Source: Thauera carbonicopians (lineage in GTDB: Bacteria > Pseudomonadota > Gammaproteobacteria > Burkholderiales > Rhodocyclaceae). From it: 64,000 nt of DNA. The DNA lies in contig NZ_JANUXN010000009.1 in assembly GCF_025699485.1 (NCBI RefSeq), positions 96,765 to 160,764 on the forward strand, read 5' to 3'. How positions within the stretch are numbered: position 1 is the first letter of the stretch; each line of letters starts with the position of its first letter. Made by a program: the position numbers and the translations under genes. The notes beneath the pieces are model-generated. The model searched no databases. It was not told where the DNA came from and saw only the letters and a program-made list of their open reading frames with translations. Below are positions 1 through 64,000 of the stretch, in pieces.

Positions 1-798
1 GATCCGTTCGGGCTGATGCTGGCGCGGCGCCTGGCCGGCGAAGGCCGCGAGGTGATCGCCTGCACGCTGTACCAGGCCAATGTCGATGCCGTACCCGGTG
101 CGCGCGTGCTGTTCGCCGACCGGCTGCAGTCGTCCGCCACCGGCTTCCGCTTCGCGCTGCAGTGGGACGGGCGCACTGCGGACGTCCAGGTGCGCGTGGT
201 CGGGCATTTCAACGTCTCCAACCTGTTGCTGGTCGCCGCGGCCCTGCTCGTCCACGGTCTTCCGTTCGACGAACTGGCTCCCCATCTGGCGCGCCTGCAG
301 CCGCCGGAAGGACGCATGCAACTGGTGGGCGGCGTCTGCGAACCGCTGATCGTGATCGACTATGCGCATACCCCGGATGCGCTCGCCCAGGTGCTCGAAT
401 CCCTGCGGCCGACGGTGAGGTCGCGCCAGGGCAGGCTGGTCTGCGTGTTCGGCTGCGGCGGTGACCGCGACCCCGGCAAGCGGCCGCTGATGGGCGAGGT
501 GGCACGCCAGTTGGCCGATCGCGTCATCGTCACCAGCGACAATCCGCGCACCGAGGACCCGCAGAAGATCCTCGAAGCGGTTGCGGCCGGGGCAGGGCCG
601 GCGGCCGAGCACATCGTCGATCGTGCCCGGGCGATCGGCTTCGCCGTTGCCGAGGCGGCAGCGGACGACGTCGTGGTGATCGCCGGCAAGGGCCACGAGC
701 CTTACCAGGAAATCCACGGCCGGCGCCTGCCGTTCTCCGATCTCGAACAGGCCGATCTCGCCCTGCGCGCCTGGCATGCCCGAGGTGCGCAGCGATGA
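1..798 (+). CDS. murE: MurE, UDP-MurNAc-tripeptide synthetase (C-terminal part)
   Basis: This is the C-terminal half of the cytoplasmic ligase that adds the third stem-peptide residue to UDP-MurNAc-L-Ala-D-Glu. The reading frame is open from the first base, so the start and the ATP-binding P-loop lie outside the window. The visible part has the end of the central domain (GHFNVSN) and the C-terminal ligase domain with a DNPR motif (SDNPRTEDP), which in known MurE enzymes marks meso-diaminopimelate rather than lysine specificity. The stop overlaps the start of murF in an ATGA junction, so the two are probably translationally coupled within the dcw operon. Identification is secure; only the truncation is a limitation. 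Confidence 0.95.
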   Translation, partial: DPFGLMLARRLAGEGREVIACTLYQANVDAVPGARVLFADRLQSSATGFRFALQWDGRTADVQVRVVGHFNVSNLLLVAAALLVHGLPFDELAPHLARLQPPEGRMQLVGGVCEPLIVIDYAHTPDALAQVLESLRPTVRSRQGRLVCVFGCGGDRDPGKRPLMGEVARQLADRVIVTSDNPRTEDPQKILEAVAAGAGPAAEHIVDRARAIGFAVAEAAADDVVVIAGKGHEPYQEIHGRRLPFSDLEQADLALRAWHARGAQR

Positions 799-2207
799 TG
801 AGCCTGCAGGACGCGGCCCGCGCACTCGCCGCACACGGCGCGCACGCCACCGCTACGGTGCGCTTCGGCAGCGTCGGCTCCGACAGCCGGGCGCTGGTGC
901 CGGGCCAGCTGTTCGTCGCCCTGCGCGGCGAGCGTTTCGACGGCCATGCTTTCGTCGGCACCGCGGCCGAGGCCGGCGCCGCGGCGGCGCTGGTGGATGC
1001 GCGCTGGTTCGCCGAAAACCCCGCACCGGTGCTGCCGGTGGTGGTGGTCGACGACACCCGGCGCGCGCTCGGCACGCTGGCCGCGGCCTGGCGCGCGCGC
1101 TTCGCGCTGCCGCTGGTCGGCATCACCGGCAGCAACGGCAAGACCACGGTCAAGGAAATGTGCGCCGCCATCCTGCGCGCCCAGGCCCGCCGCGAAGGCT
1201 TCGGCGACGAGTCGGTGCTGGCGACGCAGGGCAATCTGAACAACGACATCGGCCTGCCGCTGAGCCTGCTCGGCCTGCGCGATTTCCACCGCGCCGCGGT
1301 GATCGAGATGGGCATGAACCAGCCAGGCGAGATCGCCTATCTCACCGGCCTGGCGCAGCCGACGGTGGCGATCGTCAATAACGCCCAGCGGGCGCACCTG
1401 CAGGGCATGGGCACGCTGGACGAAGTCGCGCAGGAGAAGGGCGCGATCTACGGCGGGCTCGGCGCAGCCGGCGCTGCCGTGATCAATGCCGACGATCCGC
1501 ATGCGGACGGCTGGCGCCGTCTCAACGACGGGCGCCGGATTGTGACATTCGGTATCGACCGCGCTGCCGACGTGCGCGGACAAGCTAGCCTTCGCGGCCT
1601 CGGCTCGCGGGTGGAACTCGACACGCCGCAGGGCCGCATCGAATTCGCGCTGCAGGTGCCCGGCCTGCACAACGTGCGCAACGCCGTCGGCGCCGCCGCG
1701 GCCTGCCTGGCGGCGGGGGCGACGCTCGAAGCGGTGGCCGAAGGTCTGGCTGCCTTCGCCGGCAGCCGCGGCCGCCTGCAGCGGCGCGAGGGCGTGAACG
1801 GCGCGGTGATCCTGGACGATTCCTACAACGCCAATCCCGACTCCGTGCGTGCCGGGATCGACGTGCTGGCGGCGATGCCGGGCCATACCTGGCTGGTGCT
1901 GGGCGACATGGGCGAAGTGGGTGAAACCAGCGCCCAGGTGCACGACGAGATCGGCGGCTACGCCAAGAGCAAGGGCATCGACGGCCTGTTCGCACTGGGC
2001 GACATGACGGCGGTGGCGGTGCGCAATTTCGGCGAGGGCGGGCGTCACTTCAACTCGCCCGAGGCGCTGGCCCGGGCGCTGTCGGCGCGGCTCGATGCGG
2101 ACTCGGTGGTGTTGGTGAAAGGCTCGCGCTTCATGCGCATGGAAAGAGTGGCGGATGCGCTTGCGGCAGTGCACAATTCCGCCCCTTCGAACGGAACCGG
2201 CTCCTGA
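795..2207 (+). CDS. murF: MurF, UDP-MurNAc-tripeptide--D-Ala-D-Ala ligase
   Basis: MurF adds the D-Ala-D-Ala dipeptide to the UDP-MurNAc-tripeptide, the last cytoplasmic step in making the pentapeptide precursor. The 470-residue protein has the Mur N-terminal domain, the ATP-binding loop [13 protein letters not shown] near residue 112, the central-domain NNDIGLP stretch, and the C-terminal ligase domain with [10 protein letters not shown]. The length is normal for the family. The ATG overlaps the murE stop by four bases and mraY starts one base after the murF stop, as expected within one dcw transcript. Confidence 0.96.
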
Positions 2208-2208
2208 C

Positions 2209-3297
2209 ATGCTGTTGGAAATCGCACTCTGGCTCAGCCAGGACATTCGTGGCTTCAACGTCTTCGGCTACATCACGCTGAGGACGGTGCTGGCCGCGCT
2301 GACCGCGCTGGCGATCTCGCTGATCGCCGGCCCCGGCGTCATCCGCTGGCTGGCGGCCAAGAAGATCGGCCAGGCGGTGCGCGACGACGGTCCCAAGTCG
2401 CACCTGACCAAGGCCGGCACGCCGACCATGGGCGGCGCGCTGATCCTGATCTCGATCGGCATCACCGTGCTGCTGTGGGGCGACCTGAAGAACGACTACG
2501 TGTGGGTGACGCTGTTCGTCACCCTCGGCTTCGGCGCCGTCGGCTGGGTGGATGACTGGCGCAAGGTCGTGCACCGTGACCCGAAGGGGCTGGCGAGCCG
2601 CTGGAAGTATTTGTGGACTTCGGCGATCGCGCTGGCGGCGGCGATCTACCTCGGCCTCAGCGCCGACACGCCGGCGCAGACCGAACTGATCGTGCCCTTC
2701 TTCAAGGCCGTGGCTTATCCGCTGGGCATCTTCGGCTTCATCGCGCTGACCTATTTCGTCATCAACGGCACCAGCCACGCGGTCAACCTGACCGACGGTC
2801 TCGACGGCCTGGCGATCATGCCGACGGTGATGGTGGCCGGCGCGCTCGCCATCTTCGCCTACGTCGCCGGCCACGCCGGCTTCTCGAACTACCTCGGCGT
2901 GCCCTACATCGCCGGCGCCGGCGAGCTGGCGGTGTTCTGCGGCGCGATCTGCGGCGCCGGGCTCGGCTTCCTGTGGTTCAACGCCTACCCGGCGGAAGTC
3001 TTCATGGGCGACGTCGGCGCGCTGGCGCTGGGCGCGGCGCTGGGCACCATCGCCGTCATCGTGCGCCAGGAAATCGTGCTCTTCATCATGGGCGGGCTGT
3101 TCGTCGCCGAGACCCTGTCGGTGATGGTGCAGGTGCTGTACTTCAAGGCCAGCGGCGGCAAGCGCATCTTCCGCATGGCGCCGCTGCACCACCACTACGA
3201 GCTGGGCGGCTGGAAGGAAACGCAAGTGGTGGTCCGCTTCTGGATCATCACCATCATGCTGGTGCTGTTCGGATTGTCGACGCTGAAACTGAGATGA
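2209..3297 (+). CDS. mraY: MraY, phospho-MurNAc-pentapeptide transferase
   Basis: MraY transfers phospho-MurNAc-pentapeptide from UDP to undecaprenyl phosphate in the inner membrane and makes lipid I. The chosen start gives 362 residues beginning [11 protein letters not shown], the usual N-terminus and length of the family; an upstream in-frame ATG at 2155 would lie inside murF. There are about ten hydrophobic segments, the cytoplasmic motif [11 protein letters not shown] with the catalytic Asp cluster, the loop [11 protein letters not shown], and the histidine-rich [13 protein letters not shown] motif near residue 320. The stop overlaps the murD start (ATGA). Confidence 0.97.
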
Positions 3298-4694
3298 GCG
3301 AGCTGACGGGCAAACACGTTCTGGTGCTCGGGCTCGGCGAATCGGGCCTGGCGATGGCGCGCTGGTGCGCACTGCGCGGCGCGCGCCTGCGCGTCGCCGA
3401 CAGCCGTGCCGTGCCGCCCGGCCTGGACGCGCTGCACGAGGACGCGCCGCTGGCCGAAATCGTCAGCGGCAGCTTCGGCGCCGAAGTGCTCGATGGCATC
3501 GATCTCGTCGCCCTCAGCCCCGGGCTGGATCCGCGCACCGGCGTCGCCGCCGAAGCCTATCGCCGCGGCCTGCCCGTCACCGGCGAGATGAGCCTGTTGG
3601 CGCAGGCGTTGGCCGAACTCGGCGTGCGCGAGCGCAGCCGCATCCTCGCCATCACCGGCACCAACGGCAAGACCACCACCACCGCGCTGACCGCCGCGCT
3701 GGCGCAGTCGGTCGGCGTCGACGCGGTCGCCGCCGGCAACATCAGCCCGGCTGCGCTCGACGTGCTGATGGAGCGCCTCGAGCTGGGCATCGAGCTGCCC
3801 GCCTGCTGGGTGCTGGAACTGTCCAGCTTCCAGCTCGAGACCCTCGACGGCTTGGATGCCGAGGCGGCGACGGTGCTGAACGTCAGCGACGACCACCTCG
3901 ACCGCTATGCCGACGTCGAGGCCTATGCCGCGACCAAGGCCGCGGTCTTCCGGGGACAGGGCGTGCAGGTGCTGAACCGCCAGGATGCGCGCGTCGCGGC
4001 GATGGTCCTGCCGGGCCGCCGGGTGATCCGCTTCGGCGTCGACATGCCCGGCGCCGAGACGGATTACGGCATCGCCTGCCACGACGGCGCCGACTGGCTG
4101 GTGCGCGGCGGCCAGCCGCTGCTGGCGGTGGCCGAACTGCCGCTGGCCGGGCGCCACAACGCCGCCAACGCGCTGGCCGCGCTGGCGCTGTGCGAAGCCG
4201 GGCTGGGCATGGCACCCGTGCAACTGATTGCCGGCCTGCGCGCCTTCTGCGGCCTGCCGCACCGCGTCGAACTTGTCGCCGAGCGCGCCGACGGCGTGCG
4301 CTTCTACGACGACTCCAAAGGCACCAACGTCGGTGCGACGGTCGCCGCGCTGGACGGCTTCGACCGTCCGGTGGTGCTGATCGCCGGTGGCGACGGCAAG
4401 GGCCAGGATTTCTCGCCGCTCGCACCCGCGGTCGCCGGCAGGGCGCGAGCGGTGCTGCTGATCGGCCGCGATGCGGCGCGCATCGAAGCTGCGCTGGCCG
4501 GCGCCGGCGTACCGCTGGAGCATGCGGCCGATCTGGATGCCGCGGTCGGCCGCGCCGCCGAACTGGCGCAGCAAGGGGATGCGGTGCTGCTGTCTCCCGC
4601 CTGCGCCAGCTTCGACATGTTCCGCGGTTATGCCCATCGCGCCGAAGTGTTCATTGCCGCGGTGCGGCGCCTGCCGGAGGTCGATGCGCGATGA
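3294..4694 (+). CDS. murD: MurD, UDP-MurNAc-L-alanine--D-glutamate ligase
   Basis: MurD adds D-glutamate to UDP-MurNAc-L-Ala. The start ATG at 3294 overlaps the mraY stop and gives 466 residues. It shows the N-terminal Rossmann-like motif [13 protein letters not shown], the ATP loop [13 protein letters not shown] near residue 119, ELSSFQLE of the central domain, and the C-terminal [11 protein letters not shown] and [10 protein letters not shown] motifs that are diagnostic of MurD. It sits between mraY and ftsW, the usual dcw order. Confidence 0.97.
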
Positions 4695-5917
4695 AGCTCG
4701 GTTCCAGCCTGACGAACATGTTCGCCACCGTCTCGGGCAAGTCCGCAGCACCGAGGGCGGGCGATCGCTTCGCGCGCGGCGGCAGCTTCATGCGCGAACT
4801 CGATCCGCTGCTGATCTGGTCGGCCGTCGGCCTGCTGCTGCTCGGACTGGTGATGGTGTATTCGGCTTCGATCGCGATCGCCGAAGGCAGCCGTTTCACC
4901 AACTACCAGCCTTATTACTTCGTCGCGCGCCACGCGGTGTTCATGGCCATCGGCGTCGGCTGCGGGCTGCTCGCCTTCCAGCTGCCGATGGCGCGCTGGC
5001 AGCAACTGGCGATGCCCTTGTTCGTCGCCGGCGTGGTGCTGCTGATCGTGGTGCTGATTCCGGGCGTGGGGCGCGAAGTCAATGGCGCGCAGCGCTGGCT
5101 GTCGCTCGGGCCGGTCAACCTGCAGCCGTCGGAGCTGATGAAGATCTTCGCCGCGCTGTATGCCGCCGACTACACGGTGCGCAAGCTCGACGCCATGAGC
5201 AGCTTCAAGCGCGGCTTCCTGCCGATGATGGCGGTGATCCTGTTCGTCGGCTTCCTGCTGCTGCGCGAGCCGGACTTCGGCGCCTTCGTCGTCATCACCA
5301 CGATCGCCTTCGGCGTGCTCTTCCTCGGCGGCGTCAATGGCCGGGTGTTCGCGCTGCTGGCGATCGCCGCGGTGATCGGTTTCGTCACCCTGATCCTGAT
5401 TTCGCCCTACCGCCTGGAACGCGTGCTCGGCTTCATGGACCCGTGGAAGGATGCCTTCGGCAAGGGCTACCAGCTGTCGCATGCGCTGATCGCCTTCGGC
5501 CGCGGCGAATGGTTCGGCGTCGGCCTGGGCGCGAGCGTGGAGAAGCTGTTCTACCTGCCCGAGGCGCATACCGATTTCCTGCTCGCGGTCATCGCCGAGG
5601 AACTCGGCTTCGTCGGCATCATCGCGGTCATCGCCATGTTCGCGCTGCTGGTGCAGCGCGCCTTCGTGATCGGCCGCGAGGCGATCCGGCTCGAACGCTA
5701 CTTCGCCGGCCTGGTGGCCCAGGGCATCGGCCTGTGGATCGGCGTGCAGTCCTTCATCAACATGGGCGTCAACATGGGCCTGCTGCCGACCAAGGGCCTG
5801 ACCCTGCCGCTGATGAGCTTCGGCGGCTCGAGCATCGTCGCCAACTGCATCGCGCTGGCGATCCTGCTGCGCTGCGACTGGGAAGTGCGGCAACTGAAGC
5901 GCGGGGTCCAGCCATGA
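4691..5917 (+). CDS. ftsW: FtsW, lipid II polymerase of the divisome (SEDS family)
   Basis: FtsW is the septal peptidoglycan glycosyltransferase that works with a class B PBP at the division site. The start at 4691 overlaps the murD stop and gives 408 residues with a cytoplasmic N-terminal tail of about 40 residues followed by about ten membrane segments. SEDS signatures are visible: [35 protein letters not shown], and [20 protein letters not shown] near the C-terminus. The extended tail is typical of proteobacterial FtsW. The murG start overlaps its stop. Confidence 0.96.
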
Positions 5918-6984
5918 AGACGCTGATGGTCATGGCCGGCGGCACCGGCGGCCACATCTTCCCCGGCATCGCGGTGGCCGAAGCCCTGCGCGCGCACGGC
6001 TGGCGCATCGTCTGGATGGGCAACCCGGACGGCATGGAAGCCCGCATCGTGCCGGCGCGCGGCTACGACACCGCCTGGGTGCGCTTCGGCGCGCTGCGCG
6101 GCAAGGGCCTGGTGCGCAAGCTGATGCTGCCGCTGAACCTGCTGTCGGGCTTCTGGCAGGCGCTGCGCGCGCTGCGCCGCAGCCGGCCCGACGTGGTGCT
6201 GGGCATGGGCGGCTACATCACCTTCCCGGGCGGCATGATGGCGGCGCTGCTCGGCCGTCCGCTGGTGCTGCACGAGCAGAACTCGGTGGCGGGGCTGGCC
6301 AACCGCGTGCTCGCCGGCGTCGCCGAGCGGGTGCTGACGGGCTTCCCCGAGGTGCTGAAGAAAGGCCGCTGGGTCGGCAATCCGGTGCGTGCGGAGATCG
6401 CCGCCGTGGCGCCGCCGGGCGAGCGCTTCGCCGGCCGCGAAGGTCCGCTGAAGCTGCTCGTCGTCGGCGGCAGCCTCGGCGCGGCGGCGCTCAACGACGC
6501 GGTGCCGGCGGCGCTCGCCCGCCTGCCGGCCGACGGCCGGCCGCAGGTGCTGCACCAGGCGGGCGAGAAGCAGATCGAGGCCTTGCGCACCGCCTATGCG
6601 CGCGCGCAGGTGGAGGGCGAGCTGCGTCCCTTCATCGATGACATGGCGAGCGCCTACGCGCAGGCCGATCTGGTGATCTGCCGCGCCGGCGCGCTGACGG
6701 TGTCCGAACTCGCCGCGGTGGGAGCGGCCAGCCTGCTGGTGCCTTTCCCGCACGCGGTGGACGACCACCAGACCGGCAACGCCCGCTTCCTCGCCGATCG
6801 TGGCGCGGCCTATCTGCTGCCGCAAACCGAACTCAACGCCGAACGGCTGGCCGGCATCCTCGCCAGCATCGACCGCCCGCGCCTGCTGCAGATGGCGGAG
6901 AACGCCCGTGCCCTGGCCCGCCCGCAGGCGGCTGCCGAAGTGGCGCGTGTCTGCGAGGAGCTGGCCGGCGGAGACAAAACATGA
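5914..6984 (+). CDS. murG: MurG, lipid II-forming N-acetylglucosaminyltransferase
   Basis: MurG transfers GlcNAc from UDP-GlcNAc to lipid I on the inner face of the membrane, giving lipid II. The 356-residue GT28 enzyme begins [18 protein letters not shown], the glycine-rich acceptor loop. It also carries [23 protein letters not shown] of the C-domain, and the UDP-GlcNAc-binding [15 protein letters not shown] near residue 250. Its last bases (6981-6984) overlap the start of a 36-codon frame that copies the beginning of murC. Confidence 0.97.
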
Positions 6985-7091
6985 AGCACAAGCTCAGGAA
7001 TATCCATTTCGCCGGAGTGTCGGCTCGCGACGCCAAGGCCTTGTTCGGGGCGCCGCTCGATCGCCATGAGGGTAATGGCCGTGAAGCATAA
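6981..7091 (+). CDS. 36-aa ORF duplicating the murC N-terminus (possible leader or relic)
   Basis: A short open frame starts at ATG 6981, overlapping the murG stop, and ends at TAA 7089-7091 inside the start of murC. Its first 13 residues, [13 protein letters not shown], repeat the murC start [13 protein letters not shown]. At the DNA level the two 35-base stretches (6981 and 7081, exactly 100 bases apart) differ at six positions, mostly third-codon or conservative changes. After that the peptide diverges ([14 protein letters not shown]...) with no recognised domain. It may be an old partial tandem duplication. Because its stop overlaps the murC start it could also couple murG and murC translation. 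Whether it is translated cannot be told from sequence. Confidence 0.4.
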
Positions 7092-8496
7092 GGTCAGGAA
7101 CATCCACTTCGTCGGCATCGGCGGCTCCGGCATGAGCGGCATCGCTGAAGTGCTGGTGAACCAGGGCTATGCGGTGAGCGGCTCCGATCTCGGCGACAAC
7201 GCCGCGACGCGCCGGCTGCAGAAGATGGGCGCCCGCGTCATGCGCGGCCATTCGGCCGACAACGTCGCCGGCGCCGACGTGCTAGTGGCTTCCACCGCGG
7301 TCAAGGCGGACAACCCGGAAGTGGTGGCGGCGCGCGAGCGCAATATCCCGATCGTGCCGCGCGCGCTGATGCTGGCCGAACTGATGCGCTTCAAGCAGGG
7401 CATCGCCATCGCCGGCACCCACGGCAAGACCACCACCACCTCGCTAGTGGCGAGCATCCTCGCCGAAGGCGGCATCGACCCGACTTTCGTCATCGGCGGC
7501 CGGCTCAACGCCGCCGGCGCCAACGCGCGCCTCGGCAAGGGCGAATACCTGGTGGCCGAGGCCGACGAGTCCGATGCCTCCTTCCTGCTGCTGAGCCCGA
7601 TGGTCGCGGTCGTCACCAATATCGACGCCGACCACATGGACACCTACGGCCACGATTTCGGCCGGGTCAAGCAGGCTTTCGTCGATTTCCTGCAGCGGCT
7701 GCCGTTCTACGGCGTCGCCGTGCTGTGCGAGGACGACGCCAACGTGCGCGAGATCATGCCTCAGGTGTCGAAGCAGATCGTGCGCTACGGCCTGTCGCCG
7801 AGCGCCAACATCCGCGCCGAGAACGTGCGTGCCGACGGCGGCCGGATGCTGTTCGACTGCGTACGGGTCAATGGCACGACCACGCGCTTGCCGATCGAGC
7901 TCAACCTGCCCGGCATGCACAACGTGCTCAATGCGCTGGCGGCGATCGCGGTGGCGACCGAAGTGCAGGTGCCGGACGAGGCCATCGTCAAGGCGCTGGC
8001 GGATTTCAGCGGCGTCGGCCGCCGCTTCCAGCGCTACGGTGAAGTGCAGTTGGTCGATCTGGACGGCGACGAGGCCGGCAGCTTCACGCTGGTGGACGAC
8101 TACGGCCATCACCCGGTGGAAATGGCGGCGACGATCGCCGCGGCACGCGGCGCTTTTCCGGACCGGCGCCTGGTGCTGGCCTTCCAGCCCCATCGCTACA
8201 CCCGCACGCGCGACTGCTTCGAGGACTTCGTCAAGGTGCTGTCCTCGGTCGACGGCCTGCTGCTGGCCGAAGTCTATGCCGCCGGCGAGGCGCCGATCGT
8301 CGCCGCCGACGGGCGCTCGCTGGCGCGTGCGATACGCGTCGCCGGCAGTGTCGAGCCGGTGTTCGTCGAGGACATCGCCGACATGCCGAAGATGATTCTG
8401 TCCACCGCGCGCGACGGCGACGTGGTGATCACCATGGGCGCGGGCAGCATCGGCGCAGTGCCGGGCAAGCTCGCATCGATCGAGGACGTGACGTGA
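7081..8496 (+). CDS. murC: MurC, UDP-MurNAc--L-alanine ligase
   Basis: MurC adds L-alanine to UDP-MurNAc, the first stem-peptide step. The preferred start is GTG 7081 ([15 protein letters not shown]), with a GAGGG ribosome-binding stretch about ten bases upstream; in-frame ATGs at 7066 and 7075 are alternatives that add five or two residues. The resulting 471 residues fit the family. Motifs: [14 protein letters not shown] in the N-domain, [12 protein letters not shown] for [12 protein letters not shown], and the C-terminal [14 protein letters not shown]. The stop overlaps the GTG of ddl. Confidence 0.96.
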
Positions 8497-9407
8497 AGGC
8501 GCGGTTCGGCAAGGTGGCGGTGTTGTTCGGCGGAACGTCGGCCGAGCGCGAGGTGTCGTTGATGTCCGGCCGGGCGGTGCTGGCCGCGCTGCAGGGCGCC
8601 GGCGTGGATGCGCATGCCTTCGATCCGGCCGAACGCGACCTGCACGCGCTGAAGGACGAAGGCTTCGAGCGCGCCTTCATCGCCCTGCACGGCCGCGGCG
8701 GCGAGGACGGCACGGTACAGGGTGCGCTGGAGCTGATGGGCATTCCCTACACCGGCAGCGGCGTGATGGCTTCGGCGCTGTCGATGGACAAGTGGCGCAC
8801 CAAGATGGTGTGGCTGGCCTGCGGCCTGCCGACGCCGCGCTACGCGATTCTGGATGCCGGCACCGACTGGGATGCGGTGGTGGCCGAGCTCGGCCTGCCG
8901 ATCTACGTCAAGCCGGTGCATGAAGGCTCGAGCATGGGCGCGACCAAGGTCGTCGTCGCGGAGCAGTTGCAGGCGGCCTGGGAGCTGGCGGCGCGCTACG
9001 ACAGCCTGGTGATCGCCGAGGAATTCATCGAGGGCCAGGAGTTGACCGCGCCCTTCCTCGAAGACCAGGCACTGCCGCTGGTGCGCATCGTCGCGCCGAA
9101 CGGCAACTACGATTACCAGCACAAGTATTTCACCGACGACACCCGCTACGACTGCCCCTGCGGCCTGCCGGCCGGGCAGGAGGCCGAACTGCGGGCACTG
9201 GTGATGAAGTCCGCGCGCGTGCTCGGCTGCCGCGGCTGGGGCCGCGGCGACCTGATCCTGACCGCCGAAGGCAAGCCCTACCTGCTGGAAATGAACACTT
9301 CGCCCGGCATGACCAGCCATTCGCTGGTGCCGATGTCGGCGCGCGTGGCCGGGCTGGAGTTCGACGCCCTGTGCCTGAAGATTCTCGAAGGAGCCCGTCT
9401 TGGCTGA
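8493..9407 (+). CDS. ddlB: D-alanine--D-alanine ligase (DdlB type)
   Basis: This ATP-grasp enzyme makes the D-Ala-D-Ala dipeptide used by MurF. The 304-residue protein starts at GTG 8493 inside the murC stop. It shows [17 protein letters not shown], the [12 protein letters not shown] motif, [14 protein letters not shown] of the ATP-grasp lid, and the metal-binding [16 protein letters not shown] near the C-terminus. Location between murC and ftsQ is the classical dcw position of ddlB. Its stop overlaps the ftsQ start. Confidence 0.96.
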
Positions 9408-10269
9408 AGTCGGTGCCCGGCCCGCGGCCGTTCGTCCTGCCGCCATCCGTTCCGCCCGACCGGCGGCGCGGGCGGCCGCGGCGCGCGACGGCAAGGGGCT
9501 GTGGCACAGGCCGGCGCTGCTGAACCTGATCTCCGACCTGCTGACCCTGCTGGGGGCGGTCGGCCTGGGCTGGGCGCTGGTGATCTGGTTCGTGTCGCGG
9601 CCGCTGTTCCCGATCGGCGAGGTCGTGGTGCTGACGCCGCCGACGCAGGTCACCGAGGAGCAACTCGAGTACGCCGCGCGCACCGCGATCGACGGCAACT
9701 TCTTCACCGTCGATCTGGAGGCGGTGAAAGCGACGTTCGAGAAGCTGCCCTGGGTGCGCAAGGCCGAAGTGCGCCGGCGCTGGCCCGATGCGCTCGAACT
9801 GCGCATCGAGGAGCATCAGGCGGTGGCCTACTGGACGGTGTCCGACAGCGGCGACGCGCGGCTGGTGAATGTACAGGGCGAAGTCTTCGTTGCCGCCAGC
9901 GACGCCGACATGCCGCATTTCGACGGCCCACAGGGCACGTCGGGCTGGCTGCTGGCACGTTACGGCGAATTTTCCGAACTGCTACAGCCGATGGGCGTGC
10001 AACTGGTCGGACTGGTGCTGTCGGCGCGTCAAGCATGGCAGCTCAAGCTCGACAACGGCCTAGTGATCATGCTCGGCCGCGAGCAGGAAAGGTCTCTACT
10101 CGCCGACCGGCTCAAGCGCTTCATCGCGGTGTGGCCGCGGGTGCGCGAGCAGGTCGACATCGACATCAAGGTAGCGGATCTGCGCTACCCGAGCGGATTT
10201 GCGCTGACGCCGGCCGACGGTACGGTGCTGCTGCAGGCCGCGCCGCAAAGTGGCAGAAAGGGCAGGTAA
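9400..10269 (+). CDS. ftsQ: FtsQ, divisome assembly protein
   Basis: FtsQ is a bitopic inner-membrane protein that bridges early and late division proteins. The 289 residues comprise a basic Ala/Arg-rich cytoplasmic tail, one membrane segment near residues 45-65 ([19 protein letters not shown]), a periplasmic POTRA domain (FPIGEVVV... to about residue 130) and the FtsQ beta domain. The start is a TTG at 9400 that overlaps the ddl stop and follows GAAGGAG, so the rare start codon seems real. The stop shares bases with the ftsA ATG. Confidence 0.93.
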
Positions 10270-11498
10270 TGAGCAAGGAATACAAGGAACTGATCGTCGG
10301 ACTCGACATCGGCACGACCAAGGTGACCTGCATGGTCGCCGAGGTGCGGCCCGACGGCCGGCTCAACGTCGTCGGCCTGGGCACCCAGCCCACCAACGGC
10401 CTCAAGCGCGGCGTGGTGGTCAATATCGAAGCCACGGTGGATGCGATCTCGCGCGTGCTGCAGGAGGTCGAGCTGATGGCCGAATGCAAGATCCACGACG
10501 TCTATACCGGCATCGCCGGCAGCCACATCAAGAGCTTCAACTCCAGCGGCACGGTGGCGATCAAGGAGAAGGAAGTCACGCCGACCGACGTCGATCGGGT
10601 GATCGAGGTCGCGCGGGCGATGCCGATTCCGGCCGAGCAGCAGATCCTGCACATCCTGACCCAGGAATTCATTATCGACGGCCAGGGCGGCGTGCGCGAG
10701 CCGATCGGTATGAGCGGCGTGCGCCTGGAAGTGAAGGTGCATATCGTCACCGGCGCGGTGTCGGCGGCGCAGAACGTGATCAAGTGCGTGCGCCGCTGCG
10801 GCCTGGAAGTCATGGACCTGAGCCTGCAGCCGCTCGCCTCCAGCTATGCGGTGCTGACCGAGGACGAGAAGGAGCTGGGGGTGTGCATGGTGGATATCGG
10901 CGGCGGCACGACCGACATCGCGGTGTTCACCCAGGGCGCGATCCGGCACACCGCGGTGATTCCGGTGGCGGGCGACCAGATCACCAACGACATCGCCATG
11001 GCGCTGCGCACGCCGACCGCCGAGGCCGAGGAGATCAAGATTCGCCACGGCGTGGCGATGCACCAGATGGCCGACCCGGAAGAGATGATCGAAGTGCCCG
11101 GGGTGGGCGACCGGCCGCCGCGCAAATTGTCGCGCCAGGCGCTGGCCGACGTCATCGAGCCGCGCGTGTCCGAGCTGTTCGAACTGGTCCAGGCCGAGCT
11201 GCGCCGCAGCGGCTACGAGGAACTGCTGTCGTCCGGCATCGTTCTGACCGGCGGTTCGGCGGTGATGCGCGGCATGGCCGAGCTGGGCGAGGACGTGTTC
11301 CACATGCCGGTGCGCGTGGGCGCGCCGCAGTACGACGGCGGCCTGGCGGACGTGGTCTGCCAGCCGCGCTACTCCACCGCGATGGGTCTGGTCATGGAAG
11401 GCGCGGCGCAGCGCCGGCGGGGTTTCCAGGCACGCGACACGCGCAGCGTGAAACAGTTTTTCGGCCGCATGAAGTCGTGGTTCGAACGCAATTTCTGA
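10269..11498 (+). CDS. ftsA: FtsA, actin-like membrane anchor of the Z ring
   Basis: FtsA tethers FtsZ to the membrane and recruits the divisome. The chosen ATG at 10269 overlaps the ftsQ TAA and yields 409 residues beginning [19 protein letters not shown], the actin-fold phosphate-1 motif. Further motifs are MVDIGGGTTDIAVF (phosphate 2) and GIVLTGGSAVMRGMAEL (adenosine). The C-terminus (VKQFFGRMKSWFERNF) is an amphipathic membrane-targeting helix, as in E. coli FtsA. A 157-base gap separates it from ftsZ. Confidence 0.97.
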   Translation: MSKEYKELIVGLDIGTTKVTCMVAEVRPDGRLNVVGLGTQPTNGLKRGVVVNIEATVDAISRVLQEVELMAECKIHDVYTGIAGSHIKSFNSSGTVAIKEKEVTPTDVDRVIEVARAMPIPAEQQILHILTQEFIIDGQGGVREPIGMSGVRLEVKVHIVTGAVSAAQNVIKCVRRCGLEVMDLSLQPLASSYAVLTEDEKELGVCMVDIGGGTTDIAVFTQGAIRHTAVIPVAGDQITNDIAMALRTPTAEAEEIKIRHGVAMHQMADPEEMIEVPGVGDRPPRKLSRQALADVIEPRVSELFELVQAELRRSGYEELLSSGIVLTGGSAVMRGMAELGEDVFHMPVRVGAPQYDGGLADVVCQPRYSTAMGLVMEGAAQRRRGFQARDTRSVKQFFGRMKSWFERNF

Positions 11499-11655
11499 AC
11501 GGATGCGAAAAGTCCAGGAATTTTGTCATGGTGTCATTTTGTATTAAGGCCGATTTGGCAGCCCGTATTTAGTATTACACTTTCCGGAATTTACTAGATG
11601 CAGGCGGATCGGTATTCGTTGTTGAGCAGGGCCGTTAATCCAGGAGGCGAGGCAA

Positions 11656-12804
11656 ATGTTTGAAATCGTTGAGAAGGAACCGTCCGGTACGGTCATCAAG
11701 GTGATCGGTGTCGGTGGCGCGGGTGGCAATGCCGTCGACCACATGATCCGTGAAGGGGTGAAGGGGGTGCATTTCATCACCGCCAACACCGACGCGCAGG
11801 CGCTGAACCGCTGCCTGGCGTCGCACAAGGTCCAGCTCGGCGGCACCGGCCTCGGCGCCGGCTCCAAGCCGGAAGCCGGACGTGCTGCGGCGCAGGAGTC
11901 GCGCGAGGAGATCGCCGCCGCGCTGGAAGGCGCGCACATGGTGTTCATCACCGGCGGCATGGGCGGCGGCACCGGCACCGGCGCTGCTCCGGTGGTGGCC
12001 GAGATTGCCAAGGAGATGGGCATCCTGACCGTCGCCGTGGTGACCAAGCCCTTCGACTTCGAGAACCGCATCCGCGTCGCCGAAAGCGGCGTCGAGGAGC
12101 TGACCCGCCACGTCGATTCGCTGATCGTCGTGCTCAACGACAAGCTGCTCGACGTCTATGGCGACGATGCCGGCTTCGAGGAGTGCTTCCGTTCGGCCGA
12201 CAACGTGCTGCGCTCGGCGGTCGGCGGAATTGCCGAGATCATCAACGTGCCCGGCCTGGTCAACGTCGACTTCCAGGACGTGCGCACCGCGATGGCCGAA
12301 ATGGGCCGCGCGATGATGGGTTCGGCCGAAGCCGCCGGCATGGACCGCGCCCGCATCGCCGCCGAACAGGCCGCGGTGTCGCCGCTGCTCGAAGGTACCG
12401 AGCTGTCGGGCGCGCGCTGCGTGCTGATCAACATTACCGCCAGCAAGTCGCTGAAGATGTCCGAAGTGCGTGACGCGGTGAAGACCGTGCAGGCCTTCGC
12501 CGCGCCGGAAGCCTTCGTCAAGTACGGCACGGTGTTCGAAGAGAGCATGGAAGACCGCATCCGCATCACTGTCGTCGCCACCGGCCTCGGCGCGCCGCGT
12601 TCGGCCCGCCAGCCGATCATGGAAGTGGTGAAGGGCACCGGTACCTACGGTCCGGCGATGGGCGGCAGCGGCGCGGTCGACATGAACAGCCTCGACGTGC
12701 CGGCGGTGATGCGCACCGGCCGCCGCACCACGGTCGAAGCGATGAGCACCAGCGGCGTCGGCACCTACGACATCCCGGCTTTCCTGCGCCGCCAGGCCGA
12801 CTGA
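11656..12804 (+). CDS. ftsZ: FtsZ, tubulin-like cell-division GTPase
   Basis: FtsZ polymerises into the cytokinetic ring. The 382-residue protein has the GTP-binding tubulin signature [17 protein letters not shown] near residue 102, [14 protein letters not shown] at the N-terminus, and the C-terminal conserved peptide [13 protein letters not shown] that binds FtsA and ZipA. An AGGAGG ribosome-binding site lies about ten bases before the ATG. The relatively AT-rich 157-base leader (11499-11655) may carry its own promoter, as is common for ftsZ, but no clear -35/-10 pair could be assigned. Confidence 0.98.
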
Positions 12805-12853
12805 GCGCCGTCTGCGCCGGTGCCGGGCGCTGCTCTGCAGCGTCCGGCGTCCG

Positions 12854-12910
12854 ACGGGCATCTGCCGCGAACCGCCGCCTCCGGTTCGCGGCAGATGCCC
12901 GTTTCGTCTT
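12854..12910 (+). terminator. Strong hairpin terminator of the dcw operon
   Basis: A perfect 21-bp inverted repeat (arms 12854-12874 and 12882-12902, seven-base loop) lies 50 bases after the ftsZ stop and runs into a T-rich stretch (TTTCGTCTT). It should end dcw transcription before lpxC, which then needs its own promoter in 12911-13084. The arm is unusually long and perfect for an ordinary terminator. Confidence 0.8.
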
Positions 12911-13084
12911 GGGGCGGCAGGTGGTCGCATGCCTGTTCCCCGTTTCCACAGCCCATCCCGCGAACGGGGAGAGGCGCTGAACGGCGGCAGGTATGTCCGT
13001 GCAACAGCTTTGCTGCATTGCACCCATAGTCCGTACCGTCGGCGGGTGCGTGCTAAACTGCTGGCCGATATAAGGAATTTAACA

Positions 13085-14011
13085 ATGATCAGGCAGCGCA
13101 CCCTCAAATCCATCGTCAAGGCCACCGGCGTCGGTCTGCACGGCGGGCGCAAGGTGACGCTGGTGCTGCGTCCGGCGGCACCGGACACCGGCATCGTCTT
13201 CCACCGCGTCGATCTCGATCCGCCGCTGACCCTGCCGGCCGATCCCTACGCCGTCTGCGACACGCGGATGTGCTCGGGGCTGGAGAAGAACGGCGAGAAG
13301 GTCGGCACCGTCGAGCATCTGATGTCGGCGCTGGCCGGCCTCGGCATCGACAACCTGCACGTCGACGTCGATGCGCCCGAGATCCCCATCCTCGACGGCA
13401 GCTCCGCGCCCTTCGTGTTCCTGCTGCAGTCGGCGGGCATCGAGGAGCAGAAGGCGCCGAAGAAGTTCCTGCGCGTGAAGAAGCCGGTCGAATACCGCGA
13501 AGGCGACAAGTGGGTGCGCCTCGATCCCTACGACGGCTTCAGCCTCGAATTCTCCATCGTCTTCGACCATCCCGCGATCGACCGCACGGCGACGTCGGTC
13601 AAGGTCGATTTCGCCACCCACTCCTACATCCGCGACGTCGCCCGCGCGCGCACCTTCGGCTTCATGCAGGACGTCGAGTTCATGCAGTCCAACGGCCTCG
13701 CGCTCGGCGGCAGCCTCGACAACGCGATCGTGATGGACGAGTACCGCGTGCTCAACGCCGAGGGCCTGCGCTACGCCGACGAGTTCGTCAAGCACAAGGT
13801 GCTCGATGCCATCGGCGACCTCTACCTGTGCGGCCATCCGCTGCTGGCCTCCTATGCGGCACACAAGGCCGGCCACGCGCTGAACAACCAGATCCTGCGC
13901 GTGCTGCTCGAAGACCGCGAAGCCTGGGAAATCGTCAGCTTCGAGCAGCCCAAGGCCACGCCGCCGGCCGTCGTCCACCAGTTCGGCGACGTCCTGCCGG
14001 CCCAGGCCTGA
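13085..14011 (+). CDS. lpxC: LpxC, UDP-3-O-acyl-GlcNAc deacetylase
   Basis: LpxC is the zinc-dependent, committed step of lipid A synthesis. The start at 13085 ([21 protein letters not shown]) gives 308 residues, matching the family; a longer in-frame start at 12929 would add low-complexity sequence and is rejected. Zinc-binding and catalytic motifs are visible: [16 protein letters not shown] (His), [19 protein letters not shown] (His and Asp) and KAGHALNN (general base His). It stands alone after the dcw terminator, a common arrangement. Confidence 0.97.
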
Positions 14012-14039
14012 TGCCGGCCACGATCACGGAGCAGCGCCG

Positions 14040-14228
14040 ATGCTAATCATGCGTCTGCTGCTGTTGCTGGCGGTGCTCGGCATCGGCGGCTCGGTGATCC
14101 TGTGGCTGCTCACCGGCAATCCGCGCTACAAGCTGTGGGCGTGGAAGGCTTTCCGCATCGTCGTCGTGTTGCTGCTGGCCGTGCTGGCCTTGTTCGCCAT
14201 CGAGCGTGTGCTGGTGCCGATGATCTGA
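14040..14228 (+). CDS. Small hypothetical inner-membrane protein
   Basis: A 62-residue protein made of two hydrophobic helices (about residues 3-24 and 40-59) separated by a short basic/aromatic loop, GNPRYKLWAWKAFR. An in-frame ATG at 14049 would give 59 residues. It follows lpxC by 28 bases on the same strand and may be co-transcribed with it. No family could be named; the well-formed two-helix topology and coding-like composition support a real gene. Confidence 0.6.
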   Translation: MLIMRLLLLLAVLGIGGSVILWLLTGNPRYKLWAWKAFRIVVVLLLAVLALFAIERVLVPMI

Positions 14229-14266
14229 ACGGCCCTGGCGGCCTTGGGCCGCCACTTTCCCTGCCG

Positions 14267-14698
14267 CTACTCGCGCCCGCGCCTGACCAGGCGCTCGAGA
14301 GATTCGCGCAAGGGTGAATCCGGCGGCAGCGAGGCGGCGAATTCCGACAGACTGGCCTTGGCGTCGGCCGATATGTGACGCTCCGTCGCCGGCGGACGCC
14401 AGGCCCGCTGCTCCGGCGTCCCGACCTTGACCCTGATCGTACCCAGCGCGTGGCCGGCACGCAGGAAGTGCTCCTGCAGGCTGGGCAGCATCTGCTTGAG
14501 CCGCACTGCGGTGGCGCCGTTGCGCGTGGTGATGACCAGCACGTCGTCCTTCAGGTTGGCGACGTGGCACTGCTCGGCTAGTTGCAGGGGCAGCACGGCT
14601 TCCAGCGTGCCCTGCAGCCGCCGCAGGCGGGCGGCGTGGTCCTGCAGGCGGGCGAGGGATTCGACGCTGCCGAGAAAACGATGGAGGGGGCGGCTCAT
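14267..14698 (-). CDS. DUF721 protein, DciA-like
   Basis: The 143-residue protein starting MSRPLHRFLGSVESLARL belongs, by its order of conserved features, to the DUF721/DciA family: an N-terminal helix, the central KH-like stretch LVITTRNGATAVRLKQMLPSL, and a disordered tail ending LRESLERLVRRGRE. DciA proteins load or interact with the replicative helicase DnaB in bacteria lacking DnaC. An upstream in-frame start (14764) would run into the divergent secA promoter region and is less likely. It is transcribed away from secA. Confidence 0.65.
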   Translation of the reverse strand: MSRPLHRFLGSVESLARLQDHAARLRRLQGTLEAVLPLQLAEQCHVANLKDDVLVITTRNGATAVRLKQMLPSLQEHFLRAGHALGTIRVKVGTPEQRAWRPPATERHISADAKASLSEFAASLPPDSPLRESLERLVRRGRE

Positions 14699-14805
14699 GG
14701 GGCGTGGGAAAGAGGAATGCGGGAGGTCGTGCCGTGGTGCGCAGTGGGGCACCCTGTACGGCATGATAAACTCGCGCCTTTGCCGAATCGACGTCCACCT
14801 CCAAC

Positions 14806-17535
<2,730 letters not shown>

Positions 17536-18122
17536 CCACGGGTCGAGCGCAAGCCCTGCCGTTCATGGCGGGGTCGGCGAGACAAGCGTTCGTGGAGCCG
17601 AAGGCTTCACAAGCCCGCGGCGAGGAAGCCCCGGTTTTCAGGCTGGGGTGACTCACATGCACGAGACTGCAAGTGCGGCGGGCATGGTGTTCGCCGCCCG
17701 TAGTCCTTGATGTCGAGGCGGCTGCAGGGGCTTTGTGTCGGATTCTTTTACGTTTTCGACGCCGCCGGCTTCAATACGAAGAAAAACAAATATGAGAATC
17801 AGCGGTTTGTATGATCTGGCCTGCTGATTGCTTGACGCTCTCCATCACGATATTCCATAACTGAATTGCAAGATGGCATGAGACGGATCTGGCTTCAGGT
17901 TCGTCGGATGGCTGTGGGCGCAAGGCCCGCGCCTGCCGTCTTGTCGCCCCCATGCCCGCCCCATGCATGAGGGCGGGACGTGATGCCTTGCCCGGCGAAT
18001 TCGGTGCGATGGCTTCATGAGCTGTGCGGGGCAGGCGAGTGTGTGTCACGGCCGTGAATCTCGATTCGGGAGAGACAGATGGCGGAGCATGCTGTTCGAT
18101 CTGGCGCGATGGAAGGGCGGGC
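17536..18122 (+). other. Intergenic region between secA and the sigma-54 activator gene
   Basis: These 587 bases hold no convincing gene. The first 200 are GC-rich with a weak hairpin near 17678-17700 (GCGGCG/CGCCGC arms, no T-run) that might help end secA transcription. The stretch 17740-17880 is more AT-rich and contains the IHF-like and sigma-54 sites annotated separately. The short in-frame ORF 18024-18122 is regarded as leader sequence of the activator gene. Confidence 0.6.
17797..17832 (+). promoter_or_regulatory. Candidate sigma-54 promoter with adjacent IHF-like site
   Basis: TGGCCTGCTGATTGCT at 17817-17832 keeps the invariant GG-N10-GC spacing of sigma-54 promoters and matches TGGCAC-N5-TTGCW except at the AC pair. 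AATCAGCGGTTTG at 17797-17809 fits the IHF consensus WATCARNNNNTTR exactly. It points at the activator and barrel genes (18123-20838) and would give an autoregulated unit. The expected start of transcription is near 17843, leaving a long leader of about 280 bases. Confidence 0.5.
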
Positions 18123-19472
18123 ATGTCCGACAGGACGTGCGTAAAGGCGTCGAGGCGGGCGATCGTGCTCGACCGTACTGGCTATGCCATAGCCGAGCTC
18201 GAAGCGCTTCACCTGTCCGGCTGGATGTTCCAGCGAGTGGCGACGATGGATGCCGCACGCAAGGCCCTGAGTTGCGATCCGCCACCGATCGGCCTCGTGG
18301 CCTTCGATTCCGGGCGGCCCTGGTCCCTCGGTGAGCTGGAGAGCGTGCTCCGGCGCCCCGACATCGAATGGATCGCGCTGCTCGGCCCGGATCTGCTGAA
18401 CAGCGACCGACTGGAGCCGGAGCTGCTGCGCAGTTTCCATGATTTCCACTCCCGGCCCCTGGACAGGGAGCGGCTGTCGTGCACGCTGGGCCATGCCCAT
18501 GGCAAGGTCGAGCTGTGCCGGCATGCCTTGGCACCCCGCCGCGAGTGCGGCGCATACGGCATGACGGGGACGAGCTCCGGAATGCGCCAGCTGTATCGTC
18601 AGATCGACAAGATCCTGACGGTCGATGCACCGGTACTGATCGGTGGCGAATCCGGCACCGGCAAGGAGCTGGTTGCGCATGCCATTCATCAGTATTCGGT
18701 GCGCGCACGGGGGCCCTTCATCGCCATGAACTGCGGGGCGATCGCGCCCAGCCTGATCCAGTCCGAACTGTTCGGCCACGAGCGGGGCGCGTTCACCGGT
18801 GCCGCCCAGCGCAAGATCGGCAACATCGAGGCGGCCAACGGCGGGATTCTGTTTCTCGATGAGATCGGCGATCTGCCGCTGGAAATGCAGGCGAATCTGC
18901 TGCGTTTCCTGCAGGAGAAATGCATCACCCGGGTCGGTTCGACCGAGCGGGTGAAAGTCGATGTCCGGGTCATCGCGGCGACGCATGTCGACCTGGTGCG
19001 CGCGGTCACCCAAGGCCGTTTCCGCGAGGATCTGTACTATCGCCTCAATGTCCTGCATCTCGGGCTGCCCGCCTTGCGCGAACGACGCGAGGACATTCCC
19101 CTGCTTGCCGAGTGCATCTTCGCCGAGCACCGGGAGCAGGCGGCTCCCCAGGTGCGCGGCTTCAGCAGCGTGGCACTCCAGGCCATGATGCGCTACGACT
19201 GGCCCGGCAACGTCAGAGAGCTGGTCAACCGGGTTCAGCGCGCGATGATCATGACCGAGAGCCGCCTGATCGGTCCAACCGACCTCGGGCTGTCGTCGGA
19301 ACCGGAGCAGGGCATGCCGACCCTGGACGAAATCCGTACCAGGGTCGAGCGCGAACTGATCGAAACCAGCCTGAAGACGCACGGCAACAACGTTTCGGAG
19401 ACGGCTCGCCGTCTGGGTATTTCCCGGGTCACCTTGTACCGCATGATCGACCGTCTGAAGATCGTCCTCTAG
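18123..19472 (+). CDS. Sigma-54-dependent transcriptional activator, VpsR-like
   Basis: An enhancer-binding protein of 449 residues. The N-terminal 120 residues resemble a degenerate receiver as in VpsR-type regulators, with no clear phosphoacceptor pocket. The AAA+ domain has Walker A GESGTGKE (near residue 178), the sigma-54 contact loop GAFTGA, Walker B GGILFLDEIGD and the arginine region FREDLYYRLNV. The C-terminus is a Fis-type HTH (NNVSETARRLGISRVTLYRMI). ATG 18123 is preceded by GGAAGGG; a longer start at 18024 is possible. It sits 52 bases before an outer-membrane barrel gene and faces a sigma-54-promoted secretion operon, so it most likely controls that cluster. VpsR homologues often sense c-di-GMP; that is inference here. 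Confidence 0.85.
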   Translation: MSDRTCVKASRRAIVLDRTGYAIAELEALHLSGWMFQRVATMDAARKALSCDPPPIGLVAFDSGRPWSLGELESVLRRPDIEWIALLGPDLLNSDRLEPELLRSFHDFHSRPLDRERLSCTLGHAHGKVELCRHALAPRRECGAYGMTGTSSGMRQLYRQIDKILTVDAPVLIGGESGTGKELVAHAIHQYSVRARGPFIAMNCGAIAPSLIQSELFGHERGAFTGAAQRKIGNIEAANGGILFLDEIGDLPLEMQANLLRFLQEKCITRVGSTERVKVDVRVIAATHVDLVRAVTQGRFREDLYYRLNVLHLGLPALRERREDIPLLAECIFAEHREQAAPQVRGFSSVALQAMMRYDWPGNVRELVNRVQRAMIMTESRLIGPTDLGLSSEPEQGMPTLDEIRTRVERELIETSLKTHGNNVSETARRLGISRVTLYRMIDRLKIVL

Positions 19473-19524
19473 CCGGCCCGTGGGCGGAGGTCTCGACGCA
19501 GTAGTTTTACTGGGAGCAACTGCG

Positions 19525-20838
19525 ATGAAGAAGACACAGTCGTACCGAAGCAGATTTGCCCGTCCACTTCTCGGCGTGCTCGTCGCTGTGCTGGGGCAGC
19601 CGGTGCTTGCCGAGGATGCGGAAGAGGACGTCGGCAGCATCGCCGAGCGCTTCGAAGCCCAACTCCAGCAGATCGAGATCCTGAAGCGCGAACTGGCCAG
19701 GCAGGAGGCGGCACTCAAGGCCTTGCGCCGGGAAGTCGATCTGCGGCAGCGAGCTCGAGGGCAGGATGGGGCCCCTGCCCGGGCGGCGCCGATTGCCGTC
19801 GCCCAGGCGGATGCAGCACCAGTGGAGCCTGTCGGACAAGCGCCGGAGGCGCCCGAGCGGCCGCCGGAGGTCGCGCCCATCTTCGAGCAGCCCGGAGTGC
19901 TGACACCGCCCGGAAAGTGGATCGTCGAGCCCTCGTTGCAGTACTCGTACTCGTCCAGCGACAGGATCGCCCTGGTCGGCTACACGATCATTCCGGCGAT
20001 CCTGATCGGCTTGATCGACGTGCGCAACGTCAAATCGAACTCCTTCACGGCGACGCTTTCGGTGCGCCGGGGCATCACCAACCGTTTCGAGCTCGAGGCG
20101 CGTATTCCATATGTTTACCGCTACGACAATACGCGCGGACGGGAGATCCTGGATCCCGAACGGGTACGCGAGTTCTATTCCGATCAGAAAGGGCAGGGGA
20201 TCGGTGACGTCGAACTGATCGGTCGCTACCAGCTCAACGACGGCGGCAGCGATTCGCCGTATTACATCGCTTCGCTGCGCTTCAAGGCCCGCACCGGCAA
20301 GGATCCCTTCGAGGTGCCGACCAGCCTGACGGTCGACCCGTCCGACCCGAATACCGGCGCGAGGACGGGCATGCAGCGTGATCTGCCGACCGGCTCCGGC
20401 TTCTACTCGCTGACACCCGGGCTGACCGTGCTCATTCCGTCCGACCCGGCCGTTTTTTTTGGCGGGATCAGCTATCAGTACAGCTTCAAGCGCAAGAACG
20501 TGACGCCGAACCTGGTCGGCGATGTCGATCCGGCCGATTATGCCTATTCCTCGATCCAGCCCGGCGGCGTGCTCGGCTTCAACTTCGGCATGGGGCTGGC
20601 ACTGAACGAACGTTCGTCGTTCAGCATCGGTTACGACCATCTGTCGGTCGGCAAGACCGACGCCAGGTATGCCGACGGCCAGCGTGCCGAAGGCGTGCGC
20701 GTCCAGCTCGGCACGCTACTGCTGGGTTATTCCTACAAGCTCGATTCGATGCGGACCGTCAATCTGTCGCTCGGCGTCGGCGTCACACGCGACACGCCCG
20801 ACGTGCAGATGACGCTGCGCATGCCTTTCTCGCTGTAG
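19525..20838 (+). CDS. Outer-membrane beta-barrel protein with N-terminal coiled coil, FapF-like
   Basis: A 437-residue exported protein. A Sec signal peptide ends near residue 32 (GQPVLAED). Residues about 38-75 form a heptad-rich coiled coil (IAERFEAQLQQIEILKREL...), followed by an Ala/Pro linker to about residue 125. The rest is alternating amphipathic strands (WIVEPSLQYSYSSSD... to the terminal MTLRMPFSL) typical of a barrel ending in an aromatic/leucine residue. This coiled coil-linker-barrel order is that of FapF, the trimeric amyloid secretion pore of Pseudomonas, and of phenol-pathway MetA-like barrels. The start at 19525 with GGGAG upstream is preferred over 19480. It is probably co-transcribed with the activator gene. 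Confidence 0.7.
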   Translation: MKKTQSYRSRFARPLLGVLVAVLGQPVLAEDAEEDVGSIAERFEAQLQQIEILKRELARQEAALKALRREVDLRQRARGQDGAPARAAPIAVAQADAAPVEPVGQAPEAPERPPEVAPIFEQPGVLTPPGKWIVEPSLQYSYSSSDRIALVGYTIIPAILIGLIDVRNVKSNSFTATLSVRRGITNRFELEARIPYVYRYDNTRGREILDPERVREFYSDQKGQGIGDVELIGRYQLNDGGSDSPYYIASLRFKARTGKDPFEVPTSLTVDPSDPNTGARTGMQRDLPTGSGFYSLTPGLTVLIPSDPAVFFGGISYQYSFKRKNVTPNLVGDVDPADYAYSSIQPGGVLGFNFGMGLALNERSSFSIGYDHLSVGKTDARYADGQRAEGVRVQLGTLLLGYSYKLDSMRTVNLSLGVGVTRDTPDVQMTLRMPFSL

Positions 20839-20850
20839 GGCGCAAGCGAA

Positions 20851-20883
20851 ACGGGCCGGCTCATCGGGCATGAGCCGGCCCGT
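20851..20883. terminator. Bidirectional hairpin between convergent operons
   Basis: Perfect 14-bp stem with arms ACGGGCCGGCTCAT (20851-20864) and its complement (20870-20883), five-base loop, 12 bases after the barrel-gene stop and 50 bases after the end of the minus-strand operon. On the minus strand the stem is followed by TTCGCTT. Confidence 0.7.
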
Positions 20884-20932
20884 GCTGCAGCCGGCAGGGC
20901 AAGCCTCGTCCGGTCGGCCTGGAACGGCGAAA

Positions 20933-21499
20933 TCAGCGCATCTGCGCCGCGCGCGTCACGGCTTCCTGCATCGCCTGCTCCATGCGCACGCCCTGCATGA
21001 CTTCCAGGCTATTGACCGTTGCGCTGATCGTCGTGATGGTCTGCAGCTTCTGGTTGTCGAGCGAATTCTGGACGATCGTGGCAAGCGAGTTGGCCGGTAG
21101 AAGGTGTGAAATGTTGTTCGGCCCGCTCTGTATCAATGCCAGAGCGCTGCCGGGCGACAGGGGGATGCCGGCGGCGGACTGGCCGCCAGCCGGATTCGGG
21201 CCGTCCAGGCGCAGGCTCGTGGTGCTGTGCAGGACGCCGTTGATCAGCACGACGCGTTCGATGCCGAAACGCATCTGCAGGCCGCCGGGGGTTTCGAAGC
21301 CGCCGCGCAGGGTGTCGAGGCGGGCGTCGGCGATCGTCGCCGCGGCCAGCAGATGATCCAGCCGGTCCTGCCGCGCCGTTGCCCCCGTTTCGGCGAAATC
21401 CGCTCCGCTGGCGGGCTGGCTCGCCGCGTACGCGCACAGGCCGGCAGCGATCATGGCCAGCAGGGGCGTTCGTGTGTGGTGGAGGGGCCGGCTGGGCAT
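20933..21499 (-). CDS. Exported protein of the Gly-rich fibre operon (FapE-like position)
   Basis: A 188-residue protein with a signal peptide (cleavage probably near residue 33, PASGADF). The central part (MRFGIERVVLINGVLHSTTSLRL) predicts beta structure; the C-terminal third, NSLATIVQNSLDNQKLQ..., has Asn/Gln/Thr-rich spacing that loosely recalls the QN-rich ends of the two other exported operon proteins. It ends in a helix (MEQAMQEAVTRAAQMR). It is the last gene of the operon, 17 bases after the C39 peptidase, with an ACGGAG ribosome-binding site. No family could be named with confidence; the role as a fibre subunit or export factor is inferred from context. Confidence 0.6.
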   Translation of the reverse strand: MPSRPLHHTRTPLLAMIAAGLCAYAASQPASGADFAETGATARQDRLDHLLAAATIADARLDTLRGGFETPGGLQMRFGIERVVLINGVLHSTTSLRLDGPNPAGGQSAAGIPLSPGSALALIQSGPNNISHLLPANSLATIVQNSLDNQKLQTITTISATVNSLEVMQGVRMEQAMQEAVTRAAQMR

Positions 21500-21516
21500 G
21501 GTGTGTGCTCCGTCGC

Positions 21517-22215
21517 TCAGAAATCCACCATGCTGGGCCGGGTCAGGCTGTGTCGCACGATGTTGTCCTGATGGGAGCGCACCGGAGCGTGCGGCCGGAC
21601 GCTCCAGTCGTCTGCGTGGTTGAAGCGCGCCAGCTCCATGTGACTGGTCACGACCAGCAGGATGCCGTTGGTCCAGTGGCGCTCGAAGTCGGTGCGTGCG
21701 ACCACGCGCGTACCCATCGCCGGATCGCCGAGCAGGACGTCGCCGTCGCGCACGCCCTTGATGACGACGAAGTGGGCGTAGCCGTTTTCGTTGATCAGGG
21801 CAATCGCGGGAATGCCCACGCCGGCGAGCTCGTCCAGGCTCGCCTCGACGCCATTGGTTTCGAAGCCGCGGCTGTCGAGATAGCGCTTCATGTCCAGCAT
21901 CGAGAAGCCGTCGTGGCGGATCTTCTCCTGGTCGCCGTGCTCGAACATGACCTGGAAGACGGACGATTCATCGACCTCCCAGCCGTAGTGATGCGTCAGC
22001 AGCGTGGCAACGGCCGCCGAGCCGCAACTGAAATCGTATTGCTGGCGAAGCGTCGCGAGAAAGCGGTTGCCCTTCATGCTCACGGTGGGGACCGAAAGCG
22101 TCCCGCCCAGCGGTGCCGTCATCTGCAGGCGTTCGGCATGAGCAGCGGTGCCACCGAGCAGAACCGCCAGCATCGCGCAGGGCATCAGAGTATGGCGCAG
22201 GGAGCCGGCGAACAT
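21517..22215 (-). CDS. Exported C39-family cysteine peptidase (FapD-like)
   Basis: A 232-residue stand-alone papain-like C39 peptidase domain with an N-terminal signal peptide (about 28 residues, GGTAAHAERL) and no ABC-transporter part, so it should act in the periplasm. The catalytic set is visible: the oxyanion Gln and Cys in QQYDFSCGSAAVATLL near residue 62, His in GYAHFVVIKGV, and Asp in LLGDPAMGTR. In fap amyloid operons the FapD protein is such a C39 domain; elsewhere C39 domains cut double-glycine leaders. The natural substrate here would be one of the co-transcribed exported proteins. It lies 11 bases after the 119-residue gene. Confidence 0.85.
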   Translation of the reverse strand: MFAGSLRHTLMPCAMLAVLLGGTAAHAERLQMTAPLGGTLSVPTVSMKGNRFLATLRQQYDFSCGSAAVATLLTHHYGWEVDESSVFQVMFEHGDQEKIRHDGFSMLDMKRYLDSRGFETNGVEASLDELAGVGIPAIALINENGYAHFVVIKGVRDGDVLLGDPAMGTRVVARTDFERHWTNGILLVVTSHMELARFNHADDWSVRPHAPVRSHQDNIVRHSLTRPSMVDF

Positions 22216-22226
22216 GGCAGCGGACC

Positions 22227-22586
22227 TCACTGCACCTGGACGTTGAGGATCACGGCGTTCTGGATCAGCACGCCGTTGCCCGAATTCTGGATCACCATGG
22301 GCAGTCCGGCTGCGCCTGCGAGCGCATTGTCGGACACGATGTTGTGGCCGGTGACGAGGTCGTACGCTTGAACTTCGCTGACCGCACCCGAAGCGTGAAT
22401 TTCGCTCAGATGCACGTCGCTGCCGCCGCGCTGGGTATCCAGCACTTCCGTATCGATGATCCGTCCGAAGCCGGTCAGCGATGCAGGTGAACCCTCGGGT
22501 TCGCTGGCGTGCGCGCTGTCTGGCGCAGAGCATGAGAAGGCCAGGGCGATTCCTAGTGCGACCATGATTTGCAAAGCGGATTGCAT
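22227..22586 (-). CDS. Small exported protein sharing a QN-rich C-terminal motif with the Gly-rich protein
   Basis: A 119-residue protein with a signal peptide (cleavage probably after AHA near residue 27) and GGAGGGG before the ATG. Its C-terminal 40 residues, including ALAGAAGLPMVIQNSGNGVL and ending ILNVQVQ, align with the end of the large Gly-rich protein encoded upstream (ALANSAGITVAAQNTGIGAL...). The shared pattern suggests two members of one secreted family, perhaps minor and major fibre subunits. It contains no cysteine after the signal peptide. It resembles nothing I can name; FapA- or FapB-like roles are only a guess. Confidence 0.65.
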   Translation of the reverse strand: MQSALQIMVALGIALAFSCSAPDSAHASEPEGSPASLTGFGRIIDTEVLDTQRGGSDVHLSEIHASGAVSEVQAYDLVTGHNIVSDNALAGAAGLPMVIQNSGNGVLIQNAVILNVQVQ

Positions 22587-22652
22587 GATGCTGCCCCTCC
22601 ATGAAGTGTGCAGCAGGGCTTGGCAGCGATGCCGCCGCCAAGCCCCTCTCGC

Positions 22653-24440
22653 TTACCGCAGCGTCATGTTCGCCTGCACATTGACGCTCTGTTGCACCAG
22701 CGCACCGATGCCCGTGTTCTGGGCTGCGACGGTGATGCCCGCAGAGTTGGCAAGGGCGCTGCCCGCGATGGTGTTGGACATGTCGAACGTCCCCGCATTG
22801 ACTGCCACGGAACCGCCTGCGCCGCCGGATCCACCGGTGCCCCCCACGCCCGAACCACCGGTGCCGGCACCGGCATAGGCCGCACCGCCTGCACCGCCTG
22901 CGCCGCCCTGGCCGCCCTGGCCGGAGCCGCCTGCGCCGCCGGCAGCAGCCGTGGCCGCACCGCCGCTCGCATCTCCGCTCGACGCAGTGCTGGTGGCATC
23001 GCCGCCAGTGCCGCTACCTGCGGTCGCCGTGCCGCCGGCCGCCGTGCCGCCTGCGCCGCCGCTGGCCGAACCGGCGTTCGCGGTGCCACTGGTCGCCGTG
23101 CCGCCATTGCCGCCGTAGCCGGCAGTATTGGTGGCCGAGCCTGCCTGACCGCCATTGGCCGCGCTGTTGCCGGCCGCCGCGCTGGCGCCGCCGGAGCTGC
23201 CTGCACCGCCCGTGCCGCTGCCCTCGCCTCCGGCCACCGAGACTGCCCCGGTCATGCCGCCAGAGGAGGTGGCACTGCCACCTGCGCCGCCAGCTCCACC
23301 CGCGGCGCTGGGGCTGTTCGAGGCATTGGCTGCATCGTTGCCGCGGCCATTCGCCCCGGCCGTGGCCGAGCCAGCCTTGGCGAAGCTGCCGGCACCGTCG
23401 GCGCTGCCTCCGCTTGCGCCGCTGCCGCCTGCCGAGCTACCGCCTCTGGCGCCGCCGCCGGCGCCGAAGGCTCCGCCGCCACTGGCGCTGTCGTACGCCT
23501 TGGCACCGCCGCCGCTCGAGCTGGCGTCGCCACCGCCGCCTGCCAGCGCGCCCATGGCGCCACCACCGTCGCCGCCATTGGCACCACGGGCGCCGCCGCT
23601 GCCCGCATCACCACCGATGCCTGTGCCGCCGCCGCCAGCGATGGCCGAACCGTTGCGTGCACCGCCGCCGCTGCTCATGCCTCCAGCGGACAGGGAATCC
23701 GAATCGCCGCCGATGGCATTTCCACCGTATGCGCTGCCGCCAGCGGCGCCGCTGCCGCCGTTGCCGCCGAAGGCCTTGCCACCGTCACCGCCGGCTGCAC
23801 CCTTGGCATTGCCGCCCAGGCCCACGCCACCATTGCCGCCGTAGGCCTTGCCGCCGTTGCCGCCATTGGCGCTGCCGAGGTTGCCGGCGCTGTTGCCGAG
23901 GCCATGCACGCTGATTCGGGTCACCGTGCCGTCGAGCCTGGACAGCGCTACGACCGAGGTCCTGTTGAAGGAGTCGGCCAGATTCGATGTCGCATTGCCG
24001 ATGCCTGCCGCGGCCGAACCGGCGGCGTTGGCCGCCGCCCTGGCAGACGTGTCGCTTCTGCTCAGATTGGTGCTCTTGCTGCTGCTCTTCGAGATCGAGG
24101 TCGTACTGTTGTCGGACTTGTCGATCGAGGTCGTGCTGTTGTCGGATCTGTCGATCGACGTGTTTCTCACTCGATTGTCCGACTGATCCCTGCTGTCCGC
24201 ATTGCTGATCGAGACGTTCTTGACTCGATTGTCGGAGTTGTTGCTGTTGTCGGTCGACCATGTGGCACTCGAGTACTCGTTGGCGAGTGCGCCAGTGCCA
24301 CCGCTCTGGTTCGAATGTGCCTCGGCGTTCTGCTGTACGTCGCCGTCGTGTTGCGCCAGGTTGTTGGTGGGGTTCGCCATGGCTGGCGAGGAAAGACCGA
24401 ATGCGAGAGCAATCGCGCTTGCGAGCAGACTGTGTTTCAT
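22653..24440 (-). CDS. Large Gly/Ala-rich secreted repeat protein (candidate fibre subunit)
   Basis: A 595-residue exported protein. A Sec signal peptide ends at PAMA-NP (near residue 22). Residues 23-150 are Asn/Ser/Asp/Thr-rich with short repeats (SDNRVKNVSI, SDNRVRNTSI, DNSTTSIDKS). Residues about 195-540 are almost entirely Gly, Ala, Ser, Asn and Thr with GGxGG and GGNGGKAYGG units, and the last 45 residues carry a QNTGIGALVQQSV motif. It has no cysteine and few aromatics. Such composition suits an extended beta-roll or polyproline-II-like fibre, like PGRS or amyloid matrix proteins. ATG 24440 has a GGAGG site five bases upstream and a strong sigma-54 promoter at 24504-24519. It is the first gene of the operon. 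Confidence 0.8.
   Translation of the reverse strand: MKHSLLASAIALAFGLSSPAMANPTNNLAQHDGDVQQNAEAHSNQSGGTGALANEYSSATWSTDNSNNSDNRVKNVSISNADSRDQSDNRVRNTSIDRSDNSTTSIDKSDNSTTSISKSSSKSTNLSRSDTSARAAANAAGSAAAGIGNATSNLADSFNRTSVVALSRLDGTVTRISVHGLGNSAGNLGSANGGNGGKAYGGNGGVGLGGNAKGAAGGDGGKAFGGNGGSGAAGGSAYGGNAIGGDSDSLSAGGMSSGGGARNGSAIAGGGGTGIGGDAGSGGARGANGGDGGGAMGALAGGGGDASSSGGGAKAYDSASGGGAFGAGGGARGGSSAGGSGASGGSADGAGSFAKAGSATAGANGRGNDAANASNSPSAAGGAGGAGGSATSSGGMTGAVSVAGGEGSGTGGAGSSGGASAAAGNSAANGGQAGSATNTAGYGGNGGTATSGTANAGSASGGAGGTAAGGTATAGSGTGGDATSTASSGDASGGAATAAAGGAGGSGQGGQGGAGGAGGAAYAGAGTGGSGVGGTGGSGGAGGSVAVNAGTFDMSNTIAGSALANSAGITVAAQNTGIGALVQQSVNVQANMTLR
24091..24160. repeat. 30-bp tandem repeat inside the Gly-rich protein gene
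   Basis: Two adjacent 30-base units (24091-24120 and 24121-24150) differ at four positions and are followed by the first eight to nine bases of a third. They encode the ten-residue DNSTTSI-x-KS repeats of the Ser/Thr-rich N-terminal region. Confidence 0.85.
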
Positions 24441-24863
24441 GGCGTCCTCCACTGGTTGTCGGCAGGGCCCGTGCATGATGCAGAACCCCTGCAGAGTGGC
24501 GTCAGCAAACGCTGTGCCAGGCATGCCAAAGTGGCTGGATGCGAGATGTACGGAGTTGTTTCGGCGAACGGGCGGTGCAGGTGAGAAGCCTGCGGGAGGG
24601 GCCGATTGTCCATTTTCTGTACAGCGGTGCCGGACGGTGCCGCATGGTCCGGCCGCCGGAACGCGTGTCGTGGCGCGGCTTGTCGCTTTGAAAGGGGCGA
24701 AAGGGCCGGAGTCCGTTGCTGTAACGCTGGTGATACACGTCAGGGATATCGCCCTGGCCCTGCGTGCCAGGCTGCGACAGCGTCGATGAAGGGCTGATCC
24801 GCTATCATTCGACCTTATTTCGCGTCGGGCACCTCTGCCCGGCAAGCCTGCAAGGAGCCTCGC
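24441..24863. other. Divergent control region between the Gly-rich operon and argJ
   Basis: These 423 bases contain no credible gene. The sigma-54 promoter for the minus-strand operon is at 24504-24519. The stretch 24520-24800, upstream of that promoter, is where enhancer sites for the activator would be expected, but no clear repeated palindrome was found by eye. The end nearest argJ has an AAGGAG ribosome-binding site before its GTG. Confidence 0.6.
24504..24519 (-). promoter_or_regulatory. Sigma-54 promoter of the Gly-rich secretion operon
   Basis: Read on the minus strand the sequence is TGGCACAGCGTTTGCT, which matches TGGCAC-N5-TTGCW at every defined position. It lies 64 bases before the ATG of the Gly-rich gene, placing transcription start near 24492 with a leader of about 50 bases. 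A sigma-54 activator gene lies in the same cluster. Confidence 0.85.
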
Positions 24864-26102
24864 GTGGCCGTCAATCTGAATACTCCGAATCCCGTCGATC
24901 TGCTGCCGGTTGCCGGCGTCCGTCTGGGTGTTGCCGAAGCCGGCATCCGCAAGGCCGCCCGCCGCGACCTGACCGTGATCGAACTCGCCGAAGGCAGCCG
25001 CGCGGCGGGCGTGTTCACCCGCAACCGCTTCTGCGCGGCCCCGGTGCAGGTGTGCCGTGAACATCTGCCATCCGGGGCGATCCGGGCGATGGTGATCAAC
25101 ACCGGCAACGCCAATGCCGGTACCGGCGAGCCCGGCCTGGCCGCGGCGCGCAGTACCTGCGCGGCGCTGGCGAAGGAAATGAACATCGCTGCCGGGCAGG
25201 TGCTGCCGTTCTCGACCGGCGTGATCCTGGAGCCGCTGCCGGTCGACCGGCTGATCGCCGCCCTGCCGCGCGCGATCGCCGATCTGCGGACCGACGGCTG
25301 GTTCGATGCCGCGCACGCGATCATGACCACCGACACGCTGGCCAAGGCGGTGTCGAAGCAGGTGCAGATCGGCGGCAGCACTGTGACGCTGACCGGCATC
25401 AGCAAGGGCGCCGGCATGATCCGGCCGAACATGGCGACGATGCTCGGCTTCCTCGCCTGCGACGCCGCCGTCGCCCAGCCGGTGCTCGATGCGCTGATCC
25501 GGGAAGCGGCCGATCTGTCCTTCAACAGCATCACAGTCGATGGCGACACTTCGACCAACGATTCCTTCATCCTGATCGCCACCGGCCGGGCCGGCAACGC
25601 CGAAATCACCGCCGCCAGCGGCGCCGACTACCAGGCGCTGCGCGATGCGGTAGTCGAGGTGTCGATCGCGCTGGCGCAGGCCATCGTGCGCGACGGCGAG
25701 GGCGCGACCAAGTTCATGACGGTCGCGGTCGAAGGCGGCCGTGATCGCGACGAGTGCCGCAAGGTCGGCTATGCGGTGGCGCATTCGCCGCTGGTGAAGA
25801 CGGCCTTCTTTGCCTCGGATCCCAACCTCGGCCGCATCCTGGCTGCGATCGGCTATGCCGGCATCGACGACCTGGAGGTGTCGAAGCTGCGCGTGTGGCT
25901 CGGCAATCCGGACGAAGCCGTGCTGGTCGCCGAGCACGGCGGCCGGGCGGCGTCCTACGTCGAAGAGGCGGGCGCGCGCATCATGGAGCACGCCGAACTG
26001 TCGGTGCGCATCGACCTCGCTCGCGGCCAGGCTGCCGCGACGGTGTGGACCTGCGACTTCTCGTACGACTACGTCAGGATCAACGCGGATTACCGTTCCT
26101 GA
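24864..26102 (+). CDS. argJ: ArgJ, bifunctional ornithine/glutamate N-acetyltransferase
   Basis: ArgJ recycles the acetyl group from N-acetylornithine to glutamate (and, if bifunctional, also uses acetyl-CoA) in arginine synthesis. The 412-residue precursor shows the self-cleavage site in [16 protein letters not shown] near residue 190, where the Thr of ATML becomes the catalytic nucleophile of the beta chain. Other family motifs are [12 protein letters not shown] and [13 protein letters not shown]. The start is a GTG at 24864 preceded by AAGGAG. It is monocistronic here. Confidence 0.96.
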
Positions 26103-26311
26103 GATCCCGCTGGAGTGGGCGGGGGCCGCGCAGCCAGCGAAACGGAACCCGTCGATCGCGCTGGTCTGCCTCGATGAGGCGGGTTTCGCCTGCGGCGCTG
26201 TCTCCGCGGCCCGGCCCACGCTGCCGGCTGCGGCTCGCAGCGTGAGCCGCGCGGCGATTTCCTTGGCGGCCCCGGCAGCACCGGCGCCGACGATGCCGAG
26301 GGCATTGGCTC

Positions 26312-26788
26312 CTATTCCCGTGCGATCTCCTGCTCGAAAACGACCGCCGCCTGGCGTGCCACTCGCGCGACATCGAGGCTGAGCGCGAGTCCCGATTCAT
26401 CCAGCTCGTCGAGTTCGAACCACCTTGCTTCGAGTGCGTCGTCTCCGGCGATCGGCTGGCCCGACCGCCACTTGCACAGCACTGCAATCAGGATGAAGTG
26501 CCGGCGCAGCCCGCCGCCGTCATCGCGGTCGAAGACATCGACCGCGGTGAAGACCCGATGCGCTTCGGCGTGAACGCCGGTTTCTTCGAGCAGTTCGCGG
26601 ACCGCCGCATTCTCGATCGTTTCTCCGGCGTCGATCTTGCCGCCCGGGAAACCCCAGCGTCCGGCATCGGGCGGATTGGCTCGCCGCACCAGGAGTATGC
26701 GGCCGTCGAGAAACACGGCGGCGATGGTCGCTGCGATCGGCCGGAGCGGCGGCTCGGCGGGATGTGAAGGGGAGGTTCTTTCCGGCAT
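26312..26788 (-). CDS. Nudix hydrolase, MutT-like
   Basis: A 158-residue Nudix-fold protein with the complete Nudix box GGKIDAGETIENAAVRELLEETGV spread over residues about 47-70 (G-x5-E-x7-REL-x2-EE-x-G). MutT-type members clean oxidised nucleotides such as 8-oxo-dGTP, but the substrate cannot be read from sequence. The start ATG at 26788 (MPERTSPSHP) fits; a longer frame upstream lacks support. It is convergent with argJ; the 209 bases between them contain no clear gene. Confidence 0.85.
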   Translation of the reverse strand: MPERTSPSHPAEPPLRPIAATIAAVFLDGRILLVRRANPPDAGRWGFPGGKIDAGETIENAAVRELLEETGVHAEAHRVFTAVDVFDRDDGGGLRRHFILIAVLCKWRSGQPIAGDDALEARWFELDELDESGLALSLDVARVARQAAVVFEQEIARE

Positions 26789-26927
26789 GGCATGCTCCCG
26801 GGATGAGGCCGGCAAACAGGCGGTATTCCAGCGCCTACCTTTGCCGGCATGGAAACGATAGCTTGGGTTTCCGGCCGCAAGGCATTCGATTATGCCGGTT
26901 CCGGCCGTGCCTGGCGGCGGCAGCGAT

Positions 26928-27902
26928 TCATCCGAAGCTCGCGCAGGCATCGCGCAGGGCCGCTCGCATCGCCGGTTCGAAGGGATCGTGCCCCGCGTCG
27001 TCCACCCACGCCAGTCGGCCGCCGGGCAGGCGCCGGTGCAGCGCGAGCGCGCCTTCCGAGCGGCAGACCGCATCCCGGCGGCCGTGCAGCAGGACGATCG
27101 GCAGGCCGGCGAGCGCGGCGGCCTGGCGCTGCCATTCGCCCTCGGCCAGGAAGCAGTCGTGGCGGAGGTAGTGGGCCTGCACCCGGTATTTGTCCAGCAT
27201 ACGTGCGGCGCCTGTCTCGTCGAGTTGCGGCAGCGGCACCGGCCGGCCGCGGGTGAGACTGTCTTCCCATTGCATCCAGTGGCGGACGACGTCCAGCGCC
27301 AGGTCGTGGTCGTTCCCGAGCGCCGCGTCGCAGGTCCGTTCCGCCAGCCGCCCATTGCCCGGCACGCAGGCGGCGAGCCGGGCATGCGCCGTCGGCTGCA
27401 GCGCGGCCGCGCCGTCGAAGAACCAGTCGATGTCGCTGCGGCGGGCGAGGAAGATGCCGCGCAGTACGGCGCCGAGGCAGGCGGCGCGATGCTGCGCGCT
27501 CCAGGCTAGCGCCAGCGTCGACCCCCATGAGCCGCCGCTGACCAGCCAGCGTTCGATGCCGAGATGGCGGCGCAGGCGCTCGATGTCGGCCACCAAGCCG
27601 GTCGTGGTATTGGCGGCCAGTGCGCCGCGCGGCGTGCTGCGGCCGCAGCCGCGCTGGTCGAACATCACGATGCGGAAGCGCTTGGCGTCGAACAGGGCGG
27701 GGTGGCGCGGACTGCAGCCGCTGCCCGGGCCGCCGTGCAGGAACAGCAGCGGCGTGCCGTCCGGGTTGCCGTATTGCCCGAACCAGATCGCGTGGCCGTC
27801 GCCGACTTCCAGCATGCCCTGCTGCCAGGGCTGCGAGTGGTCTGCGAAAGAGGCTCCGGAACGGACTTCGTCGGGGGCTGGGCTGTCGTTCATGGCGGTC
27901 AT
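26928..27902 (-). CDS. pip: Proline iminopeptidase-like alpha/beta hydrolase (S33)
   Basis: A cytoplasmic serine peptidase of about 324 residues expected to release N-terminal proline from peptides. It shows the oxyanion motif HGGPGSGCSPRH, FDQRGCGRS, the nucleophile elbow GGSWGSTLAL near residue 130, the catalytic Asp in LLHGRRDAVCR and the final His in DDAGHDPFE. These match family S33 proline iminopeptidases. Starts at 27902 or 27893 are equally plausible. It is divergent from pqqA; any role in PQQ maturation is unproven. Confidence 0.85.
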   Translation of the reverse strand: MTAMNDSPAPDEVRSGASFADHSQPWQQGMLEVGDGHAIWFGQYGNPDGTPLLFLHGGPGSGCSPRHPALFDAKRFRIVMFDQRGCGRSTPRGALAANTTTGLVADIERLRRHLGIERWLVSGGSWGSTLALAWSAQHRAACLGAVLRGIFLARRSDIDWFFDGAAALQPTAHARLAACVPGNGRLAERTCDAALGNDHDLALDVVRHWMQWEDSLTRGRPVPLPQLDETGAARMLDKYRVQAHYLRHDCFLAEGEWQRQAAALAGLPIVLLHGRRDAVCRSEGALALHRRLPGGRLAWVDDAGHDPFEPAMRAALRDACASFG

Positions 27903-28090
27903 GCTACTGCTGCACGGCGAGGCCCGCGCCGGCGGCACACCAGCTTCATGAAAATCTTGAGGCCGGCTTCAGGGCTTTGCCGATGCCCGCGATCGCTGCC
28001 AGGCGCAGGCTATGCACCGTGCTCCGGACGCTTCGTCCCGCACCGCACCGGGCGAACCGGCAAACCCCCGACCACGACAGGAGACACACC

Positions 28091-28165
28091 ATGAAATGGG
28101 AAACCCCGACTGCCACCGACATGCGTTTCGGCTTCGAAATCACCATGTACATCGCGAACCGCTGA
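28091..28165 (+). CDS. pqqA: PqqA, peptide precursor of PQQ
   Basis: A 24-residue peptide, [20 protein letters not shown] followed by IANR, with Glu16 and Tyr20 in the E-x3-Y spacing that supplies all atoms of pyrroloquinoline quinone. An AGGAG ribosome-binding site lies seven bases upstream. It is the first gene of pqqABCDE and is separated from pqqB by 58 bases. Confidence 0.97.
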
Positions 28166-28223
28166 TGCCGTCGCCCGGGAGCTGCGCGGCAGCTCCCGGC
28201 CAGGCAGGGATGGAGGGCTGCAG

Positions 28224-29138
28224 GTGAAAGTACGTGTTCTCGGCTCGGCTGCCGGCGGCGGATTCCCGCAGTGGAACTGCAACTGCCGCAACTGCGACGG
28301 CCTGCGCCGCGGCAGCGTGCGTGCCCGTGCCCGCACCCAGTCGTCGATCGCGGCGAGCGGCGACGGCGAGAACTGGGTGCTGTTCAATGCCTCGCCCGAC
28401 ATCCTGCAGCAGTTGCGCGAGACGCCGGAATTGCAGCCGGCACGTTCGCTGCGCGACACCGCGATCCGCGCCATCGTGCTGATCGATGCGCAGATCGACC
28501 ATACCACCGGCCTGCTGATGCTGCGCGAGCACCGCCAGCCGCAGGTGCTGTGGTGTACCGCGCCGGTGCGCGAGGACCTGAGCACCGGCAACCCGCTGTT
28601 CGGCGTGCTCGGCCATTACTGCGGGCTGGATCTGCACGAGATTCCGCTGCAGGGCGGCTTCAGCATTCCCGAAGTGCCCGGCATCGGTTTCGCCGCGCTG
28701 CCGATCAGCAGCAATGCGCCGCCGTATTCGCCGCGGCGCGACCGGCCGCAGCCGGGCGACAACATCGGCGTCACGCTGAGTTGTACGGACAGCGGCCGCC
28801 GCCTGTTCTACGCGCCCGGCCTCGGCGAGATGACGCCCGACGTCTGGGCGGCGATGCAGGCCGCCGACTGCGTGCTGGTCGATGGCACCTTGTGGACCGA
28901 CGACGAGATGATCCGTCTCGGCGCTTCCGGCAAGACCTCACGCTCGATGGGGCACCTGCCGCAGAGCGGCCCCGGCGGCATGCTGGAGTGGCTGGAGCAA
29001 CTGCCGGCCACGACCCGCAAGATCCTGATCCACATCAACAACACCAATCCGATCCTGGACGAGGACAGTCCCGAGCGTGCCGAGCTGGATGCACGCGGCG
29101 TGGAAGTCGCCTGGGATGGCATGGTGATCGAACTCTGA
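28224..29138 (+). CDS. pqqB: PqqB, metallo-beta-lactamase-fold PQQ biosynthesis protein
   Basis: PqqB is a metallo-hydrolase-fold protein thought to hydroxylate the Glu-Tyr intermediate on the way to PQQ. The 304 residues start [19 protein letters not shown] after the initiating codon, the family hallmark, with the Cys-rich motif [10 protein letters not shown]. Other motifs are [16 protein letters not shown] and the C-terminal [13 protein letters not shown]. The ATG-like start is the GTG at 28224, with a GGAGG ribosome site upstream. Confidence 0.96.
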
Positions 29139-29184
29139 GCGGCTGTGCTGCTGCCTGCCGAGGATTGCCCGATGGGAGCGACTG

Positions 29185-29955
29185 ATGGACGCTGAACTGA
29201 TTGCCCCGCCGCCTGCTGCGTCCGCTGTCGATGATGGGGTCGCGCCGCTGTCGCGCGAGGAATTCGAAGCGCGGCTGCGCGGCAAGAGCACGCGCTACCA
29301 CATCCACCATCCCTTCCACGTGATGATGGCCGAAGGGCGGCTGACGCCGGCGCAGCTTCGCGGCTGGGTCGCCAACCGCTTCTACTACCAGGTGTCGATC
29401 CCGCTGAAGGACGCCGCGATTCTCGCCAACTGCCCGGAGCGCGAGATCCGCCGCGAGTGGATCCAGCGCATCCTCGACCATGACGGCCGCGGCGCCGACG
29501 ATCCCGGCGGCATCGAAGCCTGGATCCGGCTCGGCGAAGCGGTCGGGCTGACGAGGGAGGATGTCACTTCGCTGCGCCTGGTGGCGCCGGCGGCGCGCTT
29601 CGCGGTCGATGCCTACGTCAATTTCGCCCGCCGGCAGCCTTGGGAGGAAGCGGTCGCGTCCAGCCTCACCGAGCTGTTCGCGCCGCACATCCACCAGCAG
29701 CGCATCGACACCTGGCCGCAGGTCTACCCCTGGGTCGATCCGGCGGGGCTGCAGTATTTCCGCAACCGCCTCACCCAGGCCAGGCGCGACGTCGACCACG
29801 GCCTGCGCTTCACGCTCGAGCACTTCAGCCGCAGCCGAGCCTTGCAGCAGCGTGCGCTGGAAATCCTGCAGTTCAAGCTGGACGTGCTGTGGGCGCTGGC
29901 CGACGCGATCATGCTCGACCAGTGCGAGATCGAGATCCGGGGGGCGAAGGCATGA
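29185..29955 (+). CDS. pqqC: PqqC, pyrroloquinoline-quinone synthase
   Basis: PqqC is the cofactorless oxidase that performs the final eight-electron ring closure to PQQ. The 256-residue, all-helical protein shows [15 protein letters not shown] with the active-site histidines, [16 protein letters not shown], and [20 protein letters not shown] sequence near residue 155 (here [20 protein letters not shown]). The N-terminal 25 residues form a variable extension. The stop overlaps the pqqD start in an ATGA junction. Confidence 0.96.
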
Positions 29956-30263
29956 ACCGGGAAAATATCGCGGAAACTGCCGCGCCGCTCGCCGGCGCCT
30001 GCCCGAAGGTATCGCGCCGCTTCCGCCTGCAATGGGAGGAGGCGCAGCAGTCCTGGGTGCTGCTCTACCCGGAAGGCATGGTCAGGCTCAACCGGAGCGC
30101 CGGCGAGATCCTGCGGCGCTGCGACGGCACGCGCACGCTGGAGACCATCGTCGGCGAGCTGGAGCAGAGCTTCGGTGCCAGCGACCTGGCCGCCGACGTC
30201 GGTGCCTTCATCGACATGGCGCGCCAGCAGCAGTGGCTCGAAGCCGGGGCAGGCCGGCCATGA
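29952..30263 (+). CDS. pqqD: PqqD, peptide chaperone for PqqA
   Basis: PqqD is a RiPP recognition element that binds PqqA and presents it to PqqE. The 103-residue protein has the wHTH core [20 protein letters not shown] and [19 protein letters not shown], followed by a helical C-terminus. Start and stop overlap pqqC and pqqE, so the three are translationally linked. Confidence 0.94.
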
Positions 30264-31426
30264 ACGCGCCGCTGCCAGCTCCGCCGCTTGCCACGCCCGG
30301 CCCGCCGCTGTGGCTGCTGGCCGAAGTGACTTATCGCTGCCCGCTGCATTGTGCCTTCTGCTACAACCCGGTCGATTTCGCCCGCCACGACGGCGAGCTG
30401 GCCACCGAGGACTGGCTGCGGGTGCTGCGCGAAGCGCGCGCCGCCGGCAGTGTGCAGTGCGGCTTTTCCGGCGGCGAGCCGCTGATGCGCGACGACCTCG
30501 AAGTCCTGGTGGCGGAAGCGCACCGCCTCGGCTTCTACACCAACCTGCTGACTTCGGGCGTCGGCCTCGATGCCAGGCGCGCCCAGGCCTTGCGCGAAGC
30601 CGGGTTGGATCACATCCAGTTGTCCTTCCAGGACTCGACCCGCGAACTCAACGATTTCCTCTCGCACACCCGCACTTTCGACCTCAAGCAGCGCGTTGCC
30701 GGCCTGATCAAGGACAACGGCTGGCCGATGGTGATGAACTGCGTGATCCATCGCCTGAATATCGACTACGTCGAGAACATCATCGACATGGCGGTCGCGC
30801 TCGGCGCCGAATACCTGGAACTCGCCAACAGCCAGTACTACTCCTGGGCGCTGCTCAACCGCGACCAGTTGATGCCCTCGCGCGCCCAGCTCGAGCGCGC
30901 CGAGCGTATCGTCAACGAATGCCGGCAGCGCCTCGGCGACCGCATCCGCATCTTCTTCGTCGTGCCCGACTACTACGAGACGCGGCCCAAGAAGTGCATG
31001 AATGGCTGGGGCGAAGTCTTCCTGACGGTGACGCCGGACGGCACGGCCTTGCCTTGCCATACCGCGCGCATGCTGCCCGGGCTGGATTTTCCCAACGTCC
31101 GCGACATGGACGTGAAGTCGATCTGGTACGGCTCGGAAGGCTTCAACCGCTATCGCGGCGACGCCTGGATGAAGGAGCCGTGCCGAAGCTGTCCCGACAA
31201 GGAAAAGGATAGAGGCGGCTGCCGCTGCCAGGCCTGGATGCTGGCCGGCGATCCGGCTGCGGCCGATCCGGTCTGCGACAAGTCACCCCACCACGGCAAG
31301 GTCGTTAAGGCGGTGGAGCAGGCCAGCGATCCGGGCTGGAAGGGCGGTGCGAAGCCGCTGATCTTCCGCGATCCGCGCCGCTCGCGGGAACTCGGGGCGG
31401 TAGAAAAGAGTGCGGCGGGCGCCTGA
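30260..31426 (+). CDS. pqqE: PqqE, radical SAM PqqA cross-linking enzyme
   Basis: PqqE forms the carbon-carbon bond between Glu and Tyr of PqqA. The 388-residue protein carries the radical SAM CxxxCxxC motif in YRCPLHCAFCYNP near residue 30, the GGEPLMR motif, and a C-terminal SPASM domain whose cysteines appear in KKCMNGWGE, LPCHTARML, CRSCPDKEKDRGGCRCQAW and PVCDKSPHH. The operon ends here; no pqqF-type protease gene follows, so PqqA cleavage must use a protease encoded elsewhere. Confidence 0.96.
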   Translation: MNAPLPAPPLATPGPPLWLLAEVTYRCPLHCAFCYNPVDFARHDGELATEDWLRVLREARAAGSVQCGFSGGEPLMRDDLEVLVAEAHRLGFYTNLLTSGVGLDARRAQALREAGLDHIQLSFQDSTRELNDFLSHTRTFDLKQRVAGLIKDNGWPMVMNCVIHRLNIDYVENIIDMAVALGAEYLELANSQYYSWALLNRDQLMPSRAQLERAERIVNECRQRLGDRIRIFFVVPDYYETRPKKCMNGWGEVFLTVTPDGTALPCHTARMLPGLDFPNVRDMDVKSIWYGSEGFNRYRGDAWMKEPCRSCPDKEKDRGGCRCQAWMLAGDPAAADPVCDKSPHHGKVVKAVEQASDPGWKGGAKPLIFRDPRRSRELGAVEKSAAGA

Positions 31427-31479
31427 GCCGTCACCGATGCCGTCTTCGGCCGATTCGGTCCGACGCTGTACATACCGTA

Positions 31480-31610
31480 TCCGTAGTGGCGGCTTCAGCC
31501 GGGGGCGCCTCAGCCGGGGGCGCTTGGCCGCGAAAGCAGCCGTGGAAGCAAAGCGCAGCCCCGTTCGCGGCTAGGCGCTCCGGGTCAGGCCGCTCCTGCA
31601 ATGGCCGGGC
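31480..31610. repeat. REP-like palindromic repeat patch
   Basis: Between pqqE and apaG lie a direct repeat of TCAGCCGGGGGCGC (31495-31508 and 31510-31523) and an imperfect inverted repeat (CGCTTGGCCGCGAA at 31521-31534 against TTCGCGGCTAGGCG at 31564-31577). The phrase style (GCGGCTTCAGCC, TTGGCCGCGAAAG, GGCCGCTCCTGCA) is that of dispersed extragenic REP elements in related proteobacteria. It could serve as a transcription barrier for the convergent neighbours. Confidence 0.55.
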
Positions 31611-31619
31611 CGTCGGTAA

Positions 31620-33488
<1,869 letters not shown>

Positions 33489-33497
33489 GCAGCCGCA

Positions 33498-33567
33498 GGA
33501 CAGTGGCCGGCTGTCTGCCGGCCCTGTCCTGGCAATGAAAACGAACGCCACCCGAGGGTGGCGTTTT
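33498..33567 (+). terminator. Tandem hairpins after purB
   Basis: Two hairpins follow purB: a bulged GGACAG-GGCCGGC stem at 33498-33529, and AACGCCACCC against GGGTGGCGTT (33544-33565) running into TTTTG. The second has the form of an intrinsic terminator. It lies 23 bases before the next gene. Confidence 0.7.
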
Positions 33568-33589
33568 GCCTTGATCGAGGAGCAAGTAC

Positions 33590-33907
33590 ATGGCTTTTGC
33601 CGACAACCTGAAAGCGATGCCCGGCGTGTCGCATCTTTCCGCCCTGAACCTGATCGACGCTGCCGACAGCACGGTCGCCACCATCGAGAACAAGCCGGGC
33701 CAGGCGGGCTCGCTGGTGGTCTATAACCACCTCGCCCAGCTCTACGGTGCCATCACCCCCGAAGCGGCGAAGAAGGGCCTGGAGCTCTACGCCGAGCACA
33801 CCGAGGACGCCCGTACCAGCCCCGGCAAGCATCCCAACATCGACCGCCTGATCGGGCTGATGGAGCGGGGCGAGACCCTGCGCGTGAAGCAGGTGTTCGC
33901 CGTCTGA
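33590..33907 (+). CDS. Small conserved protein, possibly DUF2322
   Basis: A 105-residue soluble protein beginning MAFADNLKAMPGVSHLSALN. It has alternating short strands and helices (IDAADSTVATIENKPGQAGS, LAQLYGAITPEAAKKGLELY) and ends in a helix plus a short strand. It resembles DUF2322 proteins as I remember them, but this was not checked. GAGG lies upstream of the ATG at a good distance, and a purB terminator intervenes, so it probably has its own promoter. Confidence 0.65.
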   Translation: MAFADNLKAMPGVSHLSALNLIDAADSTVATIENKPGQAGSLVVYNHLAQLYGAITPEAAKKGLELYAEHTEDARTSPGKHPNIDRLIGLMERGETLRVKQVFAV

Positions 33908-33942
33908 TCGCCTGTGGCCCTCGCCTGTGGGCGAGGGCATGT

Positions 33943-34710
33943 TCAGGCTTTTCGGGCGAGGAAGAAGGCGGTGTCCACAGTGAAGCTGCCGTCTTCCTCG
34001 ATCTCGAAATATTCCTTCACGGCAGGCGCAGCCTGTTCCTGCAGCGAGCGGATCGCGGCGACATGCGGTGCCGGCGTGTTCATGCGCGCGATCCAGGTGG
34101 GAAAGGCGAGGCGCAGGCGGAAGGTCCTGCATTCCTCGATGGTGAAGCCCGCGCGCGCCAATGCCGCCAGCCATTCGGCGGCCGAGGCGTTGCGCACGTG
34201 GGAAGGGTCGCGCAGCAGTTCGAGGCTTTGCAGCCAGGTGTCGAGCAGGAAGCTGCCGGGCGATATCACGTCCATGAAGACGGCCGTGCCGCCGGGCTCG
34301 AGGACGCGCTGCATTTCGGCCAGCCCGCCGTCGAAGTCATGCCAGTGGTGGGCGCTGAAGCGCGTCGCCACGAGGTCGAATGCAGCGTCGTCGAAGGGGA
34401 GCGCATCGGCGCTGGCCTGGCGGGTTTCCAGGTTGCCGAATCCGCGTGCGCGGGCTTCCTCGCGCACCGCGCCGAGCATCGCTTCTGACAGGTCGCAGGC
34501 GACGACCTTGCCGACCAGCGGCGCAAGCCGGTACGACACATGCCCGCCGCCACAGCCGAGATCGAGCGCGAGTCCATCCGGCCGGCTGCCGACCACGGCG
34601 GCGAGCCGTTCGAGATCTTCGCCTGCAGCATGCACGGCGCTCTGCACGTAGGCGGCTGCCCGGGGTTCGTATTGCTTGAGGACGACGGAGTTGTGGCTGG
34701 CGGTATCCAT
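33943..34710 (-). CDS. Class I SAM-dependent methyltransferase
   Basis: A 255-residue methyltransferase of the UbiE/BioC-like fold. Motif I is LALDLGCGGGHVSYRLA near residue 50, motif II CDLSEAML, post-II SADALPFDDAAFDLVATR and motif III LEPGGTAVFMD. Its substrate cannot be read from the sequence. It is divergent from an HTH regulator gene only 86 bases away, which may control it. Confidence 0.85.
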   Translation of the reverse strand: MDTASHNSVVLKQYEPRAAAYVQSAVHAAGEDLERLAAVVGSRPDGLALDLGCGGGHVSYRLAPLVGKVVACDLSEAMLGAVREEARARGFGNLETRQASADALPFDDAAFDLVATRFSAHHWHDFDGGLAEMQRVLEPGGTAVFMDVISPGSFLLDTWLQSLELLRDPSHVRNASAAEWLAALARAGFTIEECRTFRLRLAFPTWIARMNTPAPHVAAIRSLQEQAAPAVKEYFEIEEDGSFTVDTAFFLARKA

Positions 34711-34754
34711 GTTCGGCTCCAGGGGATGGGAAACGCAGTCTCACGCAGGCTTGC

Positions 34755-34790
34755 TACGGGTACAAGGAGCCTGGTTATCCTGGTATAAAT
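34755..34790 (+). promoter_or_regulatory. Possible promoter/operator of the HTH regulator
   Basis: A TATAAA box (near 34783-34788) lies just before the ATG at 34797, preceded by a near-direct repeat CCTGGTTAT/CCTGGTATA. The layout between two divergent genes suggests a shared operator, but the -35 is unclear. Confidence 0.3.
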
Positions 34791-34796
34791 CCAGCC

Positions 34797-35579
34797 ATGA
34801 TCGAATCGGACTCGCGCCGCCTGCGCGGTGCCTTCATTCGCGCCCACCGCGAGCGCCTGCCGTCGCCGAAAACCGGCGGACGGCGGCGCACGCCGGGCCT
34901 GCGGCGGGAGGAACTGGCGGAAGCCGCCGGCCTGGGCGTGACCTGGATCACCTGGCTGGAGCAGGGCAGGCAGGTCAGTGCCTCGGTGCCGGCGCTGTGC
35001 CGCCTGGCCGAGGCACTGGCGTTGACGCCGGCCGAACGGGCCTCGCTGTTCGACCTGGCCGGCAAGCGCGATCCGGTGCGAAGCCGGGAAGAGGCCGAGG
35101 AACTGCCGGCCGAGTTGCTGGCGATGCCTTCCCGGTTCTCGGCGCCCGCCTATCTGCTCGACGGCAGCTTCACTGCGATCGCCTGGAACGAACCTGCGGC
35201 CGAGCTGTTCGTCGGCTGGCTGGATGAAGGTGCGTCGTCGCGCAACCTGCTCGAATACGTGCTGCTGGCGGATGCGGCGCGAGGCTTGCTGGTCGACCGG
35301 GCCGAGCGCGTCCGCCGCCTGGTCGCCGAATTCCGCGCCGATTTCAATCGGCGTCCGACGGATGCACGCATGCAGGCACTGGTCGAGCGGCTGTCCGGGC
35401 TCAGTACCGAGTTCGCGCACTGGTGGCAATGCCAGGACGTGCTCAACCGCGAAGGCGGGGAGCGGCTGTTCTCGCATCCGGTGCGGGGGAAACTGAAGTT
35501 CTTCCAGGCGAGCTTCCTGCTCGCGTCGCATCCGGAGGTGAAGCTGAGCTGCCTGACGCCTTGCCTTGCTCCTGCCTGA
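34797..35579 (+). CDS. HTH transcriptional regulator with MmyB-like ligand domain
   Basis: A 260-residue regulator. The N-terminal 85 residues form an XRE-type HTH (RRTPGLRREELAEAAGLGVTWITWLEQGR) of the kind followed by a PAS-like MmyB ligand-binding domain (YLLDGSFTAIAWNEPAAELF... FSHPVRGKLKFFQASF). MmyB-family members commonly regulate a divergent neighbour, here the methyltransferase at 33943-34710. Effector unknown. Confidence 0.85.
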   Translation: MIESDSRRLRGAFIRAHRERLPSPKTGGRRRTPGLRREELAEAAGLGVTWITWLEQGRQVSASVPALCRLAEALALTPAERASLFDLAGKRDPVRSREEAEELPAELLAMPSRFSAPAYLLDGSFTAIAWNEPAAELFVGWLDEGASSRNLLEYVLLADAARGLLVDRAERVRRLVAEFRADFNRRPTDARMQALVERLSGLSTEFAHWWQCQDVLNREGGERLFSHPVRGKLKFFQASFLLASHPEVKLSCLTPCLAPA

Positions 35580-35713
35580 AGAAGCGCCGAAGCCGCGCCG
35601 CATCGGCGGCGCCGGCCGTGCCTGAGCCAGGCGTAAGGAAAGGGCTGCGGGAGGCCCGAAGGTTCGGAGCCGAAAGCACGGCCGCTTCAGCAAGGCGTGC
35701 TGTGCAGCGCACT

Positions 35714-35746
35714 CGAAAGTATCTCCATGCGGTACTTTCGATGGAG
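35714..35746. promoter_or_regulatory. Inverted repeat upstream of the second HTH gene
   Basis: CGAAAGTA (35714-35721) and its exact complement TACTTTCG (35733-35740) are separated by 11 bases, and a CTCCAT/ATGGAG pair interleaves with them. Located about 70-100 bases before the ATG at 35814, this is a candidate operator for autoregulation. Confidence 0.4.
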
Positions 35747-35813
35747 CTAAAGATGGAAGGTGTGTTCAGGGCTACGCTGCGAACCCTGTCATCGCTTCCC
35801 GAATTTCTACGCC

Positions 35814-36590
35814 ATGAGCACTTCCGCCGATCTCGTCGCCGCGCTGAAAGCCGAACTGCGCGAGGCCCGCATCACCTATGCCGAGCTGGCCGAGCGCATC
35901 GGCCTGGCCGAATCCAGTATCAAGCGCATGTTCGCCCAGGGCGGCGACATGCCCTTGTCGCGCGTCGATGAGATCTGCCGTGTGCTGCGGCTGGACTTCG
36001 CCGATCTCGCCCGCCGCGTGGCGGAGCGCCAGCCGCTGCTTGCCGAACTGACGCTGGAACAGGAACAGGCGGTGGTGGCGGATCGGCGCCTGCTGCTGGT
36101 GGCGACCTGCTGCATGAGCCAGTGGAGCGCCGAGCAGATCGTCGCCACCTACCGCATCGACGCGGCCGAATGCACTGCCCATCTGCTGCGGCTGGACCGC
36201 CTCGGCATCATCGAGCTGCGGCCGCTCAACCACTACCGCCTGCGCGTGGCGAAAGGCTTTCGCTGGCGTCCGCACGGCCCGGTGATGAGTTATTTCCGCA
36301 GCGAAGTGCTGGACGAGTACTTTGCCGGCGGCTTCGACGGCGAAGCCGAGATGCTGAGCGTGGTCCACGGCCAGCTCGGCGTCAGCGTGGCCGAAGGCTT
36401 CCGCGAACGGCTGATGCGCATCGGCGAGGATTTTTCCCGCCAGCACGTTGCCGACCAGAAGCTGCCGCCCGCCCGGCGGCGCCCCTACACCCTGATGATC
36501 GCGATGCGCTCCTGGACGATGTCGGCATTCCGCGATCTCAAGCGCGACGACGTCGCCCGGACGGCCGCATCACCACCAGCGGCGGCCTGA
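35814..36590 (+). CDS. XRE-like HTH regulator, uncharacterised C-terminal domain
   Basis: A 258-residue protein. Residues 1-70 are an XRE-type HTH (LREARITYAELAERIGLAESSIKRM, VDEICRVLRLDFADLAR). Residues about 80-160 look like a second winged-helix-like part (MSQWSAEQIVATYRIDAAECTAHLLRLDRLGIIEL). The C-terminal part ends with a basic segment. The start at 35814 avoids an unlikely Cys-rich extension. It precedes the amidohydrolase gene by 73 bases. Confidence 0.7.
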   Translation: MSTSADLVAALKAELREARITYAELAERIGLAESSIKRMFAQGGDMPLSRVDEICRVLRLDFADLARRVAERQPLLAELTLEQEQAVVADRRLLLVATCCMSQWSAEQIVATYRIDAAECTAHLLRLDRLGIIELRPLNHYRLRVAKGFRWRPHGPVMSYFRSEVLDEYFAGGFDGEAEMLSVVHGQLGVSVAEGFRERLMRIGEDFSRQHVADQKLPPARRRPYTLMIAMRSWTMSAFRDLKRDDVARTAASPPAAA

Positions 36591-36595
36591 CGCCT

Positions 36596-36664
36596 ATGCT
36601 GCCGCTGGTGGGCACCGGCAAGATCGACTACGTATCCCTGAAGCAACAGGCGGAGGCCGTGTGA
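36596..36664 (+). pseudogene. Remnant of an acyl-ACP synthetase (Aas) C-terminus
   Basis: A 22-codon frame ending at TGA 36662-36664 reads MLPLVGTGKIDYVSLKQQAE then AV. It closely follows the C-terminal motif of the acyl-ACP synthetase domain of Aas (E. coli has PLLGSGKPDFVTLK). The rest of that adenylating domain is absent. The MFS-PlsC fusion 1.3 kb downstream is exactly what remains of a three-domain Aas without this part, so a rearrangement seems likely. Confidence 0.45.
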
Positions 36665-37932
36665 TGAAACCTGCTTCGAACATTGCTTCACCCGCACGCC
36701 GACGCTGGCTGCGCGCAGGACTGGCCGCCGGCGTGCTGGCAGCGGGCGGCGGCGTGGCTGCCAGGCTGGCCCAGTCCCGGCTGCTGAATCCCTGCCTTGC
36801 GGCATTGCCGCCGGAATGGGCCGAGCATCCGCTGGTGGCGGCTGCGTGGCAAGGGCTGGATCCGGCACAGGTGTGGGACTGCCATGTGCATCTGGCCGGC
36901 ACCGGCGATGGCGGCCACGGCATCGAGATGTCGCCGGACATGCTGAGCCCGCTGAATCCGCTGCAATACCTGCAGCGCCTGTTCTACCTCAATGCCGGCT
37001 GCGTGCATCAGGCGCCGGGCCGGGTGGACGACAGCTATGTCGAGCGCCTGCTGAACCTGAGCGACGGCATGGCGCCCGGCTACAAGAGCATGCTGTTCGC
37101 CTTCGACCGCGCCCATGCGGCCGACGGTACGCCGATGCCCGAGCGCAGCGCGCTGTACGTGCCGGACGCCTATGCCCGCAAGCTGGCGCAGGCGATGCCG
37201 GAGCGTTTCGAATGGGTGTGCTCGGTGCATCCCTACCGCGCCGATGCCGAGGACGCCTTGCAGCAGGCGGCGGAGCAGGGCGCCCGCGCAGTTAAATGGC
37301 TGCCGCCGGCGATGGGCATCGACCCTGCCGATCCGGCCTGCGACCGTGTCTACCGGACGCTGGCACGGCTGGGGCTGCCACTGATCACCCACGTGGGCGA
37401 GGAAAAGGCGGTGCATGGCGTCGGCCGGCCGGAATGGGGCAATCCGCTGCGCCTGCGCCGCGCGCTGGACCTGGGGGTGCGGGTGGTGATGGCGCATTGC
37501 GCGACGGTGGGCGAGGATGTCGATCTGGACCGGGGCGACAATGGCCCGCGTGTGCCGAGCTTTGCATTGTTCGAGCGTTTGATGGCGGAACCGGCCTGGC
37601 GGAGCCTGCTGTTCGGCGACATCTCCGCCGTCGTGCTGCGTAATCGTGAGCCTGAACGCCTGCGTGTGCTGATCGAGCGCGAGGACTGGCATCCGCGCCT
37701 GCTGTACGGCACCGACTACCCACTACCCGGCATCCTGCCGCTGATCTCGCCCGCCGCGCTGGCGCGCGAGGACATGCTGGACGAGGACGCCGTACCCTTG
37801 CTCGAAACGATTCGCGAGCACAATCCGCTGCTGTTCAGTTTCGTGCTGAAGCGCCTGCTGCACAGCAAGGGCAGCCGTTTTTCGGCAGCAGTGTTCGAAA
37901 CCCGCCGTTTCTTCGACCGGAATCCTGTATGA
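36664..37932 (+). CDS. Exported amidohydrolase-family protein
   Basis: A 422-residue protein of the amidohydrolase-2 superfamily (TIM barrel). The N-terminus has ARRRWLRAGLAAGVLAAGGGVAARLA, a twin-arginine-like signal or membrane anchor. Metal-site motifs appear as DCHVHLAG near residue 75, ITHVGEEKAVHG, AHCATVG and LYGTDYPLPG. The substrate is unknown. The stop overlaps the start of the MFS-PlsC gene (ATGA), so the two are co-translated and may act in the same envelope process. Confidence 0.7.
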   Translation: MKPASNIASPARRRWLRAGLAAGVLAAGGGVAARLAQSRLLNPCLAALPPEWAEHPLVAAAWQGLDPAQVWDCHVHLAGTGDGGHGIEMSPDMLSPLNPLQYLQRLFYLNAGCVHQAPGRVDDSYVERLLNLSDGMAPGYKSMLFAFDRAHAADGTPMPERSALYVPDAYARKLAQAMPERFEWVCSVHPYRADAEDALQQAAEQGARAVKWLPPAMGIDPADPACDRVYRTLARLGLPLITHVGEEKAVHGVGRPEWGNPLRLRRALDLGVRVVMAHCATVGEDVDLDRGDNGPRVPSFALFERLMAEPAWRSLLFGDISAVVLRNREPERLRVLIEREDWHPRLLYGTDYPLPGILPLISPAALAREDMLDEDAVPLLETIREHNPLLFSFVLKRLLHSKGSRFSAAVFETRRFFDRNPV

Positions 37933-39884
37933 GCAGCCAGTTCAAGCTGATGGAGCAGCGCCGCTTCCTGCCTTTCTTCCTGACCCAGTTCCTCGGCGCC
38001 TTCAACGACAATTTCTACAAGAATGCGCTGGTGGTGCTGATCACTTTCCAGGCCGCCCGGCTCACCGAACTGTCGCCCGGCGTGCTGGTGAATCTGGCGG
38101 CGGGGCTGTTCATCCTGCCTTTCCTGCTGTTTTCCGCGATTGCCGGGCAGTTTGCCGACAAGTTCGAGAAGAGCCGGCTGATCCGCTGGACCAAGCTGCT
38201 GGAAATCGGCCTGATGCTGCTCGCCGCGCTCGGCTTCGCGCTGATGTCGCTGCCGCTGCTGCTGGCGACGCTGTTCCTGATGGGCACGCAGTCGGCGATC
38301 TTCGGTCCGGTGAAGTACGCGATCCTGCCGCAGATGCTGGACGAAACCGAACTGGTCGGCGGCAATGCGCTGGTGGAATCGGGCACTTTCCTGGCGATCC
38401 TGCTCGGTACCATCGTCGGCGGCCTGCTGATCGAGGCGCCGAACGGCGTGGCCTGGGTGTCGGCCGGCACGCTGGCGGTGGCGGTGCTGGGCTACCTCAG
38501 CAGCCGCGCGATTCCGCCTGCGGCAGCGGTCGATCCGCAGATGAAGATAGCCTGGAGCCCGGTCCGCCAGACCTGGCAGATGATCCGCTTCGCCGCCGAC
38601 GAGCGCACGGTGTTCCTGTCCATCCTCGGCATCTCGTGGTTCTGGTTCTACGGCGCGATGTTCCTGTCGCAGTTTCCCGGTTTCGCCGCCACCGTGCTGG
38701 GCGGCGACGAAAAGGCGGTCACCCTGTTGCTGGCGGTGTTCTCGCTCGGCATCGCGCTCGGCTCGCTGCTGTGCGAGCGGCTGTCGGGCAAGCAGGTCGA
38801 GATCGGCCTGGTGCCTTTCGGTTCGATCGGCCTGACCCTGTTCGGCCTGGATCTGTGGTGGGCGAGCGCGGGGCTGGAAGCAGCTGGGTTCGGTGCGGCC
38901 GGCCTAGGTGCGGCCGGCCTGGGCGCGGCTGGCTCGGGCGCGGCGGGACTGGAAGCTGGCGCGGCGATGCGCCCGCTCGCCGAACTGCTGGCCGAGCCGG
39001 TGGTGTGGCGCATCCTGTTCGATCTGGTGATGCTGTCGCTGTGCGGCGGCTTCTACATCGTGCCGCTGTACGCGCTGGTGCAGAGCCGCTCCGCGCCCTC
39101 GCACCGTTCGCGCATCATCGCCGCCAACAACATTCTCAATGCGCTGTTCATGGTCGCGGCGGCCGGTCTGGGCGCAGGGCTGCTGGTGGCCGGCGCCAGC
39201 GTGCCGCAGCTGTTCCTGGCGACGGCGCTGCTCAATGCCGCGGTGGCGATCTACATCTACACCCTGGTGCCGGAGTTCCTGCTGCGCTTCATCGTCTGGC
39301 TGCTAGTGCATACGGTGTACCGGCTGCGCGTCGAGGGCATCGAGCAGGTGCCGGAAAAGGGCGGCGCGGTCATCGTCGCCAACCACGTCAGCTTCGTCGA
39401 TGCGCTGATCATCATGGCGGGCTGCCGGCGGCCGATCCGCTTCGTCATGGATCACCGCATCTTCCGTTTACCGATCCTGTCCTTCATCTTCCGCACCAGC
39501 CGCGCGATCCCGATCGCGCCGGCCAGTGAAGACCGGGCAATGATGGAGCGCGCCTTCGACGAAGTGGCGCGGGCGCTGGAAGCCGGTGAACTGGTGGGCC
39601 TGTTTCCGGAAGGGAAGATCAGCGGCGACGGTGAGATGTCGCCTTTCCGCCCCGGCATCGCGCGCATCGTCGCCCGCACGCCGGTGCCGGTGGTGCCGAT
39701 GGCCTTGCGCGGGCTGTGGGGCAGCTTCTTCAGCCGCAAGGGCGGCGCGGCGATGACGCGGCCTTTCCGCCGCGGTGCCTTCAGCCGCATCGAGCTGGTG
39801 GCGGATGCGCCGATCGAAGCCGCCGAGGTTTCGCCCGAAGCCTTGTACCAGCGGGTGGCGGCCTTGCGCGGCGATCGGGCTTGA
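37929..39884 (+). CDS. MFS transporter-PlsC acyltransferase fusion (LplT-Aas type)
   Basis: A 651-residue fusion. Residues 1-430 form an MFS flippase of the LplT type (FLTQFLGAFNDNFYKNALVV at the N-terminus). Residues about 450-650 are a PlsC acyltransferase with NHVSFVDAL (the HX4D motif as NHVSFVD) and the acceptor motif LFPEGKISGDGEMSPF. In complete Aas/LplT systems an acyl-ACP synthetase domain follows; here the protein stops after PlsC. It probably imports lysophospholipid and reacylates it. A Gly-Ala repeat (GAAGLGAAGLGAAGSGAAGL, near residues 320-340) sits in a loop of the transporter part. Confidence 0.8.
   Translation: MSSQFKLMEQRRFLPFFLTQFLGAFNDNFYKNALVVLITFQAARLTELSPGVLVNLAAGLFILPFLLFSAIAGQFADKFEKSRLIRWTKLLEIGLMLLAALGFALMSLPLLLATLFLMGTQSAIFGPVKYAILPQMLDETELVGGNALVESGTFLAILLGTIVGGLLIEAPNGVAWVSAGTLAVAVLGYLSSRAIPPAAAVDPQMKIAWSPVRQTWQMIRFAADERTVFLSILGISWFWFYGAMFLSQFPGFAATVLGGDEKAVTLLLAVFSLGIALGSLLCERLSGKQVEIGLVPFGSIGLTLFGLDLWWASAGLEAAGFGAAGLGAAGLGAAGSGAAGLEAGAAMRPLAELLAEPVVWRILFDLVMLSLCGGFYIVPLYALVQSRSAPSHRSRIIAANNILNALFMVAAAGLGAGLLVAGASVPQLFLATALLNAAVAIYIYTLVPEFLLRFIVWLLVHTVYRLRVEGIEQVPEKGGAVIVANHVSFVDALIIMAGCRRPIRFVMDHRIFRLPILSFIFRTSRAIPIAPASEDRAMMERAFDEVARALEAGELVGLFPEGKISGDGEMSPFRPGIARIVARTPVPVVPMALRGLWGSFFSRKGGAAMTRPFRRGAFSRIELVADAPIEAAEVSPEALYQRVAALRGDRA
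38880..38960. repeat. Short imperfect tandem repeat inside the transporter domain
   Basis: Units of about 15 bases (GGTGCGGCCGGCCTA-like) repeat five times and encode AAGLG/GAAGS steps. The loop they encode is not part of the usual MFS fold and is probably a slippage-prone expansion. Confidence 0.6.
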
Positions 39885-39943
39885 GGTGGCGGGCCGAGTG
39901 AGGGTGCTGATGAACTGGCCGTCGAGCGACGGCGAATGCACCA

Positions 39944-40807
39944 TCAGGGCTCGCCGGCCCGATGCAGCCGCGTCCTGATCTGCTCGAAGACCTGGCGCGT
40001 CAGCGGATTGACCACGTGGCGGCGCACATAGAGGCGATAGACGAGGTCCGGCAGCGGAGGCAGCCCCTCCGCCGGACCCAGCACGCGCAGGCCGCTGTCC
40101 AGCTGCTCCACGCCCCGCGCGCTCACGCCGAGTCCGGCACGCAGCGCGGCGCGGATGCCGATCAGGCTGCTGGAAGTGTAGTGGGTGGTCCAGGACAGGC
40201 CGGCGTTGTCGAGCGCTTCCTGCGCCAGGCGGCGGAAGATGCTCGGGCCGTCGGCCATGATCATCGGGATGGGCCGGGACGGATCGTGCACATAGCCCGC
40301 ACCGCATAGCCATACTGTGGGCGAAGTGCGCAGCACCACGCCTTCGAGCTCGGCGTCGGGGCGGTTGGAGATCGCCATGTCGAGTTCGCCGCGCTTCAGC
40401 GAGTCCATCAGGAAAGGACTGCGGCCGACGTGGATGTCCAGTTGCAGCATCGGGGAGCTGCGAACCACCTCCGACAGCAGGCTGGGCAGCATGGTGTCGG
40501 CGACGTCGTGCGGCGCACCGATGCGAAGCGTGCCCTCCAGCCGTCCCTGCTGCAGCTGGCGTAATGCTTCGTCGTTGATCGCCAGCATGTGGCGGGCATA
40601 GGCCAGCAGCCTTTCGCCGTGTTCGGTCAGCCGCTTCTGGCGCCCGCGCTTCTCGAACAGCGGATGGCCGATGTGTGCCTCCAGCCGCTGCATCTGCTGC
40701 GTGACGGCCGATTGTGTCCTGCCCAGCTGCACCGCCGCCGCGGCGAAACTCTCGTGCTTGACGATTGCCGCCAGGGTACGCAGTTGCTCGAGGTCGAGTG
40801 TGCTCAT
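39944..40807 (-). CDS. LysR-family transcriptional regulator
   Basis: A 287-residue LysR regulator. The N-terminal wHTH is LRTLAAIVKHESFAAAAVQLGRTQSAVTQQMQRLE; the effector domain spans about residues 90-280 (LRIGAPHDVADTMLPSLLSE...). It is divergent from the cysteine-dioxygenase-like gene and is its likely regulator. A palindrome TCATTAATGA at 40808-40817 begins at the base next to its start codon. Confidence 0.9.
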   Translation of the reverse strand: MSTLDLEQLRTLAAIVKHESFAAAAVQLGRTQSAVTQQMQRLEAHIGHPLFEKRGRQKRLTEHGERLLAYARHMLAINDEALRQLQQGRLEGTLRIGAPHDVADTMLPSLLSEVVRSSPMLQLDIHVGRSPFLMDSLKRGELDMAISNRPDAELEGVVLRTSPTVWLCGAGYVHDPSRPIPMIMADGPSIFRRLAQEALDNAGLSWTTHYTSSSLIGIRAALRAGLGVSARGVEQLDSGLRVLGPAEGLPPLPDLVYRLYVRRHVVNPLTRQVFEQIRTRLHRAGEP

Positions 40808-40817
40808 TCATTAATGA
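40808..40817. promoter_or_regulatory. Candidate LysR operator
   Basis: The perfect palindrome TCATTAATGA, within an AT-rich patch in otherwise GC-rich DNA, lies at the start of the LysR gene and 120 bases upstream of the divergent cupin gene. LysR sites usually have the T-N11-A form around such dyads. Confidence 0.4.
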
Positions 40818-40934
40818 TACTGATGTTTTTTGCTCTGGAATGGCGTTGTTCCGACATGGCGCCGCCATTAGAGTGGCGCTGAGGCGTGCCGATCATCCCA
40901 TCCCCGCATCGGTGCCGGAGACAAGGAGATTGCT

Positions 40935-41525
40935 GTGAATACTGTGAGTGAGCAACGCCAGCAGGCCGTCGGTGAGGCCATTGCCCGGATGAAACACGCC
41001 ATCGGCGATACCGGGCCCACGCGCGCGGCCCTCGCCACCGTGCTGGCTTCGCTGGAGGCGATCGCCGCCAGGGCCGAGCTGTGGCAGGCCACCGACTTTC
41101 CCCCGCCCGAGGCCGGCGAACATCAGGCCCGCTATCTCATCGCCGAGGATCCGGACCAGAGCTATGCGCTCTACCTGAACGTGATGCGCCCGGGCAAGAA
41201 GATCGTGCCGCACAACCACACGACCTGGGCCTGTATCGCGGCGGTCGAAGGCACCGAGGTCAATCGTCTTTACGAGCGCATCGACGACGGCTCAGTACCG
41301 GGCGTGGGCAGGCTGCGCGAGACGGCCCGCATCCTGGTGGAGCCCGGCCACGGCGTTGCCTTGATGCCCGACGACATCCATTCGGTGCAGATCGAGGGCG
41401 AGCAGATCATCCGCCACCTGCACATGTACGGCCGCGCGCTGGAGACCCTGGATCAACGTACCGCCTACGACCTGGAGCAGGGGACTTGTCAGACCATGGG
41501 CATCGGCGTGCAGACCCGCCGCTGA
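40935..41525 (+). CDS. Cysteine dioxygenase-like cupin protein
   Basis: A 196-residue cupin of the cysteine/thiol dioxygenase family. The iron-binding residues are visible in [19 protein letters not shown] (two His and the Glu-like region) and in [16 protein letters not shown] (third His), near residues 92 and 148. Such enzymes oxidise cysteine or 3-mercaptopropionate to the sulfinate. The neighbouring four-rhodanese gene starts 79 bases downstream and suggests a joint sulfur pathway; exact substrate cannot be read. Confidence 0.8.
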
Positions 41526-41604
41526 CCACGCTGCGCCGCAGGCTTCTCCGTTCTCTTCCGTGATTCGGCGGCCACGCTGCCGGGCACTGCCGACCCCGCC
41601 TTTC

Positions 41605-43200
41605 ATGACCATCGATCGCATAAGCCCCTCCCTGCTCAAGATCTGGCTGCACGACGACGGCGAGATCGCCGTGCTCGACGTCCGGGAGCACGGCCAGTAC
41701 GGCGAGGCTCATCTGTTCCATGCCACGCCGCTGCCCTACAGCCGGCTGGAGCTGGAGGTCCGGCGCCTGGTGCCGCGGCTGGATGTGCGGGTCGTGGTGT
41801 ATGACGACGGTGCTGAGGGGGATCATGGCGTCGCCTCGCGCGCAGCGGCACGGCTGGCGGCGCTGGGTTATCGCCGCGTCTGCGTGCTGGATGGCGGGAC
41901 GCGCGCCTGGCAGGCTGCCGGCCATGTGCTGTTCGCCGGCGTCAACCTGCCTTCCAAGACGTTCGGCGAACTGGCCGAGAAGGTCTATCACACCCCTCGG
42001 GTGACGGCAGCGCAACTGGCGGCAATGATCGCCGGGCCCACGCCGGTGGTGGTGCTGGACGGCCGCCCCGTCTCGGAGTTCCGCAAGATGAACATCCCGA
42101 CGGCCGTCTGTTGCCCCAACGGCGAACTGGCCTACCGGGTGCGATCCCTCGTGCCCGACGACAGTACGCCAATCGTGATCAACTGCGCCGGCCGCACCCG
42201 CTCGATCATCGGTGCTCAGACGCTGATCAACCTCGGCATCCCCAATCCCGTCTATGCGCTGGAGAACGGCACCCAGGGCTGGTTCCTCGCCGACCAGGTG
42301 CTGGAGCACGGCGGCAGCCGGCGTTACCCCGACGATTCCGGCAGTCCGGCCCTGCGGGATGCGGCGCACCGGCTGGCCGCGCGCTTCGAGGTGCCGAGCG
42401 TGAGCGCCTCGACCGTGCAGGCCTGGGCTGCGGACGCCGGCCGGACGCTGTTTCTGTGCGACGTGCGCACGCCGGAGGAATTCGCCCGCGGCAGCCTGCC
42501 CGGTGCGCAGCACACCCCGGGCGGGCAACTGATGCAGGCTTTCGATCAGTACGTCGGCGTGCGCGGCGCCCGGCTGGTGCTGTTCGACGACGACGGCGTA
42601 CGGGCGCCCGCGGTCGCCGGCTGGCTGCGTCAGATGGGGCACGACGCCTGCGTGCTCGAAGGAGGCCTGTCCAGCGGCCTGTCGCTGCAGGTCCCTGCCG
42701 CGCCTGTGCCGCCCATGCTGGGAAGCATCTCCGTTCAGGCGCTGGCGGCGAGGCTGGAGCGTGGCGACATCGCCGTCGTCGACCTCCGCCCCGGCATGGC
42801 TTACCGCGCCGGACACATCGATGGCGCTCGCTGGTCCATCCGGCCCCGGCTTGAGGCCGATCTCGCGGGGGAAAGGCGCCAGGTTGTAGTGATTGCCGAC
42901 GAATCCGCACTGGCAGCCTGGGCCGTGACCGAATGCCGGCTGGCGCAGCCGCCGCTGCTGCTGGAAGGCGGCATGGCCGCCTGGCGTGCAGCGGGCTTGG
43001 CCGAGGTGGCCACGCCCGACGTTCCCGGCGATGCGGACTGCATCGACCATCTCTTCTTCGTGCATGACCGGCACGACGGCAACAAGGAAGCTGCGCGGCG
43101 CTACCTGGCCTGGGAGACAGGGCTGGTCGGCCAGCTCGATGAGCAGGAGCTGGCGTCTTTCCGTCTGCCTGCCGACCCTGCTGCTTCGCACAACGCCTGA
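41605..43200 (+). CDS. Four-rhodanese-domain sulfurtransferase
   Basis: A 531-residue protein with four rhodanese folds (roughly residues 1-120, 125-245, 260-370 and 375-480). The second has the active-site loop VINCAGRTRSIIG with the catalytic Cys; the other three have no Cys at the matching place (VVVYDDGAEG, LVLFDDDGVR, VVVIADESAL). So only one domain can form a persulfide; the others are likely structural or regulatory. A C-terminal tail (HLFFVHDRHDGNKEAARRYL) is also present. The start at 41605 (MTIDRISPSLL) is preferred to 41560. It is probably co-transcribed with the dioxygenase-like gene. Confidence 0.85.
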   Translation: MTIDRISPSLLKIWLHDDGEIAVLDVREHGQYGEAHLFHATPLPYSRLELEVRRLVPRLDVRVVVYDDGAEGDHGVASRAAARLAALGYRRVCVLDGGTRAWQAAGHVLFAGVNLPSKTFGELAEKVYHTPRVTAAQLAAMIAGPTPVVVLDGRPVSEFRKMNIPTAVCCPNGELAYRVRSLVPDDSTPIVINCAGRTRSIIGAQTLINLGIPNPVYALENGTQGWFLADQVLEHGGSRRYPDDSGSPALRDAAHRLAARFEVPSVSASTVQAWAADAGRTLFLCDVRTPEEFARGSLPGAQHTPGGQLMQAFDQYVGVRGARLVLFDDDGVRAPAVAGWLRQMGHDACVLEGGLSSGLSLQVPAAPVPPMLGSISVQALAARLERGDIAVVDLRPGMAYRAGHIDGARWSIRPRLEADLAGERRQVVVIADESALAAWAVTECRLAQPPLLLEGGMAAWRAAGLAEVATPDVPGDADCIDHLFFVHDRHDGNKEAARRYLAWETGLVGQLDEQELASFRLPADPAASHNA

Positions 43201-43329
43201 TCTGTGCGCCATATCCGGGCGTTTCGTCGCGGTGACGAGCCTGCCATCCGGGATTCGGAGTAGTCCGGTGCCGGAATCCCGATGAAATGAAAAAATAACC
43301 CCCACGCTCCCCCACTGCGTGCGGTCGCT

Positions 43330-43350
43330 GCCCCCCAAGGGGGCGCTTTT
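43330..43350 (+). terminator. Terminator after the rhodanese gene
   Basis: GCCCCC against GGGGGC with a three-base loop, followed by GCTTTT. It lies in a phrase (CCCACTGCGTGCGGTCGCTG then CCCCCCAAGGGGG) typical of dispersed repeats in related betaproteobacteria, so it may be a mobile extragenic repeat. Confidence 0.5.
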
Positions 43351-43374
43351 CATCTTGGGGCGGCCCGGCGATGA

Positions 43375-43401
43375 AAAAGGCGCCCGCGTGGGGCGCCTTT
43401 T
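43375..43401. terminator. Bidirectional terminator between rhodanese gene and secF
   Basis: Stem AAAAGGCGCC (43375-43384) with GGCGCCTTTT (43392-43401) and a seven-base loop. The A- and T-runs flank the stem on both sides, so it can work on either strand. It lies 21 bases after the secF stop. Confidence 0.8.
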
Positions 43402-43422
43402 CTTCGGCGTGGCCGGGCCGTA

Positions 43423-44355
43423 TCAGACCACGGCTTCTTCCTTTTCCTTCTTCACCTTCACGAACTGCTCGCGCTTCATGCCGAGCCAGATCGCCAGCGG
43501 GCTGGCGACCAGCACCGAGGAGTAGATGCCGAAGCAGATGCCGATGGTCAGCGCCAGCGAGAAGTAGAACAGCGTCTCGCCGCCGAAGATCAGCATCGAC
43601 AACACCATCATCTGCGTGCTGCCGTGGGTGATGACGGTACGCGAGATGGTGCTGGTGATGGCGTGGTCGACCACCTGTTCGGTGGTGTAGCCGCGCTTCT
43701 TGCGGAAGGTCTCGCGCACGCGGTCGAAGATGACCACCGATTCGTTCACCGAGTAACCCAGCACCGCCAGCGTCGCCGCCAGCACCGCCAGCGAGAATTC
43801 CCACTGGAAGAAGGCGAAGAAGCCCAGGATGATGATGACGTCGTGGAGGTTGGCGATGATGGTGGCGACGCCCAGGCGCCACTCGAAGCGCAGCGCCAGG
43901 TAGACGACGATGCCGATGATCACCAGCAGCAGCGCCATCGCGCCGTCGCTGGCGAGCTCCTTGCCGACCTGGGGGCCGACGAACTCGACGCGTCGTAGCT
44001 CCGGTGCCGGGGTGTCCATCTTGTGCAGCGTGGCCATGACGCGGTCGGCGATGCCGTTGCTGTCGACGTCGTCGCGGTTGGGCAGGCGGATCAGCACGTC
44101 GCGCGCGCTGCCGAAGTGCTGCACCAGGATGTCGGTGTTGCCGTCGGCCGCGAGTGCGCTGCGGATCGGTTCCAGTTGCTGGGCTTCGGCGTAGGTGACT
44201 TCGACCAGCGTGCCGCCGGTGAACTCCACCGACAGGTGCAGGCCGCGGGTGGCGATGAAGAACACCGCGAGCAGGAAGGTGGCGAAAGAGATCGCGTTGA
44301 ACACCAGCGAGTGGCGCATGAACGGGATGTCTTTCTTGATGCGGAAGAATTCCAT
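43423..44355 (-). CDS. secF: SecF, protein-export membrane protein
   Basis: SecF with SecD uses the proton-motive force to pull proteins out of the Sec channel. The 310-residue protein has six membrane segments and the motif SVEFTGGTLVEV near the N-terminus, with GYSVNESVVIFDRVRE, typical of SecF/SecD. It is the last gene of the operon, 25 bases after secD. Confidence 0.95.
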   Translation of the reverse strand: MEFFRIKKDIPFMRHSLVFNAISFATFLLAVFFIATRGLHLSVEFTGGTLVEVTYAEAQQLEPIRSALAADGNTDILVQHFGSARDVLIRLPNRDDVDSNGIADRVMATLHKMDTPAPELRRVEFVGPQVGKELASDGAMALLLVIIGIVVYLALRFEWRLGVATIIANLHDVIIILGFFAFFQWEFSLAVLAATLAVLGYSVNESVVIFDRVRETFRKKRGYTTEQVVDHAITSTISRTVITHGSTQMMVLSMLIFGGETLFYFSLALTIGICFGIYSSVLVASPLAIWLGMKREQFVKVKKEKEEAVV

Positions 44356-44380
44356 GATTGTGCGTTCCCTTGGTCCGCGC

Positions 44381-46246
44381 TCAGTTGCTGTCCGGCTTCC
44401 AGACCTGGCCGATGGACAGGCTGTCGATCTTGCGCCGGCGGCCGTAGATGAAGTTGATCAGCATCCGCGACACCAGGATGGCGCTGAACATCGAGGTCAG
44501 GATGCCGAGGCAGTGCACCACGGCGAAGCCGCGCACCGGCCCCGAACCGAACACCAGCAGCGCGATACCGGCGATCAGGCTGGTGACGTTGGAGTCGAGG
44601 ATGGTGTTCCAGGCGCGCTCATAGCCGGCGGCGATCGCGGCCTGCGGGCTCGAGCCGTTGCGCAGTTCCTCGCGGATGCGCTCGTTGATCAGCACGTTGG
44701 CGTCGATCGCCATGCCCAGCGTCAGCGCCATCGCGGCGATGCCGGGCAGCGTCAGCGTGGCCTGCAGCAATGACAGCAGCGCCACCAGCAGCAGCAGGTT
44801 GGCGGCCAGCGCGATCGACGACACGATGCCGAACAGGGCGTAGTAGAGGCACATGAACACGGCGATGGCGATGAAGCCCCACAGCGTCGAGTGGAAGCCC
44901 TTGGAGATGTTGTCGGCGCCGAGGCTGGGGCCGACGGTGCGCTCCTCGATGATCTCCATCGGCGCGGCGAGCGAGCCGGCGCGCAGCAGCAGGGCGACGT
45001 CGTTGGCTTCGGTGGTGGTCATGCGGCCGGAGATCTGCACGCGGCCGCCGCCGATCTCGGTGCGGATCACCGGCGCGGTGACGACTTCGCCCTTGCCTTT
45101 CTCGATCAGCAGGATGGCCATGCGCTTGCCGACGCTCTCGCGCGTGACGTCGCGGAAGATGCGGGCGCCGGCGGCGTCCAGGGTCAGGTGCACCGCGGGT
45201 TCGTTGGTCTGGCCGTCGAAGCCGGGCTGGGCGTCGGTGAGGCGGTCGCCGGTCAGCACGACCTGCTTCCTGACCAGCAGCGGGCCGCCGCCGCGCTCGG
45301 AATACAGCTCGGTGCCGAAGGGGATGCTGCCGCCCAGCGCGGCTTCGAGCGCGCCGGGGGTGTCGTCCACCATGCGCACTTCCAGCGTCGCGGTGCGGCC
45401 GAGGATGTCCTTGGCCTTGGCCACGTCCTGCACCCCCGGCAACTGCACGACGATGCGATCGGCGCCCTGCTGCTGGATCACCGGCTCGGCGACGCCGAGC
45501 TCGTTGATGCGGTTGTGCAGCGTGGTGATGTTCTGCTTGATGGCGAAATCGCGCATCGTCTGCTGCGCCTGCGGCGTCAGCGTGGCGACCAGGCGGAGGT
45601 CGTCGGCGCCGGCGTCGCGTTCGCTCAACTGCAGGTCGTTGCTGCTGTCCTGGATGGCGCGGCGGCCGGCGTCGCGCTGGGCGGCATCGCGGAAGCGGAT
45701 GACGACGGTGTTGCCTTCGCGGCTGATGCCGGCGTGGCGGACGTTCTTGTCGCGCATCAGCGTGCGCAGGTCGCCGGTGGTGGAGTCGAGGCGCTTGGTC
45801 AGCGCACCGGGCATGTCCACTTCGAGCAGGAAATGCACGCCGCCGCGCAGGTCGAGGCCGAGGTACATCGGCAGCGCGTGGATCGCGGTCAGCCAGGCGG
45901 GCGAGGCCGGCAGCAGGTTGAGTGCGACGACGTAGGACGGGTCTTCGGCATCCGGGTTGAAGGCGCGCTCGATGACGTCCTTGGCGCGCAGCTGGATGTC
46001 GGTGCTGGCGAAGCGGGCACGCACGCTGCCGGCGTCGGAGAAGATGCCGTCGTGTTCGATGCCGGCGTCCTTCAGTGCATTGGCGACGCGATCGGAGGCG
46101 GCAGCGGTGTCGAGCCTGAGCGTGGCCTTGGCACTGGACAGCTGGACTGCGGGAACCTCGCCGTAGAAGTTGGGCAAGGTGTAGATCAGACCCCAGAGCA
46201 GCACGAGGCCGATCATGAGGTTCTTCCAGAGGGGGTAGCGATTCAT
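44381..46246 (-). CDS. secD: SecD, protein-export membrane protein
   Basis: The 621-residue partner of SecF. The N-terminal TM begins MNRYPLWKNLMIGLVLLWGL, followed by a large periplasmic region (P1) with GLDLRGGVHFLLEVD, and six TM segments at the C-terminal end containing LTLPGIAAMALTLGMAIDAN and VLINERIREEL. Normal length and order. It lies 127 bases after yajC. Confidence 0.95.
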   Translation of the reverse strand: MNRYPLWKNLMIGLVLLWGLIYTLPNFYGEVPAVQLSSAKATLRLDTAAASDRVANALKDAGIEHDGIFSDAGSVRARFASTDIQLRAKDVIERAFNPDAEDPSYVVALNLLPASPAWLTAIHALPMYLGLDLRGGVHFLLEVDMPGALTKRLDSTTGDLRTLMRDKNVRHAGISREGNTVVIRFRDAAQRDAGRRAIQDSSNDLQLSERDAGADDLRLVATLTPQAQQTMRDFAIKQNITTLHNRINELGVAEPVIQQQGADRIVVQLPGVQDVAKAKDILGRTATLEVRMVDDTPGALEAALGGSIPFGTELYSERGGGPLLVRKQVVLTGDRLTDAQPGFDGQTNEPAVHLTLDAAGARIFRDVTRESVGKRMAILLIEKGKGEVVTAPVIRTEIGGGRVQISGRMTTTEANDVALLLRAGSLAAPMEIIEERTVGPSLGADNISKGFHSTLWGFIAIAVFMCLYYALFGIVSSIALAANLLLLVALLSLLQATLTLPGIAAMALTLGMAIDANVLINERIREELRNGSSPQAAIAAGYERAWNTILDSNVTSLIAGIALLVFGSGPVRGFAVVHCLGILTSMFSAILVSRMLINFIYGRRRKIDSLSIGQVWKPDSN

Positions 46247-46373
46247 CGTCGGCGGCAGACAGTATGGTGCCGGGCCACGACCACTGCCTGGGACGGCGGC
46301 GGGCGGGGCAGCCGGGATTGCGCAAAACCGGACAGGCCCCCGGGGGGCTTGCCCGGCTCCACGGCAAAGGGGA

Positions 46374-46697
46374 TCAAAGGGACTTCAGGGTGCCCTTGGG
46401 CAGCACGGAGGCGACGGCCTGCTTCTGCACCGCGATCACGGTGTTGGCAGCCACTTCGACCTGCACGAAGCTGTCGCCGACTTCGGTCACGCGGCCGGCG
46501 ATGCCGCCGCCGGTGATGACTTCGTCGCCCTTGGCCAGGGCTTCGACCATGGCCTTGTGTTCCTTGGCGCGCTTCATCTGCGGGCGGATCATCAGGAACC
46601 ACAGCACCACGAACATCAGGATCAGGGGCAGCAGGCCCATCAGGCCGCCGGTCGGGTCGCTGCCCGCAGCTTGGGCATAGGCATTGGAAATCAGCAC
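46374..46697 (-). CDS. yajC: YajC, Sec accessory membrane protein
   Basis: The 107-residue, single-TM protein associates with SecDF. An N-terminal segment MGLLPLILMFVVLWFLMIRP is followed by the hallmark QMKRAKEHKAMVEALAKGDEV and GGGIAGRVTEVGD. A promoter with extended -10 lies just upstream. Confidence 0.95.
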   Translation of the reverse strand: MLISNAYAQAAGSDPTGGLMGLLPLILMFVVLWFLMIRPQMKRAKEHKAMVEALAKGDEVITGGGIAGRVTEVGDSFVQVEVAANTVIAVQKQAVASVLPKGTLKSL

Positions 46698-46730
46698 GTT
46701 GGTTACTCCGGGTTAGCGAAAAAGCGCTCG

Positions 46731-46739
46731 ATTATAGCA
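46731..46739 (-). promoter_or_regulatory. Extended -10 promoter of yajC-secDF
   Basis: On the minus strand TGCTATAAT lies 34 bases before the yajC ATG: a consensus TATAAT with a TG extension, which compensates for a poor -35. It sits in the gap between tgt and yajC and could separate secDF expression from queA-tgt. Confidence 0.6.
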
Positions 46740-46789
46740 GTTGCCGGCGAGTGCTCCGGCCGGGTGAGACGTTGTGTGGTGCCGGGGGT

Positions 46790-48950
<2,161 letters not shown>

Positions 48951-49019
48951 GTAATCAGGTGAATGGAGTCGGGTGGATGGAAGCAGGCACGGCCCGTCGG
49001 CATGCCCTGGGTGTCCTGC

Positions 49020-49049
49020 TTGCCGCGGCGAGCGGTATTCGTGGATAAT
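49020..49049 (+). promoter_or_regulatory. Promoter of tRNA-Leu
   Basis: TTGCCG (49020-49025) and GATAAT (49044-49049) are separated by 18 bases and place the start of transcription a few bases before the tRNA. Confidence 0.6.
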
Positions 49050-49062
49050 GCGCGGCTTCCCA

Positions 49063-49147
49063 GCCGGGATGGCGGAATCGGTAGACGCAGCGGATTCAAA
49101 ATCCGCCGCCGCAAGGTGTGTGGGTTCGAGTCCCACTCCCGGCACCA
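49063..49147 (+). tRNA. tRNA-Leu (anticodon CAA)
   Basis: An 85-base type II tRNA reads UUG codons. The acceptor arms GCCGGGA and TCCCGGC pair, the anticodon loop is TTCAAAA with CAA at the anticodon, a long variable arm follows, GGTTCGAGTCC forms the T-loop, and CCA is encoded. Confidence 0.97.
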
Positions 49148-49178
49148 CATGAAATCAATGGGTTACGTAAGCATGGAG

Positions 49179-49198
49179 TGGCGGAGGCCCGCCATTTT
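49179..49198 (+). terminator. Probable terminator of tRNA-Leu
   Basis: TGGCGG/CCGCCA hairpin with a four-base loop directly followed by TTTT, and then more T-rich sequence (TTTTTG). Confidence 0.6.
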
Positions 49199-49549
49199 AG
49201 GGTTTTTGCTGCAATTTTGCAGCATCAGGCCCGTTCATCCCCTCTCCGCTTGCCTATCCCAGGAGCCTGGGCTTCGACGGCCCCGCTCAGGCATTGGTGG
49301 CGCATCAGCCTCCATGGACGGCCTTCGAGCCACGATGTGAGGGGGCTGGATGGAGCCGGGCATGCGTCCCTCCTTCCCTCCATGCCTGCCGCATCCTGCG
49401 CAGATTCAGTGCCATGCCGCGCCCGGCCTGCTCGCCCCATTGCCGCAGCGCCACCACGACGGGGAACGCCGATGCGCGCGGCGGCGGCTGCGTGAAAGAT
49501 TCGTCGAGCATGGACCGTCGCCAGTCCAGAGAAAAACGCTGAGCTCCGG

Positions 49550-49769
49550 CCGATGGATTCCCTTGGCCATCCTGGAGTGCTGCCTTGTCGCCCTTGCGGT
49601 TGCGCCGGTTTCTCAGCATCCATGCGGCATGCAACCCTGTCCGTGGTGCGTGCCGCAAAGAGCGGTTTCCCTGGCGATTGCCATTGCTGCCGTCTTCGCT
49701 GCTTCCTGGCTGAAGGTGCAAGTCTTCTACGCGTCCGGCAAGGTGCGCCGTCAGGCACCATTCTGGTGA
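49550..49769 (+). pseudogene. DsbB-like remnant (disulfide oxidoreductase fragment)
   Basis: One frame reads IPLAILECCLVALAVAPVSQ and then HPCGMQPCPWCVPQRAVSLA followed by IAIAAVFAA. The PCPxCxxQR motif after a hydrophobic segment is the hallmark of the first periplasmic loop and second TM of DsbB. The frame ends at a TGA after about 70 residues, well short of the 160-180 of an intact DsbB, and the start region is not DsbB-like. It is therefore probably a truncated relic. Confidence 0.5.
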
Positions 49770-49790
49770 TCCGGGCACTGTTGCAGTGCA
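49754..49790 (+). promoter_or_regulatory. Two tandem NtrC-like enhancer sites
   Basis: GGCACCATTCTGGTGAT (49754-49770) and GGCACTGTTGCAGTGCA (49774-49790) follow the NtrC dyad pattern GCACY-N5-RGTGC, the second perfectly, the first with one off base. Their centres are 20 bases apart, two helical turns. They lie 63-99 bases upstream of the sigma-54 promoter, as at NtrC-controlled promoters. Confidence 0.65.
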
Positions 49791-49852
49791 TCATTCGTGG
49801 ATACCGCATTCCGTTTCCCCGGAAACAGGCGAGTTTCGCCCTGTTTTCGTGC

Positions 49853-49868
49853 TGGCACGAAATCTGCT
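49853..49868 (+). promoter_or_regulatory. Sigma-54 promoter of nirBD
   Basis: TGGCACGAAATCTGCT matches TGGCACG-N4-TTGCW with one mismatch (C for the first T of TTGC) and exact GG-N10-GC spacing. Transcription would start near 49879 and run into nirB. Confidence 0.75.
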
Positions 49869-50065
49869 GTGTGCTCATTGCTCGCCGCAACGGTGCTGCG
49901 AGCAAGAACCTCCGCCAATGAGGGTGGACGTTGGTAGTCATGGCCCTGTCTCGGTCCATGTCGGCCACTGAATCCATCTGATTTCGAACCGCGTTCCGCG
50001 GAGGTCTTCATGCTTGCGCCGGGCCAGGCCCGCTGCGCCGGTATCGGCAGCCTCTCGGGGCCCGA

Positions 50066-52618
50066 ATGAGTGATACCAGCATGAAGATCGTTCTCGTCGG
50101 CCACGGCATGGTCGGCCACAAGTTCCTCGAAGCGCTCCGGCAGTTGCAGTTTCCGGCGGCCGACGTCACCGTGTTGTGCGAGGAGCCGCGTACGGCCTAC
50201 GACCGCGTGCATCTGTCGGAATTCTTCGCCGGCAAGACGGCGGAAGACCTGTCGCTGGTCGAGCCGGGTTTTTTTGCCGATACCGGTTTCGACCTGCGTT
50301 TGAACAACCGCGTGGCTGCCATCGACCGCCGCGCGAAGACGGTGACGACGCAGGACGGCGTCACCCTGTCCTACGACAAGCTGGTGCTGGCCACCGGGTC
50401 CTATCCCTTCGTGCCGCCGGTCAAGGGTAGCGACCGTGGGCAATGTTTCGTCTATCGCACGATCGAGGACCTCGAGGCGATGAAGGAGGCCAGCGCGATC
50501 TCGCGCAAGGGCGTCGTGGTGGGCGGTGGGCTGCTTGGCCTGGAGTGTGCCAAGGCCTTGCGCGACCTCGGCCTGGAGACCCATGTGGTCGAGTTTGCGC
50601 CGCGACTGATGGCGGTGCAGGTCGACGACGATGGCGGGCGCATCCTGCGCAGCAAGATCGAGGCGCTGGGCGTGCAGGTGCATACCGAGCGCAACACTCT
50701 GGAGATCACCGACGGCCGCCAGGCCCGCCACCGGATGGTGTTCGCCGATGGCAGCCATCTGGAAACCGACATGATCGTGTTCTCCGCCGGCATTCGCCCG
50801 CGCGACGAACTGGCGCGCCAGAATGCGCTCGCGGTCGGCGCCCGCGGCGGCATCGCGATCGACGACCAGTGTCGCACCAGCGATCCGGACATCTACGCCA
50901 TCGGCGAATGCGCGGCCTGGCGCGACCAGACTTTCGGCCTGGTCGCGCCAGGCTACGAGATGGCGCGTATTGCCGCGCGCCAGCTTGCGGGCGAGGCCGG
51001 GGTGGTTTTCGCCGGCGCCGACATGAGCACCAAGCTCAAGCTGATGGGTGTCGATGTGGCCAGCATCGGCGACGCCCACGGCCGGACGCCGGGCTGTCGC
51101 AGCTTCCGTTATACCGACGAATGCAAGCAGATCTACAAGAAGATCGTCGTCAGCGCCGACGGCAAGCACCTGCTCGGCGCAGTGCTGGTGGGCAATGCCG
51201 ACGAATATGGCACCCTGCTGCAGATGGCCCTGAACGGCATCGCGCTGCCGGAGGCTCCGGAGTTCCTGATCCTGCCGGCAGGTGACGGCAAGGCCCGGCC
51301 CGGCCTCGGTGCGCATGAGCTGCCCGACAGTGCGCAGATCTGCTCGTGCAACAACGTCAGCAAGGGGCAGATCTGCACCGCGGTGGCCGAGGGCGCAACC
51401 AGCATCGGCGAGATCAAGGCCTGCACCAAGGCCGGCGCCACCTGCGGCGGCTGCGTGCCGCTGGTGACGCAGATCATGAAGGCCGAAATGGCCAAGCTCG
51501 GCATGGCGGTAACCGACCACCTGTGCGAGCATTTCCCTCATTCGCGCCAGGAGCTGTATCACCTGGTGCGCGTCGGCGGGATCCGCAGCTTCGATGAACT
51601 GCTCGCCCGCCACGGCCGCGGTCTGGGCTGCGACATCTGCAAGCCGACCGCGGCCTCGATCTTCGCCTCGTGCTGGAACGACTTCGTGCTCAAGGGCGAG
51701 CTTGCCAGCCTGCAGGACAGCAACGACTACTTCCTCGGCAACATCCAGAAGGACGGCAGCTACTCGGTGGTGCCGCGCATGCCCGGTGGCGAGGTGACGC
51801 CCGACGGCTTGATCGCAGTCGCCCAGGTGGCGAAGAAGTACGGCCTCTACACCAAGATCACCGGTGGCCAGCGGGTGGACCTGTTCGGCGCCCGTGTCGA
51901 GCAGTTGCCGCTGATCTGGGAAGAGCTGATCGCCGCCGGCTTCGAATCCGGCCATGCCTACGGCAAGTCGCTGCGCACGGTGAAGAGCTGTGTCGGCTCG
52001 ACCTGGTGCCGCTACGGCGTGCAGGACTCGGTGGGCTTGGCGGTCGAACTGGAGAACCGCTACAAGGGCCTGCGCGCACCGCACAAGATCAAGTTCGGCG
52101 TCTCCGGCTGCACCCGCGAATGCGCAGAGGCGCAGGGCAAGGACGTCGGCATCATTGCCACCGAGCGCGGCTGGAACCTCTACGTCTGCGGCAACGGCGG
52201 CATGAAGCCGCGCCACGCCGAGCTGATCGCCAGCGATCTCGACAAGGCAGCCCTGGTGCGTCTGATCGACCGCTTCCTGATGTTCTACGTGCGCACCGCC
52301 GACCGCCTGCAGCGCACCAGCACCTGGCGCGACAACCTCGAAGGCGGGCTGGATTACCTGAAGGCGGTGCTGATCGACGATTCGCTGGGCATCGGCGACG
52401 AACTCGAGCGCCAGATGCAGCACGTGGTCGATACCTACCAGTGCGAGTGGAAGACCGCGGTCACCGACCCCGGCGTGCGCAGGCGCTTCCGTAGTTTCGT
52501 GAACGACCCGCAGCCCGACGCGCGCATCGTCTTCGTCGAGGAGCGCGGCCAGATCCGGCCCGCCCGCACCGACGAGCGCGACCCGGCGCTGGTGGCAACT
52601 CCCGAACTGAGCACCTGA
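50066..52618 (+). CDS. nirB: NirB, NADH-dependent nitrite reductase large subunit
   Basis: NirB reduces nitrite to ammonium with NADH. The 850-residue protein has an N-terminal FAD/NADH domain (KIVLVGHGMVGHKFL, VVGGGLLGLECAKAL), a BFD-like [2Fe-2S] domain (ICSCNNVSKGQICTAV, CTKAGATCGGCVPLV near residues 428-472), and a C-terminal sulfite/nitrite-reductase part with siroheme/[4Fe-4S] cysteines (CVGSTWC and CTREC near residues 645 and 685). ATG 50066 or 50081 are possible starts; the ribosome site is weak. NtrC and sigma-54 sites upstream point to nitrogen regulation, i.e. assimilatory rather than energy use. Confidence 0.97.
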   Translation: MSDTSMKIVLVGHGMVGHKFLEALRQLQFPAADVTVLCEEPRTAYDRVHLSEFFAGKTAEDLSLVEPGFFADTGFDLRLNNRVAAIDRRAKTVTTQDGVTLSYDKLVLATGSYPFVPPVKGSDRGQCFVYRTIEDLEAMKEASAISRKGVVVGGGLLGLECAKALRDLGLETHVVEFAPRLMAVQVDDDGGRILRSKIEALGVQVHTERNTLEITDGRQARHRMVFADGSHLETDMIVFSAGIRPRDELARQNALAVGARGGIAIDDQCRTSDPDIYAIGECAAWRDQTFGLVAPGYEMARIAARQLAGEAGVVFAGADMSTKLKLMGVDVASIGDAHGRTPGCRSFRYTDECKQIYKKIVVSADGKHLLGAVLVGNADEYGTLLQMALNGIALPEAPEFLILPAGDGKARPGLGAHELPDSAQICSCNNVSKGQICTAVAEGATSIGEIKACTKAGATCGGCVPLVTQIMKAEMAKLGMAVTDHLCEHFPHSRQELYHLVRVGGIRSFDELLARHGRGLGCDICKPTAASIFASCWNDFVLKGELASLQDSNDYFLGNIQKDGSYSVVPRMPGGEVTPDGLIAVAQVAKKYGLYTKITGGQRVDLFGARVEQLPLIWEELIAAGFESGHAYGKSLRTVKSCVGSTWCRYGVQDSVGLAVELENRYKGLRAPHKIKFGVSGCTRECAEAQGKDVGIIATERGWNLYVCGNGGMKPRHAELIASDLDKAALVRLIDRFLMFYVRTADRLQRTSTWRDNLEGGLDYLKAVLIDDSLGIGDELERQMQHVVDTYQCEWKTAVTDPGVRRRFRSFVNDPQPDARIVFVEERGQIRPARTDERDPALVATPELST

Positions 52619-52637
52619 ATCCACCGAGGACCACCCC

Positions 52638-52985
52638 ATGAGTACCAAGAAACCGCGCTGGACCGCCGTCTGCAAAATCGGCGACATCTTGCCCGGCACC
52701 GGCGTCTGCGCGCTGGTGGAGGACTGCCACGTTGCCGTCTTCCGCCTGGGCGAGGACGGCTTCTACGCCATCGACAACATCGACCCCCGCTCCGGCGCCA
52801 GCGTGCTGTCGCGCGGACTGGTCGGCAATCTCGGCGAGCATCTCGTCGTCGCTTCGCCGCTGTACAAGAACCATTTCGATCTGCGCACCGGAGCCTGCCT
52901 CGAGATGCCGGAGCATTCGGTGCGTGCGCACCGGGTGCAGGTGCGCGGTGAAGCGGTCTTCGTTTCCCTTTCCCCCCTTTCCTGA
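52638..52985 (+). CDS. nirD: NirD, nitrite reductase small subunit
   Basis: A 115-residue Rieske-fold partner of NirB. It shows the typical N-terminus WTAVCKIGDILPGTGVCALV and the FRLGEDGFYAIDNIDPRSGA motif. The Cys/His ligands of true Rieske proteins are not fully present (SPLYKNHFDLRTGACLEMPE), as usual for NirD. Starts 19 bases after nirB. Confidence 0.95.
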   Translation: MSTKKPRWTAVCKIGDILPGTGVCALVEDCHVAVFRLGEDGFYAIDNIDPRSGASVLSRGLVGNLGEHLVVASPLYKNHFDLRTGACLEMPEHSVRAHRVQVRGEAVFVSLSPLS

Positions 52986-53013
52986 TCCAAGGCCATTTTC
53001 CGAGAGGTCCCCC

Positions 53014-53826
53014 ATGGCATACCTGGCTCCTGCCGAATTCGTCACCAAGATGATCGACGCCGGCGAATCCAAGCTCCTGATGTCCACCCGCGACACCCTG
53101 ATCCGTGCCTACATGGCCGGTGCCATCCTGGCGCTGGCTGCAGCCTTCGCCGTGTCGGTGACGGTCAACACCGGCAACCCGCTGCTTGGTGCGCTGCTCT
53201 TCCCGGTCGGTTTCTGCATGCTCTACCTGCTCGGCTTCGACCTGCTCACTGGCGTGTTCACGCTGGCTCCGCTGGCGGTCTTCGACCGCCGGCCCGGCGC
53301 CACCTGGGGCGGAGTGATGCGCAACTGGTCGCTGGTGTTCGTCGGCAACTTCGCCGGTGCGATCACGGTGGCGGTGTTCATGGCCATCATCTTTACTAAC
53401 GGCTTCACCGAGGCGCCCAATGCCATCGGCCAGAAGATCGGCCACATCGGTGAAGGCCGCACCATCGGCTACGCCGAGCACGGCGCGGCCGGCATGCTGA
53501 CCCTGTTCGTGCGGGCGGTGATGTGCAACTGGATGGTGTCGACCGGTGTGGTCGCGGCGATGATGTCCACCAGCGTGTCGGGCAAGGTGATTGCGATGTG
53601 GATGCCGATCCTGGTGTTCTTCTACATGGGTTTCGAGCACAGCATCGTGAACATGTACCTGTTCCCCTCCGGCCTGATGCTCGGCGGCCAGTTCACCTTC
53701 ATGGATTACATGTTGTGGAACGAGATCCCGACGGTGCTGGGAAATCTGGTTGGTGGTCTCACCTTCGTCGGCGCCACGTTGTACTCCACACATTACAAGA
53801 CCGCGCCCAAGCGCAAGATTGCCTGA
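53014..53826 (+). CDS. nirC: Formate/nitrite transporter family protein (NirC-like)
   Basis: A 270-residue FNT channel with six membrane segments, expected to bring nitrite into the cell. The family motifs GNPLLGALLFPVGFCMLYL, GFDLLTGVFTLAPLA, NWMVSTGVV and GFEHSIVNMYLFPSGLM are present, including the central His in FEHS. It is 28 bases after nirD and precedes the PP2C-kinase by 16 bases. Confidence 0.93.
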   Translation: MAYLAPAEFVTKMIDAGESKLLMSTRDTLIRAYMAGAILALAAAFAVSVTVNTGNPLLGALLFPVGFCMLYLLGFDLLTGVFTLAPLAVFDRRPGATWGGVMRNWSLVFVGNFAGAITVAVFMAIIFTNGFTEAPNAIGQKIGHIGEGRTIGYAEHGAAGMLTLFVRAVMCNWMVSTGVVAAMMSTSVSGKVIAMWMPILVFFYMGFEHSIVNMYLFPSGLMLGGQFTFMDYMLWNEIPTVLGNLVGGLTFVGATLYSTHYKTAPKRKIA

Positions 53827-53842
53827 GCGCTGCCGGCTCCCG

Positions 53843-55582
53843 ATGCGCAAGCCGCCACGCGTATCCGTCGGCCAGCATTCGCTGGCCGGCGCCCATCCGA
53901 CCAACCAGGATTTCCACGGCGCCATGCTGCCGGGCGGAAACCTGCTGGCCACCAAGGGCATCGTGCTGGCACTGGCCGACGGCATCAGCTCGAGCCGCGT
54001 CAGCCATCTGGCTAGCCAGACCGCAGTCCACTCCTTTCTGGAGGACTACTACGCCACTTCCGAAGCCTGGACGGTGCGCCGCGCGGCTCAGTGTGTGCTG
54101 GGCGCGACCAACGCCTGGCTGCATGGCCAGACGCAGCGCGGCGAGGGCTGTTTCGACAAGGACCGCGGCCATGTGTGCACCTTCAGCGCGCTGGTGCTGA
54201 AAGGGCGTGATCTGCACCTGCTGCACGTCGGCGACTCGCGTATCTACCGGCTGCATCCGCAGTCGCTGGAGCAATTGACGGAGGACCACCGGATCCGCCA
54301 TTCGTCGGTCGAGAGCTATCTCGCCCGCGCGCTCGGCACCAGCTCGCACGTCGAGATCGACTACGCTTGCTGGGAGGCCGAGCGTGGAGAAATCTATGTG
54401 CTGGCGACGGACGGGGCCTATGAATACCTCGACGCCACACTCGTCCATTGCGGTATCGCCCGCCATCCCGACGATCTCGATGCAGCGGCCGCGTGGCTGG
54501 TGGCGCAGGCGCGCGCGGCCGGCAGCGAGGACGACGCCACGCTGCAATTGCTGCGGATCGACGAACTGCCACAGGACGAAGCGCCAAAGGCACAGCTGCG
54601 GCGGGAAGGGCTGGCCCTGCCGTCGGTGCTGACGCCGCGCACGGTGTTCGAAGGCTTCACCATCGTGCGCGAGTTGCAGGTGAGCGCGCGCAGCCACGTC
54701 TTCCTCGCGGTGGATGAGGACAGCGGCCGGCAACTGGTGCTGAAGACGCCATCGGTCGATCTGCGCGGGGATGCGGACTATCTCGACAGTTTCGTGCTGG
54801 AGGAGTGGGTGGCGCGGCGCGTCGATAGTCCGCACGTCATCAAGGCCTGGCCGGGCGAGCGCCGGCGTGCTCATCTCTACGTGGCGATGGAGTACATCGA
54901 GGGGCAGACGCTGGCGCAATGGATGATCGACCATCCGAAGCCGCCGCTCGACGTCGTGCGCGGTATCGTCGGGCAACTGGCGCAGGGCCTGCAGGCATTG
55001 CACGGCCGCGACATGCTGCATCGCGATCTGCGCCCCGAGAACGTGATGATCGACCGCAACGGTACGGTCAAGCTGATCGACCTGGCGAACGTGCATGTCG
55101 CCGGACTGGCCGAGGGGTGGCGCGAGCCGGCGCATGCCATCCCGCCCGGCACCCTGCAGTACATGGCGCCGGAATGCCTGCTCGGCCAGGCGGCCGGCGT
55201 GGAGGCGGATCTGTTCTCGCTGGCCGCCATCTCCTACCAGATGCTCTGTGGCCAGCTACCTTACGGCCTGAGCGCAGCGCGCGTACGGACGCAGCATGAT
55301 CTGCGCAAGCTGCGCTACGTGCCGCTGCGCCACTTCCGGCCCGAATTGCCGCCGTGGCTGGATGCGGTGCTCGGCAAGGCGCTGCATCCGGTGCCGACGA
55401 AGCGGCAGCAAGTGATTTCGGAGTTCGTGCACGACCTGAGCGCGCCAGGTGCGAGTTTCCTGCGATCACGGCGGACGCCGTTGGCGGAGCGCGATCCGGT
55501 GCTGTTCTGGAAGTGCCTGTCGATCGTGCTGGCGTTGCTCGTGGTGGCGCTCGTGTTCTGCATCGACGCGGGGCGGCATTGA
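53843..55582 (+). CDS. PP2C phosphatase-Ser/Thr kinase fusion with C-terminal membrane anchor
   Basis: A 579-residue protein combining opposed activities. Residues 1-240 are a PP2C phosphatase with its metal aspartates in TNQDFHG, LADGIS, LHVGDSRIYRL, LATDGAYEYL and EDDATLQLL. Residues about 270-530 are a Hanks-type kinase with the Lys in LVLKTPS, HRDLRPENVMI (K to R after HRDL), and GTLQYMAPE. The usual DFG is replaced by DLA in KLIDLANVHV, so nucleotide binding may be altered. A TM segment lies at residues 555-575. PP2C-kinase genes beside nirBD and nitrate-assimilation genes are known from Pseudomonas, which suggests a role in nitrate/nitrite signalling. Confidence 0.88.
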   Translation: MRKPPRVSVGQHSLAGAHPTNQDFHGAMLPGGNLLATKGIVLALADGISSSRVSHLASQTAVHSFLEDYYATSEAWTVRRAAQCVLGATNAWLHGQTQRGEGCFDKDRGHVCTFSALVLKGRDLHLLHVGDSRIYRLHPQSLEQLTEDHRIRHSSVESYLARALGTSSHVEIDYACWEAERGEIYVLATDGAYEYLDATLVHCGIARHPDDLDAAAAWLVAQARAAGSEDDATLQLLRIDELPQDEAPKAQLRREGLALPSVLTPRTVFEGFTIVRELQVSARSHVFLAVDEDSGRQLVLKTPSVDLRGDADYLDSFVLEEWVARRVDSPHVIKAWPGERRRAHLYVAMEYIEGQTLAQWMIDHPKPPLDVVRGIVGQLAQGLQALHGRDMLHRDLRPENVMIDRNGTVKLIDLANVHVAGLAEGWREPAHAIPPGTLQYMAPECLLGQAAGVEADLFSLAAISYQMLCGQLPYGLSAARVRTQHDLRKLRYVPLRHFRPELPPWLDAVLGKALHPVPTKRQQVISEFVHDLSAPGASFLRSRRTPLAERDPVLFWKCLSIVLALLVVALVFCIDAGRH

Positions 55583-55617
55583 GCCGGCGGATGGATGAGG
55601 GTTTCTGTCCGCGCGGC

Positions 55618-56514
55618 TTACGCCGGCTGCTGGCCTTCGTTCGCCGCGGCGCTGATCGCGCGTACCGCAGGATGGGTCAGCCGGCGCTCCACCGAGATGG
55701 CGTAATAGGTTTCGACGACGCCGTCGGCCGTGCCCAGATGAACCATCGCATCCTGGCGGCAGAGCTGTTCGCCGACCGCCAGGGCGCTGGGGAAGATGCC
55801 GGCACCGGCTTCGGCGAAGGCGCGCATCAGCGCGCTGTCGTCGAACTCGCCGACGATGTGTGGCTTCAGCCCGGCGGTGTCGAGCCAGCGCAGCAGCGGG
55901 CCGCGCACCGCGGCTTCGCTGCCCGGCAGCAGCAGCGGCGCGCCGTTCAGGCTGTGCGGAAAGTCGCTGTTCAGGGCCTCGGCCAGGCTGGGAGCGGCGA
56001 AGAAGCCGATGGTCGATTCGCTCAGCTTGTGGCTGTAGCCGCGCACGTCCGTGTTCGGCGGCATCGGGCCGTCGGCGAGTACGACGTCGAGTTTGTGGAT
56101 CGCCAGTTCTCCGAGCAGGGCGTCGAACTTGCCTTCGCGGCAGACGATGCGCATCGGCTCGGCCAGTGTCATCGACGGCGCCAGCAGCAGCCAGGCGATC
56201 GTCTTCGGCACCACGTCGGCGACGCCGACGCGAAAGGGAACCGCAGGGCCGCTGGCGCGGCTGCGGATCGCTTCTTCCAGTTCGTCGCCAAGACGGAAAA
56301 TTTCTTCGGCATAATCGAGGGCGACGCGCCCGGTGTCGGTCAGTGCCAGCCCGCGCCCCTGGCGCTTGAACAGGCTGACGCCGAGTTCGGCTTCGAGCGT
56401 GGCGATCTGGCCCGACAAGGTTTGTGGCGCAAGTCCGGAACGTTCTGCTCCACGCACGATCCCACCTGCTCGGGCGACGGTCCAGAAGTGATGCAGCTGC
56501 TTGTAGTTGATCAT
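55618..56514 (-). CDS. LysR-family regulator, NhaR-like
   Basis: A 298-residue LysR regulator whose N-terminus (MINYKQLHHFWTVARAGGIV, then RGAERSGLAPQTLSGQIATLE) has the NhaR flavour. E. coli NhaR responds to sodium and other cations and controls nhaA and biofilm genes. The effector domain covers residues 90-290. It is convergent with the kinase gene and divergent from the HPF-like gene, with which it may share the AT-rich 145-base region. Confidence 0.8.
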   Translation of the reverse strand: MINYKQLHHFWTVARAGGIVRGAERSGLAPQTLSGQIATLEAELGVSLFKRQGRGLALTDTGRVALDYAEEIFRLGDELEEAIRSRASGPAVPFRVGVADVVPKTIAWLLLAPSMTLAEPMRIVCREGKFDALLGELAIHKLDVVLADGPMPPNTDVRGYSHKLSESTIGFFAAPSLAEALNSDFPHSLNGAPLLLPGSEAAVRGPLLRWLDTAGLKPHIVGEFDDSALMRAFAEAGAGIFPSALAVGEQLCRQDAMVHLGTADGVVETYYAISVERRLTHPAVRAISAAANEGQQPA

Positions 56515-56659
56515 GGCCGGCTCCCGGGTATCGTGAATACTTCGAAAAAATCGGATGCATATTCTGTTGAACCGAGATTCTATCGAAGCGTCTGAGGTTT
56601 AGTATCCGGCAGGCGTGCAGCCTGGCGGTGATGCGCAACTACCAATAAGGAGACTCGAG

Positions 56660-57007
56660 ATGCGAATCGACCTGCATTGTGAGGGCGTCGAAGCCGCGCC
56701 CGTCCTGCGTGATTACGTGACCCGCCGGATGGGCTTCGCAATCGGACGTTTTCGTGACCACATCCAGTGGGCGCGCGTGAAAGTGGCCGACGTCAATGGC
56801 CCGCGCGGCGGCCAGGACAAGCGTTGCGTGGTACAACTGCGCCTGCGCAACCTGCCCGACGTGGTGTTCGCCATCACGCAGCTCGACGTTCGCGCTGCGA
56901 TCGACCAGGCTGCCGAACGTGTCGCGCGTGTGCTTGCCCAGCGCGTGCGCCGTGTCCAGCGACCGAACCGGGCCCGCATCGCGTCGATGCAGGCGCAGCC
57001 GGCCTGA
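56660..57007 (+). CDS. HPF/RaiA-like ribosome-associated protein
   Basis: A 115-residue protein of the ribosome hibernation/S30AE family by its order: an N-terminal strand (MRIDLHCEGVEAAPVLRDYV), RMGFAIGRFRDHIQWARVKV, a central strand pair (KRCVVQLRLRNLPDVVFAI) and a C-terminal helix DVRAAIDQAAERVARVLAQR. The start at 56660 is preceded by AAGGAG. In many relatives HPF follows rpoN, but here it stands alone. Confidence 0.75.
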   Translation: MRIDLHCEGVEAAPVLRDYVTRRMGFAIGRFRDHIQWARVKVADVNGPRGGQDKRCVVQLRLRNLPDVVFAITQLDVRAAIDQAAERVARVLAQRVRRVQRPNRARIASMQAQPA

Positions 57008-57078
57008 CGTCAGAGCGCTGACGCCGGGGCAATCCGATACATCCAAAACAAAACCCACTGACCGGAGGAAGCAAGACC

Positions 57079-57744
57079 ATGGAAAACCGCCTTTCGACGA
57101 CGACCCGCTCCGAAGCATCGGTGCTGTCGACCAACAAGGTCATCCGCAACACCTACATGCTGCTGTCGCTGACGCTGGCCTTCTCCGCACTGACGGCCGG
57201 GCTGTCGATGGCGATGGGGCTGCCGCACCCGGGGCTGATCATCACCCTGGTCGGCTATTTCGGCCTGCTGTTCCTGACGACGAAGTTCCGCAACAGCGGC
57301 CTGGGCATCCTGTTCGTGTTCGCGCTGACGGGCTTCATGGGCTTCACGCTCGGCCCGATCATCTCGGCCTACATGTCGCTGCCCAACGGTGATTCCATCG
57401 TGATGCAGGCGATGGCCGGCACTGCGGCGATCTTCCTCGGCCTGTCGGCCTACGCGGTGACCACCAGGAAGGACTTCTCCTTCATGGGCGGCTTCCTGAT
57501 GGTCGGCATCCTGGTGGCCTTCCTGGCCGGCCTGGGCGCGATCTTCTTCGAGATCCCGGCGCTGTCGCTGACCGTTTCCGCCGCTTTCGTGCTGCTGATG
57601 TCGGGCCTGATCCTTTACGAGACCAGCAACATCATCCATGGCGGCGAGACCAACTACGTGATGGCGACGGTGACGCTGTTCGTGTCGATCTTCAACCTCT
57701 TCACCAGCCTGCTGCACCTGCTGGGCTTCATGAACAACGACTGA
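57079..57744 (+). CDS. BI-1/YccA family membrane protein
   Basis: A 221-residue protein with seven predicted membrane segments, homologous in order and motif to YccA (Bax inhibitor-1 family). The end HLLGFMNND and VFVSIFN-like segment (FVSIFNLFTSLLHLL) are typical. YccA modulates the FtsH protease in E. coli. The terminator at 57769 ends the transcript. Confidence 0.9.
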   Translation: MENRLSTTTRSEASVLSTNKVIRNTYMLLSLTLAFSALTAGLSMAMGLPHPGLIITLVGYFGLLFLTTKFRNSGLGILFVFALTGFMGFTLGPIISAYMSLPNGDSIVMQAMAGTAAIFLGLSAYAVTTRKDFSFMGGFLMVGILVAFLAGLGAIFFEIPALSLTVSAAFVLLMSGLILYETSNIIHGGETNYVMATVTLFVSIFNLFTSLLHLLGFMNND

Positions 57745-57768
57745 CCGCCGGCACTGCCGGTGCCGTGT

Positions 57769-57807
57769 GCGGGGTGGTTGCCGGAAGGCGGCCACCCCGC
57801 TTGTTTT
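57769..57807 (+). terminator. Intrinsic terminator after the BI-1 gene
   Basis: GCGGGGTGG and CCACCCCGC arms with an inner GCC/GGC pair, followed by TTGTTTT. Confidence 0.85.
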
Positions 57808-57854
57808 AGGCGTTCAGGCCGGCTTCCCGGGCATGTTCGCCCGAATGTGATGGG

Positions 57855-57882
57855 CACGGACCGGTCCGTGTGGCGCTACAAT
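57855..57882 (+). promoter_or_regulatory. accA promoter region with a 16-bp perfect palindrome
   Basis: CACGGACCGGTCCGTG (57855-57870) is a perfect dyad just upstream of a -10-like TACAAT (57877-57882), which is 30 bases before the accA ATG. The dyad would cover the -35 position, so a repressor could act there. Confidence 0.4.
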
Positions 57883-57911
57883 GGCGCACATTTCTCAGTG
57901 GGAACGGTTGG

Positions 57912-58877
57912 ATGAAGACCACTTTTCTGGATTTCGAACAGGCGGTTGCCGAACTGGAAGCGAAGATCGACCAGTTGCGTTTCGTGGCGGACGACCCCGC
58001 CGTGGACATCTCCGAGGAGATCGCCCGCCTCGAAGCCAAGAGCCAGTCGCTGACCAAGGACATCTACGCCAAGCTGACGCCGTGGCAGATCGCGCAGGTC
58101 GCGCGCCACCCGCAGCGGCCTTACACGCTCGACTACGCCCGGCACATCTTCACCGACTTCGAGGAGCTGCACGGCGACCGCGCATATGCCGACGACAAGG
58201 CCATCGTCGGCGGCCTGGCGCGTTTCAACGGCGAGAGCTGCGTCGTCATCGGCCACCAGAAGGGCCGCGACACCAAGGAAAAGATCGCGCGCAACTTCGG
58301 CATGCCGCGGCCCGAGGGCTATCGCAAGGCGATGCGGCTGATGAAGCTGGCCGAGAAGTTCGGCCTGCCGGTGTTTACCTTCGTCGATACGCCGGGCGCC
58401 TATCCCGGCATCGGCGCCGAGGAGCGCGGCCAGTCCGAAGCGATCGGCCACAGCCTCTACCTGATGGCCGAACTGCGCGTGCCCATCATCGCCACCATCA
58501 TCGGCGAAGGCGGCTCCGGCGGTGCGCTGGCGATCGCGGTCGGCGACCAGGTGCTGATGCTGCAATACTCCACTTATTCGGTGATCTCGCCCGAAGGCTG
58601 CGCGTCGATCCTGTGGAAGAGTGCCGACAAGGCGGCCGAGGCGGCCGAGACCATGGGCATCACCGCGGCGCGGCTGAAGTCGCTCGGCCTGGTCGACAGG
58701 GTCGTCAATGAGCCGATTGGCGGTGCCCATCGCGATCACCGCGCGATGGCGGCGTCGCTGAAGCTGGCGCTGGCCGAATCGCTGCGCCAGCTGGAGCATC
58801 TGTCGCCTTCCGAACTCGTGGCGCAACGCTACGAGAAGCTGATGAGCTACGGCCGCTTCAAGGAACAGGCGGCCTGA
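57912..58877 (+). CDS. accA: AccA, acetyl-CoA carboxylase carboxyltransferase alpha subunit
   Basis: AccA with AccD transfers CO2 from carboxybiotin to acetyl-CoA to form malonyl-CoA. The 321-residue protein begins [20 protein letters not shown], then [52 protein letters not shown] and [16 protein letters not shown], which form the oxyanion/CoA site. The start at 57912 is preferred to 57870. Confidence 0.97.
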
Positions 58878-58881
58878 AGCC

Positions 58882-60207
58882 ATGTTGCCGGAGGCCGCTT
58901 CCCGCAGCTTGAAGGCGGCGGGAGTCGGCCCGGGCGCGCGCCTGTGCTGCGCGCTGTCGGGCGGCGTCGATTCGGTCGTGCTGCTCCATGTCCTGCATGA
59001 CCTGGCGCCGCGCCTGGGGTTTTCCCTTCAGGCCGCCCACGTCCATCATGGCCTCAGCCCGAACGCGGATGCGTGGGCCGAAGCCTGCGGGCGGCTCTGT
59101 GCGCAGTTGCAGGTTCCCTTCTCCTTGTTCCGCGTGACCGTGCCGCGCGACGATGCCGCCGGGCTCGAAGCCGCCGCCCGCCGCGAGCGCCATGCGGCGC
59201 TCGATGGCGTCGATTGCGACTGGCTGGTGCTGGGCCACCATCTCGACGACCAGGCCGAAACCTTGCTGTTCCGGCTGCTGCGGGGCAGCGGCGTGCGCGG
59301 TGCGGCGGCGATGGCGGCATGCGAGCCGCCGCAGGCCGGCCGGCCGGGGCGGCTGCGGCTGCTGCTCGATTGCCGCCGCGCCGGGATCGAAGCCTGGGCG
59401 CGCCGCCACGGGCTGTGCTGGGTCGAGGACGAAAGCAACGCGGTGCTGGATTACCGCCGCAATCATCTGCGCCATCGCGTGCTGCCGGTGATCGGCGAGC
59501 GCTTTCCGGCGGCAGCTGTGACCTTGGCACGGGCGGCAGGGCATTTCCGCGAAGCGAGCGATCTGCTCGACGAGCTCGCCGAACTGGATCATGCCGCCTG
59601 CGGCAGGCAGGCGCTGAAGCGCGAGCGCCTGCTGGCCTTGCCCGACGCCCGCATCGCCAATCTGCTGCGCTGGCTGGCGCGGCGGCAGGGCTTCCGCGCG
59701 CCCGGTCGGGTTCGGCTGGGCGAGGCGCTGCGCCAGATGCGTGCGGTGCCGGCTTCCCGTCCATTGCGCCTCGAACTGGGCGATCTGGCCTGCTGCATCT
59801 ACCGGGGTGAACTGTGGCTGGAGGCGAGCCTCGTCGAAGACCCGCAGCCGCAGCCCTGGCAGGGCGGGGCACGTCTGCCGTGGGGGGCGGGCAGCGTCGA
59901 TTTCCGTCCCACCGTCGGTGCAGGCATCGCCCGTGCCGCAATCGACGGCCTGGCGCCGGTGGTGCTGGATGCGTATCGGCCCGGCCTGAAAATGCGCCTG
60001 GGCGTGGGGCGGCCGCGGCGCAGCTTCAGGAAGCTGTGCCAGGAAGCGGGGGTTGCGGCCTGGATGCGCGAACGCCTGCCCGTGCTGTGGATCGGCGGCG
60101 AAGCGGCCTGGATCGGCGGCATCGGCGTCGCCGCGGATTTCGCCTGCGAGGCCGGCGGCGCCGGCCTGGTGCCGGAGTGGAGGCCGGGGGGGGAGGAAAG
60201 CCGGTGA
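58882..60207 (+). CDS. tilS: TilS, tRNA(Ile)-lysidine synthetase
   Basis: TilS modifies C34 of tRNA-Ile(CAU) to lysidine so that it reads AUA. The 441-residue protein has the ATP loop SGGVDSVVLLHVLHD near residue 29, HVHHGLSPNADAW, GHHLDDQAETLLFRLLRGSG and the C-terminal TilS domain (residues 350-430, KMRLGVGRPRRSFRKLCQEA). It starts four bases after the accA stop, a common pairing in betaproteobacteria. Confidence 0.95.
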   Translation: MLPEAASRSLKAAGVGPGARLCCALSGGVDSVVLLHVLHDLAPRLGFSLQAAHVHHGLSPNADAWAEACGRLCAQLQVPFSLFRVTVPRDDAAGLEAAARRERHAALDGVDCDWLVLGHHLDDQAETLLFRLLRGSGVRGAAAMAACEPPQAGRPGRLRLLLDCRRAGIEAWARRHGLCWVEDESNAVLDYRRNHLRHRVLPVIGERFPAAAVTLARAAGHFREASDLLDELAELDHAACGRQALKRERLLALPDARIANLLRWLARRQGFRAPGRVRLGEALRQMRAVPASRPLRLELGDLACCIYRGELWLEASLVEDPQPQPWQGGARLPWGAGSVDFRPTVGAGIARAAIDGLAPVVLDAYRPGLKMRLGVGRPRRSFRKLCQEAGVAAWMRERLPVLWIGGEAAWIGGIGVAADFACEAGGAGLVPEWRPGGEESR

Positions 60208-60226
60208 CGACCGGCCCGCAGCAGCT

Positions 60227-60832
60227 TCAGCCGCGCAGGTCGGTCAGGATCTGCGCCAGTTCCACCGCCGAGCGAACGGCCATCTTGTCGAAGATGCGGG
60301 AGCGGTGCGCTTCGACGGTGCGCATCGAGATCGACAGCTCGTCGGCGATGACCTTGTTGTATTTGCCTTCCAGGATCAGCTCCATGACTTCGCGTTCGCG
60401 CTGCGTCAGCGTCGCCAGCCGGGCTTCGATCGCCTCGCGGTTGGCCGCGGCGCGCTGGCGTTCGGCATCGAGCGCGAGCGCCTTTTCCACCAGTTCGACC
60501 AGGTCGTGGTCGTTGAAGGGCTTCTCGATGAAATGGAACGCGCCCTTCTTCAGCGCCGCCACCGCCATCGGCACGTCGCCGTGGCCGGTGATGAAGATCA
60601 CCGGCAGGCGGCAGCCGCGCGCCAGCAGGGCGTCGAAGCATTCGAGCCCGCTCATGCCCGCCATGCGGATGTCGAGGACGATGCAGCCCTGCCATTCCGC
60701 CTGCCAGGCGGCGAGGAACTGTTCGCCGCCTTCCCAGGCCCGGCAGGCGACGTTGCGCGTCTTGAACAGCCACTGAAGGGCGTCGCGGATGGCGTCGTCG
60801 TCGTCGATGATGTGCGCGAAAGCCGGGTTCAT
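60227..60832 (-). CDS. FixJ/TtrR-type response regulator
   Basis: A 201-residue regulator with a receiver (DDDD acidic pocket near residue 10, phosphoacceptor Asp in VLDIRMAGMSG, Thr in FITGHGDVPM, Lys in IEKPFNDHDL) and a LuxR-type HTH (LTQREREVMELILEGKYNKV... RTVEAHRSRIFDKM). It overlaps the kinase gene by four bases and probably controls the divergent TRAP transporter operon. DctR of C4-dicarboxylate uptake has this architecture. Confidence 0.9.
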   Translation of the reverse strand: MNPAFAHIIDDDDAIRDALQWLFKTRNVACRAWEGGEQFLAAWQAEWQGCIVLDIRMAGMSGLECFDALLARGCRLPVIFITGHGDVPMAVAALKKGAFHFIEKPFNDHDLVELVEKALALDAERQRAAANREAIEARLATLTQREREVMELILEGKYNKVIADELSISMRTVEAHRSRIFDKMAVRSAVELAQILTDLRG

Positions 60833-62805
60833 GCGTTTTCCACGGGAAGCGTCAGGGTGAAGATGGTACCGCTGCCGGGCTTCGTGTCGAAAGTGAGGCG
60901 GCCGCGGTGGAGTTCGGCGATCGAGCGGCAGATGTTGAGCCCCATGCCCATGCCTTCGCTCTTGGTGGTGAAGAAGGGTTCGAACAGGCGGGCGGCAGTG
61001 TCGGCGGGGATGCCGCAGCCGTGGTCGGTGACGCGGACCGCGACCGATCGGCCTTCGAGCCGGGTGGTGACGAGAATCTTCCGCTTGGCGGCCGGGGTGT
61101 CGCGCATTGCGTCCATGCCGTTGCGCACCAGATTGACGATGATCTGCTCGATCATCACCGCGTCGGCCGTGACCTGGGGAAGGTCCGGGGCCAGATCGAG
61201 GATGAGCTGCATCCGCCGCTTGCGGACATCCGCTTCGGTCAGGCCGGCGGCATCGCGCACGACGGCATTGAGATCGAGCGGGTCGAGCCGCGGCTCCGAG
61301 CGGCGCACGAAGTCGTGCACCCGGCGGATGATCTCGCCGGCGCGGCGGGCCTGGCGCCCGATCTTGCGCTGGATGTCGAGTAGCTCGTCGCGGTCGGTGT
61401 CGGTCGTCTGCAGGTGGTTCAGGCAGCCGTCGGCATAGCTTGCGATGGCGGTGAGGGGCTGGTTGAGTTCATGCGCGAGGGTGGAGGCCATCTCGCCCAT
61501 CGTGACCAGGCGTGAGGTGGCCTGCAGCCGCTCGTTCTGCTGGCGTGCCAGTTCCTGGGCCTGTTTCTGTTCGGTGATGTCGAGCACCGATCCCATCCAG
61601 CCGGTGTGGCGGCCGGCGGCATCGATCAGCGGCGCTTCGAACAGCAGCACGTCGACCATCTCGCCATTCTTGCGGCGGAAGCGCAGTTCGATGCCTTCGG
61701 GCGTCGAGCCGGTGTCTTCCAGGCGGTCGAGCAATTGCTGGCGCTGTTCGGTGTGGTTCGGCAGCCAGTAGGGCAGCGGGGGTTCGAGGCCGACCAGTTC
61801 GTCGGCGCTGTAGCCGGTCATGCGGCAGAAGGCGGAGTTCACGTAAGTGAGGCGGCCGTCGAGGTCGCGGGCCCGCATGCCGGTCAGCATCGAATCCTCC
61901 ATCGCCTTGCGGAAGGCCGATTCGGCGCGCAGCGCGATCTCGGCCTGCTGGCGGCGGGCGAGCTGGCGCCTGAGCTGGGCCACGCTCCAGACGATGACGC
62001 CGCCGAGGAGCACGATCGAAGCAGCCAGCAGCACCGGGATCCAGCGCGTCTCGGGCCGGTACGCGGTGATCTGCAGGCTCAGGCCGTGGCCGGGCGGCTC
62101 GAAGGGAATCTGGTAGTCGAGCTGCGACGACAGCGGCGCGACCTTCGATTTGGCGGCGATCTCACGCCCGTCGCCATCGAGTACCGCGACCCGGTAGCGC
62201 GTGGAGAACCACCAGGGCAGATCGCGGACGACGATGTCGTTCAGCGAATAAACGCCGGTCACCAGGCCTTTCAGCGCGTTGTCGGACCAGACCGGGATGT
62301 GCACTTCGAAGCGATGCTTGCCGTTGCTGCCCGGATAGGGCGGGCCGTAAGTGGGGCGGCCGATGTTGCGTGCGAGCTCGAAGGGCGTGTCGGCGAGGGA
62401 AAGCTCGGCCGCCTCGTCCGGATTCGGGGCGGGGAGCGGCGGCATGGCACCGACCAGCGTGCCGTCCGGTGCGCGCCAGAGGATGCGCACCAGCCCCCGC
62501 CCCTGGGTCAGCAGGTGTGCCAGCCGGGCTTCGGTCTGTTGGTGCCGCTGGGAGACGAACAGATCCGGGCCGAGCTGCTGGAGATCCGCTTCGTTGCGGT
62601 CAAGCTCGAAACGGAGATTCTGCTCCATCCACAGTACGTCGCTGATCAGTGTCGATCGTTGCTCGTCGGCGTCGTACTGGCGTGTCAGCCACACGAGTGC
62701 GGCGATCGCTGCCAGGAACAGCGGCAGGGCGAAGTAGGAGACCCGGCCTACCCAGCGGGCGCGTCCGGCCGTGGCGGGGGGGAGAGTGTCGTCGGCGTGG
62801 GTCAT
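60829..62805 (-). CDS. DctB-like sensor histidine kinase with PAS domain
   Basis: A 658-residue membrane kinase. A first TM segment lies near residues 25-45 (YFALPLFLAAIAALVWLT), a periplasmic sensor region to about residue 275, and a second TM (VLLAASIVLLGGVIVWSV). A PAS domain follows (AMEDSMLTGMRARDLDGRLT...), then HisKA with His in TLAHELNQPLTAIASYADG, and HATPase boxes NLVRNGMDAM, DHGCGIP and GMGMGLNICRS. The start at 62805 (MTHADDTLPPATAG) is preferred; a longer frame reaches into the intergenic region. It lies divergent to a TRAP binding-protein gene, typical of DctB-DctR pairs. Confidence 0.88.
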   Translation of the reverse strand: MTHADDTLPPATAGRARWVGRVSYFALPLFLAAIAALVWLTRQYDADEQRSTLISDVLWMEQNLRFELDRNEADLQQLGPDLFVSQRHQQTEARLAHLLTQGRGLVRILWRAPDGTLVGAMPPLPAPNPDEAAELSLADTPFELARNIGRPTYGPPYPGSNGKHRFEVHIPVWSDNALKGLVTGVYSLNDIVVRDLPWWFSTRYRVAVLDGDGREIAAKSKVAPLSSQLDYQIPFEPPGHGLSLQITAYRPETRWIPVLLAASIVLLGGVIVWSVAQLRRQLARRQQAEIALRAESAFRKAMEDSMLTGMRARDLDGRLTYVNSAFCRMTGYSADELVGLEPPLPYWLPNHTEQRQQLLDRLEDTGSTPEGIELRFRRKNGEMVDVLLFEAPLIDAAGRHTGWMGSVLDITEQKQAQELARQQNERLQATSRLVTMGEMASTLAHELNQPLTAIASYADGCLNHLQTTDTDRDELLDIQRKIGRQARRAGEIIRRVHDFVRRSEPRLDPLDLNAVVRDAAGLTEADVRKRRMQLILDLAPDLPQVTADAVMIEQIIVNLVRNGMDAMRDTPAAKRKILVTTRLEGRSVAVRVTDHGCGIPADTAARLFEPFFTTKSEGMGMGLNICRSIAELHRGRLTFDTKPGSGTIFTLTLPVENA

Positions 62806-63010
62806 GAGGCCTGGGTCATGGGGTCTGTGTGCGGATGGTACCCGGCTGGAACTGCGGATTTCCACAATAGAACCTGTTGGCAGGTACAAAGGATACTGAT
62901 GGGGCTGTGCAGAAAAACTTATCGGTGCAGTCAACCACGTTGGGCACCATCGTCCGGCGGGGGAATGCAAACGTCAATATGAACGCTGTTCATTCGGAGG
63001 AGAGAAAACC

Positions 63011-64000
63011 ATGAAGATCCGTGCACTTCTGGTGGGTTTGGTCGCTGTCGGCCTGTCGGCTGCCGCTGTCGCTGCAGACCCGATCGTCATCAAGTTCAGC
63101 CACGTCGTCGCGCAGGACACGCCCAAGGGCAAGGCTGCCGAAAAGTTCAAGGAACTGGCCGAGAAATACACCAGCGGTGCGGTCAAGGTCGAGGTGTACC
63201 CGAACAGCACGCTGTACAAGGACAAGGAAGAAATGGAAGCGCTGCAGCTGGGCGCGGTGCAGATGCTGGCGCCGTCGCTGGCCAAGTTCGGCCCACTGGG
63301 CGTGCGCGAGTTCGAAGCCTTCGACCTGCCCTACATCTTCGATGGCTACGATGCCCTGCACAAGGTCACCAAGGGTCCGGTCGGCCAGCAACTGCTGGAC
63401 AAGCTGGAGCCGCGCGGCATCAAGGGCCTGGCCTACTGGGACAACGGCTTCAAGTCCTTCTCGGCCAACACCCCGATCGCCAAGCCGGAAGATCTGCGCG
63501 GCAAGAAGATGCGCATCCAGTCGTCCAAGGTGCTCGAGGAGCAGATGCGCCAGATCAGGGCGCTGCCGCAGGTGATGGCCTTCTCGGAAACCTACCAGGC
63601 CTTGCAGACCGGCGTGGTGGACGGCACCGAGAATCCGCACTCCAACCTGTACACGCAGAAGATGCATGAAGTGCAGAAACACCTGGCGCTGACCGACCAC
63701 GGCTATCTGGGCTATGCGGTGATCACCAACAAGAAGTTCTGGGACGGTCTGCCCGCCGAGGTGCGCAGCCAGCTCGACAAGGCGATGGACGAGGCCACCG
63801 ACTACGCCAACCGGATCGCCAAGGAAGAGAACGACAAGTCGCTGGAAGCGGTGCGGGCCGCGGGCAAGACCGAGATCCGCGAGCTGAGCGACGAAGAGCG
63901 TGCGGCCTTCATCAAGGCGCTGGTGCCGGTGCACAAGAAGATGGAATCGCGCGTGGGCGCGGCGACGATCAAGTCGATCTACGACGCCACCGGCTTCGAT
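63011..64000 (+). CDS. dctP: DctP-type TRAP transporter substrate-binding protein (truncated by window end)
   Basis: A periplasmic binding protein with signal peptide (GLSAAAVAADPIVIKF) and the DctP fold. The frame is open to base 64000 and covers 330 codons of about 330-335 expected, so only a few C-terminal codons are missing. Motifs: FSHVVAQDTPKGKAAEKFKE, LPYIFDGYDALHKV and the Arg-containing ligand loop LRGKKMRIQSSKVLEEQM with TYQALQTGVVDGTENP. C4-dicarboxylates are the likely ligands. Dct membrane subunits would follow outside the window. CGGAGGAG lies before the ATG. Confidence 0.93.
   Translation, partial: MKIRALLVGLVAVGLSAAAVAADPIVIKFSHVVAQDTPKGKAAEKFKELAEKYTSGAVKVEVYPNSTLYKDKEEMEALQLGAVQMLAPSLAKFGPLGVREFEAFDLPYIFDGYDALHKVTKGPVGQQLLDKLEPRGIKGLAYWDNGFKSFSANTPIAKPEDLRGKKMRIQSSKVLEEQMRQIRALPQVMAFSETYQALQTGVVDGTENPHSNLYTQKMHEVQKHLALTDHGYLGYAVITNKKFWDGLPAEVRSQLDKAMDEATDYANRIAKEENDKSLEAVRAAGKTEIRELSDEERAAFIKALVPVHKKMESRVGAATIKSIYDATGFD

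Follow-up and report, generated by a model that had tools for sequence, protein, structure and literature searches.

We conclude that the six-gene cluster in the window (the whole 64,000-nt stretch of DNA that was analyzed) represents a new form of Fap-type system that is widespread. It is likely a sister of Fap that secretes a Gly-rich matrix or fiber protein through a FapF-type barrel, with a C39 peptidase predicted to cut a 188-residue protein (p188), and probably a 119-residue one (p119), after LxxxRGG. All six open reading frames (ORFs) were confirmed, and the gene set described in the initial annotation is thus present in full: a sigma-54 activator and a barrel on the plus strand face a convergent minus-strand block that runs in the order Gly-rich cargo, p119, C39 peptidase, and p188, without any further gene (Table 1). 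For the activator, a GTG at 18024 is also possible as a start.

Table 1. Features of the cluster, in positions of the window
Feature	Position	Strand	Basis
Sigma-54 enhancer-binding activator, VpsR-type N-terminal domain, 449 aa	18123..19472	+	Pfam and structure matches
FapF-type outer-membrane barrel, N-terminal helical segment and linker, 437 aa	19525..20838	+	FapF matches
p188, FapE-like exported protein, 188 aa	20933..21499	-	FapE profile match
RGG of p188 (residues 65-67), predicted cut site after second Gly	21299..21307	-	Conservation
FapD-type C39 peptidase, signal peptide, Gln58/Cys64/His148/Asp164, 232 aa	21517..22215	-	Pfam, NCBIfam
p119, small exported partner, 119 aa	22227..22586	-	Present in 72/73 blocks
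C-terminal module of p119	22230..22343	-	Profile match to cargo module
RGG of p119 (residues 53-55), possible cut site	22422..22430	-	GG in 50/54 aligned rows
Gly-rich exported cargo, 595 aa	22653..24440	-	Composition; order next to p119 kept in relatives
C-terminal module of cargo (residues 554-595)	22656..22781	-	Profile comparison
Sigma-54 type promoter site, 0 mismatches	24504..24519	-	Pattern match, conserved position
Palindrome TGTATC-N6-GTTACA, proposed activator site	24720..24737	-	Conservation in relatives

The cluster had been described as resembling, but not equal to, Fap (fapABCDEF), and this holds: it has homologues of FapF, FapD, and FapE, no FapC repeats were detected, and its barrels form a clade of their own. 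The barrel is of the FapF type, matching FapF crystal sequences with E values from 3.6e-31 to 4e-30 and the NCBIfam FapF family at 1.3e-43. Its score of 149 bits lies below the cut-off of 700 for that family, which barrels from classical loci also miss (10/10, at 318 to 506 bits), and the family gives no match in 14 control genomes (0/14). In a quick tree of 68 barrels, those of this kind (44 rows, comprising 10/10 same-family, 21/80 contig, and 13/15 class-wide loci) lie on one side of a branch with an SH-aLRT value of 99, apart from classical Fap, so that the barrel of the window falls outside the Fap clade. The peptidase matches Pfam Peptidase_C39 (1.3e-23) and NCBIfam FapD (3.9e-42, with 144 bits below a cut-off of 330), and its Gln58, Cys64, His148, and Asp164 are invariant in 35 + 16 sequences; like FapD, it is a periplasmic C39 peptidase. 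The families of the putative pilus system of Acinetobacter (FilB/FilC, by their NCBIfam names) also match the peptidase (7.9e-33) and the barrel (8.8e-15), more weakly than FapD and FapF do, and no other Fil family matches any of the six proteins at E values up to 1.

Gene order follows Fap (cargo, D, E, F) in loci with all genes on one strand. The cluster differs from Fap in having p119 instead of FapB and in its barrel gene, which in most loci of the window's relatives lies elsewhere or is inverted. The position of the barrel on the opposite strand, proposed earlier as a distinction from Fap, is real in the window, where the genes form no single ABCDEF operon, but it is not conserved: the barrel gene shares the strand of the block in 26 of 73 cases, is convergent to it in 24, and is divergent from it in 23.

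A new lead comes from the leader of p188. A p188 profile matches 15 classical FapE sequences with an E value of 9.9e-6 and a score of 42.7, compared to 21.2 for the best of 200 nulls; the match spans 37 columns around the leader, and the remainder of the two proteins does not align. The leader reads LxxxRGG, with RGGF in 55/55 rows of an alignment of 55 of 77 sequences, and its RGG is kept in 14/14 distant relatives. It follows the double-glycine pattern of C39 substrates (GG at -2/-1, hydrophobic residues at -12, -7, and -4), with V/L/I/M/A at -12 and L/M at -7 in 55/55 rows each and L/M/I/V at -4 in 41/55. The same spacing is seen in the LahT leader co-crystal, as described in passages of PMC6363468. 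Leaders handled by AMS/PCAT transporters, such as LahT and ComA, are alike in their hydrophobic -12 and -7 positions (in p188 mostly also -4) before GG. In contrast to those transporters, the peptidase here stands alone, has a signal peptide of its own, and comes without an ABC transporter, and the leader appears to be placed behind a Sec signal. In classical FapE the corresponding stretch reads LxxMRG[RK] (14/14 in a sample without Pseudomonas FapE), so that the leader ends in GG here and in GR or GK in FapE. Database searches with FapE returned 3 near copies from one query and 36 sequences from 14 queries, from Guyparkeria and relatives where named, with none named Pseudomonas.

The FapD substrate and cut site were called undetermined in Fap papers of 2017 and 2018. 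The invariant LxxxRGG of p188 and the LxxMRG[RK] of FapE at the same place together provide a candidate for both, and we predict from these motifs that p188 at RGG and FapE at RG[RK] are likely cut by FapD-type peptidases. In a crude test, the leader pattern occurred in 25/93 exported ORFs near FapD and in 4/68 far from it, a comparison in which the motif had been noticed in the same sequences before counting, so that controls at other places are not independent of that. Many ORF starts were wrong, which limited the test to 6 leaders in the 13 block loci; one near-FapD match (L153_8453) looks false.

The small partner p119, which has 4,231 database relatives, carries a similar leader in 54 aligned sequences (of 73): GG is present in 50/54, position -7 is conserved in 54/54, and -4 is variable. 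RGG, scored anywhere in the ORF, occurs in 66/72 blocks near the window and in only 2/14 distant relatives; cleavage of p119 is therefore not general. Structure prediction of p119 was uninformative (mean pLDDT, 61.6). The cargo is 27% Gly and 20% Ala overall, with 40.5% Gly in residues 186 to 548. Its C-terminal module is common to p119, as module-only profiles match with an E value of 1.5e-8 and p119 compared to the window's cargo alone matches the module at 8.5e-4; against the whole cargo alignment, p119 matched only in the signal peptides. Neither the RGG leaders nor this shared module had been noted in the initial annotation. A polyglycine-II body was considered for the cargo and rejected, since there is no period-3 Gly signal (P = 0.24; GGxGG occurs 16 times, versus 9.3 in shuffles).

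It is improbable, in our estimation, that the cluster is an ordinary diverged Fap operon that works in the same way, with a FapC that drifted to low complexity as the cargo, and with p119 and p188 corresponding to FapB and FapE. The homology to FapF, FapD, and FapE would fit this explanation, as would several Massilia loci in which cargo-p119-D-p188-F all run on one strand. Some similarity to the FapC repeat might also point that way: a four-module substrate in one distant locus (L143) scores 18.3, just over the best of 200 nulls (17.1), and the p119 module falls in the top 1% (2/200 nulls equally good), over 13 columns only. However, the module of the cargo itself, which by eye had looked right as a FapC repeat, matches that repeat no better than chance (84/200 nulls equally good), and the identification was dropped for the cargos themselves. 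The comparison with Fap families that had been proposed as a check matched the peptidase to FapD and p188, around its leader, to FapE, and detected no FapC repeat in the cargo, which had earlier been described as Gly-rich rather than FapC-like. The separate barrel clade and the occurrence of classical Fap operons elsewhere in the family (L023, L024) also argue against a diverged Fap operon. A somewhat more serious possibility, though one we still doubt, is that the Gly-rich protein forms no fiber and is instead an adhesin, whether soluble, gel-like, or bound to the surface, with the module serving only to retain it at the cell surface or the barrel. The window's relatives have one module per cargo and a low-complexity body that varies freely, and the predicted cargo structure is without order (mean pLDDT, 36.4), both of which would suit such a protein. 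Against it stand the presence of the same module in p119 and the cargos of L138 and L143, which consist of four Gln- and Asn-rich modules in tandem and look like polymer-forming repeats.

It is also unlikely that the peptidase spares p188 and p119, with RGG serving in structure or sorting and the true target elsewhere, for example in the barrel linker. The Fap authors had considered that the FapF linker might be cut (PMC5557850), Arg or Lys at -1 in FapE would be unusual for a C39 peptidase, and the p119 motif is lost in 12/14 distant relatives; on the other side, neither near nor distant relatives depart from RGG in p188, where it sits at C39 leader spacing, and FapE alone among the Fap proteins had lost its N terminus in cells of Pseudomonas sp. 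UK4 (PMC5557850). We thus favor leader cleavage in a Fap sister system. Cargo, p119, peptidase, and p188 would enter the periplasm by Sec signals, which were recognized by eye and with a crude script. The FapD-type peptidase would remove the leader of p188 at RGG, and likewise that of p119 in the window's relatives, and this removal may license export through the barrel, by analogy with the FapD-dependent secretion of FapC. Outside the cell, the C-terminal modules that p119 and cargo share could pair or nucleate assembly, and the low-complexity body, which is exchanged between lineages, may set the properties of the material.

More tentatively, the FapD-FapF pair could act generally, as a leader peptidase in the periplasm and an exporter in the outer membrane, for a widespread class of low-complexity matrix proteins outside the cell that has no name yet, in which leaders end in RGG (here), RG[RK] (FapE), or AG (other FapD-FapF loci) and Gly-rich, Asn/Ser-rich, and tandem-module bodies are swapped. 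The question of the FapD target becomes a cheap test with named sites, RGG in p188 and RG[RK] in FapE, and a large set of "hypothetical" proteins is tied to one export system. A single machine whose low-complexity cargos are exchanged in nature would help to show how such bodies give rise to materials.

Conservation of the gene set in relatives, proposed as a check, was confirmed, as the block is kept in 10/10 of the same-family genomes that have a close barrel. Among a further 70 loci (73 blocks), p119 and p188 are each present in 72 blocks. A Gly-rich ORF (>14% Gly, at least 150 aa, low in Pro and Arg, at most about 1.2 kb away) occurs in 65/66 blocks with room for one, and in 64/66 at >17% or >20% Gly. 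Loss of the Gly-rich gene from loci with barrel and C39 genes, which would have counted against the proposed export system, is not the pattern near the window, but farther out other cargos often take its place: distant relatives frequently have Asn/Ser-rich proteins or proteins with four tandem C-terminal modules there, in contrast to the Gly-rich cargo here, all without detected FapC repeats, and in two loci (L146, L147) the module was not recognizable by eye. The system was found in Thauera, Azoarcus, Aromatoleum, Dechloromonas, an Accumulibacter genome, Rhodoferax, Polaromonas, and Massilia. Several of these genera are known from wastewater or aggregates. Searched passages of Accumulibacter secretome and granule papers (PMC12019908, PMC12016536) do not name Fap proteins.

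The activator has the domain set of a VpsR-type regulator, with a VpsR domain (8e-12), a sigma-54 AAA+ core (Sigma54_activat, 2.5e-71), and a helix-turn-helix (HTH_8, 8e-12) among its Pfam matches. The VpsR domain is present in 10/10 relatives, and VpsR structure 7v2b matches over residues 27 to 388. It resembles the biofilm activator VpsR of Vibrio cholerae in N-terminal domain and AAA+ core and differs in being linked to protein-export genes. A -24/-12 site without mismatch lies 63 nt upstream of the Gly-rich start; the search used the known sigma-54 consensus. At up to 2 mismatches the pattern is not enriched in the window (21 occurrences versus 33.5 expected from shuffles), and the call rests on the perfect match at the cargo promoter and its conserved position in relatives, not on pattern frequency. 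Sites 45 to 95 nt upstream of the cargo start occur in 55/71 upstream regions, compared to 54/4000 random windows, and 11/64 loci have none at the expected place with up to 2 mismatches. The palindrome was found in 40/57 upstream regions versus 1.2% for controls, which compare other places and are not independent of its having been noticed in the same sequences before counting. Based on these conserved sites, the activator would bind the palindrome and fire the sigma-54 promoter. Upstream of the activator gene, a sigma-54-like site at 17817 with 2 mismatches, without a palindrome, was not used. The genome has one more palindrome without mismatch, in front of what we take to be a multiheme cytochrome and porin-like operon; it has no well-placed sigma-54 site, a reversed control pattern also occurs once, and it was taken as chance. 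The sigma-54 promoter had been proposed as a difference from Fap; the site is present, but the linked activator does not distinguish the cluster from Fap in general, as the activator profile matches within about 19 kb in the fetched stretches of 17/17 classical Fap loci, at 323 to 584 bits in 16, while the remaining one (L161) gives a fragment of 81 bits where a contig ends.

We conclude that the window system is a sister of Fap within the FapD-FapF superfamily rather than a member of Fap. It is not classed with Fap because FapC repeats, tested for in its cargo, were not found, and because its barrel falls in its own clade. The wording of the initial annotation, resembling but not equal to Fap, therefore stands, with homologous barrel and peptidase, a cargo in which no FapC repeats were detected, and a separate barrel clade. 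The system likely works like Fap. The ORF list bears out the six genes that had been claimed, namely a sigma-54 activator and a FapF-type barrel on the plus strand, and the 595-aa Gly-rich cargo, a 119-aa exported protein (p119), a FapD-type C39 peptidase, and a 188-aa FapE-like exported protein (p188) on the minus strand. The flanking genes resemble lpxC, secA, argJ, and pqqB, so that the cluster presumably sits between housekeeping genes.

The gene cluster is real and conserved. A barrel match occurs in 13 of 101 genomes of the family; 10 of the 13, the window's 4.5-Mb genome included, carry all six genes in the same convergent order. Two others (L023 and L024) hold genuine Fap operons with FapC repeats, and the last is a weak partial match. 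A barrel-profile scan of genome contigs turned up 240 relatives, and the best 80 loci were kept. Ten of these have no peptidase gene on the retrieved stretch; the remaining 70 carry 73 blocks (a peptidase gene with its neighbors), with p119 in 72 and p188 likewise in 72. Of the 66 blocks with >1.5 kb of upstream sequence, 65 include a Gly-rich ORF; the exception, L054, encodes a substrate with matching ends and 9% Gly. Hence the pattern that had been set against the annotation, barrel and C39 genes consistently without a Gly-rich gene, does not occur near the window, but cargos at distant loci are often Asn/Ser-rich or built of tandem modules. Orientation of the barrel gene differs among the blocks, with 24 convergent, 26 same-strand, and 23 divergent cases. 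The layout seen in the window is thus no defining trait, and the opposite-strand barrel does not distinguish the system from Fap. Several Massilia loci have activator, cargo, p119, FapD, p188, and FapF, in that order, on one strand. Three Massilia loci (L084, L087, and L097) contain two complete blocks, one behind the other on a single strand, which looks like a duplication of the entire system, and two tandem Gly-rich cargo genes are found in L020, L021, L025, L027, L028, L033, and L063. At least 4,231 nonredundant p119 relatives were found with the p119 profile at E values up to 1e-3 (7,997 candidates scored); among the 120 matches listed there is no Pfam domain, and those with names are called hypothetical or uncharacterized. 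We recognized no description of the system in searches of an open-access literature collection that includes few subscription papers or bioRxiv preprints.

Residues 114 to 435 of the barrel match the sequences of four FapF crystal chains (PDB 5o65, 5o67 twice, and 5o68; E values of 3.6e-31 to 4e-30). The NCBIfam FapF model matches the barrel at 1.3e-43, below its 700-bit cutoff, which is also missed by 10 of 10 barrels of classical Fap loci, i.e., those with FapC repeats (318 to 506 bits). The FapD model matches the peptidase at 3.9e-42, below its own cutoff, and models of Acinetobacter FilB and FilC match the window proteins more weakly than the FapD and FapF models. FapD and FapF were described in 2013 as parts of larger families, from unspecific profile hits (PMC3792158), and a 2018 review notes homologues of fapD and fapF lying together in five additional phyla (PMC6173800). 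Gln58, Cys64, His148, and Asp164 are invariant across 35 peptidases of the window's kind and 16 classical FapD proteins. Among the positions that differ consistently between the groups is the one two residues past the catalytic Cys, with Ser in 35/35 of the former versus Ala in 15/16 of the latter.

In a class-wide search, 57 of 369 genomes gave a barrel match, from which 38 places were retrieved. Fourteen of the 15 loci above 285 bits have p119 and p188 beside FapD, two of them (L146 and L147) counted on weak p119/p188 profile scores of 15 to 22 bits; the short contig of the fifteenth, L137, carries no more than the barrel. The 17 loci with FapC-repeat ORFs (15 class-wide plus L023 and L024) have barrels scoring 130 to 196 bits. 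The other eight retrieved loci (57 to 175 bits) have neither FapC repeats nor the block; seven of them have FapD nearby, and the one that does not, L155, lies at the end of a contig. A quick tree of 68 barrels, built without bootstraps and with long branches for L148 and within the outgroups, separates the 44 rows of the window's kind from all others by a single branch (SH-aLRT support of 99); the 16 classical rows form one 18-row group with L155 and L162. The nearest rows to the window's barrel are those of Thauera propionica (74% identity) and T. phenolivorans, which probably places the window in Thauera or a close relative.

The cargo is conserved at both ends. At the N terminus, NP comes directly behind the signal peptide; the C-terminal module, some 40 residues long, reads roughly N-x-I-x-x-SF-x-x-x-x-GI-x-x-x-QN-x-G-x-x-x-LVQQ. 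The signature [LI][VI]QQ ends 67 of 77 Gly-rich ORFs of ≥250 aa in these loci, and p119 terminates in the same module (profile match E value, 1.5e-8). Between these ends, the body of the cargo, which may assemble into fibers, varies between lineages under one machine. It is Gly-rich in the window's relatives and in L134, L135, and L147 (17% Gly in L146), and Asn/Ser-rich in L136, L140, L141, L142, L145, and L148 (17 to 28% Asn). L144 encodes two short, separate cargo-like proteins with Ser/Asn-rich bodies and the C-terminal module. In the cargos of L146 and L147, the module was unrecognizable by eye. Gly-richness characterizes the cargos in part of the family rather than the system itself. L138 and L143 encode substrates in which four copies of the module, rich in Gln and Asn, follow one another, an arrangement that recalls curli or Fap repeats. 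By eye, the cargo module looks like a FapC repeat. The cargos' own module, however, matches that repeat no better than chance (84 of 200 column-permuted nulls equal it), and we did not accept it as a member of the FapC repeat family; the p119 module was equaled by 2 of 200 nulls, and the four-module substrate scored just above all 200 (18.3 versus 17.1).

The small exported proteins share a leader (p188 and p119 profile match E value, 2.2e-11). Counting back from the predicted cut (-1 being the last residue before it), p188 has RGGF in 55/55 aligned rows, L/M at -7 and V/L/I/M/A at -12 in 55/55, and L/M/I/V at -4 in 41/55. In p119, -7 is L and -2 is G in 54/54, -3 is R in 53/54, -4 is variable, and -1 is G in 50/54 (K in 3, R in 1); RGG occurs in 66/72 blocks and in 106 of the 120 p119 matches listed. 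The same spacing is seen in a LahT C39-domain cocrystal, where leader residues -4, -7, and -12 occupy a hydrophobic groove, and in the ComA leader consensus L(-12)-x3-E(-8)-L(-7) (PMC6363468). Distant p188 relatives have RGG in 14/14, versus 2/14 for distant p119 relatives (the others having RGT, RGM, RGR, RAK, RAM, or SGR); p188 is therefore a firm candidate substrate of the leader peptidase, as judged from sequence, and in relatives of the window p119 is also a candidate. Classical FapE carries a like pattern in the same place (-12 L/V/I and -7 L/M in 14/14, -8 E in 10/14, -4 M/L/I in 13/14), with R at -3, G at -2, R/K at -1, and Y/F at +1, each in 14/14. All 36 database FapE sequences, largely relatives of one of the 14, fit a looser pattern, with R (28), K (7), or G (1) at -1 and the invariant Gly at residues 54 to 81. 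Against a profile of 15 FapE sequences, p188 aligns over 37 columns exactly at the leader (E value, 9.9e-6; score of 42.7 versus 21.2 for the best of 200 nulls).

We read these leaders as predicting that the window peptidase cuts p188 after RGG and that FapD cuts FapE after RG[RK], a motif drawn from FapE sequences other than those of Pseudomonas. In Pseudomonas sp. UK4, secretion depended on the active-site Cys of FapD, FapE alone yielded no peptides from the first ~70 residues, and the FapD target "remains unclear" (PMC5557850); the 2018 review describes the FapD substrate as "yet to be determined" (PMC6173800). If FapD does cleave after Arg or Lys, trypsin would produce ends of the same appearance, and the cut may have been overlooked for this reason. 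Against such a cut, Arg/Lys at -1 is unusual for C39 peptidases. The Ser/Ala switch after the catalytic Cys could accompany the changed residue at -1. Seven FapD-FapF loci have neither Fap repeats nor the block. In three (L164, L167, and L171), small exported proteins near the FapD gene have leaders with the hydrophobic spacing of C39 leaders and with AG as their last two residues (for example, LTEAQMDQVSAG); these few loci hint at a third kind of cargo system. L162 has a neighbor with a FapE-type RGR leader, and the leader pattern was not matched at L168, L169, or L170.

A linked activator, as in the window's cluster, seems common to both systems, as each of the 17 classical loci has an activator match in its vicinity (323 to 584 bits in 16, a fragment in L161), although the lower-scoring ones could be other NtrC-type activators; the Pseudomonas fap operon is described as encoding no regulator (PMC6173800). 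The activator has a VpsR domain (8e-12) found in 10/10 relatives, and its N-terminal part alone resembles VpsR structures (E value, 6e-4). The sigma-54-type promoter site claimed for the cargo is perfect in the window. With up to two mismatches allowed outside the fixed GG and GC, 55 of 71 upstream stretches (from 53 of 64 loci) have a site 45 to 95 nt ahead of the cargo start, versus 54 of 4,000 random windows. Eleven loci have no site there; L032, L072, L081, and L089 are among those with a site farther upstream, which suggests a misplaced cargo start call in some loci. Where cargo genes are in tandem, each copy has a sigma-54-like site in L027 and L028, and the first copy only in L020 and L021.

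Coordinates of the palindromes, the cluster flanks, and two short cargo-like genes
Feature	Sequence	Coordinates	Remark
Palindrome	window	24720-24737	perfect
Cluster flanks	window	12929-17535 and 24864-29138	
Second palindrome	G000:C44 (L175), window's genome	181397-181414	perfect
Two cargo-like genes	L144	5604-7223	~190 aa each

Of the 57 stretches upstream of the cargo with a sigma-54-like site (up to three mismatches), 40 contain a perfect palindrome TGTNNC-N6-GNNACA and 54 contain it with no more than one mismatch, versus 1.2% and 8.9%, respectively, of 3,000 random windows. The palindrome mostly lies ~90 to 140 or 180 to 220 nt before the sigma-54-like site. We propose that the activator binds it, possibly with a role for c-di-GMP. 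The second palindrome, which has no well-placed sigma-54 site and lies before a gene pair that we take to encode a multihaem cytochrome and a porin-like protein, is probably a chance occurrence.
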